64,000 nt of DNA from Paeniglutamicibacter sp. Y32M11 (GTDB lineage Bacteria; Actinomycetota; Actinomycetes; Actinomycetales; Micrococcaceae), in the NCBI RefSeq assembly GCF_019285735.1, contig NZ_CP079107.1, positions 2,852,001-2,916,000 on the forward strand, read 5' to 3'. A program made the translations under genes and the position numbers. Below the pieces are notes generated by a model. That model searched no databases and had not been told where the DNA came from. It saw nothing but the letters and a program-made list of their open reading frames with translations. Of the stretch, positions 1-64,000 are shown in pieces (the stretch's first letter is position 1; each line of letters begins with the position of its first letter).

Positions 1-163
1 GCGATGGCAGCTATCGTCGTTTGCAAATTTAGAATAGAAATCACCGCATAACCTTACGACAGACGTCGTCGGCGCACTTGTCATCGCAGCACAATACCTA
101 CAGATTCTCAGCGGACTCCCGGTGAGTGCCGGGCTAGGTCCCGCTCACTCGCATCTGGGCAAA

Positions 164-196
164 CAAAAAAGTCCCCGCCTCCAAAGGAGACGGGGA
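164..196 (-). terminator. Rho-independent terminator of the tRNA-Thr/tRNA-Met unit
   Basis: Read on the minus strand, an 11-bp GC-rich stem with a three-base loop (172-196, one G-T pair) is followed by a run of six T's (165-170). It lies 9 bases past the end of tRNA-Met, as expected for the end of this tRNA transcript. Confidence 0.85.
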
Positions 197-204
197 TCAT
201 TCTG

Positions 205-278
205 TAGCGGCTCCGGGACTCGATCCCGGGACCTCACGATTATGAGTCGTGCGCTCTAACCAGCTGAGCTAAGCCGCC
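205..278 (-). tRNA. tRNA-Met (anticodon CAT)
   Basis: The minus strand folds into a full cloverleaf. The acceptor stem starts GGCGGCT, the D-arm reads AGCTCAGCTGG, the anticodon stem encloses CTCATAA with anticodon CAT, and the T-arm loop reads ATCGAGT. The CCA end is not encoded. The elongator-like body, without a formylatable C1-A72 mismatch, suggests elongator Met. A CAT tRNA modified to read Ile cannot be excluded from sequence. It follows tRNA-Thr by 72 bases in one probable transcript, a common actinobacterial order. Confidence 0.93.
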
Positions 279-350
279 ACGAATGGTGAATACCCGCGTC
301 CGCATCGGGATCTTTTTCAAGAAGATTCAGGCGCGGGTCATTCCATTCAG

Positions 351-422
351 AGCCCCCCACCGGAATCGATCCGGTGACCTCGTTCTTACCAAGAACGCGC
401 TCTACCACTGAGCTAGGGGGGC
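351..422 (-). tRNA. tRNA-Thr (anticodon GGT)
   Basis: The minus strand gives a 72-base cloverleaf: acceptor GCCCCCC paired with GGGGGGC, anticodon stem CGTTC/GAACG around loop TTGGTAA (anticodon GGT), and a T-loop with ATCGATT. CCA is not encoded. It is the promoter-proximal member of the Thr-Met tRNA pair. Confidence 0.95.
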
Positions 423-433
423 AACGAGAAAAT

Positions 434-463
434 ACTCTACCAGCATTTTTGGGCCGCGTGAAA
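434..463 (-). promoter_or_regulatory. Probable promoter of the tRNA-Thr/Met unit
   Basis: On the minus strand TTTCAC (458-463) and TAGAGT (434-439) lie 18 bases apart. The -10 element ends 11 bases before the first base of tRNA-Thr. The same TAGAGT element occurs before tRNA-Tyr at 9822-9827. Seen by eye only, with no transcript data. Confidence 0.4.
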
Positions 464-934
464 TCGAGATGCACTTTTGTGGCGGACGGCACAAAATCCA
501 CCGAAAGGTGCATGCCAGATGGTAGTTTCGCGGCTCCAACCGTGATGCAACTCACCGGAACTATTCGTTAGCTCAGACGATGAATCGCCACAGCATCACA
601 GCCGAGAGCTCCGGAGCCGCTTGATATGGTCGCCGCAGAGTGGTCTCGAGAGAGCCGGGGCTCACTAAAGCAGCCGTCAACACCTTCTGGGCAGTCTTCC
701 GAATACTCGACATGCGAGGCCACCTGATCCTTAGAAGCACCGGCAACCACGGCTAACGCGTGCGCAAGCGAGCAAAGCCGCTGGGCGCCGCGCTTCCGCC
801 GCGCAGCGCTCTGTTGCACCCTCGGTGGGCCGTGCGTGGCACCAGGTCTTCCCACGGGAAAGATCACCTCTCATGGCACTCGTGGAGTACGGATCAATAG
901 TCTCGCCGCGGCCGCGGCAGTAGCTGCTTCGGGT
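464..934. other. Gap without a supported gene
   Basis: No recognisable gene lies here. A 99-codon minus-strand frame at 568-867 has no ribosome binding site, no family resemblance and an odd composition (many Cys, Ser and Arg), so it is treated as chance or as a decayed remnant. No RNA family was recognised. Confidence 0.5.
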
Positions 935-993
935 AAAACAAAACCCCCGGTGGTTGTCCTTCCTGTTTCCAGGATGAACAACCGCCGGGGGTT
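935..993 (-). terminator. Terminator of the DEAD-box helicase gene
   Basis: On the minus strand a long stem (about 16 bp, arms at 942-957 and 977-993, with an inner TCCT/AGGA pairing) is followed by a T-rich tail (935-943). It lies just after the helicase stop codon. Confidence 0.85.
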
Positions 994-1008
994 CGGTCTA
1001 TTTAGTGC

Positions 1009-3045
1009 TTAGTAATCGCGGCGGCGCGGGCCACCAGTCGTGCGAGGCTTGCGTGAGGAGCCGCCGAAGCTACGCTCTCCGCCACCTGCGTTGCCGCGGT
1101 AGCCGCCACCGGCGTTGCCGCCACGGTCGCGGTCGAAGCCGCCCTCGGTGGCACCGCCTTCACGACGATCGCTTGAGCCACGGTAACCGCCACGATCTCC
1201 GCCGCCGCTGTTGCCGCCACGGTAACCGCCACGGTCTCCGCCGCCGCTGTTGCCGCCACGGTAACCGCCGCCGCCGTTGCCACCGCGGTAGCCTCCGCCT
1301 TCGCGGCCACCTTCGCGGTCAGACTTCGGGCTGCGACCGTTGTCGAGCTCGAGGTGAATCAGCTCGCCACCGATGCGAGTGCGGGACAGCGAACGGAGCT
1401 GATCTGCCGAGAGATCTGCTGGCAGTTCCACTAGGGTGTGATCGGCACGGATGTCGATGCCACCGATCTGAGCGGAGGTCAGGCCACCTTCGTTGGCAAG
1501 TGCGCCAACGATGGAGCCGGGCATGACGCGCTGGCGACGGCCAACGGCGATGCGGTAGGTGGCGTTGCCTTCGGTCAGGGCGCGGGACGGGCCACGAGAG
1601 CCGAAGCCATCTTTGCCGCCGCCGGCAAGACGTGCCTGCTTGGCCGGAGCCGCTGGCATTTCCTGCATGAGCAGCGGGCGGCCGCCCTGTGCCATGTGTG
1701 CCAGTGCGGCAGCAATCTGAACTTCGTCGATGTCTTCGTGCTCAGCGGAGAACTTCTCGACCAAGTTACGGAAGATCGTCAGATCCTGAGAGGTGATGGT
1801 CTCACCGATCTGGTCGGCGAACTTCGCAAGGCGCTTGTCGTTCACTGCGTCAACGCTCGGCAGGTGCATATGCTCGACGGTCTGTCGGGTGGCCTTTTCG
1901 ATCGCACGCAGCAAGTACTTTTCGCGCGGGGTCATGAAGAGGATGGCGTCGCCCGAGCGGCCGGCACGGCCGGTGCGGCCAATGCGGTGAACGTAGGACT
2001 CGGTGTCGTGCGGGATATCGAAGTTGATCACGTGGGACACGCGCTCAACGTCGAGGCCACGGGCTGCAACGTCGGTGGCAACCAGGATGTCGATCTTGCC
2101 ATCGCGAAGGTTCTCGATGGTGCGCTCGCGCTGCTGCTGCGGGATGTCACCGTTGATGGCTGCAGCGGTGAAGCCGCGGGACTTGAGCTTGTCGGCCAGG
2201 TCCTCGGTTGCCATCTTGGTGCGAACGAAGGCGATAACGCCTTCGGACTTTTCGGATTCCAGGATGCGAGTCATGGCATCGAGCTTGTGGGCTCCCATGA
2301 CCTGCACGTAGCGCTGGCGGATGTTGGTACCGGTCGAGGTGTTCGACTTGACCGAGATTTCCTGCGGGTTGCGCAAGTACTGCTTGGAGATGCGGCGGAT
2401 CGAGGACGGCATGGTGGCCGAGAACAGCACGACCTGCTTCTCTTCCGGGGTAGCTTCCAAGATCTTGTCGACCTCTTCGGCGAAGCCCATGCGCAGCATT
2501 TCGTCGGCCTCATCCAGAACCACGTACTGCAGGTCCGACAGGTCCAGGGAACCCTTGTTGATGTGGTCGATGACGCGACCCGGGGTGCCTACAACAACCT
2601 GAGCGCCGCGGCGCAAGCCGGCAAGCTGCGGGCCGTAAGCGGATCCGCCGTACACGGGAAGGACGGTGAAGTCACCCATGTGCTTGGCGTAGGAGGTGAA
2701 GGCCTCGGCGACCTGGAGCGCGAGCTCGCGGGTCGGAGCAAGAACCAGAACCTGGGTCTTGCGTGCGGTGCCATTGAGGTCGGCGAGCTCTGCCATCTTC
2801 GACAGTGCGGGAAGGGCGAACGCGGCGGTCTTGCCGGTACCGGTCTGTGCAACGCCAACAACGTCGCGGCCTTCGAGCAGCAGCGGGATGGTGGCTGCCT
2901 GAATCGGGGAGGGCTTTTCGTAGCCCAAATCGGAAACGGCGGCGAGGACGCGGCCATCAAGTCCAAGATCGCTGAAGAGAATCTGGTTCTCTTCGGTCTT
3001 GGTATCGGCGGATTTGGTCTGGGTTTCGGGCATGTCAGTAGACAA
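1009..3045 (-). CDS. deaD: DEAD-box ATP-dependent RNA helicase (DeaD/CsdA type)
   Basis: A cytosolic ATP-driven RNA unwinding enzyme, of the family that acts in ribosome assembly, cold adaptation and mRNA decay. Numbered from the upstream in-frame ATG at 3060, the visible motifs are Q-motif PSPIQ (50-54), Walker A AQTGTGKT (71-78), DEAD (183-186), SAT (214-216) and HRIGRTGR (359-366). A DbpA/CsdA-type RNA-binding domain follows at about 500-572. The tail (about 580-683) is almost entirely Gly, Arg, Tyr, Asn and Asp in GGYRGGN repeats, a basic RNA-binding extension usual in actinobacterial homologues. The chosen start is TTG at 3045, because GAGGA lies 8 bases before it and the protein then begins MSTDMPETQ. 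The ATG at 3060 has no ribosome binding site. It is a single-gene unit ending at a strong terminator. Confidence 0.95.
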   Translation of the reverse strand: MSTDMPETQTKSADTKTEENQILFSDLGLDGRVLAAVSDLGYEKPSPIQAATIPLLLEGRDVVGVAQTGTGKTAAFALPALSKMAELADLNGTARKTQVLVLAPTRELALQVAEAFTSYAKHMGDFTVLPVYGGSAYGPQLAGLRRGAQVVVGTPGRVIDHINKGSLDLSDLQYVVLDEADEMLRMGFAEEVDKILEATPEEKQVVLFSATMPSSIRRISKQYLRNPQEISVKSNTSTGTNIRQRYVQVMGAHKLDAMTRILESEKSEGVIAFVRTKMATEDLADKLKSRGFTAAAINGDIPQQQRERTIENLRDGKIDILVATDVAARGLDVERVSHVINFDIPHDTESYVHRIGRTGRAGRSGDAILFMTPREKYLLRAIEKATRQTVEHMHLPSVDAVNDKRLAKFADQIGETITSQDLTIFRNLVEKFSAEHEDIDEVQIAAALAHMAQGGRPLLMQEMPAAPAKQARLAGGGKDGFGSRGPSRALTEGNATYRIAVGRRQRVMPGSIVGALANEGGLTSAQIGGIDIRADHTLVELPADLSADQLRSLSRTRIGGELIHLELDNGRSPKSDREGGREGGGYRGGNGGGGYRGGNSGGGDRGGYRGGNSGGGDRGGYRGSSDRREGGATEGGFDRDRGGNAGGGYRGNAGGGERSFGGSSRKPRTTGGPRRRDY

Positions 3046-3382
3046 AAAGAATTTCCTCATTCATAGGGGCGGAATAGACCCCGTATCAACGAGGTTCCGC
3101 AGCACAATCGGACGCAATCACTTTGGTCCGGCGACTCCCCTATGAAAGGAACAACCCGCATAATTTGCGGGCTCACACACGACGAGCTTTTGCCTCAAAA
3201 ATTGGGCAAAATGCGAGGGAAGCCGGATACAGTGAACACCTAATACTATCGCCCCACCGTCGAATTGGGTCAGTTAATCCCGGTGAGGTTGCGCACACGG
3301 CCTCACCACGGCGCAAAAACTATGCCTAGAGAATCACCAGCATGACCCAAAAATCCCCGAAATGACGGGCCGCACAGCCGTA
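3046..3382. other. Long leader or gap before the DEAD helicase
   Basis: About 340 bases with no convincing gene. A 68-codon plus-strand frame at 3123-3329 has no family resemblance. On the minus strand the stretch would serve as promoter and 5' leader of the helicase gene, and a small hairpin (CCCGCA/TGCGGG, 3155-3171) is visible. Long leaders are common in cold-induced helicase genes, but nothing here proves one. Confidence 0.4.
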
Positions 3383-4075
3383 CTAAAGCGTCGGCAGGGT
3401 ACGCAACACCTTGGCCGGGATTTCCGTTTCGGTACTCCGTGCGTGCTCGAGGAGCGCTTCGGCGGCTTCGCGGCTGGGTCCCACAAAGATTTCCCGCACC
3501 GTGACCCCGTGTTCCGGCCGGGACATCACCGCAATCTTGTCCCCCGCGGTGATCTTCCCGGTGCGAATCACCTTCAGGAAGCAACCAACGTCGCCGCGAT
3601 CGGTGAACCTCTGCACCCAGTTCTCTTCCTGAAGGTACCGGGCAAACGTCGAGCAGGGAATGCGCGGGCTGGTCACTTCCACGACCACATGCGCACCAAT
3701 TTTCCAGCGTTCGCCGACCACGGCGTTGGTGGTTTCGATGCCCACTACACGCAAGTTTTCGCCAAAGAGTCCCGCAGGCACCGGCTTGCCCAGCTCGTCG
3801 CTCCACCGTGCCGCCTCCGCAGCACTGTAGGCGTAGATGGCTTGATCATGACCTCCGTGGTGTTCGCGGTCTACCTGAGTGTCCGCGTAGAGGCCCATTT
3901 TGCGTACCTTGACGGCACCGTCAACCGGTCGCTTATCGATCGCGGTGATGCCAACGGCACCCGAGTCCATCCGCAGCGCGTGCACCACACACACCGCTTC
4001 CAACGTTCCACTGGCGATGGGGTCGGAGTCGAATTCGAGCCGCTTGGCAGCAGGGGAAACGTTCATGTGAATCAT
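3383..4075 (-). CDS. MOSC domain-containing protein (YiiM-like)
   Basis: MOSC domains are beta-strand-rich folds related to the C-terminus of molybdenum cofactor sulfurase. Stand-alone members such as YiiM act in Moco-dependent detoxification of N-hydroxylated compounds. The protein has 230 residues, the usual length. Visible hallmarks are the basic, His-rich segment VDREHHGGHDQAIYAY (about 68-83), GLFGENL (about 102-108) and a conserved Cys in PRIPCSTFARYL (about 138-149), the likely sulfur or cofactor ligand. The start is the first of two nearby ATGs (M1 and M4), neither with a strong ribosome binding site. No cofactor genes lie nearby, so the substrate is unknown. Confidence 0.85.
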   Translation of the reverse strand: MIHMNVSPAAKRLEFDSDPIASGTLEAVCVVHALRMDSGAVGITAIDKRPVDGAVKVRKMGLYADTQVDREHHGGHDQAIYAYSAAEAARWSDELGKPVPAGLFGENLRVVGIETTNAVVGERWKIGAHVVVEVTSPRIPCSTFARYLQEENWVQRFTDRGDVGCFLKVIRTGKITAGDKIAVMSRPEHGVTVREIFVGPSREAAEALLEHARSTETEIPAKVLRTLPTL

Positions 4076-4241
4076 TCTAAGGGTCTCGGTGAAGCGCCGT
4101 GAATCAACGTATCCATGGTGCCTACCGGTGCCGCAGCAGCTGCAGTGCCGGCTCCCACTCCCCTTCCGAATCTGTCAGTGAGCGGACATCGGGTAACCTG
4201 CGGAATATGGATCAGTCATTCTTCTCCCCCGTGGCCGCCGG

Positions 4242-4679
4242 ATGAATACCACCAAACCGACTCTCCCCACCACGTTGCTAGCGGCTCGCTGGTGGTGGAC
4301 CGCAACTGCCCTCTCCGCGCTGGCCTTTGCCGGTGGTTTCTTCCTCAATGCCAACTCGCGTCCCGCCTCCGAAGCCGCAGGATTCTGGGGCGCAGGCATT
4401 GCTCTAGTGGGATTGGGAGCCGTAGTCGCCTATTGCACGCTTCAGCTGTGGCGCGGCAAACTGGCCGGGCAGATCTCGCTGACCTGGTGTGGAATCATCG
4501 TTGGCATCCCCCTGATGACCCGAGGTGTACGCGTGGGGATCTTCGGGGCACTCCTGCTGGTGGGAGTCATCCTGTTGTGGACCCCGGGAAGCATTCGATA
4601 CTTTGCCCCGCAGTCCAAGGAGGCCCGTGCCCGGCGCAAGGCCGAACGTCAGCGTCAGAGGTCCGCGAACTCACGCTAA
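4242..4679 (+). CDS. Small four-helix membrane protein of unknown function
   Basis: A 145-residue protein not assigned to a named family. Four hydrophobic segments are visible at about 20-36, 47-66, 75-93 and 98-115, followed by a strongly basic tail (KEARARRKAERQRQRSANSR) that should stay in the cytosol by the positive-inside rule. The ATG at 4242 is chosen because the plus frame reads well from there. The ribosome binding site is weak, and a short upstream reading frame from 4207 stops right before it. The gene stands alone between the MOSC gene and the metB terminator. Confidence 0.7.
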   Translation: MNTTKPTLPTTLLAARWWWTATALSALAFAGGFFLNANSRPASEAAGFWGAGIALVGLGAVVAYCTLQLWRGKLAGQISLTWCGIIVGIPLMTRGVRVGIFGALLLVGVILLWTPGSIRYFAPQSKEARARRKAERQRQRSANSR

Positions 4680-4720
4680 TGCACCGTTGATTTCAACCCG
4701 CCAGGTTGAGAATACAAGAC

Positions 4721-4769
4721 GAGGGCCGCGGCTCTCTAGGACGTAGGTTCCTAGAGAGCCGCGGCCCTC
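4721..4769. terminator. Shared terminator between the membrane protein gene and metB
   Basis: A perfect 21-bp inverted repeat (arms 4721-4741 and 4749-4769) with a seven-base loop lies between two convergent genes. It lacks a long T run but should stop transcription from both sides. Confidence 0.75.
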
Positions 4770-4789
4770 ATGCTGTGCTGTGGAGATTT

Positions 4790-5947
4790 TTACAGCTTGG
4801 AGAAGGCCTGCTCAAGGTCGGCAATCAAGTCAGCGATGTCTTCAATACCCACCGAGAGGCGCAACAGGTTCACCGGTACTGCCAGTTCGGTCCCCTTCAC
4901 CGATGCGTGCGTCATCTCCGAGGGGTAGTTCATCAACGATTCAATGCCACCGAGGGACTCGGCGAGGGTGAAGATTCGTGTCGCCTCGGCAATGGTGCGT
5001 GCCGCGTTCTCGCCGCCGGTGAACTGCACCGAGACCATGCCGCCGAAGTCGCGCATCTGCGCTTTGGCCAGCTCGTGTCCGGAATGCGATTCAAGTCCCG
5101 GGTAGTGCACTGCCTCAACTTCGGGACGTGACTGCAGCCAGGTGGCCACCGCCATGGCGTTTTCCGAGTGAGTGCGCATCCGCACGCCCAAGGTCTTCAG
5201 ACCACGGGTGGTCAAAAATGCGTCCATCGGGCCGGACACGGCACCAACGGCGAACTGAATGAAGCCGATGGCCTCGGCCAGCGCAGGATCCTTAACCACA
5301 ATCGCGCCACCAACGACGTCCGAGTGTCCACCGATGTACTTGGTGGTGGAGTGCACCACCACGTCGGCTCCCAAATCGAGGGGCTGCTGCAGGTACGGGG
5401 AAGCGAAGGTGTTATCCACCACCAACAGGGCGCCGGCCTCGTGAGTGATGGCGGCGATGGCGCTGATGTCGGAGATACGCATCATCGGGTTCGACGGGGT
5501 TTCCACCCATACCAAGCGGGTCTTGTTGGCCACGATGGCTGCCTTCAGCGCCTCGTGATCGGACATGTCCACCGGAGTGTTACCGATGCCCCAACCGCCC
5601 AAGACGCGTGAAATGAGGCGGTAGGTTCCGCCGTACGCGTCGTTGCCCAGCACAATGTGATCCCCGGGCTGCGCCAGGGCACGAATCAGCGAGTCCTCGG
5701 CGGCGAGGCCGGAGGAGAAGGAGAAGGCGTGGGTTCCGTTTTCCAGGGCGGCTAGTTGCTCCTGCAATGCGTCGCGTGTGGGGTTACCGCCGCGGCCGTA
5801 TTCATAACCGGCACGCAGGTTGCCGATGCCATCCTGGGCATAGGTTGAGGAGAAGTGCAGCGGTGGAACCACGGCACCGGTGCGGGGTTCAAACGCCTGC
5901 CCGGCATGAACTGCGCGGGTGTTGAATCCTTGGATGTTTTCACTCAT
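4790..5947 (-). CDS. metB: Cystathionine gamma-synthase / gamma-lyase (PLP-dependent)
   Basis: A cytosolic fold-type I PLP enzyme of the Cys/Met metabolism family. Gamma-synthase joins O-acyl-homoserine with cysteine. Gamma-lyase splits cystathionine to cysteine. Hallmarks are the N-terminal YEYGRGGNPTRDALQ, the PLP segment VVDNTFASPYLQ, and the Schiff-base Lys in HSTTKYIGGHSD (about residue 203). It follows cbs by 17 bases, the same order as mycobacterial cbs-metB. With cystathionine made upstream from homocysteine and serine, a gamma-lyase role in reverse transsulfuration is at least as likely as synthesis. The ATG at 5947 is used; an in-frame TTG at 5959 adds four residues. It cannot be told from sequence alone which reaction dominates. 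Confidence 0.9.
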   Translation of the reverse strand: MSENIQGFNTRAVHAGQAFEPRTGAVVPPLHFSSTYAQDGIGNLRAGYEYGRGGNPTRDALQEQLAALENGTHAFSFSSGLAAEDSLIRALAQPGDHIVLGNDAYGGTYRLISRVLGGWGIGNTPVDMSDHEALKAAIVANKTRLVWVETPSNPMMRISDISAIAAITHEAGALLVVDNTFASPYLQQPLDLGADVVVHSTTKYIGGHSDVVGGAIVVKDPALAEAIGFIQFAVGAVSGPMDAFLTTRGLKTLGVRMRTHSENAMAVATWLQSRPEVEAVHYPGLESHSGHELAKAQMRDFGGMVSVQFTGGENAARTIAEATRIFTLAESLGGIESLMNYPSEMTHASVKGTELAVPVNLLRLSVGIEDIADLIADLEQAFSKL

Positions 5948-5964
5948 GTTGGGAGCCAACTTTC

Positions 5965-7341
5965 TTAGTGGGTGAGGTAGGTCAGCAGGTCATGGCGGGT
6001 GATAACGCCAACCGCTGCCCCGTCGTCGGTGACCAACAGGGCGTCGTGCGTCGAGAGCTGTTCCTTGGCACGGTCAATGGTTTCATGGATGCCAATGAGG
6101 GGCAGTGCGGCGGTGACCATCGGGCCCACCGGATCGGTCAGCGCGATCTCGTTGCGGAACAGCTTTTCGGTCAGGGTGCGCTCATCAATGTAGCCGCGCA
6201 CCTCGCCAATGCGTACGGGCGGTTCGGCGGAGAGCACCGGTAGGGCCGAGACGCCGTATTCATTCATGATCGCCACGGCGTCGCGCACCGTCTCGTTCAT
6301 GTGGGTATGCACCAAATCCGGCAGGTCCGTCGGCTTCGCGGTGAGCAGGGCGCCAACGGTGTCGGCCGTGTCATCGCGCAGGAAACCATAGGAACGCATC
6401 CAGTTATCGTTGAAGATCTTGCCCAGGTAGCCGCGGCCGCCATCGGGAAGGATGACCACCACGATGGCCTCGGCAGGAAGATCCTTGGCCACCGCCAGGG
6501 CGGCGACTACTGCCATGCCGGAGGATCCGCCAACCAGCAGCCCCTCTTCCTTGGCTAGGCGGCGGGTCATCGAGAAGGCATCGGCGTCGGTGACGGCGAT
6601 GATCTCGTCGGGCACCGAGGCATCGTAGTTGCCCGGCCACATGTCTTCGCCAACACCTTCAACGAAGTAGGGGCGGCCGGTGCCCCCGGAGTAGACCGAA
6701 CCGTCGGGGTCGGCACCGATGACCTTGACCGGTCCCGAGGCGCGGTCGGCGGAGATCTCTTTGAGGTAGCGTCCGGTGCCGGTGATGGTTCCGCCGGTAC
6801 CGGCGCCGATGACCACATGGGTCAGCGTGCCATCGGTATCGTTCCAGATTTCTGGACCGGTGGATTCGTAGTGGCTATCCGGGGCAGCCGGGTTGGAGAA
6901 CTGGTCGGGCTTGTAGGCGCCTTCGATCTCGCGCACCAGGCGATCGGAGACGCCGTAGTAGGACTCGGGGGAATCAGGCGCCACCGCGGTGGGGGTCACC
7001 ACCACCTCGGCTCCGTAGGCGCGCAGCACGTCGCGCTTTTCTTCGCCGACCTTATCGGGGGTCACGAAGATGGTTTTGTATCCCTTGAGCTGACCCACCA
7101 TGGCCAGTCCCACACCGGTGTTGCCACTGGTGGGTTCCACGATGGTTCCGCCGGGCTGCAGAAGCCCCTCTGCCTCGGCCCGCTCGACCATTTTTAGGGA
7201 AATACGGTCCTTGATGGATCCGCCGGGGTTCAGGTATTCCAGCTTCACCAGAATCGTGGCATCGATGCCTGCGGTGACCGAATTTAGCTTGACCAGCGGG
7301 GTGTTCCCAATCAGGTCCAGGACTGTGCTCGCATACTTCAT
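5965..7341 (-). CDS. cbs: Cystathionine beta-synthase
   Basis: Condenses L-serine with homocysteine to cystathionine, the first step of transsulfuration towards cysteine. The 458-residue protein has a fold-type II PLP core with IGNTPLVKL (11-19), PLP Lys44 in GGSIKDR, the phosphate and substrate loop EPTSGNTG (about 69-76) and glycine loop GAGTGGT. It is followed by two CBS motifs (about 335-458), the regulatory pair that often binds adenosyl ligands. There is no N-terminal haem domain, as in other bacterial forms. It is the first gene of the cbs-metB operon, and the start ATG at 7341 leaves about 96 bases to the divergent glycosylase gene. No riboswitch was seen in that interval. Confidence 0.95.
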   Translation of the reverse strand: MKYASTVLDLIGNTPLVKLNSVTAGIDATILVKLEYLNPGGSIKDRISLKMVERAEAEGLLQPGGTIVEPTSGNTGVGLAMVGQLKGYKTIFVTPDKVGEEKRDVLRAYGAEVVVTPTAVAPDSPESYYGVSDRLVREIEGAYKPDQFSNPAAPDSHYESTGPEIWNDTDGTLTHVVIGAGTGGTITGTGRYLKEISADRASGPVKVIGADPDGSVYSGGTGRPYFVEGVGEDMWPGNYDASVPDEIIAVTDADAFSMTRRLAKEEGLLVGGSSGMAVVAALAVAKDLPAEAIVVVILPDGGRGYLGKIFNDNWMRSYGFLRDDTADTVGALLTAKPTDLPDLVHTHMNETVRDAVAIMNEYGVSALPVLSAEPPVRIGEVRGYIDERTLTEKLFRNEIALTDPVGPMVTAALPLIGIHETIDRAKEQLSTHDALLVTDDGAAVGVITRHDLLTYLTH

Positions 7342-7437
7342 GCGCCCAACTCTACCGGCGGCGCGTCACAATATTGTCGCCGTTCGTAGTGAATCTTCAT
7401 GCGTTGGAATTGCCCGCCTCGGTGAGAGTATGGAGCC

Positions 7438-8430
7438 ATGAACGACGTACCGCATCCCTCTGAGACCAGCGCCGAGGCACAGGCTTCGTGGAAGCCAGCT
7501 GGTGCCTACGCGTTACGACAAACCCTGGGAATTCTGCAGCGCGGGGCCGGTGATCCCACGGTACAACTCAATGATTCCAGCGCATGGTTGTGCTTCCATA
7601 CCGCTGGTGGGCCCGCAAGCGTTCTGGTGCGCAGGGTCCCGGAGGCAGGGGCCGGATTCACGATCTCCGCTTGGGGTGATGGCGCCGGACATGCAGTTGA
7701 ACGCGGTTTGCATTTACTCGGTGCGTACGACGATTGGGAAGAATTCGACGTGGCAGAAAACAGGGAGGCTTTGCACCCGGTCGTGGCCCGTAGCCGGAAA
7801 TTTAATCCCGGGCTGCGGTTTCCCTCCACGGGACGCGTTTTTGATGCTTTGCTCCCGGCCATCCTTGAGCAAAAGGTCACGGTCCTCGAGGCGCATTTCG
7901 CATGGCGCTATATTTGCCGTGCCGTTGGCGAGATTCCCCCGGGGCCCACTCCGGAACTGATGCGTTTGCCGCCGACGCCCGCCGCGATCAGATCCCTGCA
8001 GCCGTGGCAATGGCACCAGGCGCGCGTTGATGCTCAACGTTCGTCCACCGCCGTTCGGGCCGCGGGCGCCGCAGCCAGCCTTGAACGCTGGGCGCTACTG
8101 GAGCTGGGCGCCAAGCGGGAGAACGTGATGGGAGCCGGGACACTACAGGCCGCACTGGCATCGATACCGGGAGTTGGTCCCTGGAGCATTGCGGAGGTCT
8201 TGCAGCGCACCCATGGTTCACCGGACCATATATCGGTGGGCGACTTCCATTTGGCCGCATTTGTTGGTCAGGTACTCACCGGCCGGCGAGTTGACGATGA
8301 CGGGATGTTAGCTCTGCTTCAACCCTTTGCTGGGCATCGACAGCGCGTCATCCGCCTGATTGGGTTATCCGGTCAACACAAACAGGCCTTTGGCCCGAGG
8401 TTGGCACCGATGGATCACCGACGCCGATAA
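7438..8430 (+). CDS. AlkA-like DNA-3-methyladenine glycosylase (HhH-GPD)
   Basis: A base-excision repair enzyme that removes alkylated bases. The 330-residue protein has the HhH-GPD core: ILEQKVT (about 141-147), the helix-hairpin-helix LASIPGVGPWSIAEVL (about 239-254), and the catalytic Asp in SVGDFHL (about 265). Its N-terminal 120 residues form the beta-rich part typical of AlkA. There is no methyltransferase or AraC (Ada) part. The start ATG at 7438 begins 96 bases from divergent cbs. The gene ends 10 bases before the convergent thioredoxin stop codon. Confidence 0.88.
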   Translation: MNDVPHPSETSAEAQASWKPAGAYALRQTLGILQRGAGDPTVQLNDSSAWLCFHTAGGPASVLVRRVPEAGAGFTISAWGDGAGHAVERGLHLLGAYDDWEEFDVAENREALHPVVARSRKFNPGLRFPSTGRVFDALLPAILEQKVTVLEAHFAWRYICRAVGEIPPGPTPELMRLPPTPAAIRSLQPWQWHQARVDAQRSSTAVRAAGAAASLERWALLELGAKRENVMGAGTLQAALASIPGVGPWSIAEVLQRTHGSPDHISVGDFHLAAFVGQVLTGRRVDDDGMLALLQPFAGHRQRVIRLIGLSGQHKQAFGPRLAPMDHRRR

Positions 8431-8440
8431 GGCATGGAAG

Positions 8441-8812
8441 CTACTGGGCTTGGGCTTCTTGCTGCGCGATCTGCGCATGGACCTGCTGCATATCGATACC
8501 CTTGACCGCCACGACGAGGTCATCAAGTTGCGCCGCGTTCATGGCACCGGGCTGCGAGAAGACCAGCACCTTGTCCCTGAAGGCCATGAGCGTGGGAATC
8601 GAAGTGATGTTTGCCGAGCGTGCCAATCCCTGCTCCGCCTCGGTATCAACCTTTGCGAATGTCACCTCAGGGAATTTTTCCGAAGTTTTGTCGTAGACCG
8701 GTGCAAATTGGCGGCAGGGTCCGCACCACGCAGCCCAGAAATCCACGAAGACAATGTCATTTTCTTCCAGCGTCGTCGTGAACTCAGACTCGGTGATATT
8801 GATAGTAGCCAT
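8441..8812 (-). CDS. trxA: Thioredoxin
   Basis: A small cytosolic disulfide reductase of 123 residues. It has the active site WAAWCGPC (Cys30 and Cys33), the buried Asp in FVDFW, and the cis-Pro loop SIPTLMAF. The start ATG at 8812 has GTAGGACT directly upstream. The frame stays open further upstream, but that extension has no thioredoxin homology. The C-terminal tail is Gln/Ala-rich and slightly longer than in E. coli thioredoxin. No thioredoxin reductase gene is nearby. Confidence 0.93.
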   Translation of the reverse strand: MATINITESEFTTTLEENDIVFVDFWAAWCGPCRQFAPVYDKTSEKFPEVTFAKVDTEAEQGLARSANITSIPTLMAFRDKVLVFSQPGAMNAAQLDDLVVAVKGIDMQQVHAQIAQQEAQAQ

Positions 8813-9153
8813 AGTCCTACGGTACCGCGTGAAGCGGGGCTCGCCCCATCCAGTACTCATTATTCGACCCTTCGGGGCATATTCGGGTCCTGTTTCCGCT
8901 CGCCGGCGGACGGATATCCACAGATTGGTTTTCCCGTCCCCGTAAGTGCCCTCGCAACCGTATCCTCAGGATCAGGGAGAACTGATAACGAGGAGGAAAA
9001 CGGTCATCAATGATGCTGGCGAACCTTGCATCATTCGCGTTTCTGCCAAGCACCACACGAGTCGAGGCGGAACCAAAAATTTGCGACGCCACTCGAAGAG
9101 AAAGGAAGCAACCGGTACGTGGCCGTGTGGGCGACCCGACGGTTGATACAAAA

Positions 9154-9567
9154 ATGACACGTTGCACTTTGTTGCTGATCACCAGCGGGCCGTCCGGCCG
9201 TAAGGCGCTTTCTGAAGGCATGCTGCTGGCAGAGCAATATGTTGATGGGCTGCCGATGGATCTGGAGATTCTTGAATCTACGCCCTTCGCGTTGGCCCCG
9301 GCCGTGCGCATCCAAGAGCGGGTGTCGTTCCCGGTTCCATTGGAGGACCCCTCCGCTGCTGCCACCGCTGTTGGTCCCTTACAAGCCATCTGGAATGGCA
9401 AACGATGGCTAACCCCGGGGTCGTGTCCCCCGAAGCCGTTGCGGGATAACGGCGCCACCGAGTGGCAGTGGGCTCACTACAAGGCTGTGTTGGACGCGCC
9501 AGCAGAATCGATCATGCTGCTGTGGGATATCTATGTGGTCCCGATGAGCGAGCAGCTTGCCGCGTAA
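9154..9567 (+). CDS. Hypothetical protein
   Basis: A 137-residue soluble protein with coding-like third positions and ordinary composition, but no family was recognised. It starts MTRCTLLLITSGPSG and contains a tryptophan-rich C-terminal half (IWNGKRW, EWQWAHYK, LLWDIYVV). The start is uncertain. ATG 9154 has no ribosome binding site but has a possible -10 (TGATAC) just upstream, so it could be leaderless. The frame also extends to ATG 9010, which has AGGAGG 13 bases upstream, but the extra 48 residues look non-coding (many Arg and Lys). It lies alone between thioredoxin and tRNA-Tyr. Confidence 0.55.
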   Translation: MTRCTLLLITSGPSGRKALSEGMLLAEQYVDGLPMDLEILESTPFALAPAVRIQERVSFPVPLEDPSAAATAVGPLQAIWNGKRWLTPGSCPPKPLRDNGATEWQWAHYKAVLDAPAESIMLLWDIYVVPMSEQLAA

Positions 9568-9658
9568 ACGTTTTGCAGAAAAAGTCGTTTCACCATGAGC
9601 GAACAGGCGAATATTTGAATTCAAGGCGCCCACCACCTGCGACGATACGTTTGGGCAT

Positions 9659-9702
9659 GAAAAAAGCTCGTGTTCAAATCTTTTGGATTTGAACACGAGC
9701 TT
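9659..9702 (-). terminator. Terminator of tRNA-Tyr
   Basis: On the minus strand a perfect 17-bp stem (9664-9680 with 9686-9702) is followed by T's. It starts 12 bases after tRNA-Tyr. Confidence 0.88.
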
Positions 9703-9713
9703 CGTTCATTCGG

Positions 9714-9795
9714 TGGCAGATACTGGATTCGAACCAGTGAAGGCGTTGCCAGCTGATTTACAGTCAGCCCCCTTTGGCCGCTCGGGTAATCTGCC
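9714..9795 (-). tRNA. tRNA-Tyr (anticodon GTA)
   Basis: The minus strand folds as an 82-base class II tRNA with acceptor GGCAGAT/ATCTGCC, anticodon GTA inside GACTGTAAATC, a long variable arm and T-loop TTCGAAT. After discriminator A the genome reads CC, then G, so the complete CCA is not encoded. Confidence 0.95.
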
Positions 9796-9821
9796 GAATG
9801 TTCCCTGCGGAACGAGTAGAA

Positions 9822-9851
9822 ACTCTACATGACTATTTCCCGAGTTGGCAA
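9822..9851 (-). promoter_or_regulatory. Probable tRNA-Tyr promoter
   Basis: On the minus strand TTGCCA (9846-9851) and TAGAGT (9822-9827) are 18 bases apart and lie about 27 bases before the mature tRNA. The -10 is identical to that of the tRNA-Thr unit. Confidence 0.45.
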
Positions 9852-9954
9852 ATCGAGAGTTCGTGCGTGGGAGAAATGCTGGATTTTCGGGCTTTTGTGG
9901 CACCCCGGTACGCTTGTAGGCAAAGACCAAATTCTCTACACGTAGGAGGCTCAC

Positions 9955-10443
9955 ATGGCGAGCGATTCAACTTTTGATGTTGTCAGCAAGGTTGACAGCC
10001 AGGAAGTGTCCAATGCGATGAACCAAGCGCAGAAGGAAATTGTCCAGCGTTACGACTTCAAGGGCATCGGCGCCGAGATCGATTTCAGCGGCGAGAAGAT
10101 TCTGATGAAGGCGAACTCCGAGGAGCGCGTCAAGGCAGTACTCGACGTTTTCCAGTCGAAGCTGGTCAAGCGAAACATCTCCTTGAAGTCGCTAGAAGCC
10201 GGCGATCCTTTCCCGTCCGGCAAGGAATACCGCATTGAAGCGGAAATCGTTGAGGGCATTGCCCAGGATGTGGCGAAGAAGATCAACAAGTTGATCCGCG
10301 ACGAAGCGCCCAAGGGTGTGAAGTCCACCATTCAGGGTGACGAACTGCGCGTGTCCTCGAAGTCCCGCGACGATCTTCAGACCACCATGAATCTGTTGCG
10401 GTCCTTTGAAGAAGCCGACCTTCAATTTGTGAACTTCCGCTAA
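9955..10443 (+). CDS. yajQ: YajQ family nucleotide-binding protein (DUF520)
   Basis: A 162-residue cytosolic protein of the YajQ family: two RNP-like beta-alpha-beta folds that bind nucleotides. Homologues in other bacteria bind cyclic di-GMP or GTP. The signature N-terminus (STFDVVSKVDSQEVSNAMNQ) and RYDFKG (about 34-39) are clear, as is the C-terminal half with KINKLIRDE. AGGAGG stands 6 bases before the ATG. It is a single-gene unit with its own terminator. The ligand in this organism is unknown. Confidence 0.92.
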   Translation: MASDSTFDVVSKVDSQEVSNAMNQAQKEIVQRYDFKGIGAEIDFSGEKILMKANSEERVKAVLDVFQSKLVKRNISLKSLEAGDPFPSGKEYRIEAEIVEGIAQDVAKKINKLIRDEAPKGVKSTIQGDELRVSSKSRDDLQTTMNLLRSFEEADLQFVNFR

Positions 10444-10460
10444 ACATAAACGGTCCACGA

Positions 10461-10499
10461 AGAAGGCTCCGGCACGCTTAGATGCGCCGGAGCCTTCTT
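10461..10499 (+). terminator. Terminator of yajQ
   Basis: A 13-bp stem (10461-10473 with 10486-10499) with a 12-base loop and a short T-rich tail lies 17 bases after the yajQ stop codon. Confidence 0.75.
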
Positions 10500-10696
10500 G
10501 CGTTTCAACCTTCACGAGATATTTGGTGATCTTCCTCATGGTCTCGGCGCCGTGCGAATACTACTGAGCATCGAGAAGATCAAGAACGGGCAAGAATTTT
10601 GCGCGCAGCGTTGCTCCACCAGAGCCTGGTGTCGGTCACCTCATCGGTGAAAACACACAGCCAGTGGCCCGAAAGTTGTACCTCACCGTCGACGAG

Positions 10697-11986
10697 TTAC
10701 GCGTCGAAGAGCGCCTGCCCCAGATACTGCCCGGCTTGAACTCCTGCAGGAATCGCGAAGAGTCCCGACCCAGTGTGCCGCAGGTACTCCGCCAGCAGGT
10801 CGTTTTTGGCCATGGCTGACTGCATGGGGACGTAGTGTGTTCTGGCATCGACCACAAAGGCAATAAAGAACAATCCTGCATCGAGCCGGCCCAGTCCGTC
10901 GGAACCGTCGGTGTAGTTGAACCCCCGCCGCAACATCTGCACACCGTTGTTCCTGGTGGGGTGCGCCATGGCGACATGCGAATCCACCGCAACCAGCGGC
11001 CCCTCGCGGCCCTGCAAATTGAAATCAGGCTCGGTGAACTCCTCACCACCCGAGAGCGGTGCACCCTCTTTTTTGGTGCGCCCGATGATATTTTCTTGGT
11101 CACGCATCGTCGATCTGTCCCAGGTCTCGATGTGCATGCGTATACGGCGAGCCACCATGTAAGTGCCACCATTCATCCACGCCTCGGCACCGGTGCCTCC
11201 GCTGACCCAAACGTGCTCATTGAGCAGGTCGTTGTCCTCCAACTTGAGGTTTGCCGTACCATCTCTAAACCCAAAGAGGTTTCTGGGCGTTGTCTGGGTG
11301 GTGGAGGTAGAGGAGGTGCGTCCAAAGCCGATCTGCGACCAACGGACCCGGGCTCGGCCGAAGGCAATTCGTGCCAGATTGCGGACCGCATGAACTGCCA
11401 CCTGAGGATCATCGGCACAGGCCTGAACGATCAGGTCTCCCCCGCTGCGAGCGTCCTCCAACGCGTCAGCAGAAAAATGTGGCAGTTCAATCAGGGCCTC
11501 AGGCAAATGCTTTGACAGGTTGTATCTGTCCACACCCTCCAGCGTAAAGAGCGACCGCCCGAAACCTATGGTGACCGTCAGGTGGCTGGCCTCCAGTCCC
11601 AGGGCTTCCCCGGTGTCGTCCGGAGGCGAGTCATAGTTGCCGCCGGTGGCGCCATCGCCGATCTCCGCGCCGCGGGTCAACGACTCGATGGCTTCGGTCC
11701 AGTCCTTGAGCAGAGAGATCAGTGACTCCCTCGTGCTCGCGGTGACGTCGAATGCCGCAATGTGCATTCTGTCCTGGGCCTCGGTGGCGATACCCGCTTG
11801 GTGTTCGCCGTAAAAGGGAACCACCGTGTCCGGGGTCTGGGGTGATACCGCCGCATTCACTGCGCTGGTTCCCAACGCACCAACGGCCAGGCCAATTCCA
11901 CCCGCACCCGCGGCAGTGAATAGCCCTCTTCGACTAATGCCAGTTGATCGTCGTGCGGTGTCGTCCGCGGTGGTTCTACCCATCAT
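10697..11986 (-). CDS. efeB: EfeB, Tat-exported DyP-type haem peroxidase
   Basis: Third gene of efeUOB. It is a dye-decolorising-type haem peroxidase thought to oxidise ferrous iron or take iron from haem at the cell surface. A twin-arginine signal is present (SRRGLF at about 18-23, hydrophobic stretch to about 46). The DyP signature GFRDGT lies at about 239-244. The proximal haem His is in AMAHPTRNNG (about 342), with LRRGFNY shortly after. It starts about 15 bases after efeO. ATG 11986 follows GAAGGA; an in-frame TTG lies one codon earlier. The about 430-residue length fits the family. Confidence 0.93.
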   Translation of the reverse strand: MMGRTTADDTARRSTGISRRGLFTAAGAGGIGLAVGALGTSAVNAAVSPQTPDTVVPFYGEHQAGIATEAQDRMHIAAFDVTASTRESLISLLKDWTEAIESLTRGAEIGDGATGGNYDSPPDDTGEALGLEASHLTVTIGFGRSLFTLEGVDRYNLSKHLPEALIELPHFSADALEDARSGGDLIVQACADDPQVAVHAVRNLARIAFGRARVRWSQIGFGRTSSTSTTQTTPRNLFGFRDGTANLKLEDNDLLNEHVWVSGGTGAEAWMNGGTYMVARRIRMHIETWDRSTMRDQENIIGRTKKEGAPLSGGEEFTEPDFNLQGREGPLVAVDSHVAMAHPTRNNGVQMLRRGFNYTDGSDGLGRLDAGLFFIAFVVDARTHYVPMQSAMAKNDLLAEYLRHTGSGLFAIPAGVQAGQYLGQALFDA

Positions 11987-12001
11987 CAATTCCTTCGAAT
12001 G

Positions 12002-13150
12002 CTACTTCACTACCGCTGCGGTCAGCTTGGACAGCGGCTCACTCAAGGCATCCACGGCCGCGCTGAGTTCCTGAATCTGAGCTTCGGACAGCTCGGTGTA
12101 AAGCACAAAGCCGTCACCCTTCTTGTACTGATCCAGTAATCCCTGCAGGGTTGCGAAATTGGTTTCCAGTGCCTGATCCAGCTCGGAGTCGTTTTCCGTC
12201 AACAGCGGTTTGAGGTCCTCGTAGGCAATACGAGCGCCATCGACATTGGCTTGGAAATCCCACAGGTCGGTGTGGGAGAAGGCTTCTTCCTCGCCGGTCA
12301 CCTTTCCGGTGGCCACCTCGTCGAGGAGCTCCTTGGCGCCGTTGGACAGCTTGTCGGAGGTGTAGGTCAGCTCCTGGGTCCGGCTGTTCAATTCAGCGGT
12401 ATTGGCGACCATCTTGTCCGCGATTTTTTGTCGCTGAGCCTGCGTCATGGCGGTGTAGCCCTTGGGCGCCCAGAGATCCTTTTCCGCACGGTGCCAACCG
12501 GTGAATTCGTCGCCCTTTTCAAGATCGGCTTCACGGGCATCAAGGATCGGGTCAAGGTCTCCGAAGGATTCGGCAACGGGCTCAATGCGTTCCCAGTGCA
12601 TGCGAACTGCGGGGTACAGCTCCTTCGCCTTTTTGACGTCACCTGCTGCAAAGGCGGTGGCGAACTCGGTGGTCCCCTCGACGAGCTGCTGTGTCTGGTC
12701 CTTAACATAGGCCGAGTACAGGTTCACCGCAGTTTCCTGCAGTGCCGCACGATCAGCGTTGACGCTCTGCCCGGCAGGTGCTGCCGTCACGGCGAAGGCC
12801 GCCCGGATGCCGTCGCCGACCATTCCCGGCTTGCAGGCCGTGAAGTAGTTTCCTTCCGGTGCAATGACTACGAGGTCACGGCTCAAGCCCGGCCCGACGT
12901 TCTCCACTTCACCTACAATTCGCAGACCGTCGTCGGCCAGCAGGTAGAACTCCGTCACCTTGTCGCTACCGTTGGTGACACTGAAGTTCAGCGTTCCGCC
13001 AGGTGCCGACGTGGTCGAGACTTCGCAGGCGTCACTGGTGCTGTTGACCTTGATGGTGCCATCGGCCGATGCATTGTTGTCGGTGCAACCGGTGAGCAGC
13101 AGCGCGGCAGCTGCCAGGGCAGCTGCAGGTGCGAGAATACGTGTTTTCAT
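12002..13150 (-). CDS. efeO: EfeO, iron-uptake lipoprotein (cupredoxin plus M75 domains)
   Basis: Surface iron-binding component of the EfeUOB system. It has a lipoprotein signal with lipobox LTGC (Cys22), then a cupredoxin-like domain (about 30-125). The imelysin-like M75 domain (about 135-382) carries MHWERIEPVAESFGDLDP (about 184-201), the iron-site segment. It lies between efeU (32-base gap) and efeB. It should hand ferrous or ferric iron to the EfeU permease at the membrane. Confidence 0.93.
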   Translation of the reverse strand: MKTRILAPAAALAAAALLLTGCTDNNASADGTIKVNSTSDACEVSTTSAPGGTLNFSVTNGSDKVTEFYLLADDGLRIVGEVENVGPGLSRDLVVIAPEGNYFTACKPGMVGDGIRAAFAVTAAPAGQSVNADRAALQETAVNLYSAYVKDQTQQLVEGTTEFATAFAAGDVKKAKELYPAVRMHWERIEPVAESFGDLDPILDAREADLEKGDEFTGWHRAEKDLWAPKGYTAMTQAQRQKIADKMVANTAELNSRTQELTYTSDKLSNGAKELLDEVATGKVTGEEEAFSHTDLWDFQANVDGARIAYEDLKPLLTENDSELDQALETNFATLQGLLDQYKKGDGFVLYTELSEAQIQELSAAVDALSEPLSKLTAAVVK

Positions 13151-13182
13151 GAAGGGTTTTTCCTTGCAGAGTGATCAGGGTC

Positions 13183-14034
13183 TTAGGCGCCAGCGGCGGA
13201 CGGCACGGCAGCGGTGGGCCGCCGGCCGCGTTCATCTTTACGGACGCGTCGGAAGTAAAGGAATAGGACAGGAATGACGTAAAGCACCCACACGACCGCT
13301 TCGAGCCATGTCGTGGCGGGAGAGAAGTTGAAGACACCCTTGAGAATCGTTGCAACCCATCCGCTGGGTTCAATGACATGGGAAATATCAAAGGCCAGGT
13401 GGTGCAGCCCGGGCAGGACCCTGGCTTCTTGAAGATCGTGCACACCATAGGCAAGAACGCCACCGGCAACGATGACCAAGGCTGCCCCCGTCCACGTGAA
13501 AAACTTGGAGAGATTAATTTTCAACACGCCTCGGTGAAGTAACGCCCCCAGACCCACGGCCACCAGGATGCCGAGAGAGGCCCCCACCAACGGCTGCCAG
13601 GTTTCTCCCGTGGCTCTAGCGGCTGCCCAAATAAAGAGCGCGGTCTCAAGGCCCTCGCGCCCCACAGCCAAGGCCGCCACCAGCACCAATCCCCAGGCAT
13701 TACCATCGGCGGTCTTGTCGATTTGCTGATGCAGGTCAGAGCTCAGTGACTTTGATGCTTTTGCCATCCAGAAGACCATCCAGGTGACAAAGCCCACCGC
13801 AATAATCGAAAGGCCACCGCCAATGAATTCTTGAGCTTCAAAAGTCAGCCCACGTGGGCCGAAGGTCAAAAGGGCGCCGAACCCAAGGGAAATCAGGACG
13901 GCCAAGGAAATTCCGGCCCAGACTCGTGGGAGGAGGTGACTACGACCGCTCTTCTTCAAGTAGGCAAGAAGCAACACCACGATCAGGACCGCTTCGAGTC
14001 CTTCACGCAAGCCAATCAGGAAATTTCCGGTCAT
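13183..14034 (-). CDS. efeU: EfeU, FTR1-family iron permease
   Basis: Seven-helix iron permease, first gene of efeUOB. Both REGLE iron-passage motifs of the FTR1 family are present (Arg10-Glu14 and Arg126-Glu130), inside hydrophobic helices. The 283-residue length is typical. The ATG at 14034 is preferred because GAAGGTAAC lies directly upstream; the frame extends four codons to a TTG. The basic C-terminus (RRVRKDERGRR) is cytosolic. An IdeR/DtxR-like box lies about 105 bases upstream, so iron-dependent repression is likely. Confidence 0.94.
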   Translation of the reverse strand: MTGNFLIGLREGLEAVLIVVLLLAYLKKSGRSHLLPRVWAGISLAVLISLGFGALLTFGPRGLTFEAQEFIGGGLSIIAVGFVTWMVFWMAKASKSLSSDLHQQIDKTADGNAWGLVLVAALAVGREGLETALFIWAAARATGETWQPLVGASLGILVAVGLGALLHRGVLKINLSKFFTWTGAALVIVAGGVLAYGVHDLQEARVLPGLHHLAFDISHVIEPSGWVATILKGVFNFSPATTWLEAVVWVLYVIPVLFLYFRRVRKDERGRRPTAAVPSAAGA

Positions 14035-14062
14035 CGTTACCTTCAAATGTGGCCCGTATCAA

Positions 14063-14124
14063 GAACAACGTATTGTTCGGTTCGAGTAAGGCTGGGCTTC
14101 AGTCAATACGCAACTTGAAGTTGC
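14063..14124 (-). promoter_or_regulatory. Two palindromes in the efeU upstream region
   Basis: GAACAA/TTGTTC with a 4-base spacer (14063-14078) and a perfect GCAACTT-G-AAGTTGC (14110-14124) lie between the iron box and the efeU start. They may be operator sites or leader hairpins. No regulator can be named. Confidence 0.4.
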
Positions 14125-14138
14125 GCATTCTCAGAGTA

Positions 14139-14157
14139 AACGCTGAGGCTAACCTAA
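14139..14157 (-). promoter_or_regulatory. IdeR/DtxR-like iron box upstream of efeUOB
   Basis: The minus strand reads TTAGGTTAGCCTCAGCGTT. The left half (TTAGGTTAG) matches the IdeR/DmdR consensus exactly and 13 of 19 positions agree overall. Its place before the iron-uptake operon supports iron-responsive repression. Confidence 0.65.
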
Positions 14158-14426
14158 ACAAAACGCTTCACGGGAGGTAGTTGCGGGATTTTTCTCGCTT
14201 CCTTACACCGAACGACCATTGGTCTCAGACCTCACTCATGTAAGCGCAAGTCAGATCGAATCGTCCCCGTTTCTAGTTCCGGCACAATGCTTCATGAGGA
14301 AGACGTATTGTTTCGAACCAATCCGCAGCGGACACCCAAGCGCGCCCCTGACTACGCTGCAGCTTCTCGCGATGGGTCCACGGCAGCCGAACGCCGCTCG
14401 GTGGGCAACTGCCTTTGTTCGGGTAT
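14158..14426. other. Gap between the efe iron box and the htpX terminator
   Basis: Only short frames without family resemblance are present (for example plus strand 14219-14428). No RNA family was recognised. Confidence 0.4.
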
Positions 14427-14479
14427 GAAAAACTCCCCAAAAGTCTGGTTCTGAATTGTTCAGTCCAACTCTCGGGGAG
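14427..14479 (-). terminator. Probable terminator of htpX
   Basis: On the minus strand an imperfect hairpin, closed by CTCCCC (14471-14479) and GGGGAG (14432-14438) with an inner CTGAA/TTCAG helix, ends in five T's. Confidence 0.6.
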
Positions 14480-14540
14480 CAGTTCATTCATTCAATTTTT
14501 CCGGGGCCGCCCGCTATTTGTGTTCGGCTCCTAGCGCCTC

Positions 14541-15413
14541 TCAGTAGCCGAGGGACTGGCCAGCCATCTTCTCCAACCGAGCGACGCGGTCGTCCATCGG
14601 CGGGTGGGTTGCGAAGAGTTTCTTGGCTCCTCCGGCGAAAGGATTGGCAATCATCAGGTGCGAGGTGTTGACCAAGCGCTGGTCATCACTGGGCAGCGGA
14701 GCACGTTGCACACCGCTCTCCAGCTTGCGTAGTGCCGACGCCAAAGCCAGCGGGTCATTAGTCAATTTGGCGCCATCTTCGTCCGCGTCGTATTCGCGCG
14801 TGCGGCTGATTGCCATTTGGATCACGGTGGATGCCAACGGCGCCAATAACGACATGGCGATCAGCGCCAGCGGATTGACGTTGCGACGGTCTCCTCCGCC
14901 AAAGAAGAGTAGGAATTGCGCGAGCGCGGTGATGACACCGGCAACGGCGGCCGCGACCGAGGAGGTTAGGATGTCGCGGTTATAAACGTGCATCAGCTCG
15001 TGGCCGAGGACCCCACGCAATTCACGTTCATTAAGCAATCCCAAGATTCCTTCGGTGCAACACACAGCCGCATTCTGCGGATTACGTCCGGTGGCAAAGG
15101 CATTCGGGGCCATGGTCGGCGAGACGTATAACCGCGGCATCGGTTCCTGAGCTGTCATCGACAGTTCTCGTACGATCCGATACATGGCAGGTTGCTCCGC
15201 TTCGGTCACCGGGTAGGCCTGCATCGAGCGGATAGCAATCTTGTCACTATTCCAGTAACCGTAGGCCGTAGTCGCGACACCGATCAGCGCGAAGATCCAG
15301 ATGAAGCTGCTACTTCCAGTTCCGGATGCCAGCAGAGCACCAATGGCCAGCAACAGAGCGAACATGCCGCCAAGCAATCCCGCGGTCTTCAGGCCGTTGT
15401 TGTGAGTGTGCAC
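14541..15413 (-). CDS. htpX: HtpX-like membrane zinc metalloprotease (M48)
   Basis: Membrane-protein quality-control protease. The 290-residue chain has two N-terminal membrane helices (about 11-30 and 37-54), the zinc motif HELMH (138-142) with catalytic Glu139, two more hydrophobic segments (about 150-170 and 180-200), and the third-ligand Glu in [13 protein letters not shown] (about 208-220). The start is GTG with GAGGAGAG about 10 bases upstream. It is a monocistronic minus-strand gene, unusually close to the MFS gene behind it (about 110 bases). Confidence 0.93.
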
Positions 15414-15523
15414 TGTCAGTTCTCTCCTCGATGTACGGTCCGGGAAGGTTCCGGAGCGTTGGTTGCTTCCAGTTTACTTAACGTCCCTGAATGCGGCCTT
15501 TGTTCCCCCTATGTCTCGGGACA

Positions 15524-16804
15524 TTAGGGGCTGGGACGCCGAGAGTCATAACGCAAGAAACCTGGTTCCCAACGCATCAGTGCACTTGCTGCCGCAATGC
15601 AGGCCAGACCGCCAAAGACTAGCGTCCACCCTTCGCCAATTCCCCCGGCGACACCACCGGAGAGCATTTCCCCTAGCCGTGGCCCACCAGCGACCACCAC
15701 GATGAACACGCCTTGGAGGCGCCCACGCAGATGATCGGGGGTTGCGGATTGCAAAATGGTGGTTCGGAAAACTGACGAAACGGCGTCCGCCACACCAGCC
15801 AGAGCCATGCACGCGGCTGCCGGCCATATCCAGCCTCCGATCGATCCGTCCGAAGGGACCGGGCTGCGTGATGAGAGCACCACAACAACGCCGAAGAGAC
15901 CAATACTGGCTCCCCATAAACACACGCAGATAAAGACCGCCAGGCCTTGGCGGTGAATCCGTCCGACGGGCCCGGAGAACATTCCCGCGAGGAAGGCACC
16001 CAGCGCTGTCGCCGCCAAGAGCAACCCCATCGTCAGTTCACCGCCGCCGATGAGTATTGCGCCGATGGCAGGTAGCAGTGCTCTGGGCGCGGCTAAAACC
16101 ATGGCCGCGATGTCGATCAGGAAGGTCATCCGCACGTTGGGCTGGGTGCCGAGGAACTTAAACCCCTCGATGACCGATCGCAGGCCAGCCTTGGCAGGCG
16201 TGCCTTCCGGGGGAAGCGAGGGCAATTTGTAGACGGACCACACCGCCGCGGCATAAGTGAGCACATCAATGGTGTAGGTCCAGCCAAATCCGAACTGAGC
16301 GACCAGTAGCCCGCCAAGCAGCGGACCAATCATCTGGGATATACCGAAAGTGACCATATTGAGCGAGTTGGCCGCGGGCAGGTTCTTGAGTCCCACGATC
16401 GCGGGAATGATGGCACCGCGGGTGGGCTGGTTGATTCCGCCCGCAGCGGAGTGGATGGCCACCAGACCATAGAGCAGCCACACGTTGTCAACGCCCAGCC
16501 ATGCTTGCGCGGCGATGGCTGCGGTGGCAGTCCACAAGACGAGGGCCGAAGCTAGCGCCACCTTGCGGCGATCATAAGCATCGGCAATAGCGCCGCCATA
16601 TAGTCCAGCCAGCACCAGTGGTACCAGGGCAAAAGCTCCCAGCAGTCCAACATAGAGACTGGACCCAGTCAACGCGTAGACCTCGAGGCTGACGGCTACA
16701 AGGGTTAGTTGGCCGCCTACCGCCGACAACGCGTTGCCGATCCATAATCTCTTGAAGGCAGGGCTTTCGCGCAAAGGGGTCAGGTCAGCAAGGAGTCGGG
16801 CCAC
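15524..16804 (-). CDS. MFS transporter (EntS-like)
   Basis: A 426-residue major facilitator with about 12 hydrophobic segments. The N-terminus (TPLRESPAFKRLWIGNALSAVGGQL) and YGGAIADAYDRRKV (loop 2-3) match the EntS-like siderophore or drug exporter branch. The start is GTG at 16804. It diverges from catR, with about 70 bases between the starts. The substrate cannot be read from sequence; a link to iron is possible given the EntS likeness but unproven. Confidence 0.85.
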   Translation of the reverse strand: MARLLADLTPLRESPAFKRLWIGNALSAVGGQLTLVAVSLEVYALTGSSLYVGLLGAFALVPLVLAGLYGGAIADAYDRRKVALASALVLWTATAAIAAQAWLGVDNVWLLYGLVAIHSAAGGINQPTRGAIIPAIVGLKNLPAANSLNMVTFGISQMIGPLLGGLLVAQFGFGWTYTIDVLTYAAAVWSVYKLPSLPPEGTPAKAGLRSVIEGFKFLGTQPNVRMTFLIDIAAMVLAAPRALLPAIGAILIGGGELTMGLLLAATALGAFLAGMFSGPVGRIHRQGLAVFICVCLWGASIGLFGVVVVLSSRSPVPSDGSIGGWIWPAAACMALAGVADAVSSVFRTTILQSATPDHLRGRLQGVFIVVVAGGPRLGEMLSGGVAGGIGEGWTLVFGGLACIAAASALMRWEPGFLRYDSRRPSP

Positions 16805-16818
16805 GTGTGAAGTCTATC

Positions 16819-16857
16819 GAATCTGAACTTCTGGCGGTTCCTTATCTTGACAGATTC
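16819..16857 (+). promoter_or_regulatory. Inverted repeat in the catR/MFS intergenic region
   Basis: GAATCTG (16819-16825) and CAGATTC (16851-16857) form a perfect 7-bp inverted repeat 17 bases before the catR start. Fur-type regulators of catalase genes often repress themselves from such sites, so this is a candidate CatR operator. Confidence 0.45.
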
Positions 16858-16873
16858 AAATTAAGAGGGTGGA

Positions 16874-17302
16874 ATGGATCACATGGACTATTCGGCTCAG
16901 ATGCGGGATCTCGGACTGCGGGTTACCCGCGGCCGCCTTGCCGTCCTCGATGCCTTGGAAAGCCACCCGCATTCCTCTGCGGAGAGAGTTGTCATCGCCG
17001 TCCACCGGACGTTGCCAGAAGTTTCCATTCAGTCCGTTTACAACGTGCTTAATGATCTGACCGAGCAAGGCATGTTGCGCCGCTTCACTCCCCCATATTC
17101 CGCGGCGCTCTATGAGACACGCGTTAATGACAATCACCATCACGCCATTTGCACCAGCTGCGGCCGCATCGAAGACGTCGAATGCGCGGTGGGCCACGCC
17201 CCCTGCCTGACACCGTCGAACAGCCACGGCATGGAAATCCAGCTTGCCGATGTCCTCTACCAGGGCATCTGCGAAGACTGCAGGAAAACCGATGCGGCCT
17301 AG
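16874..17302 (+). CDS. catR: Fur-family peroxide-responsive repressor (CatR/FurA-like)
   Basis: A 142-residue metalloregulator with an N-terminal winged helix (GLRVTRGRLAVLDALESHPHSSAE, and SIQSVYNVLNDLTEQG as recognition region) and a C-terminal dimer and metal domain with the His-rich NDNHHHAICTSCGRIEDV. Two CxxC pairs (CTSC, CEDC) form the structural zinc site. The gene lies 57 bases before katA on the same strand. That is the arrangement of Streptomyces catR-catA, where the Fur protein senses hydrogen peroxide and represses catalase. An inverted repeat sits just upstream. Confidence 0.88.
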   Translation: MDHMDYSAQMRDLGLRVTRGRLAVLDALESHPHSSAERVVIAVHRTLPEVSIQSVYNVLNDLTEQGMLRRFTPPYSAALYETRVNDNHHHAICTSCGRIEDVECAVGHAPCLTPSNSHGMEIQLADVLYQGICEDCRKTDAA

Positions 17303-17359
17303 CGGCCCGTCGGTGAACCGGCAGAAGAGTTACCAACCCACAGGAAGAAGGAGAATCTC

Positions 17360-18856
17360 TTGAGCGAGAACTTCACCACCACACAGAGCGGTGCCCCCGT
17401 TGCCAGCGACGAACATTCGCTAACCTCCGGCCCCGACGGCATCACCGCCCTCCACGATCGTTACCTCGTCGAGAAGCTTGCCGCGTTCAACCGCGAGCGC
17501 GTGCCGGAGCGCAACCCGCACGCCAAGGGCGGCGGCGCCTTCGGTGAATTCACCGTCACCGAGGACGTCTCGAAGTACACCCGCGCAGCCGTCTTCCAGC
17601 CGGGCGCCAAATCCGAGACGCTGCTGCGTTTCTCCTCGGTTGCCGGCGAGCAGGGTTCCCCCGACACCTGGCGCGACGTGCGTGGCTTCGCACTTCGCTT
17701 CTACACCACCGAGGGCAACTACGATGTGGTCGGCAACAACACCCCGGTGTTCTTCATCCGCGATGGTCTTAAGTTCCCGGACTTCATCCACTCGCAGAAG
17801 CGCCTGGGCGCCTCCGGCCTGCGCGATGCCGACATGCAGTGGGACTTCTGGACGCACTCCCCCGAGTCCGCACACCAGGTGACCTACCTGATGGGTGACC
17901 GCGGCCTGCCGACCTCCTGGCGCGAAATGAACGGCTACGGCTCGCACACCTACCAGTGGATCAACGCCGAGGGCGAGCGCTTCTGGGTGCAGTACCACTT
18001 CCATTCCCGCCAGGGCGTGCATAACATGTCCAATGAAGAGGCCGAGAAGCTTGCGGGCTCCGACGCCGACTTCTACCGTCGCGACCTGTTCGACAACATC
18101 GAGGCCGGCAACTACCCGACCTGGGATGTTTCCGTCCAGATCATGCCGTACGAAGAGGGCAAGACCTACCGCTTCAACCCGTTCGACATGACCAAGGTCT
18201 GGCCGCACGCGGACTACCCGCTGATCCCGGTTGGCCACTTCACGCTTAACCGCAACCCGCGCAACTTCTTCGCCGAGATCGAGCAGGCGGCGTTCTCGCC
18301 CTCGAACTTGGTCCCGGGCATCGACATCAGCCCCGACAAGATGCTGATGGCACGCGTGTTCTCCTACCCGGATGCCCAGCGCAACCGCATCGGCACCAAC
18401 TACAACCAGTTGCCGGTCAACCAGCCGCACGCGGCCACGGTGAACAACTACATGCATGAGGGCTCCATGCAGTACCACTTCAACGACGCAGACGCCCGCG
18501 TCTACACCCCGAACTCCTTCGGCGGCCCGGCTGCACAGCCGGAACGTGCCGGCGAAGGCGGCTGGGAAACCGACGGCGAGATGGTTCGTGCCGCGCAGAC
18601 CCTGCGCTCCGAGGACGATGACTTCGGCCAGGCCGGAACGCTGTACCGCGATGTCTTCAGCGCCGAGTCCAAGGAACGCTTCCACGACAACCTGCTGGGC
18701 CAGTGCAACGGCATCACCATAGATTCCATTCGCGAAGGATTCTTCGTCTACTGGAGCAACGTTGATGCCAACCTCGGCCAGATCTTGCGCGACGGCTACG
18801 CAGCCGGCGTTGCGGGTTCAACCGACGGCGCTTCTGAAATGGCGGGCAAGGTCTAA
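17360..18856 (+). CDS. katA: Monofunctional haem catalase
   Basis: Breaks down hydrogen peroxide in the cytosol. The 498-residue small-subunit type protein has the distal-His segment [18 protein letters not shown], the distal Asn region [13 protein letters not shown], and the proximal haem-binding segment [21 protein letters not shown], which holds the ligand Tyr and an Arg. The start is TTG with AAGGAG about 8 bases upstream. It is downstream of catR, presumably in one transcript, and followed by a strong terminator. Codon use is strongly biased towards C-ending codons, suggesting high expression. Confidence 0.96.
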
Positions 18857-18883
18857 TCACCTGGCTGCTGCCACCGGCCGCTA

Positions 18884-18931
18884 AAAACCATGAGGTCCGA
18901 TTCCCCAAAGGGAATCGGACCTCATGGTTTT
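18884..18931 (+). terminator. Terminator of katA
   Basis: A perfect stem of about 22 bp (18884-18905 with 18910-18931) with a four-base loop ends in TTTT. It can also stop transcription coming from the minus-strand sigma gene. Confidence 0.9.
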
Positions 18932-18989
18932 GCTGGCATATTTCGCCCGGCTGACCGATCAGCCTGTGGACAGGCCGATCTGCGGTGAG

Positions 18990-21755
18990 CTATGGAAAAA
19001 CGACGTCGATAAAGTCCTCAGTACCACTGGCATTTCTAGTGCTCACTCGAACAATCAGCGGGGCATCCGTGCTTGTGCGTAGACCTCTCAGCACAAAACC
19101 GACGTTATCGCGAAGTAATTTGGAACACCTAAAGGTCACGACGCCGTCACCGGCAGAACCTTGCGAGCATAGCTGCCAGGGTTTCATCGAAACGGTAACA
19201 TCGCCGGTGCCCGAGATTACTTCAAAACGGATCCTCCTACTACTCAGGAATTCCAAGTCGCTGGTGTCAATATATGCTTCGTAGTTTCCGTTCAATCCGT
19301 CGACCCTGATGAGGCCCGATGTCAAAGAATCTTCGGTTGGAGCTGGCTCAATCGTCGGCTCCGGCGTCGGCTCGACAGTCGGTTCCGGCGTCGGTTCGAC
19401 CGTGGGCTCAACCGTGGGCTTGACGGTCGGCTCCGGCGTCGGTTCGACAGTCGGTTCCGGCGTCGGTTCGACAGTTGGCTCCACCGTCGGTTCGACCGTT
19501 GGCGCAACCGTGGGCTCCAGCGTCGGGTCCACAGTCGGTTCCGGCGTCGGTTCGACCGTTGGCTCAACCGTTGGCTTGACGGTGGGCTCCAGCGTCGGCT
19601 CGACAGTCGGTTCCGGCGTCGGTTCGACCGTTGGCTCCACCGTCGGTTCGACCGTTGGCGCAACCGTGGGCTCCAGCGTCGGGTCCACAGTCGGTTCCGG
19701 CGTCGGTTCGACCGTTGGCTCAACCGTGGGCTCCGGCGTCGGGTCCACAGTCGGTTCCGGCGTCGGTTCGACCGTTGGCTCAACCGTGGGCTTGACGGTG
19801 GGCTCCGGCGTCGGTTCGACAGTCGGTTCCGGCGTCGGTTCGACAGTTGGCTCCACCGTGGGCTTGACGGTGGGCTCCGGCGTCGGCTCCGGCGTCGGCT
19901 CCACGGTGGGTTCCGGAGTCGGTTCGACCGTTGGCGCAACCGTGGGCTCCAGCGTCGGGTCGACGGTCGGTTCCGGCGTCGGTTCGACCGGTGGCTCAAC
20001 CGTGGGCTTGACGGTGGGCTCCGGCGTCGGCTCCGGCGTCGGCTCCACGGTGGGTTCCGGAGTCGGTTCGACCGTTGGCGCAACCGTGGGCTCCAGCGTC
20101 GGGTCGACGGTCGGTTCCGGCGTTGGTTCGACAGTCGGCTCCGGCGTCGGTTCGACCGGTGGCTCAACCGTGGGCTTGACGGTGGGCTCCGGCGTCGGCT
20201 CCGGCGTCGGCTCCACGGTGGGTTCCGGAGTCGGTTCGACCGTTTGCTCAACCGTGGGCTCCAGCGTCGGGTCGATGGTCGGTTCCGGCGTTGGCTCGAC
20301 AGTCGGCTCCACAGTTGGCTCGACGGTCGGTTCCGGCGTCGGTTCGAGAGTCGGCTCCAGCGTCGGTTCCACAGTCGGCTCCGGCGTCGGTTCCACAGTG
20401 GGCTCAACTAACGACTCCGGAGGCGGAACGGTTGGGTGCTCGGGAGTGGGTTCAGCATTCTTCGTCGCGCTGGGATTGGGGCGAGGCTCAGCAGTACTAA
20501 CCTCGCTCATGTTTGGGCCCACGGCCTCATCAGGTTGCGGCGCAACAGGTTCCCCACCGCCGGTTACTGGCTTTTCCGTAATGTCCAGTTTCGGCGTCGT
20601 CGACAATTTCTGTTGATCACTAACGATTAAAGGAATCGCTACAGAATTTCCGACATACTCCCAAGGGGATCTCTTGTCGACCTGCTGAAGGGAGCCACGG
20701 GTTTGGTGACTCGGCGGATCGCTCTGTTGCTGTTGCCTATTAGTTCCGACTGCAACTCCGGCTGCAATCACTGCTACCGCAGCCGCGGCCGAAACTAGTG
20801 CGATGGTATTCGCTCCGACAAGCGTCCCTATTCCGCCTAGGAAAGTACTTGCAGATCCGGCCGAAGGTATCGCGCTTCCCACAGTGATGGTCCCGGCCTT
20901 CGAAGCAATGACTGTTGATACAGTGCCGCCCCCACTCGAAGCACCAGCGACCGCCGTAATTGCTGCCGGAATTCCCAATGCAGTGATTCCACCAAGGAAC
21001 AGCGGGGCGATGATTCCTCGCATCGAGCCCCCCACATCACTGACATGGAGGAGAATCGCTGTGCATTTAGAGCATTCGTTGAGATGCTCCTCGACCTTGG
21101 CTTCATTACGAGCGCTCAGGCCATTGCGAGCATAAGCTCCCAACTGCCGCGCATATCCCTGACAATCATCAGAATCCGACACATTTACGTGGCCCTGCAA
21201 ATACGCTTGGCGCAGTCCTTCCCGTGCTCTAACGGCAAGCGCGGAAACAGCATTGGCCGATAGTCCTAACAGCGGCGCTATGTCGGCGGGTTTCATTCCG
21301 TCAATCTCGGTGTACCACAGCACCGCCTGCCATCGTTCGGGAAGCGACCGGAAAGCGGCACCCACCACACCGGATTCAAACTGATTTATGATCGGGTCAG
21401 AGTAGGCATCTCCCGAGTCAAAAGTTGAAAAGTCATCGGTCAACGCCTGACGTTTCTGCTTATCGTTGTACGCAAACGCGAGTCGGGAGACCGTGGTGCC
21501 CAAGTAAGCACGGAAAAAGGTATCGGGACCTTTGCCCTTCCGCAAAACAGCGAATACCTTCTCGAATCCTTCTGCGACTAGGTCTTCGGCCTCATAGGAA
21601 CTATTGGAGTGGCGAAACGCAACACGAAGCGCGGCATCATAGTGCCGTTCGTATAGCTGCGATTGCGCACGATCATCCCCCGCCCGTACCTGGGCGGTAA
21701 GTTCAGAATCACTCGGATCGATGGGCTCGACGCTTGGTCCAGACTCAGTGTTCAC
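18990..21755 (-). CDS. ECF sigma factor fused to zinc finger, membrane segments, Pro-Thr repeat stalk and outer domain
   Basis: A 921-residue multidomain regulator. Residues 29-100 form sigma region 2 (EAEDLVAEGFEKVFAVL). Residues 130-185 form region 4 (RSLPERWQAVLWYTEIDGMKPADIAPLLGLS, then the HTH helix). Residues 198-240 form a zinc-finger anti-sigma-like segment with HxxxCxxC (His224, Cys228, Cys231). Hydrophobic segments lie at about 246-272 and 314-337. Residues 449-812 are [EDK]PT[VPL] tetrapeptide repeats. Residues 813-921 form a beta-rich domain with two Cys. ECF families with a fused anti-sigma and membrane tail are known in actinobacteria (ECF52/53 types). The inferred design is an outer sensor domain on a Pro-Thr stalk that controls a tethered sigma factor. 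It diverges from a GGDEF-like gene. No protease gene lies nearby. Confidence 0.88.
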   Translation of the reverse strand: MNTESGPSVEPIDPSDSELTAQVRAGDDRAQSQLYERHYDAALRVAFRHSNSSYEAEDLVAEGFEKVFAVLRKGKGPDTFFRAYLGTTVSRLAFAYNDKQKRQALTDDFSTFDSGDAYSDPIINQFESGVVGAAFRSLPERWQAVLWYTEIDGMKPADIAPLLGLSANAVSALAVRAREGLRQAYLQGHVNVSDSDDCQGYARQLGAYARNGLSARNEAKVEEHLNECSKCTAILLHVSDVGGSMRGIIAPLFLGGITALGIPAAITAVAGASSGGGTVSTVIASKAGTITVGSAIPSAGSASTFLGGIGTLVGANTIALVSAAAAVAVIAAGVAVGTNRQQQQSDPPSHQTRGSLQQVDKRSPWEYVGNSVAIPLIVSDQQKLSTTPKLDITEKPVTGGGEPVAPQPDEAVGPNMSEVSTAEPRPNPSATKNAEPTPEHPTVPPPESLVEPTVEPTPEPTVEPTLEPTLEPTPEPTVEPTVEPTVEPTPEPTIDPTLEPTVEQTVEPTPEPTVEPTPEPTPEPTVKPTVEPPVEPTPEPTVEPTPEPTVDPTLEPTVAPTVEPTPEPTVEPTPEPTPEPTVKPTVEPPVEPTPEPTVDPTLEPTVAPTVEPTPEPTVEPTPEPTPEPTVKPTVEPTVEPTPEPTVEPTPEPTVKPTVEPTVEPTPEPTVDPTPEPTVEPTVEPTPEPTVDPTLEPTVAPTVEPTVEPTVEPTPEPTVEPTLEPTVKPTVEPTVEPTPEPTVDPTLEPTVAPTVEPTVEPTVEPTPEPTVEPTPEPTVKPTVEPTVEPTPEPTVEPTPEPTIEPAPTEDSLTSGLIRVDGLNGNYEAYIDTSDLEFLSSRRIRFEVISGTGDVTVSMKPWQLCSQGSAGDGVVTFRCSKLLRDNVGFVLRGLRTSTDAPLIVRVSTRNASGTEDFIDVVFP
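19345..20430 (-). repeat. Coding tandem repeat: Pro-Thr tetrapeptide array, 12/24-bp periodic
   Basis: About 1.1 kb encodes roughly 90 tetrapeptides of the form EPTV, EPTP, EPTL, DPTL, KPTV or APTV. Most fall in 24-bp pairs (EPTP-EPTV). Larger near-identical blocks recur: the segment starting GGCTTGACGG at 19861 is repeated at 20005 and 20173, offsets of 144 and 168 bases, both multiples of 24. This indicates recent unequal duplication. The opposite strand is also open for 435 codons because of the simple composition. Confidence 0.95.
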
Positions 21756-21816
21756 AAAAAAACTTCGCTACAAATGGCCGTAAACCAACCCCAATGGGCC
21801 TACAGCACTCACACTC

Positions 21817-21913
21817 CAGTGTCCATGGAGTCTTCTTAAAAGGAAAGAAGGACACTGAACGGGTTCATGACGCGAGTTTCTCCATGAATAATTATGAGAG
21901 ATTCCGCGTCATG
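21817..21913. promoter_or_regulatory. Two inverted repeats in the shared sigma/GGDEF-like promoter region
   Basis: CAGTGTCC (21817-21824) pairs with GGACACTG (21850-21857). CATGACGCG (21866-21874) pairs perfectly with CGCGTCATG (21905-21913). Both lie in the 186 bases between the divergent starts, where promoters and operators of the pair should be. Confidence 0.5.
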
Positions 21914-21941
21914 CTTTTACTCTCATTCGCTCTTAGGACAC

Positions 21942-22760
21942 ATGAAGTTCTTTTCCCGGCGATCAGCGGTGCCTATTGATCCCGATACCTTTCTCGAGCG
22001 CTGGCGCGAGGAGTCCCAAAAGTCCGGATGGCTTCGCGAATCCGACTGGTACTGTTCTGCCGCGCGCTCCGTGGCAGTCAGCATTACTGAAGACCGTGAC
22101 CTCCACGCCCCTCTTCGTGCGTTGGCGTCGCGTAGGGCAATCCAAGGTGTGGGAATCGCTGAATCGCTCATCGATGTCCAAGCACTCTTCGAGACTAGTA
22201 AGATTCCGCAAGCGAAAAAACTGACTATCGAATTCGCCGACGCTTGGGTGGAGGCCACCGACCTCTACAGTCACAAACTCACCTGTTGGGATTCCAACAG
22301 TGGATTATCGAACCGGCAACACTTTGAACGCCGCGTCCACGAATTGCGTGAAAGCCCGACCACTCGCGACCTCCCCTACGTCGTCGCGCTGTTTCGTCAT
22401 TTGCGCACCGATCTTGATGAACAAACCACATTTAGGCTGTCAGCAGACATGGGTCGGGCATGCAAAGACACGATGCCGGAGGCAATTGCCACATATCGCG
22501 GTAACCGCATGGCTCTGTTGGTTCAAAAGGACACTCTCGCAAGCAACCGGTTTGATCTATTGAGCCAAGCGCTTGGAACCGTACTAGAGAGCTACGACGT
22601 GCCTCACCAGAGCCTACATCTTGATGTTGAGCCGGTGCCGGTGCGTCCGTTGGAGCTGCAACGTCTGCTCGGAACACTGGCGTATAGGCCGAAAAGTGTG
22701 TCCGCGAGGGGCCTGCTTCCCAACGATGGCGCAGTAGAACGAGGTTTCTTATACCTTTGA
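21942..22760 (+). CDS. Degenerate GGDEF-like protein, 3' end replaced by IS insertion
   Basis: A protein divergent from the membrane sigma factor. About residues 100-200 resemble a GGDEF domain: DSNSGLSNRQHFERRVHEL corresponds to the DPLTGLPNRRxFxxRL opening, and ATYRGNRMALLVQ stands where YRYGGDEFALLL would be. The GG(D/E)EF residues are gone, so cyclase activity is unlikely. ATG 21942 is chosen because AGGA lies 5 bases upstream. The insertion sequence entered at 22678. Joining the flanks restores GGA ACA CTC TGG CGT TAA, an uninterrupted gene of 248 codons ending LGTLWR. The present frame instead runs on for 27 IS-encoded residues and stops at 22760, so the protein is nearly complete with a foreign tail. 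Confidence 0.65.
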   Translation: MKFFSRRSAVPIDPDTFLERWREESQKSGWLRESDWYCSAARSVAVSITEDRDLHAPLRALASRRAIQGVGIAESLIDVQALFETSKIPQAKKLTIEFADAWVEATDLYSHKLTCWDSNSGLSNRQHFERRVHELRESPTTRDLPYVVALFRHLRTDLDEQTTFRLSADMGRACKDTMPEAIATYRGNRMALLVQKDTLASNRFDLLSQALGTVLESYDVPHQSLHLDVEPVPVRPLELQRLLGTLAYRPKSVSARGLLPNDGAVERGFLYL

Positions 22761-22770
22761 GCCATTAACC

Positions 22771-23934
22771 GTGAATGGTTCTGGAAAATCGAAGCAATGT
22801 GAAGTATGCGGATCTGCCCTGAAACGCAATGGAAAGACCTCAGCCGGAACCCAACGCTGGAGGTGCATCCACTGCGGGGCCAGCAGTGTCAAGAAGCGCC
22901 CTGACCTGAAACGTCGAGCCGAGCTAAACCTGTTCCTCCAATGGATCTTGGGGAAACAGTCCCAGGCCTCCTACAACCCCGGCACGGGTAGAACCCTCCG
23001 ACATAACACCCAGTGGTGTTGGGCGATCGAACCATCCCTAGCGCCCACCGGCGAAGTCCACCTGCAGATCCAAATGGACGGCATCTATCTAGGACGTGGG
23101 TGGTGTTGCCTGATCGCGATTGCCAACGGCAAAACCATTGGCTGGCAGTGGTGCGATAGTGAAAAGAGGGTGGCCTGGATAGCGTTGCTGGAACAGTTCC
23201 CAGCACCCCGGGTCGTGATCATTGACGGTGGCTCTGGGCTAGCGGCAGCACTGTCGCAAGCGTGGCCAGAGACTCGCGTTCAACGCTGCCTGGTCCATGT
23301 CCAACGCAACGTGCGCACTTATCTGACCCTGCGACCACGAACGGACGCGGGAAGAGCCCTTCGGCGAATTTCCCTTGCCCTGACACGCATCAAGACCCGA
23401 GAACACGCCACCCAGTGGATGCAAGCGCTGCAGGAATGGCACCACACCTTCGGGGACGTGATCAAGGAACGCACCTACCCGGCGGGACCTGGCGGCCACC
23501 GGCCCAAAGGTGTGAAGCCCACCCAAACCTGGTGGTACACCCACACTCGCCTACGTTCGGCCTACAAACTCCTCGAACGGCTGGTGCGCAGTGGTGAGCT
23601 CTTCACCTACCTGGAGCCAGAATTTGATGGGCTGGCCATCGCTTCGACAACCAACCACATCGAGGGCGGCGTTAACACTCAGCTCCGTGCGCTGCTGCGC
23701 GGGCACCGTGGCATGCCGCCGGCCCATGCGAAACGGGCGGTCGAATGGTGGCTCTACTCCCACAGTGAGAAACCAACTGAACCGCACACTCTCATCCGGC
23801 CTGAACACCTCAACACGAAACCAGTGAAGAAGCAGATCCAGGAGGAAACGATTGGGCCGGAACTCATCGGCACCGCACTGACTGAAGCCGAAGGGCTCTG
23901 GGTCAGAAAAGGATGGGCCGGCAGACCCTGCTGA
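22771..23934 (+). CDS. IS1249-type transposase
   Basis: A 387-residue mutator-type DDE transposase. The N-terminal zinc-ribbon has CEVCG (about 10-14) and CIHCG (about 33-37). The catalytic triad candidates are Asp in QMDGIYL, Asp in VIIDGGSGLAAAL and Glu in NHIEGGVN. The IS256-type CxxH motif region is RCLVHVQRNV. The start is GTG at 22771, with no clear ribosome binding site. The reading frame is intact. Confidence 0.93.
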   Translation: MNGSGKSKQCEVCGSALKRNGKTSAGTQRWRCIHCGASSVKKRPDLKRRAELNLFLQWILGKQSQASYNPGTGRTLRHNTQWCWAIEPSLAPTGEVHLQIQMDGIYLGRGWCCLIAIANGKTIGWQWCDSEKRVAWIALLEQFPAPRVVIIDGGSGLAAALSQAWPETRVQRCLVHVQRNVRTYLTLRPRTDAGRALRRISLALTRIKTREHATQWMQALQEWHHTFGDVIKERTYPAGPGGHRPKGVKPTQTWWYTHTRLRSAYKLLERLVRSGELFTYLEPEFDGLAIASTTNHIEGGVNTQLRALLRGHRGMPPAHAKRAVEWWLYSHSEKPTEPHTLIRPEHLNTKPVKKQIQEETIGPELIGTALTEAEGLWVRKGWAGRPC

Positions 23935-23955
23935 ATCATGCTCTGACATGGCACA

Positions 23956-23992
23956 GCCCCGGGTGACACACCCGGGGCAGACACACTTTTTT
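23956..23992 (+). terminator. Terminator of the transposase gene
   Basis: A 9-bp perfect GC stem (23956-23964 with 23970-23978) is followed after 8 bases by six T's. It lies inside the right end of the IS and overlaps its inverted repeat. Confidence 0.7.
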
Positions 23993-24020
23993 GCCTATAA
24001 GCCGGAACACTCTGGCGTTA

Positions 24021-24072
24021 AACAAAAACAAGGACCCGCAGTTTCCGCTACTTCGGAAAATACGAGCCCTTG
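24021..24072 (-). terminator. Probable terminator of the ferredoxin-NADP reductase gene
   Basis: Read on the minus strand, an imperfect hairpin (CAAGG/CCTTG outer pairs, TTTCCG/CGGAAA inner pairs, 24029-24072) runs into TTTTTGTTT. Confidence 0.55.
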
Positions 24073-24083
24073 CCACTTACAGC

Positions 24084-25481
24084 TTAGCCGCGAGAGATCT
24101 GAACCATTTCATTTCGGTCAACAATTTTGATGCGAGCCCGATCAACCGGACCCACTGACGTCTGCGTGGGGGACGCTGCCATACCCAGGGAAATTTCGTG
24201 GGCATCAAGCTTCTTCCAGCCATCCCACGTCGTGTATTCAATGCCGCGAGACTCCAGCAATTCGATGATCGCGTCTTCGCCGGGGCGGCTAGCCACCGGC
24301 AGTGACAGTCGATCCTCCAGCAGATTCCCAATCGTCTCCAACGCGTCACCCTTGGTGTGGCCAATCAAGCCAACCGGACCACGCTTGATCCAACCAGTGG
24401 TGTAGAGCCCAGGAATAGGCGCGCCGTCGGCGTCCAGGACGCGACCTCCTTCATTGGGGACAACACCCCGCTTTTCATCAAATTCGAGCTCAGCCAGCTC
24501 AGAGCCGTGGTAACCAATGGCTCGGTACACCGCTTGGACCGGGTAGTCGACAATTTCCCCGGTTCCCCGCACGTTGCCGGAGCCGTCAAGTTCCTGGCGC
24601 TCAAACTTGATGCCGGAGACCTTGCCGTCTTCGCCAACAACCTCAATGGGCGAATGAAGGAAGTGCAGGTGCAGTCGTCGCGATGCGCCGGTATCCTGCT
24701 CCTCAACAATCCAGTTGGTCAGGGTGTTAACCATCGTCTTGACCTGGTTGTTTGACTTAATTAATGCATCCGAAGCCTCGTCGAACTCGAAGTCTTCCGG
24801 GTAGAGGACGATGTCAACGTCGCGGCTGTGGCTCAGTTCGCGCAGCTCCAACGGTGTGAACTTCACCTGTGCCGGTCCACGGCGTCCAAAAATATGAACA
24901 TCCGTGACCGGCGAATTCTTCAGTCCCTCAAAAACATTCTCGGGGATTTCCGTCACCAGGAGGTCTTCGGCGTGCTTGGAAAGCACACGAGCAACGTCCA
25001 AAGCCACGTTGCCGTTTCCTAGGACGGCAATTTCCTTTGCCTCAAGCGGCCAGGTCCGAGGTACGTCGGGCTGCCCGTCGTACCAAGAAACAAAATCTGC
25101 TGCACCGTAGGAACCCTCAAGATCAATTCCAGGAATATCCATGTTTGCGTCCTTGATGGCGCCGGTCGCGAAGATGACTGCGTCATACATCCCGCGGATA
25201 TCGCTCAAGGTGAGGTCACGACCGTAGGTCACGTTCCCCAAGAAACGAATGTCGCCCCGATCGAGCACCTTGTGTAGTGCGTTGACGATTCCCTTGATCC
25301 GCGGATGATCCGGGGCAACGCCGTAGCGGATCAGTCCATAGGGAGCGGGGTAGGCATCGAGCAGGTCGATGCTGACCTCAAATTCACGCTCCGCCTTGGT
25401 CAGAATATCGGCAGCGTAGACGCCGGCCGGACCTGCCCCGATAATGGCGACACGGAGCGGGCGAACTGCTGAATCGGACAC
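24084..25481 (-). CDS. fprA: Ferredoxin/adrenodoxin-type NADP+ reductase (FprA-like)
   Basis: A flavoenzyme that passes electrons between NADPH and ferredoxin, for example for P450s or Fe-S assembly. The 465-residue length fits the adrenodoxin-reductase family. The FAD motif is IIGAGPAGVYAA (about 13-24), the NADP motif VLGNGNVALDVAR (about 150-162). The C-terminal GWIKRGPVGLIGHTKGDA is typical of mycobacterial FprA. The start is GTG at 25481 with GGAAGGA upstream; the frame extends 16 codons further with no support. There is no adjacent ferredoxin gene. The IS copy sits about 80 bases beyond its stop codon. Confidence 0.92.
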   Translation of the reverse strand: MSDSAVRPLRVAIIGAGPAGVYAADILTKAEREFEVSIDLLDAYPAPYGLIRYGVAPDHPRIKGIVNALHKVLDRGDIRFLGNVTYGRDLTLSDIRGMYDAVIFATGAIKDANMDIPGIDLEGSYGAADFVSWYDGQPDVPRTWPLEAKEIAVLGNGNVALDVARVLSKHAEDLLVTEIPENVFEGLKNSPVTDVHIFGRRGPAQVKFTPLELRELSHSRDVDIVLYPEDFEFDEASDALIKSNNQVKTMVNTLTNWIVEEQDTGASRRLHLHFLHSPIEVVGEDGKVSGIKFERQELDGSGNVRGTGEIVDYPVQAVYRAIGYHGSELAELEFDEKRGVVPNEGGRVLDADGAPIPGLYTTGWIKRGPVGLIGHTKGDALETIGNLLEDRLSLPVASRPGEDAIIELLESRGIEYTTWDGWKKLDAHEISLGMAASPTQTSVGPVDRARIKIVDRNEMVQISRG

Positions 25482-25815
25482 GAAGGGTTCCTTCCGGAGA
25501 ATGTTCACAAGATCATGCAAATAGCGCACGTCAGGCTAGTCTAATTGGCCTTGCTCTACAAACGTGAATCGGTGTGGGCAGTCTCACCCCAGCAACAACA
25601 CCGTTTTCCTCAGAGCCGGAGACCCTATGGTCACTCCGCAACTTCCAATGACTTGGATGGGTCCAGCCACCGATAGGCTTGAAGAATCGGTAAACAAGAC
25701 CCCAATGCGATGCCAAATAACCATGTTACCCGCGGGCAATCCTCACGCGCTTCCATGTGCTCTATCGCGTTTTCTGATCCGGAATGGAAACCATGCAATC
25801 TCAGTTGAAGTTCTC
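25482..25815. other. Gap between fprA and rarD
   Basis: About 330 bases hold the divergent promoters. The rarD frame is open here back to 25564, but the extra 84 codons have no EamA likeness and read as non-coding. No riboswitch or RNA family was recognised. Confidence 0.45.
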
Positions 25816-26766
25816 ATGACCCAAATGCCCACCACAGCACCAGCCACCACCACCGGCAACCCCACGACCGAACGCTCGAGGGGTTTGCTGCAGGGCCTCG
25901 GAGCCTACGGTCTTTGGGGAATCCTTCCGCTGTATTTTCTGACCATTGCCGCGGCCTCCCCGCTGGAGATCGTCGCCAGCCGCATTCTTTTTTCCTTGGT
26001 CTTCTGCGCGATCTTGCTCAGCGTGAGCCGGAACTGGCATTCCTTCTTCGAACTGGGCCGTGATCGCAGGGCCATGGTCCGACTCACGGTCGCCTCGCTT
26101 CTCATCGCCGCGAATTGGCTCACGTATACGTACGCGGTACTGAACGGGCATGCCGTGGAAGCGTCATTGGGTTACTTCATCAACCCGCTAGTTTCGGTTG
26201 CCCTGGGTGTCGTCTTCCTCAAAGAGAAATTGCGGAGGCTGCAATGGGTGGCACTGGGCTTCGGCCTTGCTGCGGTTATCGCCCTCACCTTTGCCTACGG
26301 CAACGTTCCCTACATCGCCCTGGTGCTGGCCTTTTCCTTTGGCTTCTACGGTTTTGTAAAGAACCGCGTGGGCCGCACCGCGACCGCACTCACGTCCCTC
26401 AGTATGGAAACGGCAATCTTGACCATTCCGGCGTTGGGATTCATGGTCTGGCTCGTGCTCTCGAATAAGGACACGGTGCTTTCATCCGGGGCCGGCCACT
26501 TCTGGTTGCTGGCGGCCAGCGGCATTGTCACAGCGGTGCCACTTTTGCTCTTTGGAGCTGCAGCGCGTCGACTCCCCTTGACGACCTTGGGGACCCTGCA
26601 ATTCTTGGCCCCCATCTTGCAATTCATCATTGGATTGACGGTCTTCAAGGAGCCCATGCCGCCAGAACGCCTCATGGGGTTCTCGCTGGTCTGGGTCGCG
26701 GTGATCCTGCTCAGCATCGACATGGCGAGAGTGCCCCGCAGACTGGCGCCCATCAAGGTGGGCTAG
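25816..26766 (+). CDS. rarD: RarD-like EamA-family transporter
   Basis: A 316-residue inner-membrane permease of the drug/metabolite transporter superfamily with ten hydrophobic segments. RarD hallmarks are the opening GAYGLWGILPLYF and the segment ANWLTYTYAVLNGHAVEASLGYFINPLVSVALG. Substrates of RarD proteins are mostly unknown; some export amino acids or antibiotics. ATG 25816 (weak upstream TTGAAG) is chosen because the family fold starts about 20 residues later. It stands alone and ends at a terminator. Confidence 0.88.
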   Translation: MTQMPTTAPATTTGNPTTERSRGLLQGLGAYGLWGILPLYFLTIAAASPLEIVASRILFSLVFCAILLSVSRNWHSFFELGRDRRAMVRLTVASLLIAANWLTYTYAVLNGHAVEASLGYFINPLVSVALGVVFLKEKLRRLQWVALGFGLAAVIALTFAYGNVPYIALVLAFSFGFYGFVKNRVGRTATALTSLSMETAILTIPALGFMVWLVLSNKDTVLSSGAGHFWLLAASGIVTAVPLLLFGAAARRLPLTTLGTLQFLAPILQFIIGLTVFKEPMPPERLMGFSLVWVAVILLSIDMARVPRRLAPIKVG

Positions 26767-26800
26767 TTTTTCCCGGGTACAAAGGACCGATAAAAACCAC

Positions 26801-26837
26801 GAGGACCGGTGCGATTCGACGAATCGCACCGGTCCTC
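26801..26837 (+). terminator. Terminator of rarD
   Basis: A perfect 18-bp inverted repeat (26801-26818 with 26820-26837) lies 34 bases after the rarD stop codon. It has no long T run. Confidence 0.7.
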
Positions 26838-26960
26838 AATCGCATTACGACAGGGCATAGATAGTGGGATGTCCCAGATCATCGTGTCTGGTTCTAGTCC
26901 GAAAAAAAGGGTCACGAGCGTGATTCTGGGTGCTCCTCTATTTCCAATATAGCGCGCGCT

Positions 26961-26984
26961 GGGGGTCTTGCCGCAAGGCCCCCC
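26961..26984 (+). promoter_or_regulatory. Rifamycin-associated-element-like palindrome upstream of helR
   Basis: The sequence GGGGGTCTTGCCGCAAGG followed by C's is an inverted repeat centred on CTTGC-C-GCAAG with G-rich and C-rich arms. This is the form of the rifamycin-associated element known upstream of rifamycin resistance genes, including helR, in actinobacteria. It lies 53 bases before the chosen helR ATG and shortly after a -10-like AATATA (26946-26951). Confidence 0.75.
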
Positions 26985-27037
26985 ATCGGGGCCACAATGG
27001 TCAGGCACAAGCCGCATCACGGGATGGGATCCACCGC

Positions 27038-29218
27038 ATGACTCAGCGACCAACAACTGCCACCAAGCCCACTGTTACATTCCCCGAAAGCGCCTTCAAC
27101 CCGGGTCTCTTAGGTACCGCAAAATCTGCTCCATCATTGATTAGCGGCGACGAACAGCATTTTTCCGCCATCGCATCGACCCTCAAACAACGGCTCTCCG
27201 AACTCTCCACCGCCCTTGATAGTGCCCGAAAGGGTCCACGCGCACATGGTCAGGAAGCACTGGAACGAGATATGGAGGTGCACCGGCTGGCCACCCGTCT
27301 GCGCACCCTGAACCGTTTCGGGCTTGATTTATGTTTGGGCCGGATGGAGGCTGCCGACGGTACGGAACCGATCTATGTGGGTCGACTCGGGCTCACCGAT
27401 GATGACGGGCACCGCTTACTGATCGACTGGCGCTCCCCCGCCGCTGCCCCCTTCTTCGCTGCCACTCATGCCCATCCAATGGGTCTGGTCGCTAGACGCC
27501 GGTACCGCTGGTCCGCGGGACTCATTAGTGACTATTGGGACGAGGTCTTCACCACCGATCGCCTCGAATCCACCGTTGCCCTTGATGATCAGTCGGCGTT
27601 CATCGCCAGTCTGGGCGTTAATAGGTCGAAAAAGATGCGTGACGTGGTGAGCACCATTCAGGCCGACCAGGATGCGATCATCAGGGCGCCCTCGCGGGGC
27701 GCCTTGGTGGTCGACGGCGGGCCGGGGACGGGCAAAACCGTTGTGGCTCTGCACCGCGCGGCATATTTGCTCTATTCGGATCCACGCGTCGGTCATCATC
27801 TGGGTGGGGTACTTTTCATCGGCCCGCACCAGCCGTATCTTGCCTACATTTCCGATGTCCTGCCGGGACTTGGTGAAGAAGGAGTTCGAGTCTGCACGCT
27901 CAGGGACCTCGACCCCGCCGGTGAAACCGCCGTGCCCGAATCCGATCGAGGACTCGCAGCGCTGAAGTCCAGCGTCGAGATGGTCTCGGCGATCTCCACG
28001 GCCGTCGGTTTCTTCCAGGAGCCACCCACACAGAGCACCATCATCACCACCGAATGGGCGGAATTGGAGCTCGATGCGCGGGACTGGGCAGAGGCCTTCT
28101 CCGCGCCGGAGGACGGAACTCCGCACAATGAGGCCCGGGAAGCGGTCCACGAGGCGCTGCTAGACATCCTGGTCGACAAGCTTGATGCGGATACTCCCAT
28201 CGACATGGTCCGTGCTGCGCTGGCGACTCATCCGAATCTGAACGCCGCACTTTCGGCGGCGTGGCCGATGCTGGAACCGGCCAACATCGTCGCCGGCATG
28301 TTCACGATTCCCACATTCCTGGCCATGTGCGCACCCTGGCTGAGCGAAGCCCAGATTCACTCATTACAACGCAGCGACGGGCTGGCCTGGACGGATGCCG
28401 ATCTTCCGCTATTGGATGCCGCACGGGAGCGTTTGGGCGATTCGGGAGCCTCGGCACGCCGGGCTCGCCGCAGGACGGAGCTGGCGGCCAGACGCCGGGA
28501 GATGGCCAGCGTCATCGAGGAAGCCATCCTTGCCGATGATTCGGAATTACTCGTCAGCTCGATGCTGCGCGGGGAGGACATGGCCGAAAAACTAGACCAG
28601 GCGGCCGATTTACCTGTGGAAAGTGCCGATCCGTTGGCCGGACCCTTTACGCACATCGTGGTCGATGAGGCGCAGGAACTCAGTGATGCCCAATGGCAGA
28701 TGCTGCTGCGCCGCTGCCCGTCGGGTTCCTTCACCATCGTCGGGGACCGTGCGCAGGCACGGGAGGGATTTGAAGAGTCATGGGAACAACGCCTCACCCG
28801 GATCGGCTTGAAGCGCATCAGCGTATCCACCCTGTCCATCAACTACCGCACCCCGGCCGAAATCATGGTTCAGGCGCGGGCCGCCATCACCGCCGAACTA
28901 CCCGATGCCAACGTGCCGCAATCCATCCGCACCGGGGGCGCGCCCGTTGAACGAGGCAGTGTCGCGGATCTGTCGGTGCGCCTTACCACGTGGTTGGTTC
29001 AGCATCCCACGGGGCACGCGGCCGTCATCGGGCACCCGGACTTCGCGCCGCGTCCGCGCGTCGCCTCGCTGACTCCGGTACTGGCGAAGGGACTGGAATT
29101 TGATCTGGTTATCGTGGTGAACCCGCAAGACTTCGGCACGGGAATCACCGGTGCCGTGGATCGTTATGTCGCCATGACCCGCGCGACGGGAACGCTGCTG
29201 ATCCTGGAGGATCACTAG
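27038..29218 (+). CDS. helR: HelR/HelD-type RNA polymerase-recycling superfamily 1 ATPase
   Basis: A 726-residue UvrD/Rep-like ATPase. HelD proteins pry stalled RNA polymerase from DNA. The HelR branch also dislodges bound rifamycin and gives resistance. Seen: an N-terminal coiled arm (about 35-100), Walker A GGPGTGKT (227-234), Walker B with VVDEAQELSDAQW (about 545), motif TIVGDRAQA, SINYRTPAEI, and C-terminal motif YVAMTRAT. ATG 27038 is preferred over the frame opening at 26930, because the RAE-like palindrome lies between them and homology starts near the later Met. The RAE-like site supports the HelR rather than the constitutive HelD form; biochemical proof is lacking. Confidence 0.85.
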   Translation: MTQRPTTATKPTVTFPESAFNPGLLGTAKSAPSLISGDEQHFSAIASTLKQRLSELSTALDSARKGPRAHGQEALERDMEVHRLATRLRTLNRFGLDLCLGRMEAADGTEPIYVGRLGLTDDDGHRLLIDWRSPAAAPFFAATHAHPMGLVARRRYRWSAGLISDYWDEVFTTDRLESTVALDDQSAFIASLGVNRSKKMRDVVSTIQADQDAIIRAPSRGALVVDGGPGTGKTVVALHRAAYLLYSDPRVGHHLGGVLFIGPHQPYLAYISDVLPGLGEEGVRVCTLRDLDPAGETAVPESDRGLAALKSSVEMVSAISTAVGFFQEPPTQSTIITTEWAELELDARDWAEAFSAPEDGTPHNEAREAVHEALLDILVDKLDADTPIDMVRAALATHPNLNAALSAAWPMLEPANIVAGMFTIPTFLAMCAPWLSEAQIHSLQRSDGLAWTDADLPLLDAARERLGDSGASARRARRRTELAARRREMASVIEEAILADDSELLVSSMLRGEDMAEKLDQAADLPVESADPLAGPFTHIVVDEAQELSDAQWQMLLRRCPSGSFTIVGDRAQAREGFEESWEQRLTRIGLKRISVSTLSINYRTPAEIMVQARAAITAELPDANVPQSIRTGGAPVERGSVADLSVRLTTWLVQHPTGHAAVIGHPDFAPRPRVASLTPVLAKGLEFDLVIVVNPQDFGTGITGAVDRYVAMTRATGTLLILEDH

Positions 29219-29228
29219 GGCAGCGGGG

Positions 29229-29271
29229 CATAACGATGGCGGGCAGGTTTCCCTTGCCCGCCATCGTTATG
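29229..29271. terminator. Bidirectional terminator between helR and gabT
   Basis: A perfect 17-bp stem (29229-29245 with 29255-29271) lies between the two convergent genes. Confidence 0.75.
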
Positions 29272-29281
29272 CGCCTACCAA

Positions 29282-30622
29282 TTAGGCGTTCTTACGGATC
29301 GCTGCCTCAAGAACGTCGAAGGCCTCGGTGAGCAACTCGTCGCTGATGACCAGCGGAGGCAGCAAACGGATGACGTTTCCGTAGGTGCCGCAGGTGAGGA
29401 TCAGGACGCCCTCGGCCAAGCAGTCTGCGGCAATCTTTTTGGTCAGATCCATGTCGGGCTCGATGCCGCCGGCCTTCACGAGCTCGATGGCCACCATGGC
29501 GCCGCGGCCACGGATGTCACCAATGGCCGAGACCTCGGTGGCGAGCTTGCGCATGCGGGTGAAGAACTGCTCTTCAATCTCGCGGGCGCGGGAGGCCAGG
29601 TCCTGCTCCTCCATGAACTTGATGGTTTCCAGTGCCGCGGCGACGGCCACCGGGTTTCCACCGTAGGTGCCGCCCAGGCCACCGGGGTGAACCGCATCGA
29701 GTAATTCGGCGCGGCCAACAATGCCCGAGAGCGGCATGCCCCCGGCGATTCCCTTGGCCACCGTGATGATGTCCGGGTTGATGCCCTCAATGTCCGAGGC
29801 GAACCAGGCACCGGAGCGGCAGAAGCCCGCTTGCACTTCGTCGGCCACAAAAACGATGCCCTGCTCCTTGGCCCATTCGGCCAGACGGGGTAGGAAGCCG
29901 GTGGCGGGAACGATGAATCCACCCTCACCCTGGATCGGTTCGATGATGATGGCGGCGATCTGGTCGCCACCGATCTGCTTTTCCATGTTCAGGATGGCGC
30001 GCTCGGCGGCTTCCTTGCCGGAGATGTTCGGGTTTTCTTCGCGGAACGGGTAGCTCATCGGCATGCGGTAAATCTCCGAGGCCAACGGACCGAAGCCGCG
30101 CTTGTACGGGGCGGCCTTGGCCGTGAGTCCCATGGTCAGGTTGGTCCGGCCGTGGTAGGCGTGGTCGAAGGCGACCACGGCGGTGCGGCCGGTGGCGACG
30201 CGGGCCACCTTGATGGCGTTCTCTACCGCCTCGGAACCGGAGTTGAAGAAGACTGCCTTCTTCGCCTGAGTTCCGGGGGTGATCTCGGCGAGCTTTTCTG
30301 CCAGCTCAACGTAGCCCTCGTAGGGGGTGACCATGAAGCAGGTGTGGGTGAAGCGGGCTGCCTGAGCAGCCACCGCGGCCGCGACCTTCTCGTTGGAAGC
30401 ACCAACGGAGGTAACGGCGATGCCCGAACCCAGGTCGATGATGGAGTTGCCATCAACGTCAACAATGATGCCGCCATCGGCATCTGCCACGTAGACGGGC
30501 ATCGAGGAGGCAACACCCAGCGCGACGGCGTTGGCGCGGCGAGCGGCAAGTTCCACCGACTTGGGGCCGGGGAAGGCTCCGGTGATGTTGCGCTTCTGTT
30601 CAATGCGGTAGGTGATGTCCAT
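29282..30622 (-). CDS. gabT: 4-aminobutyrate aminotransferase
   Basis: A class III PLP aminotransferase that moves the amino group of GABA to 2-oxoglutarate and forms succinate semialdehyde. The 446-residue protein has the dimer-loop HTCFMVTPYEGYVELAE, FNSGSEAVENAIK for PLP phosphate binding, and the Schiff-base Lys in ITVAKGIAGGMPLSG. The C-terminal TCGTYGNVIRLLPPL is typical of GabT. No gabD is adjacent. A PucR-type regulator and an NSS transporter follow upstream, suggesting one amino-acid use module. Confidence 0.93.
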   Translation of the reverse strand: MDITYRIEQKRNITGAFPGPKSVELAARRANAVALGVASSMPVYVADADGGIIVDVDGNSIIDLGSGIAVTSVGASNEKVAAAVAAQAARFTHTCFMVTPYEGYVELAEKLAEITPGTQAKKAVFFNSGSEAVENAIKVARVATGRTAVVAFDHAYHGRTNLTMGLTAKAAPYKRGFGPLASEIYRMPMSYPFREENPNISGKEAAERAILNMEKQIGGDQIAAIIIEPIQGEGGFIVPATGFLPRLAEWAKEQGIVFVADEVQAGFCRSGAWFASDIEGINPDIITVAKGIAGGMPLSGIVGRAELLDAVHPGGLGGTYGGNPVAVAAALETIKFMEEQDLASRAREIEEQFFTRMRKLATEVSAIGDIRGRGAMVAIELVKAGGIEPDMDLTKKIAADCLAEGVLILTCGTYGNVIRLLPPLVISDELLTEAFDVLEAAIRKNA

Positions 30623-30928
30623 GAATCTTCAATCCTTTCCCGCCGCCACGTGACATGCGGCGCCCGGGAACGTATCACGGTGGGGGCGCCGGCGCACACT
30701 CTGGAAGCCGGTGTTTTTGAGTGGTCTGTACTACTCAGTAGCCTATGTCTCGCGCGAGGGCGCCCGCCAGTGAAATTGGCACAGTGTCGCTCCCCTCTTC
30801 CAGTGCAAATGCACAGGAGTTAATCTACGACCAAGCAAAAAATCGGCCCACTGTTGTGGCGGGCGTAACTCTCCCGCACATCAACGGACCGATCTTTTGG
30901 TTAGTGCGGCGCCGTGGCGCCGTTGGAT
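30623..30928. other. Gap between metS and gabT
   Basis: About 300 bases carry the gabT promoter region on the minus strand. A small hairpin, CGGCGCC/GGCGCCG (30907-30922), directly follows metS and may end that transcript. No gene was recognised. Confidence 0.4.
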
Positions 30929-31066
30929 TTAGAGCTCTCGAGCGATGGACTCGGGCAGGTGCCCCTCATCTTCCGGGTGCCGTACCAGGTTGATCAGGGC
31001 GAGAATCAGACCGCCCCAGACGGTCACCATGGCGATGACCATCATGACGATTGCGATGGGTGTCAT
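30929..31066 (-). CDS. metS: MetS-like small subunit of an NSS amino acid importer
   Basis: A 45-residue protein beginning MTPIAIVMMVIAMVTVWGGL. It has one membrane helix (about 3-27) followed by RHPEDEGHLPESIAREL, the form of the small subunit of MetPS-type methionine/alanine importers of Corynebacterium and relatives. Its ATG overlaps the stop codon of the NSS gene (ATGA, 31063-31066), the usual coupled arrangement. The gene is short and easily missed in annotation. It is intact although the large subunit carries a frameshift. Confidence 0.85.
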   Translation of the reverse strand: MTPIAIVMMVIAMVTVWGGLILALINLVRHPEDEGHLPESIAREL

Positions 31067-32641
31067 CGTGTTTCCTCCGCTTCATCTGCGGCCACCATGG
31101 CCGCGTATTCGGGGTCGTTCAATTTGGATTTGGAGCTCCACGGAATCAGCGTCAACAGCAGCGCGCCAACCACCAGTGCACCGGCCATGCCCCAGCCGAA
31201 GACTCCAACAAACCACACCGGGTAACCCTCATAGGTTTCCGCGATCTTGGAGGCGAACTCGTTGTACAAGATGTAGCCCAAGACCAGCGGGGCCACCACG
31301 GAAACCAGGGCGATCCACGTGGTACGCATGCGCACCGAGGAGACCTTATTCAGGTGGTCCGAAAGCATCGGCAGCTTACGCAGGAACCAGGCGATCAGGA
31401 TAACGGCGACCAGCGCACCGGCCAAGATGCCGAAGCTGTTCACGAAGGCATCAAAGGTGTCCAACAGGTACAGCCCGGTCGCCGTGGGGAAGAGCAGCAG
31501 TGAAACGAATGCCACCGGAATGCTCACCGCCAGTGAAGCCCGCACACGCGACCAGCCGAGTTTGTCCTGAACCGCCGAGACAATGACCTCAAGGATCGAG
31601 ATCAGCGAGGTGATACCGGCGAAGACCAGGGAACCGAAGAAAAGCACCCCCATCAGCGCACCGAGCGGCGCCGCCGAGACGATCGTGGGGAAGGCGATGA
31701 ACGCCAGGCCGATGCCCGGCACCGCCACCTCTCCCACCGTGGTTCCGGCGTTATGTGCCATAAAGCCAAGAGCCGCGAAAACGCCGATGCCGGCGAGGAT
31801 CTCGAATCCGGAGTTGGCGAAACCAACCACCATGCCCGAACCGGTCAGATCGGTTTTCCGCTTGAGGTAGGAGGAATAGGTCACCATGATGCCGAAGGCT
31901 ACCGACAGCGAGAAGAAAATATGTCCATAGGCCGCTGCCCAGACGCCCGGATCTCCCAGCGCTTCCCAGTTGGGGGGTGAAGAAGGCGTTCAGTCCATCA
32001 ACCGCACCGGGAAGGAACACCGACTGGACCACCAGAATAATGAACATGACCACCAACAGTGGCAGGAAAATGGCGTTGGCCTTAGAAATCCCCTTGTTGA
32101 CCCCGGCCACCATGATGCCAATAACAACGGCCCAGGTGACTAGCAGTGGCCAGAAAACGCCGGGAACAAAGTTGAAGCCCACGTTGATGGACTCGGAGAC
32201 TTGGAGGAAGTCTCCGGTGAAGAAACCTCCCGGGTCTCCGCCCCAAGCCTTGGTCACCGAGAACCAGGTGTACATGCCGGACCAGGCGATGATGACCGCG
32301 TAGTAGATGGCGATGATGAAGCAGACAAGCACCTGCCACCAACCCAAGACTTCGGCGCTACGGTGCAGGCGTCGGTAGGCCAAGGGTGCGGAGCCGCGGA
32401 ATTTATGCCCGATGGCGTAGTCAAGGAAGAGCAAGGGTATACCGGCGCTCAACAAGGCCACCAGATATGGAATCAGGAAAGCGCCGCCACCATTTTCGTA
32501 CGCGACGTACGGAAAGCGCCAGATGTTCCCCAATCCAACGGCCGAACCGATGGCGGAGAGAATAAATAGTTTGCGCGAGGAGAAGGTCTCCCTGCCCGCG
32601 GGTGCCGCCGTTGGCGCCCCGCTCGAGGATGCGTTGATCAT
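31063..32641 (-). pseudogene. metP: NSS-family sodium-dependent amino acid importer, frameshifted
   Basis: A sodium:neurotransmitter-symporter-type importer of about 525 residues and 12 helices. The N-terminal frame (to about 31980) carries [24 protein letters not shown]. The C-terminal frame (31063-31887 and slightly beyond) carries [20 protein letters not shown]. The frames are offset by one base at a run of six G's (31972-31977 on the plus strand). Removing one restores [32 protein letters not shown] across the joint. It is either a true mutation or phase variation at a homopolymer, or a sequencing error. Start ATG 32641 is chosen because the family core begins 20 residues later; the frame extends to 32713. 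It overlaps metS. Substrate may be Met, Ala or, from gabT context, GABA. Confidence 0.8.
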
Positions 32642-32753
32642 GGACACCACGTTAACCCACTTGTGAGCCGCGTTATAGCCATTTGTGTGGTTCGTTTCGT
32701 GTTTCGCCTCCATTCTTCGTACGACTGCACAAAATGTTCAATAGTATTAGTAC

Positions 32754-34160
32754 ATGGCCATTACCCTCGTGAATCTTCTTGAGTCTCAAACCCTGAGGCT
32801 CAAAGCCCACACGGATTTCTCCGCGGTCGGGCAAACTCCCATCGAGTGGGCGGCCGTCACCGAATTGCGAGATCCTTCCCCTTTCCTCAGTGGCGGGGAA
32901 ATCGTGCTCACTACGGGCCTGCGGCAAACATCGATCGCCAATCAAGAGAACTTTGTCCAGACCGTGCACGGCGCCGGAGCCCTAGCCCTGGGTTTTGGTA
33001 CGGGGTTAAGCCATCGCGGAGTTCCCGCGGCCGTCATACGTAAGTGCACCGAATTAGGCCTGCCGGTCTTCGAAGTTCCCTACGAGACTCCGTTCATGGC
33101 CATCACCAAGTTGATCGCCGATGCGCTGAACGCGGATCATTTGCTGCGTCTTGAGCGCTTGCTCAAGGGGCATCAGCGTCTGGCGTCCACGCTGCTGGCC
33201 GGTGGACTCGGTGATATGCTGCGCGAGCTCGCCCGAATGCTGGGCACCGAGGTGATTCTGCGTCAATTCGCCGCCACGATCCATGGACCGGAGCTAGGCA
33301 TCCGCAAATGGCACGAGGTCTCCGTCGCCTCCGGCCTGCGCGATAGGTGCACCTTATATCTGGCCGAACCCTATCAACACGAGGCCTTGGTGGATTATGC
33401 CCAGGGCCTGATCGGGTTGGAGCTGGCCAACCAGGCTCGGTTACGCGAATCCACCCGCAAGGTCACCGGGCAGGTCTTCGCCGACCTTTTGGCCGGAACG
33501 TTGACGGGGCATCAGGCCGACGCGAGGCTTCAGGGCATCGGGGTGGTCCCCAGTCAACCGCACTCGGTGGTACTCATCGCCGCCCCGGCGGGCCAGGAGA
33601 AGGCCCTGCGGACCCTGCCGATCCCCCCACAGTTTGAACACATCATTTCCGCCACCGTTGATGATCGCTTGGCCCTGGTGGTCGCCAATACCGACGGTGC
33701 ATCGCTGGCCGACGGCATCAACGAGTACTTACAGGGTGCCGGGGTCATTGCCCGGGTGAGCTTCGGCGGCGGCTACACCCAGCCCAACGGTCTGCGCTGG
33801 AGTTTCTTCGAGGCCATCGAGGCGTTGCGCCATGGGGAGCAACTTAATACTCCATCCAAACTCTCTTTGACCTCGTTGTTGTTAGCCGCGCGAGATGTCC
33901 CCCTGCAGGCGCTGGCCCAGGAGGCGTTGGCTCCCTTGCAGGCCTTTGATACCAAGCACTCCGCCGAGTTGTTGGGCACATTGCGCAGCTACCTTGAATT
34001 GGACGGAAGCGTGGGCGCCGTGGCCGACGCCCTGGGATTACACCGAAATACCGTGCGATACCGGCTCCAGCAGATCAGTGAGCTCTCCGGATATGATCCG
34101 ACCACCACCGCCGACCGCGTCCAATTGTGGCTCGCCCTCACGGCCTTGGATCTGAACTAG
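32754..34160 (+). CDS. PucR-family transcriptional regulator
   Basis: A 468-residue regulator with an N-terminal PucR-like ligand domain (ITLVNLLES to about 120, with ELRDPSPFLSGGEIVLTTG), a GGDEF-like middle part (about 260-400) and the C-terminal HTH (SVGAVADALGLHRNTVRYRLQQISELSGYDP, about 423-453). Such proteins activate purine, proline or GABA use genes in response to the substrate. The gene diverges from the NSS transporter and lies near gabT, so it likely controls both. TAGTAT (32742-32747) lies only 7 bases before the ATG, so the mRNA may be leaderless. Confidence 0.85.
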   Translation: MAITLVNLLESQTLRLKAHTDFSAVGQTPIEWAAVTELRDPSPFLSGGEIVLTTGLRQTSIANQENFVQTVHGAGALALGFGTGLSHRGVPAAVIRKCTELGLPVFEVPYETPFMAITKLIADALNADHLLRLERLLKGHQRLASTLLAGGLGDMLRELARMLGTEVILRQFAATIHGPELGIRKWHEVSVASGLRDRCTLYLAEPYQHEALVDYAQGLIGLELANQARLRESTRKVTGQVFADLLAGTLTGHQADARLQGIGVVPSQPHSVVLIAAPAGQEKALRTLPIPPQFEHIISATVDDRLALVVANTDGASLADGINEYLQGAGVIARVSFGGGYTQPNGLRWSFFEAIEALRHGEQLNTPSKLSLTSLLLAARDVPLQALAQEALAPLQAFDTKHSAELLGTLRSYLELDGSVGAVADALGLHRNTVRYRLQQISELSGYDPTTTADRVQLWLALTALDLN

Positions 34161-34184
34161 CTCGCTGCCCGATAGGATGGATTC

Positions 34185-34619
34185 ATGGCTGAAATGTTCC
34201 TTGAGAAGTTCCGTTCGTTGGTTCCGTTGTACCTCGAGGACGAGTGGCAGGCCGAGGACGGCCTGACCACCGCCGAACTCGACGATGCACTGGCCGAGTT
34301 CACCTTCCCCATTCCTTTGGTACTGCTCGAGTTCTACATGGCCTTGGGTGGCTGCGAGGACCTGATGGAGGCTTACCACTACTTCTTTGATCCCGAAGAG
34401 CTGGAAATCGAAGATGGTTACCTCTTGTTTTTGGAGGACGAAGAGGAAAAATACGTGTGGGGCATCCGTGTGGATCAGCTTGAGGTCCCGGACCCCATCG
34501 TTTACCGCCGGCAGAACGCCCGCGGTGCGTGGAAGAGCGAGGAAGGAACGTTCAGCGAATACGTCCTGGACATGTTCTCCTGGGTCTTCGACGAACTCTC
34601 CCCCGAACTGGATAACTAG
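34185..34619 (+). CDS. SUKH/SMI1-KNR4-like protein
   Basis: A 144-residue acidic protein (net strongly negative) with features of the SUKH fold: FPIPLVLLEFYMALGGCEDLMEAYHYFFDPEELEIEDGYLLFLEDEEEKYVWGI. SUKH proteins are common immunity factors against toxins, and also stand-alone proteins of unknown role. No toxin gene is next to it, so an immunity role is only a possibility. It begins 24 bases after the PucR gene and is followed by a HIT gene 9 bases after its stop codon, so it may be cotranscribed with both. Confidence 0.6.
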   Translation: MAEMFLEKFRSLVPLYLEDEWQAEDGLTTAELDDALAEFTFPIPLVLLEFYMALGGCEDLMEAYHYFFDPEELEIEDGYLLFLEDEEEKYVWGIRVDQLEVPDPIVYRRQNARGAWKSEEGTFSEYVLDMFSWVFDELSPELDN

Positions 34620-34628
34620 CAGACCGGC

Positions 34629-35144
34629 ATGGGTGCCCTGTGGAAGTCACATGCACCGCAGGGCTACCTGTGCCCGTTTTGCGAACTACTGACCGGTGGT
34701 CTTTATTCGGCAGGAAATCTCTGTGCCCCCACCGATCTGATTTACCGCAGCGACGAGGTCGCTGTCATCATGGCCTGCGACGGCTTTGGACCGCACGGAG
34801 GCCATGCCATGGTCATCCCGGTGGATCATCATGAGGCCCTCTATGACCTGCCCGATACCGTTGCGGCCAACATCATGTATGAAACCAGGCGCATTGCCTT
34901 GGCCATGAAGCTCGCTTGGAATCCCGAGGGCACCAGCACCCGGCAACACAACGAACCGGCGGGCAACCAGCATGTGTGGCATTACCACCAGCATGTCTTC
35001 CCGCGCTTTGCCGGCGACAATCTTTATGGGCACCTGCGCCACCGCGTTTCGGTGGAAGAGCGTGCAGCAAAGGCCGCCCAGTTACGAGCGGCCCTCACCG
35101 AGGGGAACCTCTTCGGAGAAAACCCCGAACGGTTCCGCTACTAG
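34629..35144 (+). CDS. HIT-family hydrolase
   Basis: A 171-residue nucleotide-phosphate-hydrolase family member. The histidine triad is clear in HVWHYHQHVF (His118, His120, His122). An N-terminal zinc-like CPFC (Cys15, Cys18) is present. HGGHAMVIPVDHHEALYDLP is the substrate-binding beta region. Family members cut NMP-X bonds; the natural substrate here is unknown. It starts 9 bases after the SUKH-like gene. Confidence 0.9.
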   Translation: MGALWKSHAPQGYLCPFCELLTGGLYSAGNLCAPTDLIYRSDEVAVIMACDGFGPHGGHAMVIPVDHHEALYDLPDTVAANIMYETRRIALAMKLAWNPEGTSTRQHNEPAGNQHVWHYHQHVFPRFAGDNLYGHLRHRVSVEERAAKAAQLRAALTEGNLFGENPERFRY

Positions 35145-35164
35145 ATTCTTTTTGGTTGGAGCTC

Positions 35165-36262
35165 CTAGAGCTCGCGGGTCACCACTGCGTCGGCGAAGGC
35201 CACCAGAGATTCCTTGACGGTTCCCTCCGGCAACGGTGCCAGTGCCTCGATGGCGGCGTCGGCCCAGCTGCGGGCAACATCCCAAGCCTGCGTGGTAGCC
35301 GGGTTACCTGCCACTGCCGCCACGGCGCGAGCCAGATCCTCATCCTTGATCAAATCACCATCGACCAGTTCGAGCACCGCTGCTGCATCGGTATCGCCAG
35401 CGGCAGCAGCGTTGCGCATCAGCAGGATCGGTAGCGTCGGAACCCCCTCGCGCAAATCCGTTCCGGGAGTCTTGCCCGAGCGGATCTGCGCTCCGGTGAC
35501 GTCGATGACATCGTCGGCAACCTGGAAGGCAACACCCACCTTTTCGCCATAGGTGCGCAGCACGTCAACGTACTGACTCACCCCGCCAAAGAGTGCGCCG
35601 TAGGCACCGGAGGTGGCCAGCAGGGACGCCGTCTTATCCGAGATCACGTTCAGGTGGTGCTCGATCGGGTCGTCGTCCTCGCGCGGGCCCACGGACTCGT
35701 GCAGCTGCCCCAGGCACAGGCGCTCAAAGGTGCGGGCCTGCATGGAGACGGCCTCCGGGCCGAGCTCCGAGCCGAGCACCGAGGCGCGGGCGAAGATCAG
35801 GTCTCCGGTGAGGATCGCTACCGAGTTGCCCCAGACCTCGTGGGCCGTCGGTGCACCGCGGCGCAGCGGGGCCGAGTCCATGACATCGTCGTGGTACAGC
35901 GTGGCCAGGTGGGTCAGCTCCACAATGGCCGCGGCCTTGATGACGGCCTCGGTCACGCCGTCGCCCAGCAGCGAGGTCAGGATCACCAGCAGCGGACGAA
36001 TGCGCTTCCCGCCCGCCTCAACGAGGTGGCGGCTGGTGGCGTCAATCAACGGATCGGAGTTGGCGATGGCATCGCGGAGCAGCTTCTCGACCTTGGCCAG
36101 GCCGGTAGCTATGGCTGGGCCGAACTCCGGGTCCAGGGCGATACGCCCAAAACCGCCGGGCAGGTTCACCGCGGCGGCCAGCACGCTGGTTTCCGGGTTC
36201 AAATCAAGGGAGTCAGGCACGCCATGTCCGGCAGCGGTCCAGTTGGTCTGGGAATCGGTCAC
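35165..36262 (-). CDS. Long-chain polyprenyl diphosphate synthase (menaquinone side chain)
   Basis: A trans-isoprenyl diphosphate synthase of 365 residues. The first Asp-rich motif DDVMD (125-129), followed by RRG, and the second motif DDVIDVTG (about 251) bind the Mg-diphosphates. It extends a short allylic diphosphate with isopentenyl diphosphate, giving the C40-C50 tail for menaquinone. The start is GTG at 36262. It lies just downstream of menG and near menF, so a side-chain role is well supported. The exact chain length cannot be read. Confidence 0.92.
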   Translation of the reverse strand: MTDSQTNWTAAGHGVPDSLDLNPETSVLAAAVNLPGGFGRIALDPEFGPAIATGLAKVEKLLRDAIANSDPLIDATSRHLVEAGGKRIRPLLVILTSLLGDGVTEAVIKAAAIVELTHLATLYHDDVMDSAPLRRGAPTAHEVWGNSVAILTGDLIFARASVLGSELGPEAVSMQARTFERLCLGQLHESVGPREDDDPIEHHLNVISDKTASLLATSGAYGALFGGVSQYVDVLRTYGEKVGVAFQVADDVIDVTGAQIRSGKTPGTDLREGVPTLPILLMRNAAAAGDTDAAAVLELVDGDLIKDEDLARAVAAVAGNPATTQAWDVARSWADAAIEALAPLPEGTVKESLVAFADAVVTREL

Positions 36263-36449
36263 TGTTCTAAGACTTACTATCTCTCGACGGGCGGTTCCAG
36301 CCGCGGCACGGTGGCCGATTCTGGTTGCTGGTGAGTTGGCACCAGCTGCTCAAGTACATTCTTCACTCTATCGCCAACACTGCCCTCACCCCCAAGCTGG
36401 CAGGTTCACCGCAGGTCGGCGGTGCGGGCCTAAGCCCGCTTCCCCCAGC

Positions 36450-37148
36450 CTAGGCTAGGGGTTTGGTGGCGCGGTGCACCGCCACGATGCCACCGGTGAG
36501 GTTACGGTAGCGGCACGATTCCCAGCCAGCGGATTCGATCCATTCGGCCAAGCCGTCCTGTGCTGGCCAGGCGCGAATCGATTCGGCCAGATAGACGTAT
36601 GCGGTGGGGTTGGAGGACAGTGTCCTGGCCACCGGCGGCAATGCCCGCATCAGGTATTCGGTGTAGACCGTGCGGAATGGTGCAAAGGTCGGATGGGAGA
36701 ACTCGGCGATGACCAGCGTTCCGCCCGGCTTGACCACGCGCAGCATCTCGGACAGCGCCTTCTTCGGCTCGTTGACGTTGCGCAACCCGAAGCTGATGGT
36801 GGCGGCGTCAAAACTGTTATCCGCGAAGGGCAGGTTGGTGGCGTCGCCGGCAACAAAGTCGATGTCGGGACGTCGGCGCTTGCCGACCTTGAGCATGCCC
36901 TGGGAGAAATCGCAGGCGACCACGGAGATGCCGGCATCGGCGTAAGGCTCCGAGGAGGTGCCGGTTCCGGCGGCAAGATCTAGAACACGTTGCCCACGTT
37001 TGGCGCCCACAGCGTCAACAATGACCTTGCGCCATCGGCGGGTCTGGCCCAGCGACAGGACGTCATTCATCACGTCGTAACGCGCTGCAACATCATCAAA
37101 CATGGCTTGGACTTCTTCGGGGCGCTTTTCCAGCGATGCACGGCTCAC
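36450..37148 (-). CDS. menG: Demethylmenaquinone methyltransferase
   Basis: The SAM-dependent C-methylation that completes menaquinone. The 232-residue UbiE-family protein has the SAM motif [22 protein letters not shown], and the UbiE signature SFGLRNV. GTG 37148 is chosen because the UbiE core ([35 protein letters not shown]) begins there; the frame extends 38 codons to 37262 with poor, Gly/Arg-rich content. It diverges from menF and precedes the polyprenyl synthase gene on the same strand after 187 bases without a menJ gene. Confidence 0.93.
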
Positions 37149-37264
37149 TATCTCATTGTCGCAAAGTTCGGGCACAAGGGGAAAACGTTGCGGCGCGCCT
37201 CCCCGGTGAGCAGCGCCACGCCCGCCTCCTACGGTGCCGCGCGCGGCGGTAAGCTTGATCAATC

Positions 37265-38602
37265 ATGACTTCCCAACTTTCAGCCGCTGTGGGGCCAGAC
37301 TCCACGGACACCATCCCGCATCTGCGTTCCCTGACCATTCGACGCCCGGCGATGAGCGAGCATGGATTGCTCGACTACATCACGCGTGACGATTCATTGG
37401 TCTGGGCTCGGCGCGGCGAAGGAACCGTCGGCTTTGGTGAGGTCGCCCGCTTTGAAGCGGCAGGTCCACAACGGTTTACGCTGGCTCGTGCATGGTGGGC
37501 GGCGGTCTCCGAATCCGCGCAGGTGGATAACCCGTTGGAGCACCCCGGCACCGGGCTGATTGCTTTCGGTGCCTTCGCGTTTTCCTACAGCAGTACCTAC
37601 GCCTCGAAGCTGGTTGTCCCACGAATTGTGGTGGGCCGGAACGAAGAATGCAGCTGGATCACCTATACGGTTGCCGATGCCGAGGCCCCGCTGAGCATCG
37701 AGGCGGCCGAGTCCGAGCTGGCCCAGCTGCTGGAGGAGTACTCCCCCGAGCACGAACTGACCCATGGCACCGACCAACTCGTTGCCGGTCAGATTTCCGA
37801 GGCCGACTACATGGATTCGGTACGCAAGGGCGTCTCCGTGATTGAGTCCGGGGCCATCACCAAACTTGTTTTGGCGCGTGATGCCGTGGCAGAACTTGCT
37901 TCACCGATCGCGGTAGCCCAGGTGCTGCGCCAGCTGGCACTGCGCTACATCGATTGCTGGACTTACTCGGTGGACGGCTTGATTGGTGCCACCCCGGAGA
38001 TGTTGGTGAGGGTGCGCGGCGATATTGCCGAGGCGCGTGTCTTGGCCGGGACCCTGGACCGGGCAACGGCTCCCCTCGGGGACGGCGACTACGCTCGGCG
38101 AATGCTGCTCGAAGATGAGAAGCAGCGCCATGAACATCGTCTGGCGATCGATTCGCTGACCGAACAATTGGGCCCGCTAGCCTCGGGCATGGATGCACCC
38201 GATGAGCCGTTTGTCCTGCAGCTGCCCAATGTCTGGCATCTGGCCTCGGATGTGCGCGCGACGCTCTCGGCGAATGCTGACGGCTCCGTTCCCGGAGTTT
38301 TGGACCTGGCGGAAATTTTCCATCCCACTGCCGCGGTGTGCGGTACTCCTACCAAGGAAGCGGGTCGGATCCTGCGCGACCTCGAGGGAATGGACCGCGG
38401 CCCATATGCCGGTCCGGTGGGCTGGATCGACACGCGCGGGAACGGTGAACTCGGCATTGCTTTGCGTGGTGGAGTCGTCGAGTCCCCCACCTCGGTGCGA
38501 CTCTACGCGGGCTGTGGAATCGTTGCTGCTTCGGACCCCACCGAGGAACTCGCGGAGTCATGGGCCAAAATGCGCCCCATGCGCGAAGCCCTTGGTTTGT
38601 AA
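37265..38602 (+). CDS. menF: Isochorismate synthase (menaquinone)
   Basis: Converts chorismate to isochorismate, the first committed step to menaquinone. The 445-residue protein has the chorismate-binding domain: KLVLARDAVAEL (about 198), GATPEMLVRV (about 242), the motif FHPTAAVCGTPTKEA (about 352-366) and YAGCGIVAASDPTEELAESWAKMRPM at the end. It is divergent from menG across 116 bases. A different salicylate-type isochorismate role is less likely in this context. Followed by a hairpin at 38658. Confidence 0.93.
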   Translation: MTSQLSAAVGPDSTDTIPHLRSLTIRRPAMSEHGLLDYITRDDSLVWARRGEGTVGFGEVARFEAAGPQRFTLARAWWAAVSESAQVDNPLEHPGTGLIAFGAFAFSYSSTYASKLVVPRIVVGRNEECSWITYTVADAEAPLSIEAAESELAQLLEEYSPEHELTHGTDQLVAGQISEADYMDSVRKGVSVIESGAITKLVLARDAVAELASPIAVAQVLRQLALRYIDCWTYSVDGLIGATPEMLVRVRGDIAEARVLAGTLDRATAPLGDGDYARRMLLEDEKQRHEHRLAIDSLTEQLGPLASGMDAPDEPFVLQLPNVWHLASDVRATLSANADGSVPGVLDLAEIFHPTAAVCGTPTKEAGRILRDLEGMDRGPYAGPVGWIDTRGNGELGIALRGGVVESPTSVRLYAGCGIVAASDPTEELAESWAKMRPMREALGL

Positions 38603-38657
38603 GGAAATCCTTCGATCCAAGTGCTCGACGGCGCGACGGCATTGTTCCATGAGAACG

Positions 38658-38681
38658 GCGCCCGAACATCATGAGGGGCGC
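38658..38681 (+). terminator. Probable terminator of menF
   Basis: GCGCCC (38658-38663) pairs with GGGCGC (38676-38681) around a 12-base loop, followed by ACTTT. It is weak. Confidence 0.45.
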
Positions 38682-38867
38682 ACTTTCGCGCATTGTCCAT
38701 GTGATGAGCGAGTCACTGTGGGGTTTCGAAAATGTAACAAAACCCTCTTGTTTACTCCTGTGAAATAAATGTAGCCTGTGAGACATATCTCGGGAGCTCG
38801 TGTTGACGGTTACAATAATCATCAACGCAAACCTTGCGAGCGATCACCTAGAGAAGGATCACACTCC

Positions 38868-39662
38868 ATGCGGATTTCAACTTCAGTGCTTAAGACCTTG
38901 GCCGTGGGGGCCGTGGGCGCACTTGCACTCACCGGTTGCGGAAGCAGCGAAACACCGGCAGCATCATCGTCCTCGGACCCCAATGCTGTCACCGTTTTGA
39001 ACGCCGGCAAGCTCACCGTTTGCTCCGACATTCCCTACGAACCGTTCGAGTTCGTCAAAGATGGCAAGAATGTCGGTTTTGATATGGACATCGCCGCCGA
39101 GATTGCCAAAGACTTGAGCCTCGAACTCAATGTGATCGACTCCAGCTTCGATTCCATCGAGTCCGGGCTTTTCCGCACTCAGTGCGACATCGCGATTTCA
39201 TCGCTGTCGATCACCGACGCGCGCAAGGCCAACATGGATTTCTCCACGCCGTACATGGATGATGACCTCACCCTGATCGCCAAGGATGGTTCCGGTGTCA
39301 CAGACATCGAGTCCGCCAAGGGCAAGAAGGTCGGCGTCCAGCAGGCCACCACGGGTGCCAAGTACGCGAAGGACAACGGGGTTGATGCCATCGGCTACGA
39401 AGATTCCGGCCTGCAGATTGCCTCGCTGAAGGCGGGCACGACCGTAGCAACTCTTGGCAACCAGTCGGTTCTGGCCTACGCCATCAAGGATGATCCGACG
39501 TTCAAGCGCGTGGCAGATTTCAAGACCGGTGAAAAGCTCGGAATTGCCGTGCCGAAGGGCGGAACCGTGATGCTGGAGAAGGTCAACACCACACTCAAGC
39601 GCCTGACCGATGACGGGTCGCTGGCCAAGTTCCAAGAGACGTGGTTCGGCGCCACCAACTAA
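38868..39662 (+). CDS. Polar amino acid ABC transporter, substrate-binding lipoprotein
   Basis: Surface binding protein of a polar amino acid importer, 264 residues. The lipobox is LTGC (Cys24). The fold begins GKLTVCSDIPYEPFEF and shows the hinge segment DIAISSLSITDARKANMDFSTPYM typical of the glutamine/cystine/arginine group. ATG 38868 has AAGGA about 10 bases upstream; the open frame before it lacks support. The exact amino acid is unknown. It is followed by a strong hairpin, then permease and ATPase genes. Confidence 0.92.
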   Translation: MRISTSVLKTLAVGAVGALALTGCGSSETPAASSSSDPNAVTVLNAGKLTVCSDIPYEPFEFVKDGKNVGFDMDIAAEIAKDLSLELNVIDSSFDSIESGLFRTQCDIAISSLSITDARKANMDFSTPYMDDDLTLIAKDGSGVTDIESAKGKKVGVQQATTGAKYAKDNGVDAIGYEDSGLQIASLKAGTTVATLGNQSVLAYAIKDDPTFKRVADFKTGEKLGIAVPKGGTVMLEKVNTTLKRLTDDGSLAKFQETWFGATN

Positions 39663-39691
39663 CGCCCTCGACGTTTAACGCAAGCTCTCAA

Positions 39692-39729
39692 GCGAGGCCC
39701 ACGGCTCCTCACCGGGCCGTGGGCCTCGC
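39692..39729 (+). terminator. Intra-operon hairpin between binding protein and permease genes
   Basis: A perfect 14-bp stem (39692-39705 with 39716-39729) with a 10-base loop and no long T tract. Such hairpins often partly end transcription or protect the upstream mRNA, giving more binding protein than permease. Confidence 0.65.
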
Positions 39730-39755
39730 TACCTTTCACGGAAGGCTTTAATCCC

Positions 39756-40550
39756 ATGGCCATGACAACTCGTCAACGCGCCCGATTAAGCAAAATTGTT
39801 CAGATCATTATCTTCGTCGGCGTCATCGCGGCTGTATTGCTGAAGGTCGACTGGAAGATCCTCGGCAGTACCTTCTTCGCGTTCGACAAGCTCGGCCCCA
39901 TCTTCCCCGAGCTGATTACCGTCGGGTTGAAGAACACCCTGTACTACACGGCTATTTCCTTTGCCTTCGGCCTCGTCTTGGGCCTGCTGCTGGCCTTGAT
40001 GAAGATGGCCAGCTTCGCACCCTACCGTTGGTTCGCCACCGGATTCATCGAGTTCTTCCGCGGAATTCCCGCCATCTTGGTTCTCATCACGTTCGGTTAC
40101 GGCATCCCGACGGCGTTCCCCGGAACCAACTGGCCACAGCCCGTGGTTGTGATGGTTTCACTGGGACTCGTTTCGGCCGCATACATCGCCGAGACCCTTC
40201 GAGCCGGTCTTCAGGCGGTGCCCAAGGGCCAGAGTGAAGCCGCCAGATCACTCGGCATGCCCGCGTGGCGCGCCATGGTCACCATCGTGATCCCCCAGGC
40301 ATTCAAGATCGTTTTGCCTCCCATGACCAATGAAGTCATCTTGCTGACGAAGGACTCGTCACTGGCCTTCATCTTGGGTGCGAGCATGGCCCAGTACGAA
40401 ATGACTAAGTTTGGCCGCGACGGCATCACATCTCTCGGCGCCGGCATCACGCCGTTGATTGTGGCGGGCGCGCTCTACTTGGTAATCACCGTTCCATTGA
40501 GCCTGATCGCTCGAAAGTTCGAATCCCGTTCCGCACGGACGAAGCGATAG
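39756..40550 (+). CDS. Polar amino acid ABC transporter, permease
   Basis: A 264-residue HisM/GlnP-type membrane permease with about five helices. The conserved coupling loop for the ATPase (EAA-like) is in [31 protein letters not shown] typical inner segment is [35 protein letters not shown] lies about 10 bases before the ATG. It is 12 bases before the ATPase gene and likely works with both neighbours. Confidence 0.92.
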
Positions 40551-40561
40551 GGAAAACGCTC

Positions 40562-41353
40562 ATGACTCACATTTCAAACATCCCGGCGAATTTCAAGGCC
40601 TCAGGGGTCTCCATTACCGGGCTGCGCAAGTCCTACGGCTCCAACGAAGTCCTCAAGGGCATCGACCTGGAGGTCAAGCCGGGAGAAGTTGTCTGCCTGA
40701 TTGGGCCCTCGGGTTCCGGAAAATCAACGTTGCTCCGCTGCGTCAACCTGCTCGAGAAGCCCAACGAGGGCAAGATCCACGTCGGCGGCTTCGAGACGAC
40801 CGACCCCGATGTTGACCTCGACAAAATGCGCCAAAATGTCGGCATGGTCTTCCAGCAGTTCAACCTGTTCCCGCACCTAACGGTGACGCAGAATTGCACC
40901 GTGGCGCAGACCAAGGTGCTTAAGCGCCCTGCCGCGCAAGCCAAAGAGGTTGCACAAAAGAATTTGGACCGGGTGGGCTTGGGAGCCTTCGGCGATCGGT
41001 ACCCCGACGAGCTCTCCGGCGGCCAGCAGCAGCGTGTGGCCATCGCCCGGGCGCTGTCGATGGATCCGACCCTGATGCTCTTTGACGAGCCGACGTCGGC
41101 TCTCGACCCGGAAACCGTCGGCGAAGTTCTGGCCATCATGCGCTCGCTGGCCAAGGCCGGAATGACCATGTTGGTGGTGACCCATGAGATGTCCTTCGCC
41201 AAGGAGGTCGCAGACCGGGTGATCTTCATGGATGGCGGCGTGGTGGTCGAAGAGGGCATTGCCCAGGACGTTATCGGCAATCCGCAGCAGCCGCGTACGA
41301 AGGATTTCCTCAAGCGTGTTCTCGATCCAACTCACGTAGAGATCGACACTTAG
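40562..41353 (+). CDS. Polar amino acid ABC transporter, ATP-binding protein
   Basis: A 263-residue GlnQ/HisP-like ATPase. The Walker A is GPSGSGKST, the Q-loop [11 protein letters not shown], the signature [15 protein letters not shown], and Walker [15 protein letters not shown] with the H-loop VVTHE. Powers uptake through the upstream permease. Last gene of the operon, with a clear terminator after it. Confidence 0.95.
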
Positions 41354-41373
41354 GCACCCTGTAGCGGATCTTT

Positions 41374-41416
41374 TGGGGCGTCTACCACCTATGCGGGCGG
41401 TAGGCGCCCCATTTTT
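41374..41416 (+). terminator. Terminator of the amino acid ABC operon
   Basis: A long stem (from GGGGCG at 41375 to CGCCCC ending 41410, with two mismatches) is followed by TTTTT (41412-41416). Confidence 0.85.
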
Positions 41417-41507
41417 GTCTTGACGCGCGCTACGGGCCGCTGAGGGGTCCGAACCAATCATCTGGGCTCCTTCTCCATGTGCATAAGGTGGCGATCTGCC
41501 CACGACA

Positions 41508-41568
41508 AAGGAGCGGCTGACTCAATCCCCGCTGAGGGGATTGAGTCAGCCGCTCCTTGATGTTTTTT
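41508..41568. terminator. Bidirectional terminator between the two ABC loci
   Basis: A perfect 23-bp stem (41508-41530 with 41536-41558), a five-base loop and six T's on the plus side (41562-41567). It faces the end of the minus-strand sugar operon. Confidence 0.88.
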
Positions 41569-41580
41569 CGGAACCACGAA

Positions 41581-42540
41581 CTATTTGATGGCGCCTGCCG
41601 TCAGTCCAGCCTTCCAGAATCGCTGCAGGAATAAGAAGAGCAGCAAGAGTGGGATCACCGATACCAGGGCACCGATCACCACCAGCGACATGGGGACCTT
41701 GCCGTTGGAGGCAAACCAAGACACCAGTCCCACCGTCACCGGCTGCAACGAGGAATCGTTGATAACCATCGCGGGGAGCAGATAGTTGTTCCAAATTTCC
41801 ACAAAGTTGAACAGGAAGATCGTCACAAGCGCCGGAGTCATCATGCGCATTCCGATGCGGAAGAAGATCCCGACTTCACTCACACCATCGATGCGGGCGG
41901 CCTCGATGACCTCATCTGGCACCGATTGCGCGGCGAAGACCCGCGAGAGGTAAACGCCGAACGGGCTGACGATGCTCGGCAGGATAACAGCCAACGGATT
42001 GTTGATCAGCCCGACCTCGGAGAACATCAGATACAGCGGCAGGGTAAAAAGGATTTTGGGGATCAAGACGGCAGCCAACACCACACCAAATACGACTTCT
42101 CGACCGCGGAAGCTGTATTTTGCCAAGGCATAACCGGCCATCGAAGCCAGCAGGGTTCCCACGATGGCACCGATGCCTGCATACAGCACGGAGTTCAGGA
42201 TCCATCGCATGAAAATGCCATCACGAGACGTCAATAGCTCGGCAACGTTGTTCCCGAGGTGCATGCCGTTAAACCAGAAACCGGGGGCGGAGAATTGCTC
42301 ACCCATCGGCTTCGAAGCCGCGACAAACAGCCACCAGATCGGCACCAGGAAGTAGATGGCAAAGCAACCCAGGACGATTGTGACAATCAATCGGCTGGCG
42401 AGGGACGTCTCGCGGTTGTTGAGCGACTTGCTCATTTTCTGTTTCCCGAAGTTCCTCCCGGAACCCGAGGCCGTCGTCGGGGCATCGGCAGCGTTTGCAT
42501 CGTTTGCTGCGACTGCTAGGACGTCTGTTTGAGTGCTCAT
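41581..42540 (-). CDS. CUT1 sugar ABC transporter permease (second permease)
   Basis: A 319-residue inner-membrane permease of the MalG/LacG type with about six helices. The ATPase coupling loop is EAARIDGVSEVGIFFRIGMRMMTPAL. The start overlaps the stop codon of the first permease (four bases). The long Ala/Thr-rich N-terminal 40 residues are cytosolic. The locus has no ATPase gene; in actinobacteria such CUT1 importers commonly share the distant MsiK ATPase. Cargo is likely a beta-galactoside, given the GH35 gene nearby. Confidence 0.9.
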   Translation of the reverse strand: MSTQTDVLAVAANDANAADAPTTASGSGRNFGKQKMSKSLNNRETSLASRLIVTIVLGCFAIYFLVPIWWLFVAASKPMGEQFSAPGFWFNGMHLGNNVAELLTSRDGIFMRWILNSVLYAGIGAIVGTLLASMAGYALAKYSFRGREVVFGVVLAAVLIPKILFTLPLYLMFSEVGLINNPLAVILPSIVSPFGVYLSRVFAAQSVPDEVIEAARIDGVSEVGIFFRIGMRMMTPALVTIFLFNFVEIWNNYLLPAMVINDSSLQPVTVGLVSWFASNGKVPMSLVVIGALVSVIPLLLLFLFLQRFWKAGLTAGAIK

Positions 42541-43466
42541 GAGTCGGAGCCTCGATTCGTGATCTTGAAGAAGGTGATGGACAAGATGCCCACCAAGACT
42601 GCCAAAATCACCGAGGTGGCAGCAGCGTAGGGATAGTTTTGCGCGGCAGTAGCTGCCTGGGCGGCCATGATCGGGGTAAATGCCGAGTCAATGGAACCAC
42701 CGGAGACACTTTGCAGCACCTTGGGTTCGTTATAGAGCTGCGCGGTGCCGATGATGGAAAAGACGGTCGTAAGAATCAAGGCAGGACGCACCATGGGGAT
42801 CTTGATGTTCCAGGCGATTTTCCAGGCCGAAGCCCCATCGATCTTTGCCGCCTCGAGGATTTCCCCGGGAATTGATTGGAGCGCCGAGTAAATGATGATC
42901 ATGTTGTACCCGGTCCAGCCCCACGTGACGATGTTAGCCACCGACCATAGAACCATCTCCTCGCTGAGGAACGGAATGGCAACACCAAGGGGCTCCAGCA
43001 ACGCGTTGATCGGGCTCGAACTTCCGGAATACAGGAACGACCACATCAGTGCCGCGATGACGCCGGGAACCGCGTAGGGCAGGAAACTTGTGAGCCGAAA
43101 GAATCCCTTGGCTCGGGCCGAATGTGAGTCGATTAAGAGCGCCAAGGCTGTGGCGAGGCCCAACATGACCGGCACTTGGACGACGCCAAAAAGCAGCACA
43201 CGGCCCAGAGATTCGATGAAAACCGGATCGCTAAAAGCCTTGAGATAGTTCGTGAAAGGGTCAAAAACCATCGTCGGAGCGCTCAAACCCAGACCGTCGC
43301 GCTTCAACACGAAAAGGCTACGGTAAATGGCAAAACCTAGCGGAGCTAGATACATTGCTACGAAAAACACCGCAAAAGGTGCCACGAGCATTGCTGCTGT
43401 GCGTGCGGGACGACCCTTGGTTCTTGGTTTGCGGAGTGGGGGTCTGATTTGAGAAACCACGCTCAT
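42537..43466 (-). CDS. CUT1 sugar ABC transporter permease (first permease)
   Basis: A 309-residue MalF/LacF-type permease with about six helices. The coupling loop is EAAKIDGASAWKIAWNIKIPMVRPAL. The N-terminus is short and basic (KPRTKGRPARTAAM). It lies 73 bases after the binding protein gene and overlaps the second permease. Forms the channel with it. Confidence 0.9.
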   Translation of the reverse strand: MSVVSQIRPPLRKPRTKGRPARTAAMLVAPFAVFFVAMYLAPLGFAIYRSLFVLKRDGLGLSAPTMVFDPFTNYLKAFSDPVFIESLGRVLLFGVVQVPVMLGLATALALLIDSHSARAKGFFRLTSFLPYAVPGVIAALMWSFLYSGSSSPINALLEPLGVAIPFLSEEMVLWSVANIVTWGWTGYNMIIIYSALQSIPGEILEAAKIDGASAWKIAWNIKIPMVRPALILTTVFSIIGTAQLYNEPKVLQSVSGGSIDSAFTPIMAAQAATAAQNYPYAAATSVILAVLVGILSITFFKITNRGSDS

Positions 43467-43539
43467 GGTGCTGCCTTCCGGTGTTTACTGCAAACGTTGA
43501 AACCCGTGGCGGCTCGAACGAGACGCCACGGGAATCGGA

Positions 43540-44868
43540 TTAGTCAGTGACGTTGATGCCCTGGCTAGTCATGTTTTCCACTGTTGCCGTGTTCGCTTCG
43601 GTGAGCGCATCGGCCATCTTGCCGTTGCCTGCCCAAGACTTATTCAGTCCATCGTCAAGCTTTGTTGTCGTCAACGGCATGTTCGGCCCCCAAGTCCATT
43701 CGGGGTTCACCTTGAGAGCTTCTTCCTTGAAGACATCAAAGATCTTCTGATTCGAGAAGTACGCGTCTTCCTTGGTGAGCTGCGGCAGCTCCAGCAAGGC
43801 CTTGGCAGCTGGGTACAGGGCACCCTTTTCGATGAGGTTTCCGTAACTGTCAGCGTCGGTGGACAAGAAGTTTGCAAATTTCCACGCAGCCTCCGGAGTT
43901 TCACACCCCTTCAGAACAGCGGTGGCCGAGCCACCGACATTACCCACCGATGGGTTCGCGGCATCCCACTGAGGCATGGGGGCCACTGCCCATTTACCCT
44001 TGCCATCTGCCGCGTCGCCCTTAATTACGCCTGCCTGCCACACGGCACCAACCAAGGTGGCAATTGAACCGTCGCCCAAGCCCTTGAACCATGCCGGATC
44101 GTACATCGGCGCGGAGGCGACGGTGTCCGCATCAACCAGTGACTGCCAGTAATCGGCAACCTTCTTGTTTTCATCAGAATCGACGGAGACCTTCCAACTG
44201 TCACCCTCGATGTTGAACCACGGGGCGCCAGCTTGCCAGGACAAGCCCGCATAATCGTAGTTTGCGTAGGGCGAGCTGATCTTGATCTTCGAGTCTGCTG
44301 CCTGCAACTTCTCGGCAGCTGCCTTGTATTCAACCCATGTGGTCGGGACCTCAACATCGTACTTTTTGAAGAGTTCCTTGTTGTAGAACAAGGCCATGGG
44401 GCCGGTGTCCACCGGAGCGCCGTAGACGGCATCGCCGACCTTGACGCTGTTCCATGCGAAGTCAACATATTCGTTCTGGTTAGCGTTTGCGAACTGTGAA
44501 ACGTCTTCAAGGGCTCCCTGCGCCGCAAAGCTGGTAAGCGTCTCGTATCCAACCTGCCCCAGACACGCAGCGTTGCCTGCCTGAACAGCATTAAGCATCT
44601 TTTCATATCCGCCACGTGAACCTGGCTGGATTTCTTCGAACTTGACGACGATGTCCGACTGCGAGGCGTTGAAGGCCTTCACGCTGTCCGAGTAACCCGG
44701 GGCCCATCCCCAGAAGGTCAGTTCGGCTGGGGAAGCTGCCGAACTGCTCGCTGCTGCGGGAGACGACGATTGAGCAGGGCTTCCACTGCCGCCGCCGCAT
44801 GCGGTCAGGGCGAGAGCTGCCGCGAGGGTGCCAGCAGTGGCAATCCCCCAACGCTTGAAGCTATTCAT
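43540..44868 (-). CDS. Sugar ABC transporter, substrate-binding lipoprotein
   Basis: A 442-residue binding protein (family 1, MalE-like). The lipobox is LTAC (Cys24) and an Ala/Ser linker follows. Typical segments are LTFWGWAPGYSDSVKAF, VDTGPMALFYNKELFKKYDVEVPTTWVEYKAAAEKL and GGSATAVLKGCETPEAAWKFANFL. GGAGGAAAT lies just before the ATG. It is the first gene of the importer operon. A LacI operator lies about 160 bases upstream. Confidence 0.92.
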   Translation of the reverse strand: MNSFKRWGIATAGTLAAALALTACGGGSGSPAQSSSPAAASSSAASPAELTFWGWAPGYSDSVKAFNASQSDIVVKFEEIQPGSRGGYEKMLNAVQAGNAACLGQVGYETLTSFAAQGALEDVSQFANANQNEYVDFAWNSVKVGDAVYGAPVDTGPMALFYNKELFKKYDVEVPTTWVEYKAAAEKLQAADSKIKISSPYANYDYAGLSWQAGAPWFNIEGDSWKVSVDSDENKKVADYWQSLVDADTVASAPMYDPAWFKGLGDGSIATLVGAVWQAGVIKGDAADGKGKWAVAPMPQWDAANPSVGNVGGSATAVLKGCETPEAAWKFANFLSTDADSYGNLIEKGALYPAAKALLELPQLTKEDAYFSNQKIFDVFKEEALKVNPEWTWGPNMPLTTTKLDDGLNKSWAGNGKMADALTEANTATVENMTSQGINVTD

Positions 44869-45171
44869 ATTTCCTCCACTGCTACCACCGGCTTCATAGT
44901 TGACCGGTACGGATAATCAAAGGCTTGTCTTCGAGGTTGACCCCGACACTTGGCTCGCCCGCGTTCTCCCAAAAGTGACCTCGTGTGAGCCGCGCAACAT
45001 CAAGCGTAGAATCCAGAATGCCACAGCTTGTTATCGATAACAAGAGCAGTGAATGTTTTCTCGAATTTCATAATTCCATGGCCAGCATTCGCCTACATCA
45101 CCTAGAGTCATTGTTATGTAACACCCCTAGTCACCACTTCGCGGTGACAAACACCATCGGATTCGAGGGAC
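44869..45171. other. Shared upstream region of the sugar operon and lacI-type gene
   Basis: About 300 bases between divergent starts. Apart from the operator at 45027-45044 no gene or RNA was seen. A -10-like CATAAT (45070-45075) lies downstream of the operator on the plus side. Confidence 0.4.
45027..45044. promoter_or_regulatory. LacI-type operator 1
   Basis: A perfect 18-bp palindrome, CTTGTTATCGATAACAAG. The 16-bp core TTGTTATCGATAACAA is repeated at 46230-46245 upstream of the beta-galactosidase gene. The central CG and its position between the importer operon and the LacI gene mark it as the operator of the LacI-family repressor. Confidence 0.85.
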
Positions 45172-46194
45172 ATGAAGGAACAGAAACCACACCGCGCGCC
45201 TTCCATGCGCGACGTGGCACATCTTGCAGGCGTATCGGCACAGACCGTTTCTCGCGCCCTGAGTGACCATCCGAATGTGCAGCCGGAGACTCGCCAAGCA
45301 GTTAAGGACGCAGCGAAGAGCTTGGGCTACCGCCGCAACGCGACGGCTCGGGCCTTGGTGACGGGCAAGAGCAATATGATCGGCGTGATCACACTCTCTA
45401 CCAGTTCATACTCTCGAATGACACTGATTGTAGGCATCGAACGGGAAGCCGCCGCGCGCGGATACTCGGTCACCTTCGTCTCCATAACCAATCTTTCAGC
45501 ACGCTCCCTAGAGGATGGGCTCGGTCGACTGGTGGCGCAGGGAGTGGATGGAATTATCACCGCTATCCCTCTGCAGGATTCCTCCACGGAGGTAGAGAAT
45601 CTACTGAGTGAAGTACCCTCGGTAGCCATTGACACCCCACTTCCCGCGGGCGAACAAGTCGTCGGGTTCGATCAGGGGCATGCAGCCCGACTCGCCGTTG
45701 AACATCTCATCGAGTGTGGCCATACCAATATCTGGCATGTCGCCGGACCCAAGGACTGGATTGAGTCGGAAGCCAGGATTGACGGCTGGAGGCGCGCACT
45801 CGAGGGGCATCAGCTACCCGTTCCACCAGAGATCTACGGTGATTGGAGCGCCGAGTCGGGCTATCGTGCGGGGCTGATCCTTGGACGCATGCCCGATGCC
45901 ACCGCCGTGTTCGTCGCCAGTGATGAGATGGCATTCGGCCTAATAAAAGCGGTCAAGGAGCTCGGACGGTCCGTTCCGGAGGACATCTCCGTTGTTAGTA
46001 TCGATGACATCGAACTCGCCGCCTATTGCGCACCCCCACTCACCACCGTCCGTCAGCCACTCGAGGAAATGGGCCGACATGCGGTACGGCACCTCGACGC
46101 GCGCTTAGGCGACGAAGAGGCTCTGGAACCACAGGCAAAATCCACCTTCATCGTGCCGGAGCTCATCGTTCGCTCGAGCACAGCGGCACGCTAA
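45172..46194 (+). CDS. LacI-family transcriptional repressor of the galactoside locus
   Basis: A 340-residue LacI/GalR-type regulator. The N-terminal HTH is SMRDVAHLAGVSAQTVSRALSDHP (about 10-33), with the hinge region ATARALVTGKSNMIGVI. The effector domain follows (about 65-330). It should bind the two identical palindromes at 45027 and 46230 and release them when its sugar ligand is present. Located between the importer and the GH35 gene it presumably controls both, and itself. Confidence 0.93.
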   Translation: MKEQKPHRAPSMRDVAHLAGVSAQTVSRALSDHPNVQPETRQAVKDAAKSLGYRRNATARALVTGKSNMIGVITLSTSSYSRMTLIVGIEREAAARGYSVTFVSITNLSARSLEDGLGRLVAQGVDGIITAIPLQDSSTEVENLLSEVPSVAIDTPLPAGEQVVGFDQGHAARLAVEHLIECGHTNIWHVAGPKDWIESEARIDGWRRALEGHQLPVPPEIYGDWSAESGYRAGLILGRMPDATAVFVASDEMAFGLIKAVKELGRSVPEDISVVSIDDIELAAYCAPPLTTVRQPLEEMGRHAVRHLDARLGDEEALEPQAKSTFIVPELIVRSSTAAR

Positions 46195-46217
46195 TCCGAA
46201 GTTATCGTTCGAGGTCA

Positions 46218-46246
46218 TTGCATTTATCGTTGTTATCGATAACAAT
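46218..46246 (+). promoter_or_regulatory. GH35 promoter with LacI-type operator 2
   Basis: The operator core TTGTTATCGATAACAA lies at 46230-46245. TTGCAT (46218-46223) and AACAAT (46241-46246) are 17 bases apart and could be the -35 and -10, so bound repressor would cover the spacer and -10 region. Confidence 0.7.
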
Positions 46247-46322
46247 CGAAAGACATGCAAGTGAGGTAGAAGCACCCTTGCTTCCGTCTTTCGATGGTAT
46301 TCAAGGCCCTGCATTTTGACTG

Positions 46323-48125
46323 TTGGGGACAAGCTTCGATCCAGAACCGAGGAACCAGAACGTGATCATTAGCGGAGCCCTGCACTATTTTCGGACCCAC
46401 CCCGAGCAGTGGCGCACCCGTCTGCATTGGCTGAGGCTGATGGGCTTAGACGCAGTGGAAACATACGTGGCCTGGAACGTCCACGAGCCACGTGAAGGCG
46501 AATTTAATTTCAGCGGCGGTGCCGACCTAGAGCGGTTCGTCGGCTTGGCAAGGGAGGAAGGCCTCAAGGTCATCCTCCGGCCTGGCCCCTATATTTGTGC
46601 CGAATGGGACAACGGTGGACTGCCCTCTTGGTTGACGTCTCAACCAGGTATCCACGTGCGCACTCGCGATCAACGCTATGTTGCGGCTGTTGAATCATTC
46701 TTCAATGAACTTTTGCCCAGAGTCGTTCCGCTATTGGAAACCCACGGTGGGCCCATTTCGATGGTTCAAGTAGAAAACGAATATGGCTCGTTCGGCTCCG
46801 ATCAGGTTTATCTCGAGCAGGTCCGAAAGTCCCTAGTTGAACGTGGCGTCGACGTTGAGCTATTCACCTCCGATGGACCCGAGGACCATATGCTGACCGG
46901 CGGAATGATCCCTGGCGTCAACGCCACGGCAAATTTCGGTTCCGCGGCAACCATGGCTTTTGAGGATTTCAGGCGACACCGTTCCGATGATCCCTTATTC
47001 TGCATGGAATTCTGGAACGGTTGGTTTGATCACTGGGGTGAAGAACACCATGCCCGAGACGTCAAGGACGCGGCAAACGCGTTAGATGAAATGCTGGACA
47101 TGGGTGCCTCGGTCAACTTCTATATGGCACACGGTGGAACCAACTTTGGCACCGGAGCTGGCGCAAACTATGACCCACCGCAAGCACGCAGCGGCGGCAG
47201 TTACCAGCCGACCGTCACGTCCTATGATTACGATGCACCGCTAGATGAACGCGGTGCACCCACCCCCAAGTTCCACGCGTACCGCGACGTTATTTCCAAG
47301 TACCGGGCCCTTCCGGAATTAGAGGAATTCACCGAGCCGCTGCTGCCCGACACTGAGCTAGTTTCCAACAGTGAACCAGTAGGGTTGCCGGCCTATTTCG
47401 ACGTCATTGCCGCAGGAAACCACACCACCGTCGAGTCAGGGCATCCGTTAAGTTTCGAAGAACTTGGGCTTTCTCATGGACTGGTCCGGTATGGGGCCAC
47501 CATCCCCGGCCCCCGTCGTTCCTACCCACTGTCAATCGACGGATTGGCCGACCGGGCACATCTGCTCATCGAGGGCAAGAGCGTTCACATCTTCGAACGA
47601 AACGACCAAGAAGCTTACGATTTGGCTGTCCCGCCCGAGGGGCTGGGCATCGAACTGATCGTTGAATCCATGGGACGAGTGAATTACGGTCGCCTGGTTG
47701 GTGAGCGCAAAGGAATTCTTGGAGCGGTACTGCACGAACGTCAAGAGATCCATGGTTGGCAAATGACTGCCCTGGCCTTGCCGGAGCCCCCCAGCCCGGA
47801 GCTACTGGCCAGGGCCGCAACTGCGGAACCCTGCGCTGGTGGCCAAGGCGCATTCCACTCCATGAGCTTCGAGGCTTCGGTGGCAGCCGATGGATATCTC
47901 GACCTCACCGGGTGGGGCAAAGGATATGTCTGGGTTAATGAATTTTGCCTCGGCCGGTTCTGGGACATCGGACCGCAGCTCTCGCTCTTTCTTCCGGCGC
48001 CCGTCGTTAGATCTGGAACGAACCACGTGCTGATCTTGGAACTGGACGGTGTACACGGCGGCAATCCACACATCCGTTCGGTTCCAAACCTTGGTACCGG
48101 AACGGCTGCGCTAGCACCGCAATAG
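46323..48125 (+). CDS. Beta-galactosidase, GH35
   Basis: Releases terminal beta-galactose from galactosides or galactan oligosaccharides. The 600-residue protein has no signal peptide, so it acts in the cytosol on imported sugar. The core starts IISGALHYFRTHPEQW. The acid/base Glu is in QVENEYGSFG (about 145) and the nucleophile Glu in CMEFWNGWFDHWG (about 227). The C-terminal jelly-roll-type part ends ILELDGVHGGNPHIRSVPNLG. The start is uncertain: only TTG 46323 fits, without a ribosome binding site, and the N-terminus is about 10 residues shorter than usual in the family. Confidence 0.88.
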   Translation: MGTSFDPEPRNQNVIISGALHYFRTHPEQWRTRLHWLRLMGLDAVETYVAWNVHEPREGEFNFSGGADLERFVGLAREEGLKVILRPGPYICAEWDNGGLPSWLTSQPGIHVRTRDQRYVAAVESFFNELLPRVVPLLETHGGPISMVQVENEYGSFGSDQVYLEQVRKSLVERGVDVELFTSDGPEDHMLTGGMIPGVNATANFGSAATMAFEDFRRHRSDDPLFCMEFWNGWFDHWGEEHHARDVKDAANALDEMLDMGASVNFYMAHGGTNFGTGAGANYDPPQARSGGSYQPTVTSYDYDAPLDERGAPTPKFHAYRDVISKYRALPELEEFTEPLLPDTELVSNSEPVGLPAYFDVIAAGNHTTVESGHPLSFEELGLSHGLVRYGATIPGPRRSYPLSIDGLADRAHLLIEGKSVHIFERNDQEAYDLAVPPEGLGIELIVESMGRVNYGRLVGERKGILGAVLHERQEIHGWQMTALALPEPPSPELLARAATAEPCAGGQGAFHSMSFEASVAADGYLDLTGWGKGYVWVNEFCLGRFWDIGPQLSLFLPAPVVRSGTNHVLILELDGVHGGNPHIRSVPNLGTGTAALAPQ

Positions 48126-48155
48126 CCGCCGCACGCAGCAAGACAAATTTTCGCT

Positions 48156-48185
48156 GGCCCGGAGGAGTGAAAACCCGTCCGGGCC
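48156..48185. terminator. Hairpin between the GH35 gene and menD
   Basis: GGCCCGGA (48156-48163) pairs with TCCGGGCC (48178-48185) between convergent genes. It has no T run. Confidence 0.5.
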
Positions 48186-48193
48186 GGCGGTTT

Positions 48194-49891
48194 CTAGTCC
48201 TCTTCGGGCCAGGTGAGCGCGTTGATCTGTTCGCTGATCTGCGCATGCATGGAGCGCAATCCATCGCGCGAAACGGGAACCTCGATGATGCGCCGGGTAC
48301 CGCGTTCCTGCAAAATTGCGCGCAGTTCCTCCACTGTTCGAGCGACACAATAATCCCAACCATAGGCAACCGCGAGGGGCTGGATATGGACCTGATGTGG
48401 GGTGGCAAACAGTCGCTCGACAGTATTTGCGTAGCGACCGGAAGCTTCAATGGCACCATGCTCCAGCGTCGAGAAGATCGCGCCACCACCATCGTTAAGG
48501 ACCACCACGTCCATCTCGGGTTCGGGCTCCCCCGCACCCAACAACAATCCGCCCACATCATGCAGAAAAGTCACATCGCCGAGAACCACCGTGGTCTTTT
48601 GTCTCGCGCTCGCCTGAGCGATGCCCGTCGCGGTGGCCACGGTTCCATCAATGCCAGCCAGTCCCCTATTGGCAAACACCCGCGCGGTGGGCAACGCCGC
48701 GGGTGCTGCGCAGAGATCCGCATCCCGAATGATGTTTGAGGAACCGACCACGAGGTTGCCGCTCGTTGCAGCCCAGATTTCGCGGGCCAGCACCGGACCG
48801 TTCAGGGTTCCGCTGCCGTTGATCGAGGCCGCAACGATCTCAGCTGCCTGCGTCCCCAGCTGTTGCCAGGCCGCCAGCCAACCGGCTGGGGGACGCCCGG
48901 CGAAGGTCACCAAGGAGGCCGCATCAGCTATCAGTTCCTCGCGCCGGCGGCCCGCGTCAAACCACGGAGCCGGGGCCGGATGCCAGAGCGCGGTCTTAAT
49001 CGTCGGATCAGCCAGTAGCTTAGCCACCGGTCGGGTCAGTGTCGGCCTCCCGAAGAGCACAACTTTCTGGATGCGGGCACCGTGGGATGCCAATAGCGTG
49101 CGGTACGGACCGATGGCGTGGGAACCAAACCGTGCGTTCGAGCTGGGCTCGGCAAATAGCGGAAGACCAAGCGCCTGAGCAAAGTCAGCAGCGTCGGCGT
49201 CGGCCCCATGCCCGGCCACCACAACGGTCCGTTGTGTCTGGCTCGCGCCACTAGTCTCCCAATTCACCGTTGAGCCAACCGGACGTGGCTGGGGCGGAGA
49301 CACGATGTTTGCCCCGAAGTGGGGAAGAGACTCGTGATCCCCTGGAATCAGTGGATCACGGAAAGCCACGTTGAGCTGAACCGGGCCCGCCGACACAGTT
49401 CCCGTCCCACGGGCCGCGGCCAGTGCCCGCCCGATACTTGCGACGGGGTCTTGCCCAGCGGGAATGTTTTCGGCATTACGGACGTGATGACCAAAAAGGT
49501 TGATCTGATTTGTGGTTTGGTTTGCTCCGGTCCCGTGCAGTTCCTCCGGCCGGTCAGCGGACAGAACCACCAGCGGAACACCCGAGTGGTTAGCCTCCAT
49601 CACGGCGGGCAGCAGCTCCCCCACCGCCGTTCCGGATGTTGTCACCATGGCCACGGGCAACCTGCTGGCCTCGGAGAGACCAAGCGCGGTGAAGCCTGCC
49701 ACCCGCTCATCAATGCGAACGTGCAGCCGGATGCTACCGGTGGCTTCGGCCTCGGCCAGCGCGTAGGCCAATGGTGCGCTGCGTGATCCCGGGCAGATCA
49801 CCACATCGCGGACCCCGTGGGTCTGCAGTGCGGTAAGCAAGAGGCGGGCAACTTCCATGGACGAAAGTTCGGGAACGGAATTCGAGGGCAT
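48194..49891 (-). CDS. menD: 2-succinyl-5-enolpyruvyl-6-hydroxy-3-cyclohexene-1-carboxylate synthase
   Basis: A ThDP enzyme that joins isochorismate with 2-oxoglutarate, the second step to menaquinone. The protein has 565 residues. The N-terminal ThDP half is VVICPGSRSAPLAYAL, with catalytic-Glu region HVRIDERVAGFTALGLS. The middle is VMTTSGTAVGELLPAVMEA. The C-terminal ThDP half is VVLGDVTFLHDVGGLL with VVLNDGGGAIFSTLEH. ATG 49891 (AGGATGG about 9 bases upstream) is chosen over ATG 49900. No menaquinone genes adjoin it directly; menC lies 2.6 kb upstream. Confidence 0.93.
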   Translation of the reverse strand: MPSNSVPELSSMEVARLLLTALQTHGVRDVVICPGSRSAPLAYALAEAEATGSIRLHVRIDERVAGFTALGLSEASRLPVAMVTTSGTAVGELLPAVMEANHSGVPLVVLSADRPEELHGTGANQTTNQINLFGHHVRNAENIPAGQDPVASIGRALAAARGTGTVSAGPVQLNVAFRDPLIPGDHESLPHFGANIVSPPQPRPVGSTVNWETSGASQTQRTVVVAGHGADADAADFAQALGLPLFAEPSSNARFGSHAIGPYRTLLASHGARIQKVVLFGRPTLTRPVAKLLADPTIKTALWHPAPAPWFDAGRRREELIADAASLVTFAGRPPAGWLAAWQQLGTQAAEIVAASINGSGTLNGPVLAREIWAATSGNLVVGSSNIIRDADLCAAPAALPTARVFANRGLAGIDGTVATATGIAQASARQKTTVVLGDVTFLHDVGGLLLGAGEPEPEMDVVVLNDGGGAIFSTLEHGAIEASGRYANTVERLFATPHQVHIQPLAVAYGWDYCVARTVEELRAILQERGTRRIIEVPVSRDGLRSMHAQISEQINALTWPEED

Positions 49892-49934
49892 GAGTACCAT
49901 CCTAATTCCGTCTCCGACCAGAACCGTTTTCCGT

Positions 49935-50228
49935 CTACTCGGAGATGGTTATGTAGCGGTTGACAACGTTTATGTCGAAGGTGCCCCGCGTTTCCGGGTC
50001 ATCGTCTAGCAAAAATTCTTCCATGTAGTTCGTCAATCGCCCGGACTGTGGGTTGAACATCAGCATGGTTCGGTATGTTCCACCCTCATCTGGCGTTTCC
50101 ACACCAAATGCGACCGCTCTCCTGTCCCATCGATCGGTGGTGGTCGCGATGACCTTCAGGAACCCCTGAGTTCCTGACAGCGAAAGACAAGGACGTTTCG
50201 AGGCATACAGAAGGGGCCCCGGCGGCAA
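49935..50228 (-). pseudogene. Remnant of a protein gene (3' fragment)
   Basis: The frame encodes a plausible protein C-terminus: VIATTTDRWDRRAVAFGVETPDEGG, then MLMFNPQSGRLTNYMEEFLLDDDPETRGTFDINVVNRYITISE. It lacks a start with a ribosome binding site. Its upstream end runs into an inverted repeat (CAGGAAC/GTTCCTG, 50157-50176) and the phoX terminator. The look (ends of beta strands, NPxSGRL) recalls the C-termini of CU044_5270-like lipoproteins. It is probably a 3' remnant of a larger gene. A small intact gene is the alternative. Confidence 0.45.
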
Positions 50229-50259
50229 CGATGTGAAAACCGTTGCTGCCGAAGGCCCC
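50211..50259 (-). terminator. Terminator of phoX
   Basis: On the minus strand a long GC-rich stem (50213-50230 with 50240-50258, minor mismatches) lies 24 bases after the phoX stop codon, followed by a short pyrimidine-rich run. Confidence 0.7.
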
Positions 50260-50282
50260 TGCTCGCGTGGTGCTGGTGCGGG

Positions 50283-52358
50283 CTACTTCTTAGGATCGTG
50301 TCCCTTGGCCTTGGTGAAGACCTGGATGACTGAGGGACGAGGACCGTAGACATCGCCACGCTTGGCCTTGGACGGGTTCATGACGTAGTCGGGGAAGAAC
50401 GAGGTCGGTTCCTGGAAGGTGCCGCCCTCGCCGGGGTGCTGCACCGAAACGAAGACCGAACCGTCACGATCATGAATCAGCGGACCACAGGTTTCTGCGC
50501 CGGCCGGAACCGCCAGGAACTGTTCTACCTTGCCGCGCTCGGAACCGGTGAGCGTGACCTTATGCAGGGCATCGCAGTAGCCGATCGTGCCGGGCTGGCC
50601 ATCGGTGGAGATCCACAGGTTGCCCTTGGAGTCGAAGGCGAGGTTATCTGGGCAAGAAATCGGCGAGACCTTGTCCTTCGGGAAGCCGGAGAAGTAGGTG
50701 CTAGCATCCTTCGTCGGGTCCCCGGCGACCAACAGAATGTTCCAGTTGAAGCTGGTGGCAGTCGCGTTGTTATTCAGCTCGGTGAGTTCAATGACGTGGC
50801 CATCGCGGTTCTTGGTCCGCGGGTTGGCTTCGTCGACGGTGGCCTTACCGGTGGTGTTGCGCTGAGTGTTGTTGGTCAGCGCAATGTAGAGCTTTCCGGT
50901 AACGGGGCTGGGCTCAACGTCCTCGGGACGGTCCATCTTGGTGGCACCGACCTTGTCGCCGGCTAGACGGGTGTATACGAGAACTTCTTCCAGGCTCATG
51001 CCCGGGACCATGGATTCGCCATTGAGGGTCAGCGGAATCCAGTTGCCGGTTCCGTCGAAGGAACCATCGGCTGGAACGGTAGCCGCCCCATCAATTTCGG
51101 CAACCGGCGAGTTACCGGCGAACTTAGCCACGTATAGGTCACCGGCGGAGAGCAGGCTCATGTTGTGCTTGCGGTCCCCGCGGCGGTACTTATCCTTCGA
51201 GACGAACTTGTACACGTAGTCGAAGCGCTCGTCGTCGCCCGAGTAGGCCACGACGCGTCCATCATCGGCGATCCGAACGTTGGCGCCTTCGTGTTTAAAG
51301 CGTCCCAGTGCGGTGTGCTTGACGGGGGTGGAGTTGGGGTTCTGCGGGTCAATTTCCACGATCCAACCAAAGCGGTTGATTTCATTTTCGTAGCCGGGGT
51401 TACGGGCGGAGAAACGCGGATCAACGTCTTCCCAGCGGCGTTCGGTACCAGCATCGGCGATGCCATAACGTGCATCCGAGGCTGAACCCTGGCCGCGGAA
51501 GTACTGGTTGAAGTTCTCTTCGCCGGAGAGCACGGTGCCCCACGGGGTGGTGCCACCGGCACAGTTATTCAACGTTCCCAGAACTGTGCGACCGGTAGGG
51601 TCGGCAACCGTCTTGAGCAGTTCGGAGCCCGCGGCCGGTCCATCCACGGCGAAGGGGGTGGTGGCGGTGATGCGGCGGTTGCGTTCGGCGCCACGGACGT
51701 ACTCCCAAGGGGTGCCGCTCTTGACCCGCTTGACCTCAACAATGGAGAAGCCATGAGCCTCCATCGCGATCTTCGCGGCCTCGGTCTTATTGGCCTCGAA
51801 CCATACGGAGTCAAACATCAAATCTTCGTTGGTGTACTCGTGGTTGGCCACCAAGAGACCGGAGCGTCCCGAGTACTTGTCCACGATGATGTTCAGGTAG
51901 TCATTGTTGTAGCCGAACTGACCGGCCTGACGCTTGGCGCTCTGCTTGGTGATATCGAAAGCAGCGGTGTTGTTGAAGAGCGGATCGCCCCAGCGGATGA
52001 TCGGTGCCCAGTCGTAACCCTCGGGCACTGTCACAGCATCAACGGTGCGCGGTACCGGTGCGATGGCCTTGAAGGCGAGCTTCCCGCCACCCTGTGGTGC
52101 AACGATGGTGTCGGCGGTGGCACTCGAAGCTCCGATGCTTTGGCCCCCAACGACCAAGGCTGCAGAGGCTGCGGCACCGAGGCCGAGAATGGAGCGACGG
52201 CTCAAAGCGCCATCAGCGATGTCGCGGAAATAGCCATTGGAGCTGGTGTTGCAAACATCCTTGGCACAGGCGTCTCCACACTTGAAATGGCAAGTTGCCG
52301 CGTCGCGGTTGCCGCGGGTGTGTCCAAGCATGGGAAGGAAAGTACGTATCGGGCTCAT
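50283..52358 (-). CDS. phoX: PhoX-type alkaline phosphatase (Tat-exported, DUF839)
   Basis: Secreted calcium- and iron-dependent phosphatase that releases phosphate from organic phosphates. The 691-residue protein has an unusual Cys-rich leader (Cys23, 27, 31, 36) before the twin-arginine signal LSRRSILGLGAAASAALVVGG (RR at 54-55). The PhoX core begins about residue 95. Segments typical of the family are YGYNNDYLNIIV, LLVANHEYTNEDLM and CAGGTTPWGTVLSGEENFNQYF. GGAGAAAACC precedes the ATG. A PHO box is about 90 bases upstream, consistent with PhoP control. Confidence 0.93.
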   Translation of the reverse strand: MSPIRTFLPMLGHTRGNRDAATCHFKCGDACAKDVCNTSSNGYFRDIADGALSRRSILGLGAAASAALVVGGQSIGASSATADTIVAPQGGGKLAFKAIAPVPRTVDAVTVPEGYDWAPIIRWGDPLFNNTAAFDITKQSAKRQAGQFGYNNDYLNIIVDKYSGRSGLLVANHEYTNEDLMFDSVWFEANKTEAAKIAMEAHGFSIVEVKRVKSGTPWEYVRGAERNRRITATTPFAVDGPAAGSELLKTVADPTGRTVLGTLNNCAGGTTPWGTVLSGEENFNQYFRGQGSASDARYGIADAGTERRWEDVDPRFSARNPGYENEINRFGWIVEIDPQNPNSTPVKHTALGRFKHEGANVRIADDGRVVAYSGDDERFDYVYKFVSKDKYRRGDRKHNMSLLSAGDLYVAKFAGNSPVAEIDGAATVPADGSFDGTGNWIPLTLNGESMVPGMSLEEVLVYTRLAGDKVGATKMDRPEDVEPSPVTGKLYIALTNNTQRNTTGKATVDEANPRTKNRDGHVIELTELNNNATATSFNWNILLVAGDPTKDASTYFSGFPKDKVSPISCPDNLAFDSKGNLWISTDGQPGTIGYCDALHKVTLTGSERGKVEQFLAVPAGAETCGPLIHDRDGSVFVSVQHPGEGGTFQEPTSFFPDYVMNPSKAKRGDVYGPRPSVIQVFTKAKGHDPKK

Positions 52359-52395
52359 GGTTTTCTCCGTACAAAACTAGCGAATGATTCGGTGG

Positions 52396-52409
52396 ATGAC
52401 CTCGGTCAT
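52396..52409. promoter_or_regulatory. Palindrome in the phoX upstream region
   Basis: ATGACC-TC-GGTCAT is a perfect inverted repeat about 40 bases before phoX. It may be a second regulator site or chance. Confidence 0.3.
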
Positions 52410-52447
52410 TAGCCTTTCAGCGCACGGTGATCAAACGACCGCCGTCA

Positions 52448-52465
52448 GGTAAACGAACGGTGGAC
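52448..52465 (-). promoter_or_regulatory. PHO box upstream of phoX
   Basis: On the minus strand GTCCACC-N4-GTTTACC forms two 7-bp units 11 bases apart. Each differs by one base from the Streptomyces PhoP unit GTTCACC. The position before a phosphatase gene supports PhoP binding. Confidence 0.7.
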
Positions 52466-52523
52466 GAAAGGTGTTAAGTCGCTCAAAATCACCGGATCGT
52501 GACGGAGGTCTCGCCATCTTCGA

Positions 52524-53522
52524 CTACTGTTCTGTGCCGAGTAATTCCCTATAACATTCGACGAGTCTCGCCAGCCACCAGGCTTTGCGTTCGGAGCTCA
52601 CCGCATGGTCGCGCAGTAGCTCGGGGTCAGCGACGATTTGACGCAATTGCAGGGCTCCGTTGACCGCGACAAACCTGTCGGTGGTGATGTCGGAGGTAAA
52701 TAGCGATCCGGTGGCCAGCCCACAGGCGTAGGGCAGCTCGGGCAATGCGGCGGCCAGAGCTGCACCCTGGCGCAGCCCGATAGAGGTATCTAAGGCCGAG
52801 GAGACCACGGCAGGTAGACCGGCATCGGCAACGATCTGCAGGGCCCGACGCACACCACCCAATGGTTGAGCCTTGATGATAATCAGGTCAGCAGCTCCGG
52901 CCCGGGCCACAGCCAACGGGTCAGATTCTTTACGCACCGATTCGTCGGCAGCGATCAGCACGCCCAGCCCGCGTCGGGCCACCTCTTCGCGAACTCGGGC
53001 CAAGCCCTCGATACTGTCCACCGGCTGCTCGGCATATTGCAGCCCGAACCCGGCCAGCGCTTCCAAGGCAGCCATGGCCTCTTGGTGATTCCATCCGGCA
53101 TTGGCATCGATGCGGATTGCAGCATCGGGCAGCAGCCTGCGAACTTCTGCCACGCGGGCCACATCTTGGGCGAGGTCCTGACCTTTTTCCGCGACCTTCA
53201 CCTTGACGGTATGAGTTGCGTCGTAGGCGGCCAGAACACTCTCCACCTGGTCTTGACCCACGGCGGGCAGTGTTGCGTTGACTGGGACTTCATCGCGCAC
53301 GGGATGGGGATAGCCGTCCCAGGCCGCTTCGATGGCTGCCCGCAGCCACGAGGACGCTTCGCTGCTTCCATACTCCAAGAAGGGCGAGAACTCTCCCCAG
53401 CCAGCCGGCCCCTGGAACAACAGCGCCTCACGATGGCGGACTCCACGGAATTGCACGCGCATGGGCAATGACACCACGTGAGAGGCGTTAACGAGTTCTT
53501 CAAGATCGGGCAGCTCAGTCAT
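52524..53522 (-). CDS. menC: o-Succinylbenzoate synthase
   Basis: An enolase-superfamily dehydratase in menaquinone synthesis, 332 residues. Visible catalytic set: the KxK motif TVKVKV (Lys107, Lys109), the Mg ligands Asp139 (DANAGW), Glu165 (YAEQPVD) and Asp193 (AADES), and Lys217 (IIIKAQPLGG). Its operon setting is single-gene; menD lies 2.6 kb downstream. With menF, menD and menG in this window most core genes are present; menB, menE and menA are not seen. Confidence 0.93.
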   Translation of the reverse strand: MTELPDLEELVNASHVVSLPMRVQFRGVRHREALLFQGPAGWGEFSPFLEYGSSEASSWLRAAIEAAWDGYPHPVRDEVPVNATLPAVGQDQVESVLAAYDATHTVKVKVAEKGQDLAQDVARVAEVRRLLPDAAIRIDANAGWNHQEAMAALEALAGFGLQYAEQPVDSIEGLARVREEVARRGLGVLIAADESVRKESDPLAVARAGAADLIIIKAQPLGGVRRALQIVADAGLPAVVSSALDTSIGLRQGAALAAALPELPYACGLATGSLFTSDITTDRFVAVNGALQLRQIVADPELLRDHAVSSERKAWWLARLVECYRELLGTEQ

Positions 53523-53588
53523 GGTTTCCAGCCTACCGGCGCAGGTGCAGATGCTGCCGATACTGCCGGCGCAACCATCCGCGGCAAG

Positions 53589-54269
53589 CTAGTAGGCAGC
53601 ATTGATGGCCAGTTGCCAGGCTGCGGTGTTGGCCTCGGCGTCGGCTCCATCAGCAAAATCGTGAATGGTCAGCCCGACGACTCCACCAAAGGCATTGCGT
53701 CCAAAAATCCGCACCATCGTATTCTCGGTGCGCAGTCCCACGAAGTTCTGATTGCGAAAATCGACGGTGACAGGTGCCGCGTCGCGACCGGGTAGAGCGA
53801 GCACCAATTCGGTGCCGAGAGGTGAATCCTTGATGCCGAGGGCATCGAGGAATTTCTGTAATGCTCCTGCGGCCTTGGAGGCTTCGGGACCCTGAACATC
53901 ACTGAATGTCACGTCTTTGCCGTCGAAGTGAGTCAGGTATTCACCCAGTGTGTGCAGGTAGAAGGCGGTGTGCTTGGAGGCGCCGTCGTATTGGTTGTCC
54001 CAGTCATCGACGAAAATCCCGGAGTGCACATAACGGACGGCTGTACCGTTTTCTCCGGGTGTTAGCACGTGCTCTAGTTGGTTGAACCAGCCGTCCGGTC
54101 CGTCCATTCGCGTGACCAGATGGGTGGGGTACTCCTCGAGGGTCCTGACCGATGGCCATTGATCGGTGGGGAACATCCACGCTGCGGTGCCTGTTGTCAC
54201 CGCTTCCCAAATTCGCTCCGGGGTGCTGTCAATGGAGAGTTCCTCGACAATTTCGAATTCTTTGCTCAT
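53589..54269 (-). CDS. SRPBCC/AHSA1-like domain protein
   Basis: A 226-residue START-like protein resembling activator of Hsp90 ATPase homologues (EELSIDSTPERIWEAVTTGTAAWMFPTDQW in front). The C-terminal half (about 130-226) is a second lobe of similar type. It is translationally coupled to the ArsR-type regulator (ATGA overlap at 54266-54269). Such ArsR-SRPBCC pairs are widespread, with unknown ligands. ATG 54269 is used; the frame extends upstream without support. Confidence 0.85.
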   Translation of the reverse strand: MSKEFEIVEELSIDSTPERIWEAVTTGTAAWMFPTDQWPSVRTLEEYPTHLVTRMDGPDGWFNQLEHVLTPGENGTAVRYVHSGIFVDDWDNQYDGASKHTAFYLHTLGEYLTHFDGKDVTFSDVQGPEASKAAGALQKFLDALGIKDSPLGTELVLALPGRDAAPVTVDFRNQNFVGLRTENTMVRIFGRNAFGGVVGLTIHDFADGADAEANTAAWQLAINAAY

Positions 54270-54856
54270 GGTGTGTGCTCCTTCAGGGTGGGGTGGAGGG
54301 AAACGACCAGACGGTGTGCGCGGCCGGTGGCCTGGGTGGTGTTCTGATATTTTGCGGCAAGGGTGGCGACGGAAGCACCGAGCTCCCGAGCAAATTCCGC
54401 CCGGTCCCTTGCGGTGGCGAAATCTATCTCGGCGTCGATGGCAAAGGTGCCAAAGTCCTTTCCCGCCTGGCGTGCGCCCAGCAGCAGGGTTCCAACCTCG
54501 CGGATCGTTCTGGCTGCCAGGGCGAGCAGCCAACTGGCCGAGGCTTCGTTTCGCATTGCGTGGGCAGACGGGCTCAGCACATCGATACTCTGCGGGGAAA
54601 TCACGTAGGCCGTGGCCGTGGCCTGCATGATTCTTTCGGTCATGATCCCTTTGGCCCGCAGCTCGACCACCTCTACCAAGCCCACCTCCAGCATCTGGTT
54701 CAGATGATAGGTGATTTTCTGGCGAGGAATCTCCAAGCGGGCAGCAAGCATGCTGGCCGAGGCGGGGTCCCCGAGTTCAACCAGCAGTCGTTGGCGCATG
54801 GGGTCTAGCGCCGCGGACGCAGCTCTGGGATTTGTCAGTACTTCGAGGTCGAACAT
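54266..54856 (-). CDS. ArsR-type HTH regulator paired with the SRPBCC gene
   Basis: A 196-residue winged-helix regulator. The HTH is DPMRQRLLVELGDPASASMLAARLEIPRQKITYHLNQMLEVGLVEVVELR (about 18-67). No CxC metal site is seen, so it is not a classic arsenic sensor. The C-terminal part may bind a small ligand. The start ATG 54856 lies about 17 bases from an inverted repeat that overlaps the promoter, indicating autoregulation. Confidence 0.82.
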   Translation of the reverse strand: MFDLEVLTNPRAASAALDPMRQRLLVELGDPASASMLAARLEIPRQKITYHLNQMLEVGLVEVVELRAKGIMTERIMQATATAYVISPQSIDVLSPSAHAMRNEASASWLLALAARTIREVGTLLLGARQAGKDFGTFAIDAEIDFATARDRAEFARELGASVATLAAKYQNTTQATGRAHRLVVSLHPTLKEHTP

Positions 54857-54872
54857 GAGTCCAGAATTCCAC

Positions 54873-54892
54873 TGACAAATTAAATTGTCAAG
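54873..54892 (-). promoter_or_regulatory. Autoregulatory operator/promoter of the ArsR-SRPBCC operon
   Basis: TGACAA (54873-54878) pairs with TTGTCA (54885-54890) with six A/T bases between. On the minus strand TTGACA (54887-54892) can be the -35, so a bound repressor would block it. Confidence 0.65.
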
Positions 54893-55012
54893 AGTGCTGA
54901 GAATCGGGGAACTGCTCTGTTGGCTGCGGAAGACGGAGGCGAAAAACACCAATCGTTCGGGTGGGATAAGCGCCACGTTTCATGCCGTTGGAGCCGCAAA
55001 TATGACACCCTG

Positions 55013-55930
55013 ATGGCAATGAGATCATCCATTTCACCTCCCCCAGTGGCCTCCGCAGGCCGCGCGTTGTTCCTGTGGTGTGGCGCATTAGTGCTCGTTG
55101 CGGCTGCCTTTGGGGTGACCTTTGAGTTTTTTGTCCGCACCAAACTCGGGCAATGGATCGATGAAGCAGCATTGCTCGGCGGGCAAGCTTTCCTCGCCGC
55201 GGACAAGCCTCGCGCTTCGGCGCTTGCCTTCCTAGACCATATGCCAGCCGTATCGGCATTGCTCGCGGGAGGCTTCGTCCTCATCGCGCTCATCCGGCGC
55301 CGGGATTTCTTGCGCCCGGGTGTGGCCATCATGATGATGCTTGGCGCCACCGGATCCACACAGCTGCTCAAGCACGTGTTATTGGAGCGCCCGGATTTGA
55401 ACATCTCGGCGGCTTCCGTAAATTCCTTCCCCTCGGGGCACACCACCTTTGCCGCCGCCTCGATGGCAGCGATCTTCATCGTTAGCCCCCTTGCCCACAG
55501 ATCCTGGGTGGCGTTGCTGGGCTGGATTTATGCGGCAATCGCTGGAGCGTCGACCTTGGTCTTGGGTTGGCATCGTCCCAGTGACGTGATTGCTGCCTAC
55601 CTCGTGGTGGCTTGGTGGTGCATGGTCGCGGGCCTGTTCCTACATCGTCTCCATGGAAAACCGGAGGCACCGCGAGACGCCGAACGGATCATTCCATCGG
55701 CAGCAGGTCGCCTGCTGTTGTTTGCGGGCGTGGCTGGCGCCATCGTGGTCTTGTTGTTCTTGTGTGCCGCACTATCGATGCCGCACCCCGCCATCGGGAC
55801 GCTTGGATCCGTCCAGCTGCTATTTTTCCTTGTCGTGGGTCTTGCCTTGATTCTGGGTTCAGCCATGCTGGTGGGCATGTTGGTGCATGGGATATTTATT
55901 CGTTACGGCGCGCCCATTCGTTTCCGGTAG
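55013..55930 (+). CDS. PAP2-family membrane phosphatase
   Basis: A 305-residue integral membrane lipid phosphatase of the PAP2 superfamily. The three motifs are clear: KHVLLERP (120-127), SFPSGH (138-143) and GWHRPSDV (185-192). The last 90 residues add two or three extra helices not typical of short PAP2 proteins. ATG 55013 is chosen; the upstream frame has no homology. It may recycle undecaprenyl diphosphate or other lipid phosphates. It overlaps tail-to-tail by 28 bases with the MFS gene. Confidence 0.85.
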   Translation: MAMRSSISPPPVASAGRALFLWCGALVLVAAAFGVTFEFFVRTKLGQWIDEAALLGGQAFLAADKPRASALAFLDHMPAVSALLAGGFVLIALIRRRDFLRPGVAIMMMLGATGSTQLLKHVLLERPDLNISAASVNSFPSGHTTFAAASMAAIFIVSPLAHRSWVALLGWIYAAIAGASTLVLGWHRPSDVIAAYLVVAWWCMVAGLFLHRLHGKPEAPRDAERIIPSAAGRLLLFAGVAGAIVVLLFLCAALSMPHPAIGTLGSVQLLFFLVVGLALILGSAMLVGMLVHGIFIRYGAPIRFR

Positions 55931-57102
55931 GTCCGAGGAATGAAGTAGGCAAAGATTCCGGCACCCGTCAGCGACACGGCACCCACTGCCACGGCTCCTG
56001 TGCCCAAGGTAGCAACTGCGACAAATGCCGCAAGCACCACCGGCCCTGCCATGGCACCGGTGTCGGACATCAGCCGCCACAGCCCCAAGAACTTGGCTCG
56101 TCCCGAAATCGGCGAATAGTCTGCCCCAAGCGTCATGACAATTCCGGAACCAATGCCATTGCCGAATCCCAACAACATCGCCACGGCCATCATCGTCGGT
56201 ACGCTGTGTGTCAGCGGCAGTAAGAACAGTGCCACGGCCATCACTGCCATGCACGGCACTGCAACCCAGACGCGACCGCGCTTATCCATGACCTTGCCCG
56301 CGGGATAGAAGATGAGCATATCGATGGCACCAGAGACACCGTAGATCAGGGAAATGGTGGCAGCATCTAAGCCGATATTTTCTCCCCACAACGGCAGCAC
56401 CACCTGGCGAGTGGCCCGCACCGCGGAGATGCACACAACACCCAGGCCAATTCCCAACAAGATCCGCCATTGATCCTTGGCGATCGAGACCATCGAACCA
56501 CCGGATCGTGTTTGCCCGACCTCCACCGCGGCCCGCGACTCCAGGTCCGGAATTCGCAGGCAGACCACCGCGGCGATCGCCATGGCTGCCATGGCCACCC
56601 AAAATGCCCCGGCGATACCCAACCATTTCATGGCCAGGGTGGCGGCAAAGGGTCCGATGAAGACACCAATGCGCATCACTCCGCCCAATGTCGACATCGC
56701 CCGCGCCCGAAATTCTAGGGGCACTGCCTCGGCCAAATAGGATTGTCGAGCTAAGTTGAAGACGGCCCCGGCCATGCCAATCATGGTGACGCCAACGGAA
56801 AACACCGCCAAGCTCGAGGGCAGAATGCCCAGCCCCATGCCCAACGCAGCCCACCCGGAGGCAACCACCATCGACAGTCGCTCACCGATCTTCGTCGTGA
56901 GCATCGCGGCTGGAACATTGGAAATCAAGGAACCAACGCCAACCAGAGTCACAATCAGTGCCGCGGTGGCCAAGTCGGCGCCGCGTTCTAGGGCCGACAG
57001 AGCGATGATCGGCGTTACGGCGCCCAGCCCCAGTCCGTAGAGGAGCGATGGCGAATACACCCTCACAGCAATCCGACGCAGGCTGAAGGGTTGTTCGCTC
57101 AT
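55903..57102 (-). CDS. MFS transporter (DHA1-like)
   Basis: A 399-residue major facilitator with about 12 helices. The loop 2-3 motif region reads LTTKIGERLSMVV and motif C-like glycines are in VGVTMIGMAGAVFNLARQSYL. Substrate unknown; this branch often exports drugs. The gene converges on the PAP2 gene with a 28-base overlap. Confidence 0.85.
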   Translation of the reverse strand: MSEQPFSLRRIAVRVYSPSLLYGLGLGAVTPIIALSALERGADLATAALIVTLVGVGSLISNVPAAMLTTKIGERLSMVVASGWAALGMGLGILPSSLAVFSVGVTMIGMAGAVFNLARQSYLAEAVPLEFRARAMSTLGGVMRIGVFIGPFAATLAMKWLGIAGAFWVAMAAMAIAAVVCLRIPDLESRAAVEVGQTRSGGSMVSIAKDQWRILLGIGLGVVCISAVRATRQVVLPLWGENIGLDAATISLIYGVSGAIDMLIFYPAGKVMDKRGRVWVAVPCMAVMAVALFLLPLTHSVPTMMAVAMLLGFGNGIGSGIVMTLGADYSPISGRAKFLGLWRLMSDTGAMAGPVVLAAFVAVATLGTGAVAVGAVSLTGAGIFAYFIPRTYRKRMGAP

Positions 57103-57123
57103 GCCTTCATCCTACGCAACAGG

Positions 57124-57960
57124 TTAGGGCCGAATTTCAACTAACCTTTGCAGGAAGATCGCCGACTGTTCAGGACCGTACGGAAGAATCTGCAGCTGAT
57201 AAGCGGTGGGGTCAAAACGTCCGGCCGGCCGTGATGCGATGATCTCCTGGCCTTCCCGAATGGCAGCAATCATTTCCCGGTGCTGCAAACCCACAAATTC
57301 CTTGTCGACCACGTGCCCGTGCCCCGGTACCACCACCGTGTCAGGGGAGCATTCGGCTTCTAAGGCGCCCAGTAGCCTGGACCAGGCAAAGGGATCGGCG
57401 TCCTCGAAGTTGGGCGGGCCACCTTGCTCCACCAGATCACCGGTGAACAGGACATTACCGCTACGCACCAACAAATCCCCGCCGGTGTGCCCTTGACCCC
57501 GCCCAAAAATTTCCAAGGCCACAGAGCCGAGGTCCAAGGTAACACCGGATTCGTCAACGATGTTTTTGGGAACCAAAATGCGCGAGTATTCCCCCTTACC
57601 CATCGCCATGTCTGGTTCTAGGAAGCGGACCAGCTGTCGTTCCGCCTCACCCCTTTCCCGCAGATGCTCGGCCGCCTCGGTGCTGATGTAGAAATCCTGA
57701 ACCCCATGGGCGGCGAAGTAGCTGTTGCCAAAGGCGTGATCACCATGAGCATGGGTATTGATTACCACTAACGGCAGATCGGTGATCTTGCGGATGGCCT
57801 GATAAAGCCCGCCCGCTTCCCGCGGGCCCGAGCCGGTGTCGATCACCGCGGCCCGTTCCCGACCCACCACTAAACCAGAATTCATGTCGAAGCCATGGTT
57901 GTGTAAGCGCCAGCACGATGCGGAGATTTGTTCCACCTCGGGCATTAGGTGTTGCGGCAT
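57124..57960 (-). CDS. MBL-fold metallo-hydrolase
   Basis: A 278-residue metallo-beta-lactamase-fold hydrolase. The metal motif HAHGDH lies at 70-75, with later ligands in GRGQGHTGGD, FTGDLVEQGG and VPGHGHVVD. ATG 57960 has GGGGA upstream; the upstream 27-codon extension is unsupported. The substrate (possibly a thioester, lactone or phosphodiester) is not evident. It follows the MFS gene region on the same strand, so the two may be coexpressed. Confidence 0.85.
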   Translation of the reverse strand: MPQHLMPEVEQISASCWRLHNHGFDMNSGLVVGRERAAVIDTGSGPREAGGLYQAIRKITDLPLVVINTHAHGDHAFGNSYFAAHGVQDFYISTEAAEHLRERGEAERQLVRFLEPDMAMGKGEYSRILVPKNIVDESGVTLDLGSVALEIFGRGQGHTGGDLLVRSGNVLFTGDLVEQGGPPNFEDADPFAWSRLLGALEAECSPDTVVVPGHGHVVDKEFVGLQHREMIAAIREGQEIIASRPAGRFDPTAYQLQILPYGPEQSAIFLQRLVEIRP

Positions 57961-58039
57961 GAGAGGTCCCCATCTTTCTTGTGCCGAGTGAAGCGGTGTC
58001 ACGGCTTTAGACACATTCTGCATGAGAACTCGCTTAAGC

Positions 58040-58082
58040 AAAAACCATCCCCGTGAGCCACCGTCGTGGGACCCAGGGATGG
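58040..58082 (-). terminator. Terminator of the small gene at 58109
   Basis: On the minus strand CCATCCC/GGGATGG arms (58045-58051 and 58076-58082), with inner pairing, end in TTTTT (58040-58044). Confidence 0.75.
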
Positions 58083-58108
58083 AATGCCGTTGCCCAGCAT
58101 TTCGGGTT

Positions 58109-58309
58109 TTAAGGCACGGTGATTTTCACGGTTCCGAAGGGAACTGATTCATCTACATAGGCTTGCTCGGAATGCCCTCCGAGGCCACGAATGTGAACGC
58201 CAAATTTTCCCTCCGCAACGGATTCCAGAAAGACCGGCATGACGGAGTCGACATGGTATTTGTCTTTGCCTTCAAGATACTGCTCATATTCAACAGGTAG
58301 CTTGTTCAT
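58109..58309 (-). CDS. Small conserved-looking protein of unknown function
   Basis: A 66-residue protein starting MNKLPVEYEQYLEGKDKYHV, ending GTVKITVP. It is acidic and soluble. No family was recognised. ATG 58309 is used; the frame extends 16 codons further upstream. It has its own terminator (58040-58082) and a terminator before it (58366-58410), which supports a real short transcription unit. Confidence 0.55.
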   Translation of the reverse strand: MNKLPVEYEQYLEGKDKYHVDSVMPVFLESVAEGKFGVHIRGLGGHSEQAYVDESVPFGTVKITVP

Positions 58310-58365
58310 GGGTTCAGGATAGAGCCGAAGTTCCACCGATAGAAGGGGTGGCCGCAAAAGCCAAA

Positions 58366-58410
58366 TGCCCGCGGCTCAGCGATCTTCACGAACGCTGAAC
58401 CACGGGCATC
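58366..58410 (-). terminator. Terminator of the bkd operon
   Basis: ATGCCCG (58366-58372) pairs with CGGGCAT (58404-58410), continued by CTCAGCG/CGCTGA. On the minus strand it is followed by a T-rich run. It lies 23 bases after the E2 stop codon. Confidence 0.7.
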
Positions 58411-58432
58411 GGCTCCGGCAGAATTATTGCTT

Positions 58433-59863
58433 TTAGAGATCAGCCAGCACCGAGGCAGGATTTTCGATGGCGTCGGCGACAAAGCGCAGGAAGCCAGCGG
58501 CCGTACCGCCGTCACAGACTCGATGGTCGAAGGCCAGCGTCAATTCGGTCATCTTCCGGACCGCCAGTTCCCCGTCAACTACCCACGGCTTATCGATGAT
58601 TCGACCAACGCCCAGGATGGCAACCTCCGGATAATTGATGATGGCCGCCGAGCCGTCCACACCGAAGACACCGTAGTTATTCAGGGTGAAGGTTCCGCTG
58701 GTCAGTTCGGCGACGGTCGCCTTACCGGCGCGGGCTACTTCTGTCAGCCGAGACAGTTCCTTATTCAGTCCGCGGGCACTGAGGTCCTGTGCATTACGAA
58801 TGGAGGGAACCATCAGACCGCGGTCGGTTTGCGCTGCGAAACCCAGGTTGATGCCGTCGAATCCAATAATTTCGGCGTCGCCGGCGGCGTTGTGCTCGAT
58901 CCGAGTATTCAACTCCGGGTATTTGAGTAGCCCAGCAACCACAAAACGGGCAATGAAGGCTAAGAGGCCCGGAGTGTTTTCCGGGTCGCTGGCTTTCATG
59001 GCCGAACGCATCTGCAGAAGATTGGTGGCATCAACATCGACCCACACCGTGGCTTCGGGAATCTCGCTTCGCGAGCGACTCATGGCAGTGGCGATCGCCT
59101 TACGTACCCCGGTAATGGGGGTACGTGTGGCAACGAGCAGCCCCGAGCGCGCGTCGATTCCGCTAACTGGAGACGCACCGGAGTTGATCCTAGAATCCGT
59201 CGCCGTGGCATCCTCCGGCGTCGTGTGCTGAGCGGGTGACGATGCAACCGTTGCAGGTGCGGCCGTGGCCGTGGCAGCCTCGATGTCCGAGCGCAGAATG
59301 AGCCCATCGGCCCCACTGCCTGAGACGTTATCGATGTTTATGCCGCGGTCCCGAGCCAACTTTCTGACCAACGGCGAGATGACCAAGGCGGCGCTGCGTA
59401 CGGATTGCTGGGGTCCAGCACCGTTTCCATCCGACGTGGTCATGCTGGATCGCGGTCGGCGCTTGCGTTGTGTGGCGGCAAGCCCTTCCGGCGTTCCATA
59501 ACCGATCAAAACGTTTCCCGACCCCTCGCTCTTAGGGGCTACGGTGCCGGCACGTTCTTCCTCGCGGTAGCTCTGCGCCACCTCACGGACCGGCGGCGAG
59601 GCGGGGGGCGGCGCGGAGGATCCGGCCTCGAGGACGGAGAAGAGCGGGGCATCTACCAGCATCATCTGGCCCTCTGCTCCGTGGAGCTCGTGGATGGTCC
59701 CGGCATAGGGGCTGGGCACCTCCACCATCGATTTTGCCGTTTCGACCTCCGCAACGGGTTGGTCAATTTCTATGGTGTCGCCCTCGGCAACCAGCCAGCG
59801 CACCAGTTCGGCCTCGGTGAGGCCTTCGCCTAGGTCCGGCAATAAGAAGGTCTTGACGCTCAT
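58433..59863 (-). CDS. bkdB: Dihydrolipoamide acyltransferase E2 of a branched-chain 2-oxoacid dehydrogenase
   Basis: The core enzyme of the complex, 476 residues. The lipoyl domain is at about 1-80, with the lipoyl Lys in VETAKSMVEVPSP (about residue 43). A linker follows, then the peripheral subunit-binding domain SPLVRKLARDRGINIDNVSGSG (about 165-186). The catalytic acyltransferase domain is at about 235-476, with DHRVCDGG as active-site motif near the end. ATG 59863 has GGAGGAAAAGGC upstream and overlaps the E1beta stop (ATGA). The E3 subunit gene is not in this operon and is presumably shared. Confidence 0.94.
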   Translation of the reverse strand: MSVKTFLLPDLGEGLTEAELVRWLVAEGDTIEIDQPVAEVETAKSMVEVPSPYAGTIHELHGAEGQMMLVDAPLFSVLEAGSSAPPPASPPVREVAQSYREEERAGTVAPKSEGSGNVLIGYGTPEGLAATQRKRRPRSSMTTSDGNGAGPQQSVRSAALVISPLVRKLARDRGINIDNVSGSGADGLILRSDIEAATATAAPATVASSPAQHTTPEDATATDSRINSGASPVSGIDARSGLLVATRTPITGVRKAIATAMSRSRSEIPEATVWVDVDATNLLQMRSAMKASDPENTPGLLAFIARFVVAGLLKYPELNTRIEHNAAGDAEIIGFDGINLGFAAQTDRGLMVPSIRNAQDLSARGLNKELSRLTEVARAGKATVAELTSGTFTLNNYGVFGVDGSAAIINYPEVAILGVGRIIDKPWVVDGELAVRKMTELTLAFDHRVCDGGTAAGFLRFVADAIENPASVLADL

Positions 59864-60960
59864 GCCTTTTCCTCCCATTGCAGTGCATCAACGGCATCCA
59901 GGATGCGGTCAACGGATGGCAAATAGTACTTTTCCAATTTGGGTGCCGGGTACGGGGTATCGAATCCGGTGACGCGCAGTACCGGTGCGGCCAGGGAATG
60001 GAAGCAGCGTTCCTGGATGCGCGCGACGATCTCGCTGGAGACCGAGGCAAAGCCCGGAGCCTCAGCGATCACGACGGCGCGCCCGGTCTTGCGTACCGAC
60101 GCGCAGATGGTGGCATCATCCAAGGGCACTATGGTGCGCACATCAATGACTTCGAGGCTGCGCCCCTCCAGCGCCGCTGCTTCGGCCGCTGCCATGGCGG
60201 TGGACACCGAGGGTCCGTAGGCGATTAGCGTGGCGTCGGTGCCGGTGCGTGCAATGGCAGCCCGTCCCTCGGTGAGAGGCACCGCAGCGGTTTCGTGCGA
60301 GATACGCAGCGCGTCCAGGTCGACCTGTTCCTTGGTCCAGTACAGCTTCTTGGGTTCCATGAAGATGACCGGGTCCGGGGAATCGATGGCTTCGCGCAGC
60401 ATCAGGTAGGCGTCGGTGACGGTGGCCGGGGTGAAGACCTTGAGTCCCGGGGTGTGGGCGTAGTAGGACTCGGAGGAGTCGCAGTGGTGTTCCACTCCCC
60501 CGATGCCGCCGGCGTAGGGGATGCGGATGACCAGCGGTAAGGGCATCTTGCCCTTGGTGCGGTTGTGCATCTTGGCCACGTGGGAGGCGATCTGCTCGAA
60601 CGCCGGGTAGGCGAAGGCATCAAATTGCATTTCGATCACCGGACGCATGCCGTTCATGGCCATACCGATGGCCATGCCCACGATGCCGGATTCGGCCAGC
60701 GGGGTATCAAAGCAGCGATTGGTGCCAAAGCGTTTGGTCAGGCCGTCGGTGATCCGAAATACTCCACCGAGAATTCCGACGTCCTCGCCGAAGACCAGGA
60801 CTGAATCCGTCGAGTCCATGGAATCTGCCAGGGCGGTGTTCAGCGCCTTGGCGAAAGTTACCGGCTGGGTTCCGGTGTTGGCCGTGCGTGCAGCTGCCTG
60901 TGCGGTGGCCGCGCTGACATTGCCGTTGGCCGCCGAGGATGTGGTTGCGGTGGCGCTCAT
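59860..60960 (-). CDS. bkdA2: 2-Oxoacid dehydrogenase E1 beta subunit
   Basis: A 366-residue ThDP-dependent E1 beta subunit. Motifs: VLVFGEDVGILGGVFRITDGL, TPLAESGIVGMAIGMAMNGMRPVIEMQF, IRIPYAGGIGGVEHH. The Ala/Thr-rich first 32 residues are an extra tail. ATGA overlaps at both ends join it to E1alpha and E2, so the three proteins are translationally coupled. The substrate is most likely branched-chain oxoacids, given the Lrp/BkdR-type neighbour. Confidence 0.93.
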   Translation of the reverse strand: MSATATTSSAANGNVSAATAQAAARTANTGTQPVTFAKALNTALADSMDSTDSVLVFGEDVGILGGVFRITDGLTKRFGTNRCFDTPLAESGIVGMAIGMAMNGMRPVIEMQFDAFAYPAFEQIASHVAKMHNRTKGKMPLPLVIRIPYAGGIGGVEHHCDSSESYYAHTPGLKVFTPATVTDAYLMLREAIDSPDPVIFMEPKKLYWTKEQVDLDALRISHETAAVPLTEGRAAIARTGTDATLIAYGPSVSTAMAAAEAAALEGRSLEVIDVRTIVPLDDATICASVRKTGRAVVIAEAPGFASVSSEIVARIQERCFHSLAAPVLRVTGFDTPYPAPKLEKYYLPSVDRILDAVDALQWEEKA

Positions 60961-62126
60961 CGGGTCTCCTCTTCGCGGGCGAGTTCGTCGGCGAGCATGG
61001 CTGCCTGCTCGGTGAGTTGGGTAGTGGGTGTCGAAAAAACGTGCGCGAAGAGATCTGTCGGATCCGGGGTGTTCTCCGAATTCATCCCATCGCGTAGCGT
61101 CTGGGCCACCGCCTCGGCGCTTGCCGTGATCCGGGCTTCGGTGGCTTCCGGAAGCAACCCGGCGTCCAAAAGATAACTGCGCATTCGGGCGACCGGGTCC
61201 TTGGCGATCCAGGCTTGAACCTCGGCGTCCTCGCGGTATCGGGTGGCGTCGTCGGCGTTGGTGTGTGCCTGCATGCGGTAGGTATGGGCCTCGACCAGCA
61301 GCGGCCCATTACCTTCTCTCGCGAGGCGGACGGCTCGGCGAAGCACCGCCAGCAGGGCGATGAGGTCGTTGCCGTCTACACGTTCCCCGGCCATGCCGTA
61401 GCCGACGGCCTTGTGGGCGAGCGAGGGGGCAACCGACTGCGCGGAGAGCGGCACGGAAATCGCGTATTGGTTGTTCTGCACGAAAAAGATCACCGGCACG
61501 TTGAATACCGCAGCAAAGTTCAGCGCCTCGTGGAAGTCGCCTTCACTCGTGGCTCCGTCGCCGCACATGGCCAGCACTACCGTGTCTTCGCCGCGCAGCT
61601 TCGCAGCGTGGGCAACGCCCACCGCGTGCAGCAGCTGGGTGGTCAACGGCGTCGATTGGATCGAGACCTTGTATTTTTTCGGGTCATAGCCGCTGTGCCA
61701 ATCGCCACGGAATCCGGCCATGACCTCCATGGGGGCAACCCCCTTGGCCATCACGGCCACGGTGTCCCGGTAGGTCGGGAACATCCAGTCGTTCTCCCCC
61801 AAACAGAGTGCGGCGGCGACCTGCGCCGCCTCCTGTCCGTGGCTCGAAGGATAAACGGCCATGCGCCCCTGACGCACGAGGGCGGAGTTCTGGTCGTTTA
61901 CGCGACGGCCGATGACAAGTTGTTCGTAGGCATCCACCAGCACCTTGGGGCTAGGTAGCGGGTATTCATGGCCCGGTTCAACGCCCTGCTCCCCCGAAGG
62001 GTGCAACTTGCCATTGATATCGAGCATGTGAATTTCGGTGCGGGCGGGCAGCATATAGTCCTCGGGGGTGATGCCGAATTTGCTGCTCACCTGCTCAATT
62101 CCTTCGCGTGGTTCGGTCATCGTCAC
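60957..62126 (-). CDS. bkdA1: 2-Oxoacid dehydrogenase E1 alpha subunit
   Basis: A 389-residue ThDP-binding E1 alpha subunit. The ThDP motif is GDGATSEGDFHEALNFAAVFNVPVIFFVQNNQYAIS. Phosphate and channel segments are YPSSHGQEAAQVAA and MFPTYRDT. GTG 62126 is preferred because AAAGG lies 8 bases before it; ATG 62120 is an alternative. It is the first gene of the operon. An inverted repeat (62228-62255) between it and the divergent Lrp gene is a likely control site. Confidence 0.93.
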   Translation of the reverse strand: MTMTEPREGIEQVSSKFGITPEDYMLPARTEIHMLDINGKLHPSGEQGVEPGHEYPLPSPKVLVDAYEQLVIGRRVNDQNSALVRQGRMAVYPSSHGQEAAQVAAALCLGENDWMFPTYRDTVAVMAKGVAPMEVMAGFRGDWHSGYDPKKYKVSIQSTPLTTQLLHAVGVAHAAKLRGEDTVVLAMCGDGATSEGDFHEALNFAAVFNVPVIFFVQNNQYAISVPLSAQSVAPSLAHKAVGYGMAGERVDGNDLIALLAVLRRAVRLAREGNGPLLVEAHTYRMQAHTNADDATRYREDAEVQAWIAKDPVARMRSYLLDAGLLPEATEARITASAEAVAQTLRDGMNSENTPDPTDLFAHVFSTPTTQLTEQAAMLADELAREEETR

Positions 62127-62227
62127 GGTTCACGCCTTTCTGCGCTCTTCATGCCACAAGGTGGCCTATGCCACATGGTGCGTTGATGTCATTTCTTGAC
62201 TCAAGTATGGGTTTTCGAGCACAAATG

Positions 62228-62255
62228 TATCCAGCTTGTTCGGGAATTCTGGATA
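62228..62255. promoter_or_regulatory. Candidate Lrp/BkdR operator
   Basis: TATCCAG (62228-62234) and CTGGATA (62249-62255) form a perfect 7-bp inverted repeat in the divergent promoter region. The spacer is 14 bases. Confidence 0.6.
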
Positions 62256-62346
62256 TCTGCGCATGAGATCGCTACTCTTGGAGACGGATTGAAAATGTGA
62301 CCGTCACTACATGATGGTTTTTGGACAAAGCGGAAAGAGGCATTTG

Positions 62347-62796
62347 ATGGAGACTCCCCCGGTTCGACTCGACGAGGTGGATCGTCGAATCATGGAGGAA
62401 CTCACCAAGGACGGTCGACAGTCGGTAACCACCGTCGCGCAAAAGGTCCATGTCTCCCGCGCTCACGCCTATTCACGCATCAATCGGCTCCAGGACGAGG
62501 GTGTCATCACGCGCTACACGGCCGTCATTGATCCGCTGCGAGCGGGGCTCCGCGCCAGCGCCTATGTCACTTTAAAGCTGCGCCAGCATTCCTGGCGAGA
62601 GATGCGTGAACGACTTTCCGCGATGCCGGAGGTGCACCACATTGGTTTGGTCGGGGGAAACTTCGATGTGATTTTGCTGGTGCGCGCTCGGGACAACGTT
62701 GACTTGCGTCGTGTCATCTTCGACCAGCTCCAATCCATGCCGGGTGTGCTCGACACACAAACCTTCCTGATCTTCGAGGACGTTGATACCCGCTAG
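62347..62796 (+). CDS. bkdR: Lrp/AsnC-family regulator (BkdR-like)
   Basis: A 149-residue leucine-responsive regulator. The N-terminal HTH is LDEVDRRIMEELTKDGRQSVTTVAQKVHVSRAHAYSRINRLQDEGVI (about 7-53). The C-terminal RAM/effector domain follows (about 60-145, GGNFDVILLVRARDN). ATG 62347 has AAGAGG upstream; the upstream frame is unsupported. It diverges from the bkd operon and likely activates it in response to Leu, Ile or Val. Confidence 0.9.
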   Translation: METPPVRLDEVDRRIMEELTKDGRQSVTTVAQKVHVSRAHAYSRINRLQDEGVITRYTAVIDPLRAGLRASAYVTLKLRQHSWREMRERLSAMPEVHHIGLVGGNFDVILLVRARDNVDLRRVIFDQLQSMPGVLDTQTFLIFEDVDTR

Positions 62797-62893
62797 CCCG
62801 TCCCAGACGGCACGTCAGCTCCGCACTCAATCGTGAGATGGTGCGGTCAGTCGCCGTTGGGTGATCTCGCAACTTCCCGCCAAGGAGTACATC

Positions 62894-63832
62894 ATGTCCA
62901 GTCTTGCCAGCTATTTGGTTCCTCCCCTGTTGAGAGCCCTCGGCTACCGCCGCCGTTTCGCCAGTGTTGATGAGACCTCAAAGCTCATTGCCGATCGCCA
63001 GTTGCGCCCGCAACCCTATGGTCCACCACGGCGCGCCCTGAGAGGTGTATCCATCACGGTGGACCATGACCGCGGATGGCCCCTTTACACGGTGGTTCCT
63101 GCCGAAACCACTCCACAACAACACATTGTTTATGTCCACGGCGGCGCATGGATCAACCAAATTGCCCCGCAGCATTGGCAGCTTGTCGCCGAGCTGACCA
63201 CTGCCACCAGCTCGCAGATACTGGTTCCCATTTATCCGTTGGCACCCCACGGAACAGCAGCGAGTGTTGTCCCCCGGATCGCCGAGCTACTTCGCAGCCT
63301 CTGCGAAAAACACGGTGCAAACAACGTCTCAGTGGTGGGCGACTCGGCCGGCGGCCAAATCGCGCTTTCAGCGTCCCTGCTACTTCGAGATGATCAGGTG
63401 GCCCTGGCCCACACCGTGCTGATCGCTCCCGCGCTGGATCTGAGCCTGAGCAATCCGGAGATTGACGCCGTGGAGCCAGATGATCCGTGGTTGGTTCGGC
63501 CCGGTCTGCACACGGCCGTGGATCTTTGGCGTGATGGACTCTCATTGACGAACCCGATGGTCAGCCCTCTCTGCGGCGATATGTCGGGGCTTGGCCCCCT
63601 CACCGTGTTCGTCGGTACCCGAGACATCACCAACCCGGACGCCAAGCTTCTGGTCGCTAAGGCCCGTGCCGCCGGGGTGCCCACAGAATTTCATGAGGCA
63701 CTGAATATGGTCCATGTCTACCCGCTGCTGCCGATCCCGGAGGGAAGGCAAGCCAGAGCAAGAATGTCGGCCCTGCTGCGCGGCGAACCAGTAGAAGAAG
63801 CAACGGCTGAACGACCAAAATCCATCGGGTAG
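62894..63832 (+). CDS. Alpha/beta-hydrolase (hormone-sensitive-lipase-type esterase)
   Basis: A 312-residue esterase of the HSL branch. The oxyanion motif is HGGAW (82-86), the nucleophile elbow GDSAGG (149-154, Ser151), and the acid and base are in GTRDITNPD (about 247) and MVHVYP (about 271). AAGGAG lies 6 bases before ATG 62894. Natural substrate unknown. There is no export signal. It lies 97 bases after the Lrp gene, so it may be separate. Confidence 0.88.
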   Translation: MSSLASYLVPPLLRALGYRRRFASVDETSKLIADRQLRPQPYGPPRRALRGVSITVDHDRGWPLYTVVPAETTPQQHIVYVHGGAWINQIAPQHWQLVAELTTATSSQILVPIYPLAPHGTAASVVPRIAELLRSLCEKHGANNVSVVGDSAGGQIALSASLLLRDDQVALAHTVLIAPALDLSLSNPEIDAVEPDDPWLVRPGLHTAVDLWRDGLSLTNPMVSPLCGDMSGLGPLTVFVGTRDITNPDAKLLVAKARAAGVPTEFHEALNMVHVYPLLPIPEGRQARARMSALLRGEPVEEATAERPKSIG

Positions 63833-63874
63833 CATCGGGAAGACCGTATTCAAGCCCACCAAAGATCGGTTGCC

Positions 63875-64000
63875 ATGAGTCAGCGACAGGACCCGGAGCT
63901 GGACAATGTCGCGCCACCCCGACTGCGTAGCCGACCGGGCTTTGGAACCCTGCTAGTGTCGGTGGCCTTTGGCGCCGTCGCTTCGGGTGTCTTGAACGTT
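63875..64000 (+). CDS. Membrane protein gene, cut at the window edge
   Basis: An open frame of 42 codons begins MSQRQDPELDNVAPPRLRSR, followed by GFGTLLVSVAFGAVASGVLNV, which looks like the start of a membrane helix. No family can be named. The gene runs past the window end. Confidence 0.55.
   Translation, partial: MSQRQDPELDNVAPPRLRSRPGFGTLLVSVAFGAVASGVLNV

Follow-up and report, generated by a model that had tools for sequence, protein, structure and literature searches.

A class II HelD/HelR ATPase of 726 amino acids is encoded by an open reading frame ending at position 29218 of the stretch of DNA analysed here (hereafter the window), which comprises 64,000 nt of the complete 4.17-Mb chromosome of Paeniglutamicibacter sp. 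Y32M11 (NZ_CP079107.1). In the leader of this frame, 61 bp 5' of the ATG at 27038, lies a palindrome whose sequence can be read directly at 26961-26984 as GGGGGT-CTTGC-C-GCAAG-G-CCCCCC, with its core at 26967-26977. The initial annotation had reported a HelD/HelR-type ATPase with a palindrome in its leader, and direct reading found both to be present at 26961-29218. In order along the forward strand, the features of the locus are:

26800-26838, - strand: strong intrinsic terminator, an 18-pair stem followed by TGGTTTTTAT; leftward, between the EamA gene and the module
26902-26939, - strand: predicted antisense RNA, from its start at ~26939 to a T7 tract (26908-26902); the 5' hairpin, which most relatives have in a strong form, is weak here
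26946-26951, - strand: antisense -10 box TATATT, at offset -21 to -26 from the RAE centre
26963-26981, no strand assigned: RAE, the 19-bp palindrome GGGTCTTGCCGCAAGGCCC, core 26967-26977, centre 26972
26968-26973, + strand: putative sense -35 TTGCCG, within the RAE, with 19-bp spacing to the conserved -10
26971-26976, - strand: putative antisense -35 TTGCGG, on the other strand of the palindrome, the mirror of the sense -35
26993-26998, + strand: sense -10 box CACAAT, at offset +21 to +26 from the RAE centre
27038-29218, + strand: helR coding sequence, class II HelD/HelR ATPase, 726 amino acids

The start codon that had been preferred, 27038 rather than 26930, was upheld, as it aligns with the N-termini of homologues and fits an RAE-driven mRNA, from which the GTG at 26930 would be absent because the RAE, the -10 box at 26993-26998 and the predicted sense start at about 27004-27007 all lie 3' of it. 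EamA, the upstream gene, runs on the + strand, codirectional with helR, so that the antisense promoter predicted at this locus would serve no divergent gene there. A Mutator-family transposase (22771-23934) adjoins the helR neighbourhood. Elsewhere in the window, a 921-residue open reading frame (18990-21755, - strand) combines sigma-70 regions 2 and 4 with a zinc-finger anti-sigma-like domain and a long PT-repeat tail, and a sodium:neurotransmitter symporter gene (PF00209; 31063-32713, - strand) is split into two overlapping frames in different registers that cover complementary halves of the domain, which points to a frameshifted gene or a sequencing error.

Identity of the HelR protein

The window protein scores 1107.5 bits against the NCBIfam profile NF041254 (RNA polymerase recycling motor ATPase HelR), for which the cut-off is 750, compared with 393 bits against the NCBIfam model of M. 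smegmatis HelD, for which the cut-off is 1051; it also scores well under the cut-off of the second HelR model of NCBIfam. Its sequence contains a Walker A motif (GGPGTGKT), a Walker B motif (VVDEAQEL) and a primary-channel-loop (PCh-loop) tip, DDSELL, and the closest solved chain is that of M. smegmatis HelD (6yxu, E=1e-104). In a maximum-likelihood tree, in which the program flags the long branches that separate the HelR and HelD groups, the protein lies within a 22-row HelR clade with a support of 100/100, while its own paralogue (L005), other Micrococcaceae paralogues and the mycobacterial HelDs fall outside this clade. The acidic primary-channel-loop tip is retained, with DDSELL standing opposite DDEDHLL of M. 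smegmatis HelD in the sequence alignment, but is missing from the paralogues, including L005, the class II HelD of the same genome. In M. smegmatis HelD, Asp485 in this loop clashes with rifampicin (PMC11464796). The assignment as HelR is therefore backed by profile, tree and acidic PCh-loop tip, and placement in the HelD clade without HelR features, the outcome against which the assignment was checked, did not occur.

The nearest named relative, from Paeniglutamicibacter terrestris, is 95% identical, after which the identity drops to only 59-64% in other genera. The window HelR is about 60% identical to the streptomycete HelR homologues found, and shares with Streptomyces venezuelae HelR (SVEN_6029) membership of the NF041254 family, an RAE leader, the acidic PCh tip and the presence of a second HelD paralogue in the genome. 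Its likeness to M. smegmatis HelD (6YXU/6YYS) comprises a class II HelD fold, as judged by sequence, the primary-channel loop and an RAE-type leader in mycobacteria; the two nevertheless occupy separate, strongly supported branches, and the window protein scores below the cut-off of the mycobacterial family.

An ordinary housekeeping HelD that recycles stalled polymerase, with the RAE as a relic without any part in rifamycin tolerance, would be in keeping with the presence in the same genome of an arr gene without an RAE. This explanation is nonetheless highly improbable, since a separate class II HelD paralogue (L005) is present, the whole module around the RAE is intact and the distribution of HelR is patchy, with scores over the cut-off in 23 of 149 Micrococcaceae genomes and in two of eight congeners.

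The RAE palindrome and the genes behind it

As Spanogiannopoulos 2014 is reported in other papers (PMC10719064, PMC12802891), the RAE is a 19-bp palindrome found 5' of rifamycin-resistance genes and overlapping the -35 of the proximal promoter, and the window palindrome resembles this published element in both respects. In relatives, RAE genes are induced by sub-inhibitory rifamycin and deletion of half of the RAE abolishes the induction; RAE control lets actinobacteria, including Mycobacterium abscessus, induce rifamycin defences (PMC10719064, PMC12802891). With its 19 bp, its CTTGCNGCAAG core, its GGG/CCC arms and its position ahead of a rifamycin-resistance gene, the window palindrome proved to be a genuine RAE; the initial annotation had called it RAE-like.

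The core alone (CTTGCNGCAAG) occurs at three places in the 4.17-Mb genome, compared with eight for a control pattern, and is not rarer than expected by chance; the other two places lie in coding sequence and are devoid of the G/C arms. The armed pattern GGGNCTTGCNGCAAGNCCC, on the other hand, has a single match in the whole genome, at the helR leader, and is present in 158 of 395 Actinomycetes genomes, where its reversed control gave three single matches in total. The frequency of the armed palindrome in Actinomycetes is far beyond chance. A pattern shifted in register from the palindrome (GGGGCTTGCNNGCAAG) showed no excess over chance when the window was scanned.

The genes behind 180 distinct RAE sites were classed as helR/rgt (133), rox (23), rph (7) and arr (5), the rest being open-reading-frame calls without a class; the class names were checked by NCBIfam on partial representatives. 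Among the downstream genes that could be classified, only rifamycin-resistance genes were found, in agreement with the earlier view that the RAE marks such genes, and this unbiased list supports the functional inference that the initial annotation drew from the element, which predicts inducible rifamycin tolerance. In most congeners an RAE precedes rox or helR. Judged by its protein and its leader, the locus is a sound further member of the HelR/RAE class. The rifampin ADP-ribosyltransferase gene (arr) of the same genome (L238, G000:C1:2925723-2926085; 160 bits, cut-off 130), which is located about 9.7 kb to the right of the window end, has no RAE-like site within about 1.5 kb and is probably outside the RAE regulon.

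In an alignment of 79 helR leaders on the palindrome, for which an exact core was not demanded, the 11-bp core shows little or no variation, G/C arms included. The possibility that the RAE acts as an RNA hairpin was ruled out, position 6/6' being paired in 32% of sites compared with 28% expected; folding of the sense leader was no better than that of shuffles. The palindrome shows no compensatory change and is to be regarded as a DNA element.

Mirror boxes and an antisense hairpin around the RAE

Conservation in the 79 helR leaders extends from about -45 to +40, far past the 19 bp of the palindrome, and on this alignment the RAE is the centre of a module of roughly 90 bp. Across 112 non-redundant sites from all gene classes, of which those not ahead of helR were found with the exact core and oriented by flank score, the sense hexamer at +21 to +26 reads xANNNT in 99% and CANNNT in 90%, and the antisense hexamer at -21 to -26 reads TANNNT in 96%. 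At any other offset TANNNT or CANNNT is found in at most 4% of these sites, and NANNNT is also low except where it overlaps adjacent conserved bases. The two boxes occupy exact mirror positions, each being separated by 19 bp from a TTGC(C/G)G hexamer of the same strand, and in the helR leaders, which are oriented by the gene, the antisense box is present in 78 of 78, regardless of the orientation of the upstream gene. A sense and an antisense promoter would use the palindrome as a common -35. Scanning the region for the sigma-70 consensus gave no match, as the boxes depart from it and the spacer measures 19 bp.

In the window the RAE overlaps the putative -35 of the proximal sense promoter and CACAAT stands at the fixed +21 offset. 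The predicted sense promoter agrees with the published P2, the -35 of which overlaps the RAE (PMC10719064). The mirror antisense box appears to be a new feature, as it goes without mention in those papers on the RAE that are accessible; in these, the RAE is an isolated palindrome awaiting an unknown factor, whereas here it is the centre of a module of ~90 bp with a predicted mirror antisense promoter and an immediate hairpin/terminator. The antisense box displays a -10 signature (T1, A2 and T6, with free middle bases) that persists in sites without the adjacent TAGC, among them the window, which has TATATT. A role as the mere promoter of a divergent gene was ruled out, as the antisense promoter is kept where the upstream gene is codirectional, the window included. 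In congeners, the RAE modules of rox (L224-L229, L231) combine a consensus-like sense box, TACACT, with an antisense box, are mostly devoid of the antisense terminator hairpin and often face another open reading frame on the antisense side.

A conserved GG seven bases past the antisense box is the predicted antisense start, from which the predicted RNA would fold at once into a hairpin. The arms of this hairpin vary by species yet stay complementary, as in GGCAAGGAG-TGGATAA-CTCCTTGCC-TTTG, in GGGAAGGAG-TTGTT-CTCCTTCC-TTTTTT and, ahead of rph, in GGCAGGGAG-TCGT-CTCCCTGCC-TTTG, and at every stem position GC, AT and other pairs occur across sites. A stem of at least seven pairs starting from offset 31-36 was found at 78 of 111 sites, compared with 20-37 of 111 at ten control offsets, and such a stem with at least four T in the next nine bases at 35 of 111, compared with 0-3 in the controls; a hairpin with at least three T was found at only 49 of 111. 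The sense side has no comparable hairpin or terminator. Of 78 helR leaders, 69 have the hairpin, also where a divergent upstream neighbour lies close by, and it is therefore not simply a protection of a codirectional neighbour. What has been conserved looks like an antisense promoter that starts and then terminates immediately. In the window itself the proximal hairpin is eroded (-6.6 kcal/mol) and the T7 tract lies 31 nt past the predicted antisense start at ~26939, while P. terrestris has kept a six-pair stem followed by TTTTT.

The left block might instead be a second sense promoter, P1 (-10 CANNNT, -27 to -22), in tandem with P2, with the hairpin as a terminator insulating the module against read-through from upstream. 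A-N3-T is indeed identical when read on either strand, two sense starts have been mapped around the RAE of M. smegmatis helD (PMC10719064) and a codirectional upstream gene is common (50 of 76). This arrangement is nevertheless unlikely: the A at -21, which is T1 of the antisense box, is conserved in 95-98%, against a sense T1 in just 7% of the subset that has lost TAGC; no conserved -35 accompanies the sense reading; and the hairpin goes with the predicted antisense start, carries its T-tract on the antisense side (T-tailed hairpins 5' of the RAE are leftward at 36 sites, compared with seven where they are rightward) and persists with a divergent upstream gene. Retention of T1, the common -35 and persistence after loss of TAGC make the antisense reading of the left hexamer the better one.

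RNA polymerase as a candidate rifamycin sensor

By analogy with studied relatives, HelR would enter drug-stalled RNA polymerase, in which its clamp arm and primary-channel loop would displace nucleic acid and rifamycin. The anatomy of its leader is that of two promoters, a weak one in the sense direction and a better-formed one in the antisense direction, and the single palindromic -35 common to both would leave room for one polymerase at a time. The antisense promoter would initiate at the conserved GG and, in most relatives, meet the terminator-like hairpin within about 30 nt. Such a start followed by a stop, taken together with conservation and covariation, suggests that the conserved job of this promoter is starting rather than making RNA, and that it has likely been kept for occupancy and not for its product. 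Since its -35 is shared with the weaker sense promoter, the antisense promoter could keep the latter shut. Without the drug, terminated polymerase may recycle locally onto the antisense promoter, firing and terminating repeatedly and thereby occluding the sense promoter. Rifamycin blocks RNA beyond 2-3 nt, and would break this futile antisense cycle, upon which fresh drug-free polymerase would fire the sense promoter. RNA polymerase would then be its own drug sensor and a dedicated regulator would be unnecessary.

We tentatively propose, while recognizing that the proposal may well fail, that the RAE is the common -35 of a two-faced promoter whose decoy antisense unit makes polymerase the rifamycin sensor for helR, rgt, rox, rph and arr. 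For the window gene, the joint reading as a rifamycin-inducible target-protection gene, with an RAE module in its leader and a polymerase-sensing switch, comes close to being evenly poised without quite reaching that point. Several observations speak against polymerase sensing, namely the weak hairpin of the window, the rox RAEs of congeners that mostly go without one and the modest share of sites that combine a hairpin with a short T-tract. Furthermore, a drug-stalled polymerase on the antisense promoter would also block the common -35, so that induction requires the departure of the stalled complex.

The palindrome is stricter than a -35 needs to be and its hexamers bear little resemblance to TTGACA, two features that suggest a bound protein. 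It may be the operator of an undiscovered dimeric rifamycin-responsive factor that sits over both -35 boxes and either activates the sense promoter or frees it, in which case the antisense unit would be accessory, or be fired and silenced along with it. The near-invariance of the core in the 79 unbiased helR leaders, extending to G/C arms not read by sigma, the absence of RNA covariation in the palindrome, hence a DNA element, and the assumption in the literature of an as yet unknown factor (PMC10719064, PMC12802891) make this a serious possibility, although one short of probable; the strictness of the palindrome renders an RAE-binding protein nearly as likely as polymerase sensing. Nevertheless, no linked regulator gene recurs in 80 helR neighbourhoods, where rgt alone does so (13 of 80), and an operator leaves unexplained why an unwanted antisense -10, with a terminator where its RNA begins, should have been retained in 96-100% of sites.

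Sensing by polymerase has a counterpart in helD/pps of B. subtilis, an antisense-promoter rifampicin alarm in which RNA polymerase is the sensor and an RNA polymerase mutation abolishes the response (PMC12802891). There too, the weak sense promoter of a protection gene is believed to be kept silent by a strong antisense promoter, but the promoters are convergent, 39 bp apart and without an RAE (PMC12802891), whereas those predicted for the window module are divergent, have a common -35 and include an antisense unit that would terminate at once. Convergent, non-overlapping dual promoters of the B. subtilis type were not found at the window locus, and this difference in geometry means that the published model is not directly transferable.

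If polymerase sensing holds true, the actinobacterial and Bacillus responses would be united under promoter competition read by the polymerase, and the movement of such resistance genes between genera without a regulator would be explained. The mirror promoter and its immediate hairpin/terminator offer a concrete anatomy to mutate and would provide a mechanism that operates without a regulator; the module thus makes rifamycin sensing by the RAE directly testable. A natural variant is at hand in five actinobacterial RAEs (L010, L017, L070, L071 and L083), which have in common an asymmetric core, CTTGCCACAAG, with a better sense -35 (TTGCCA) and a weaker antisense -35.
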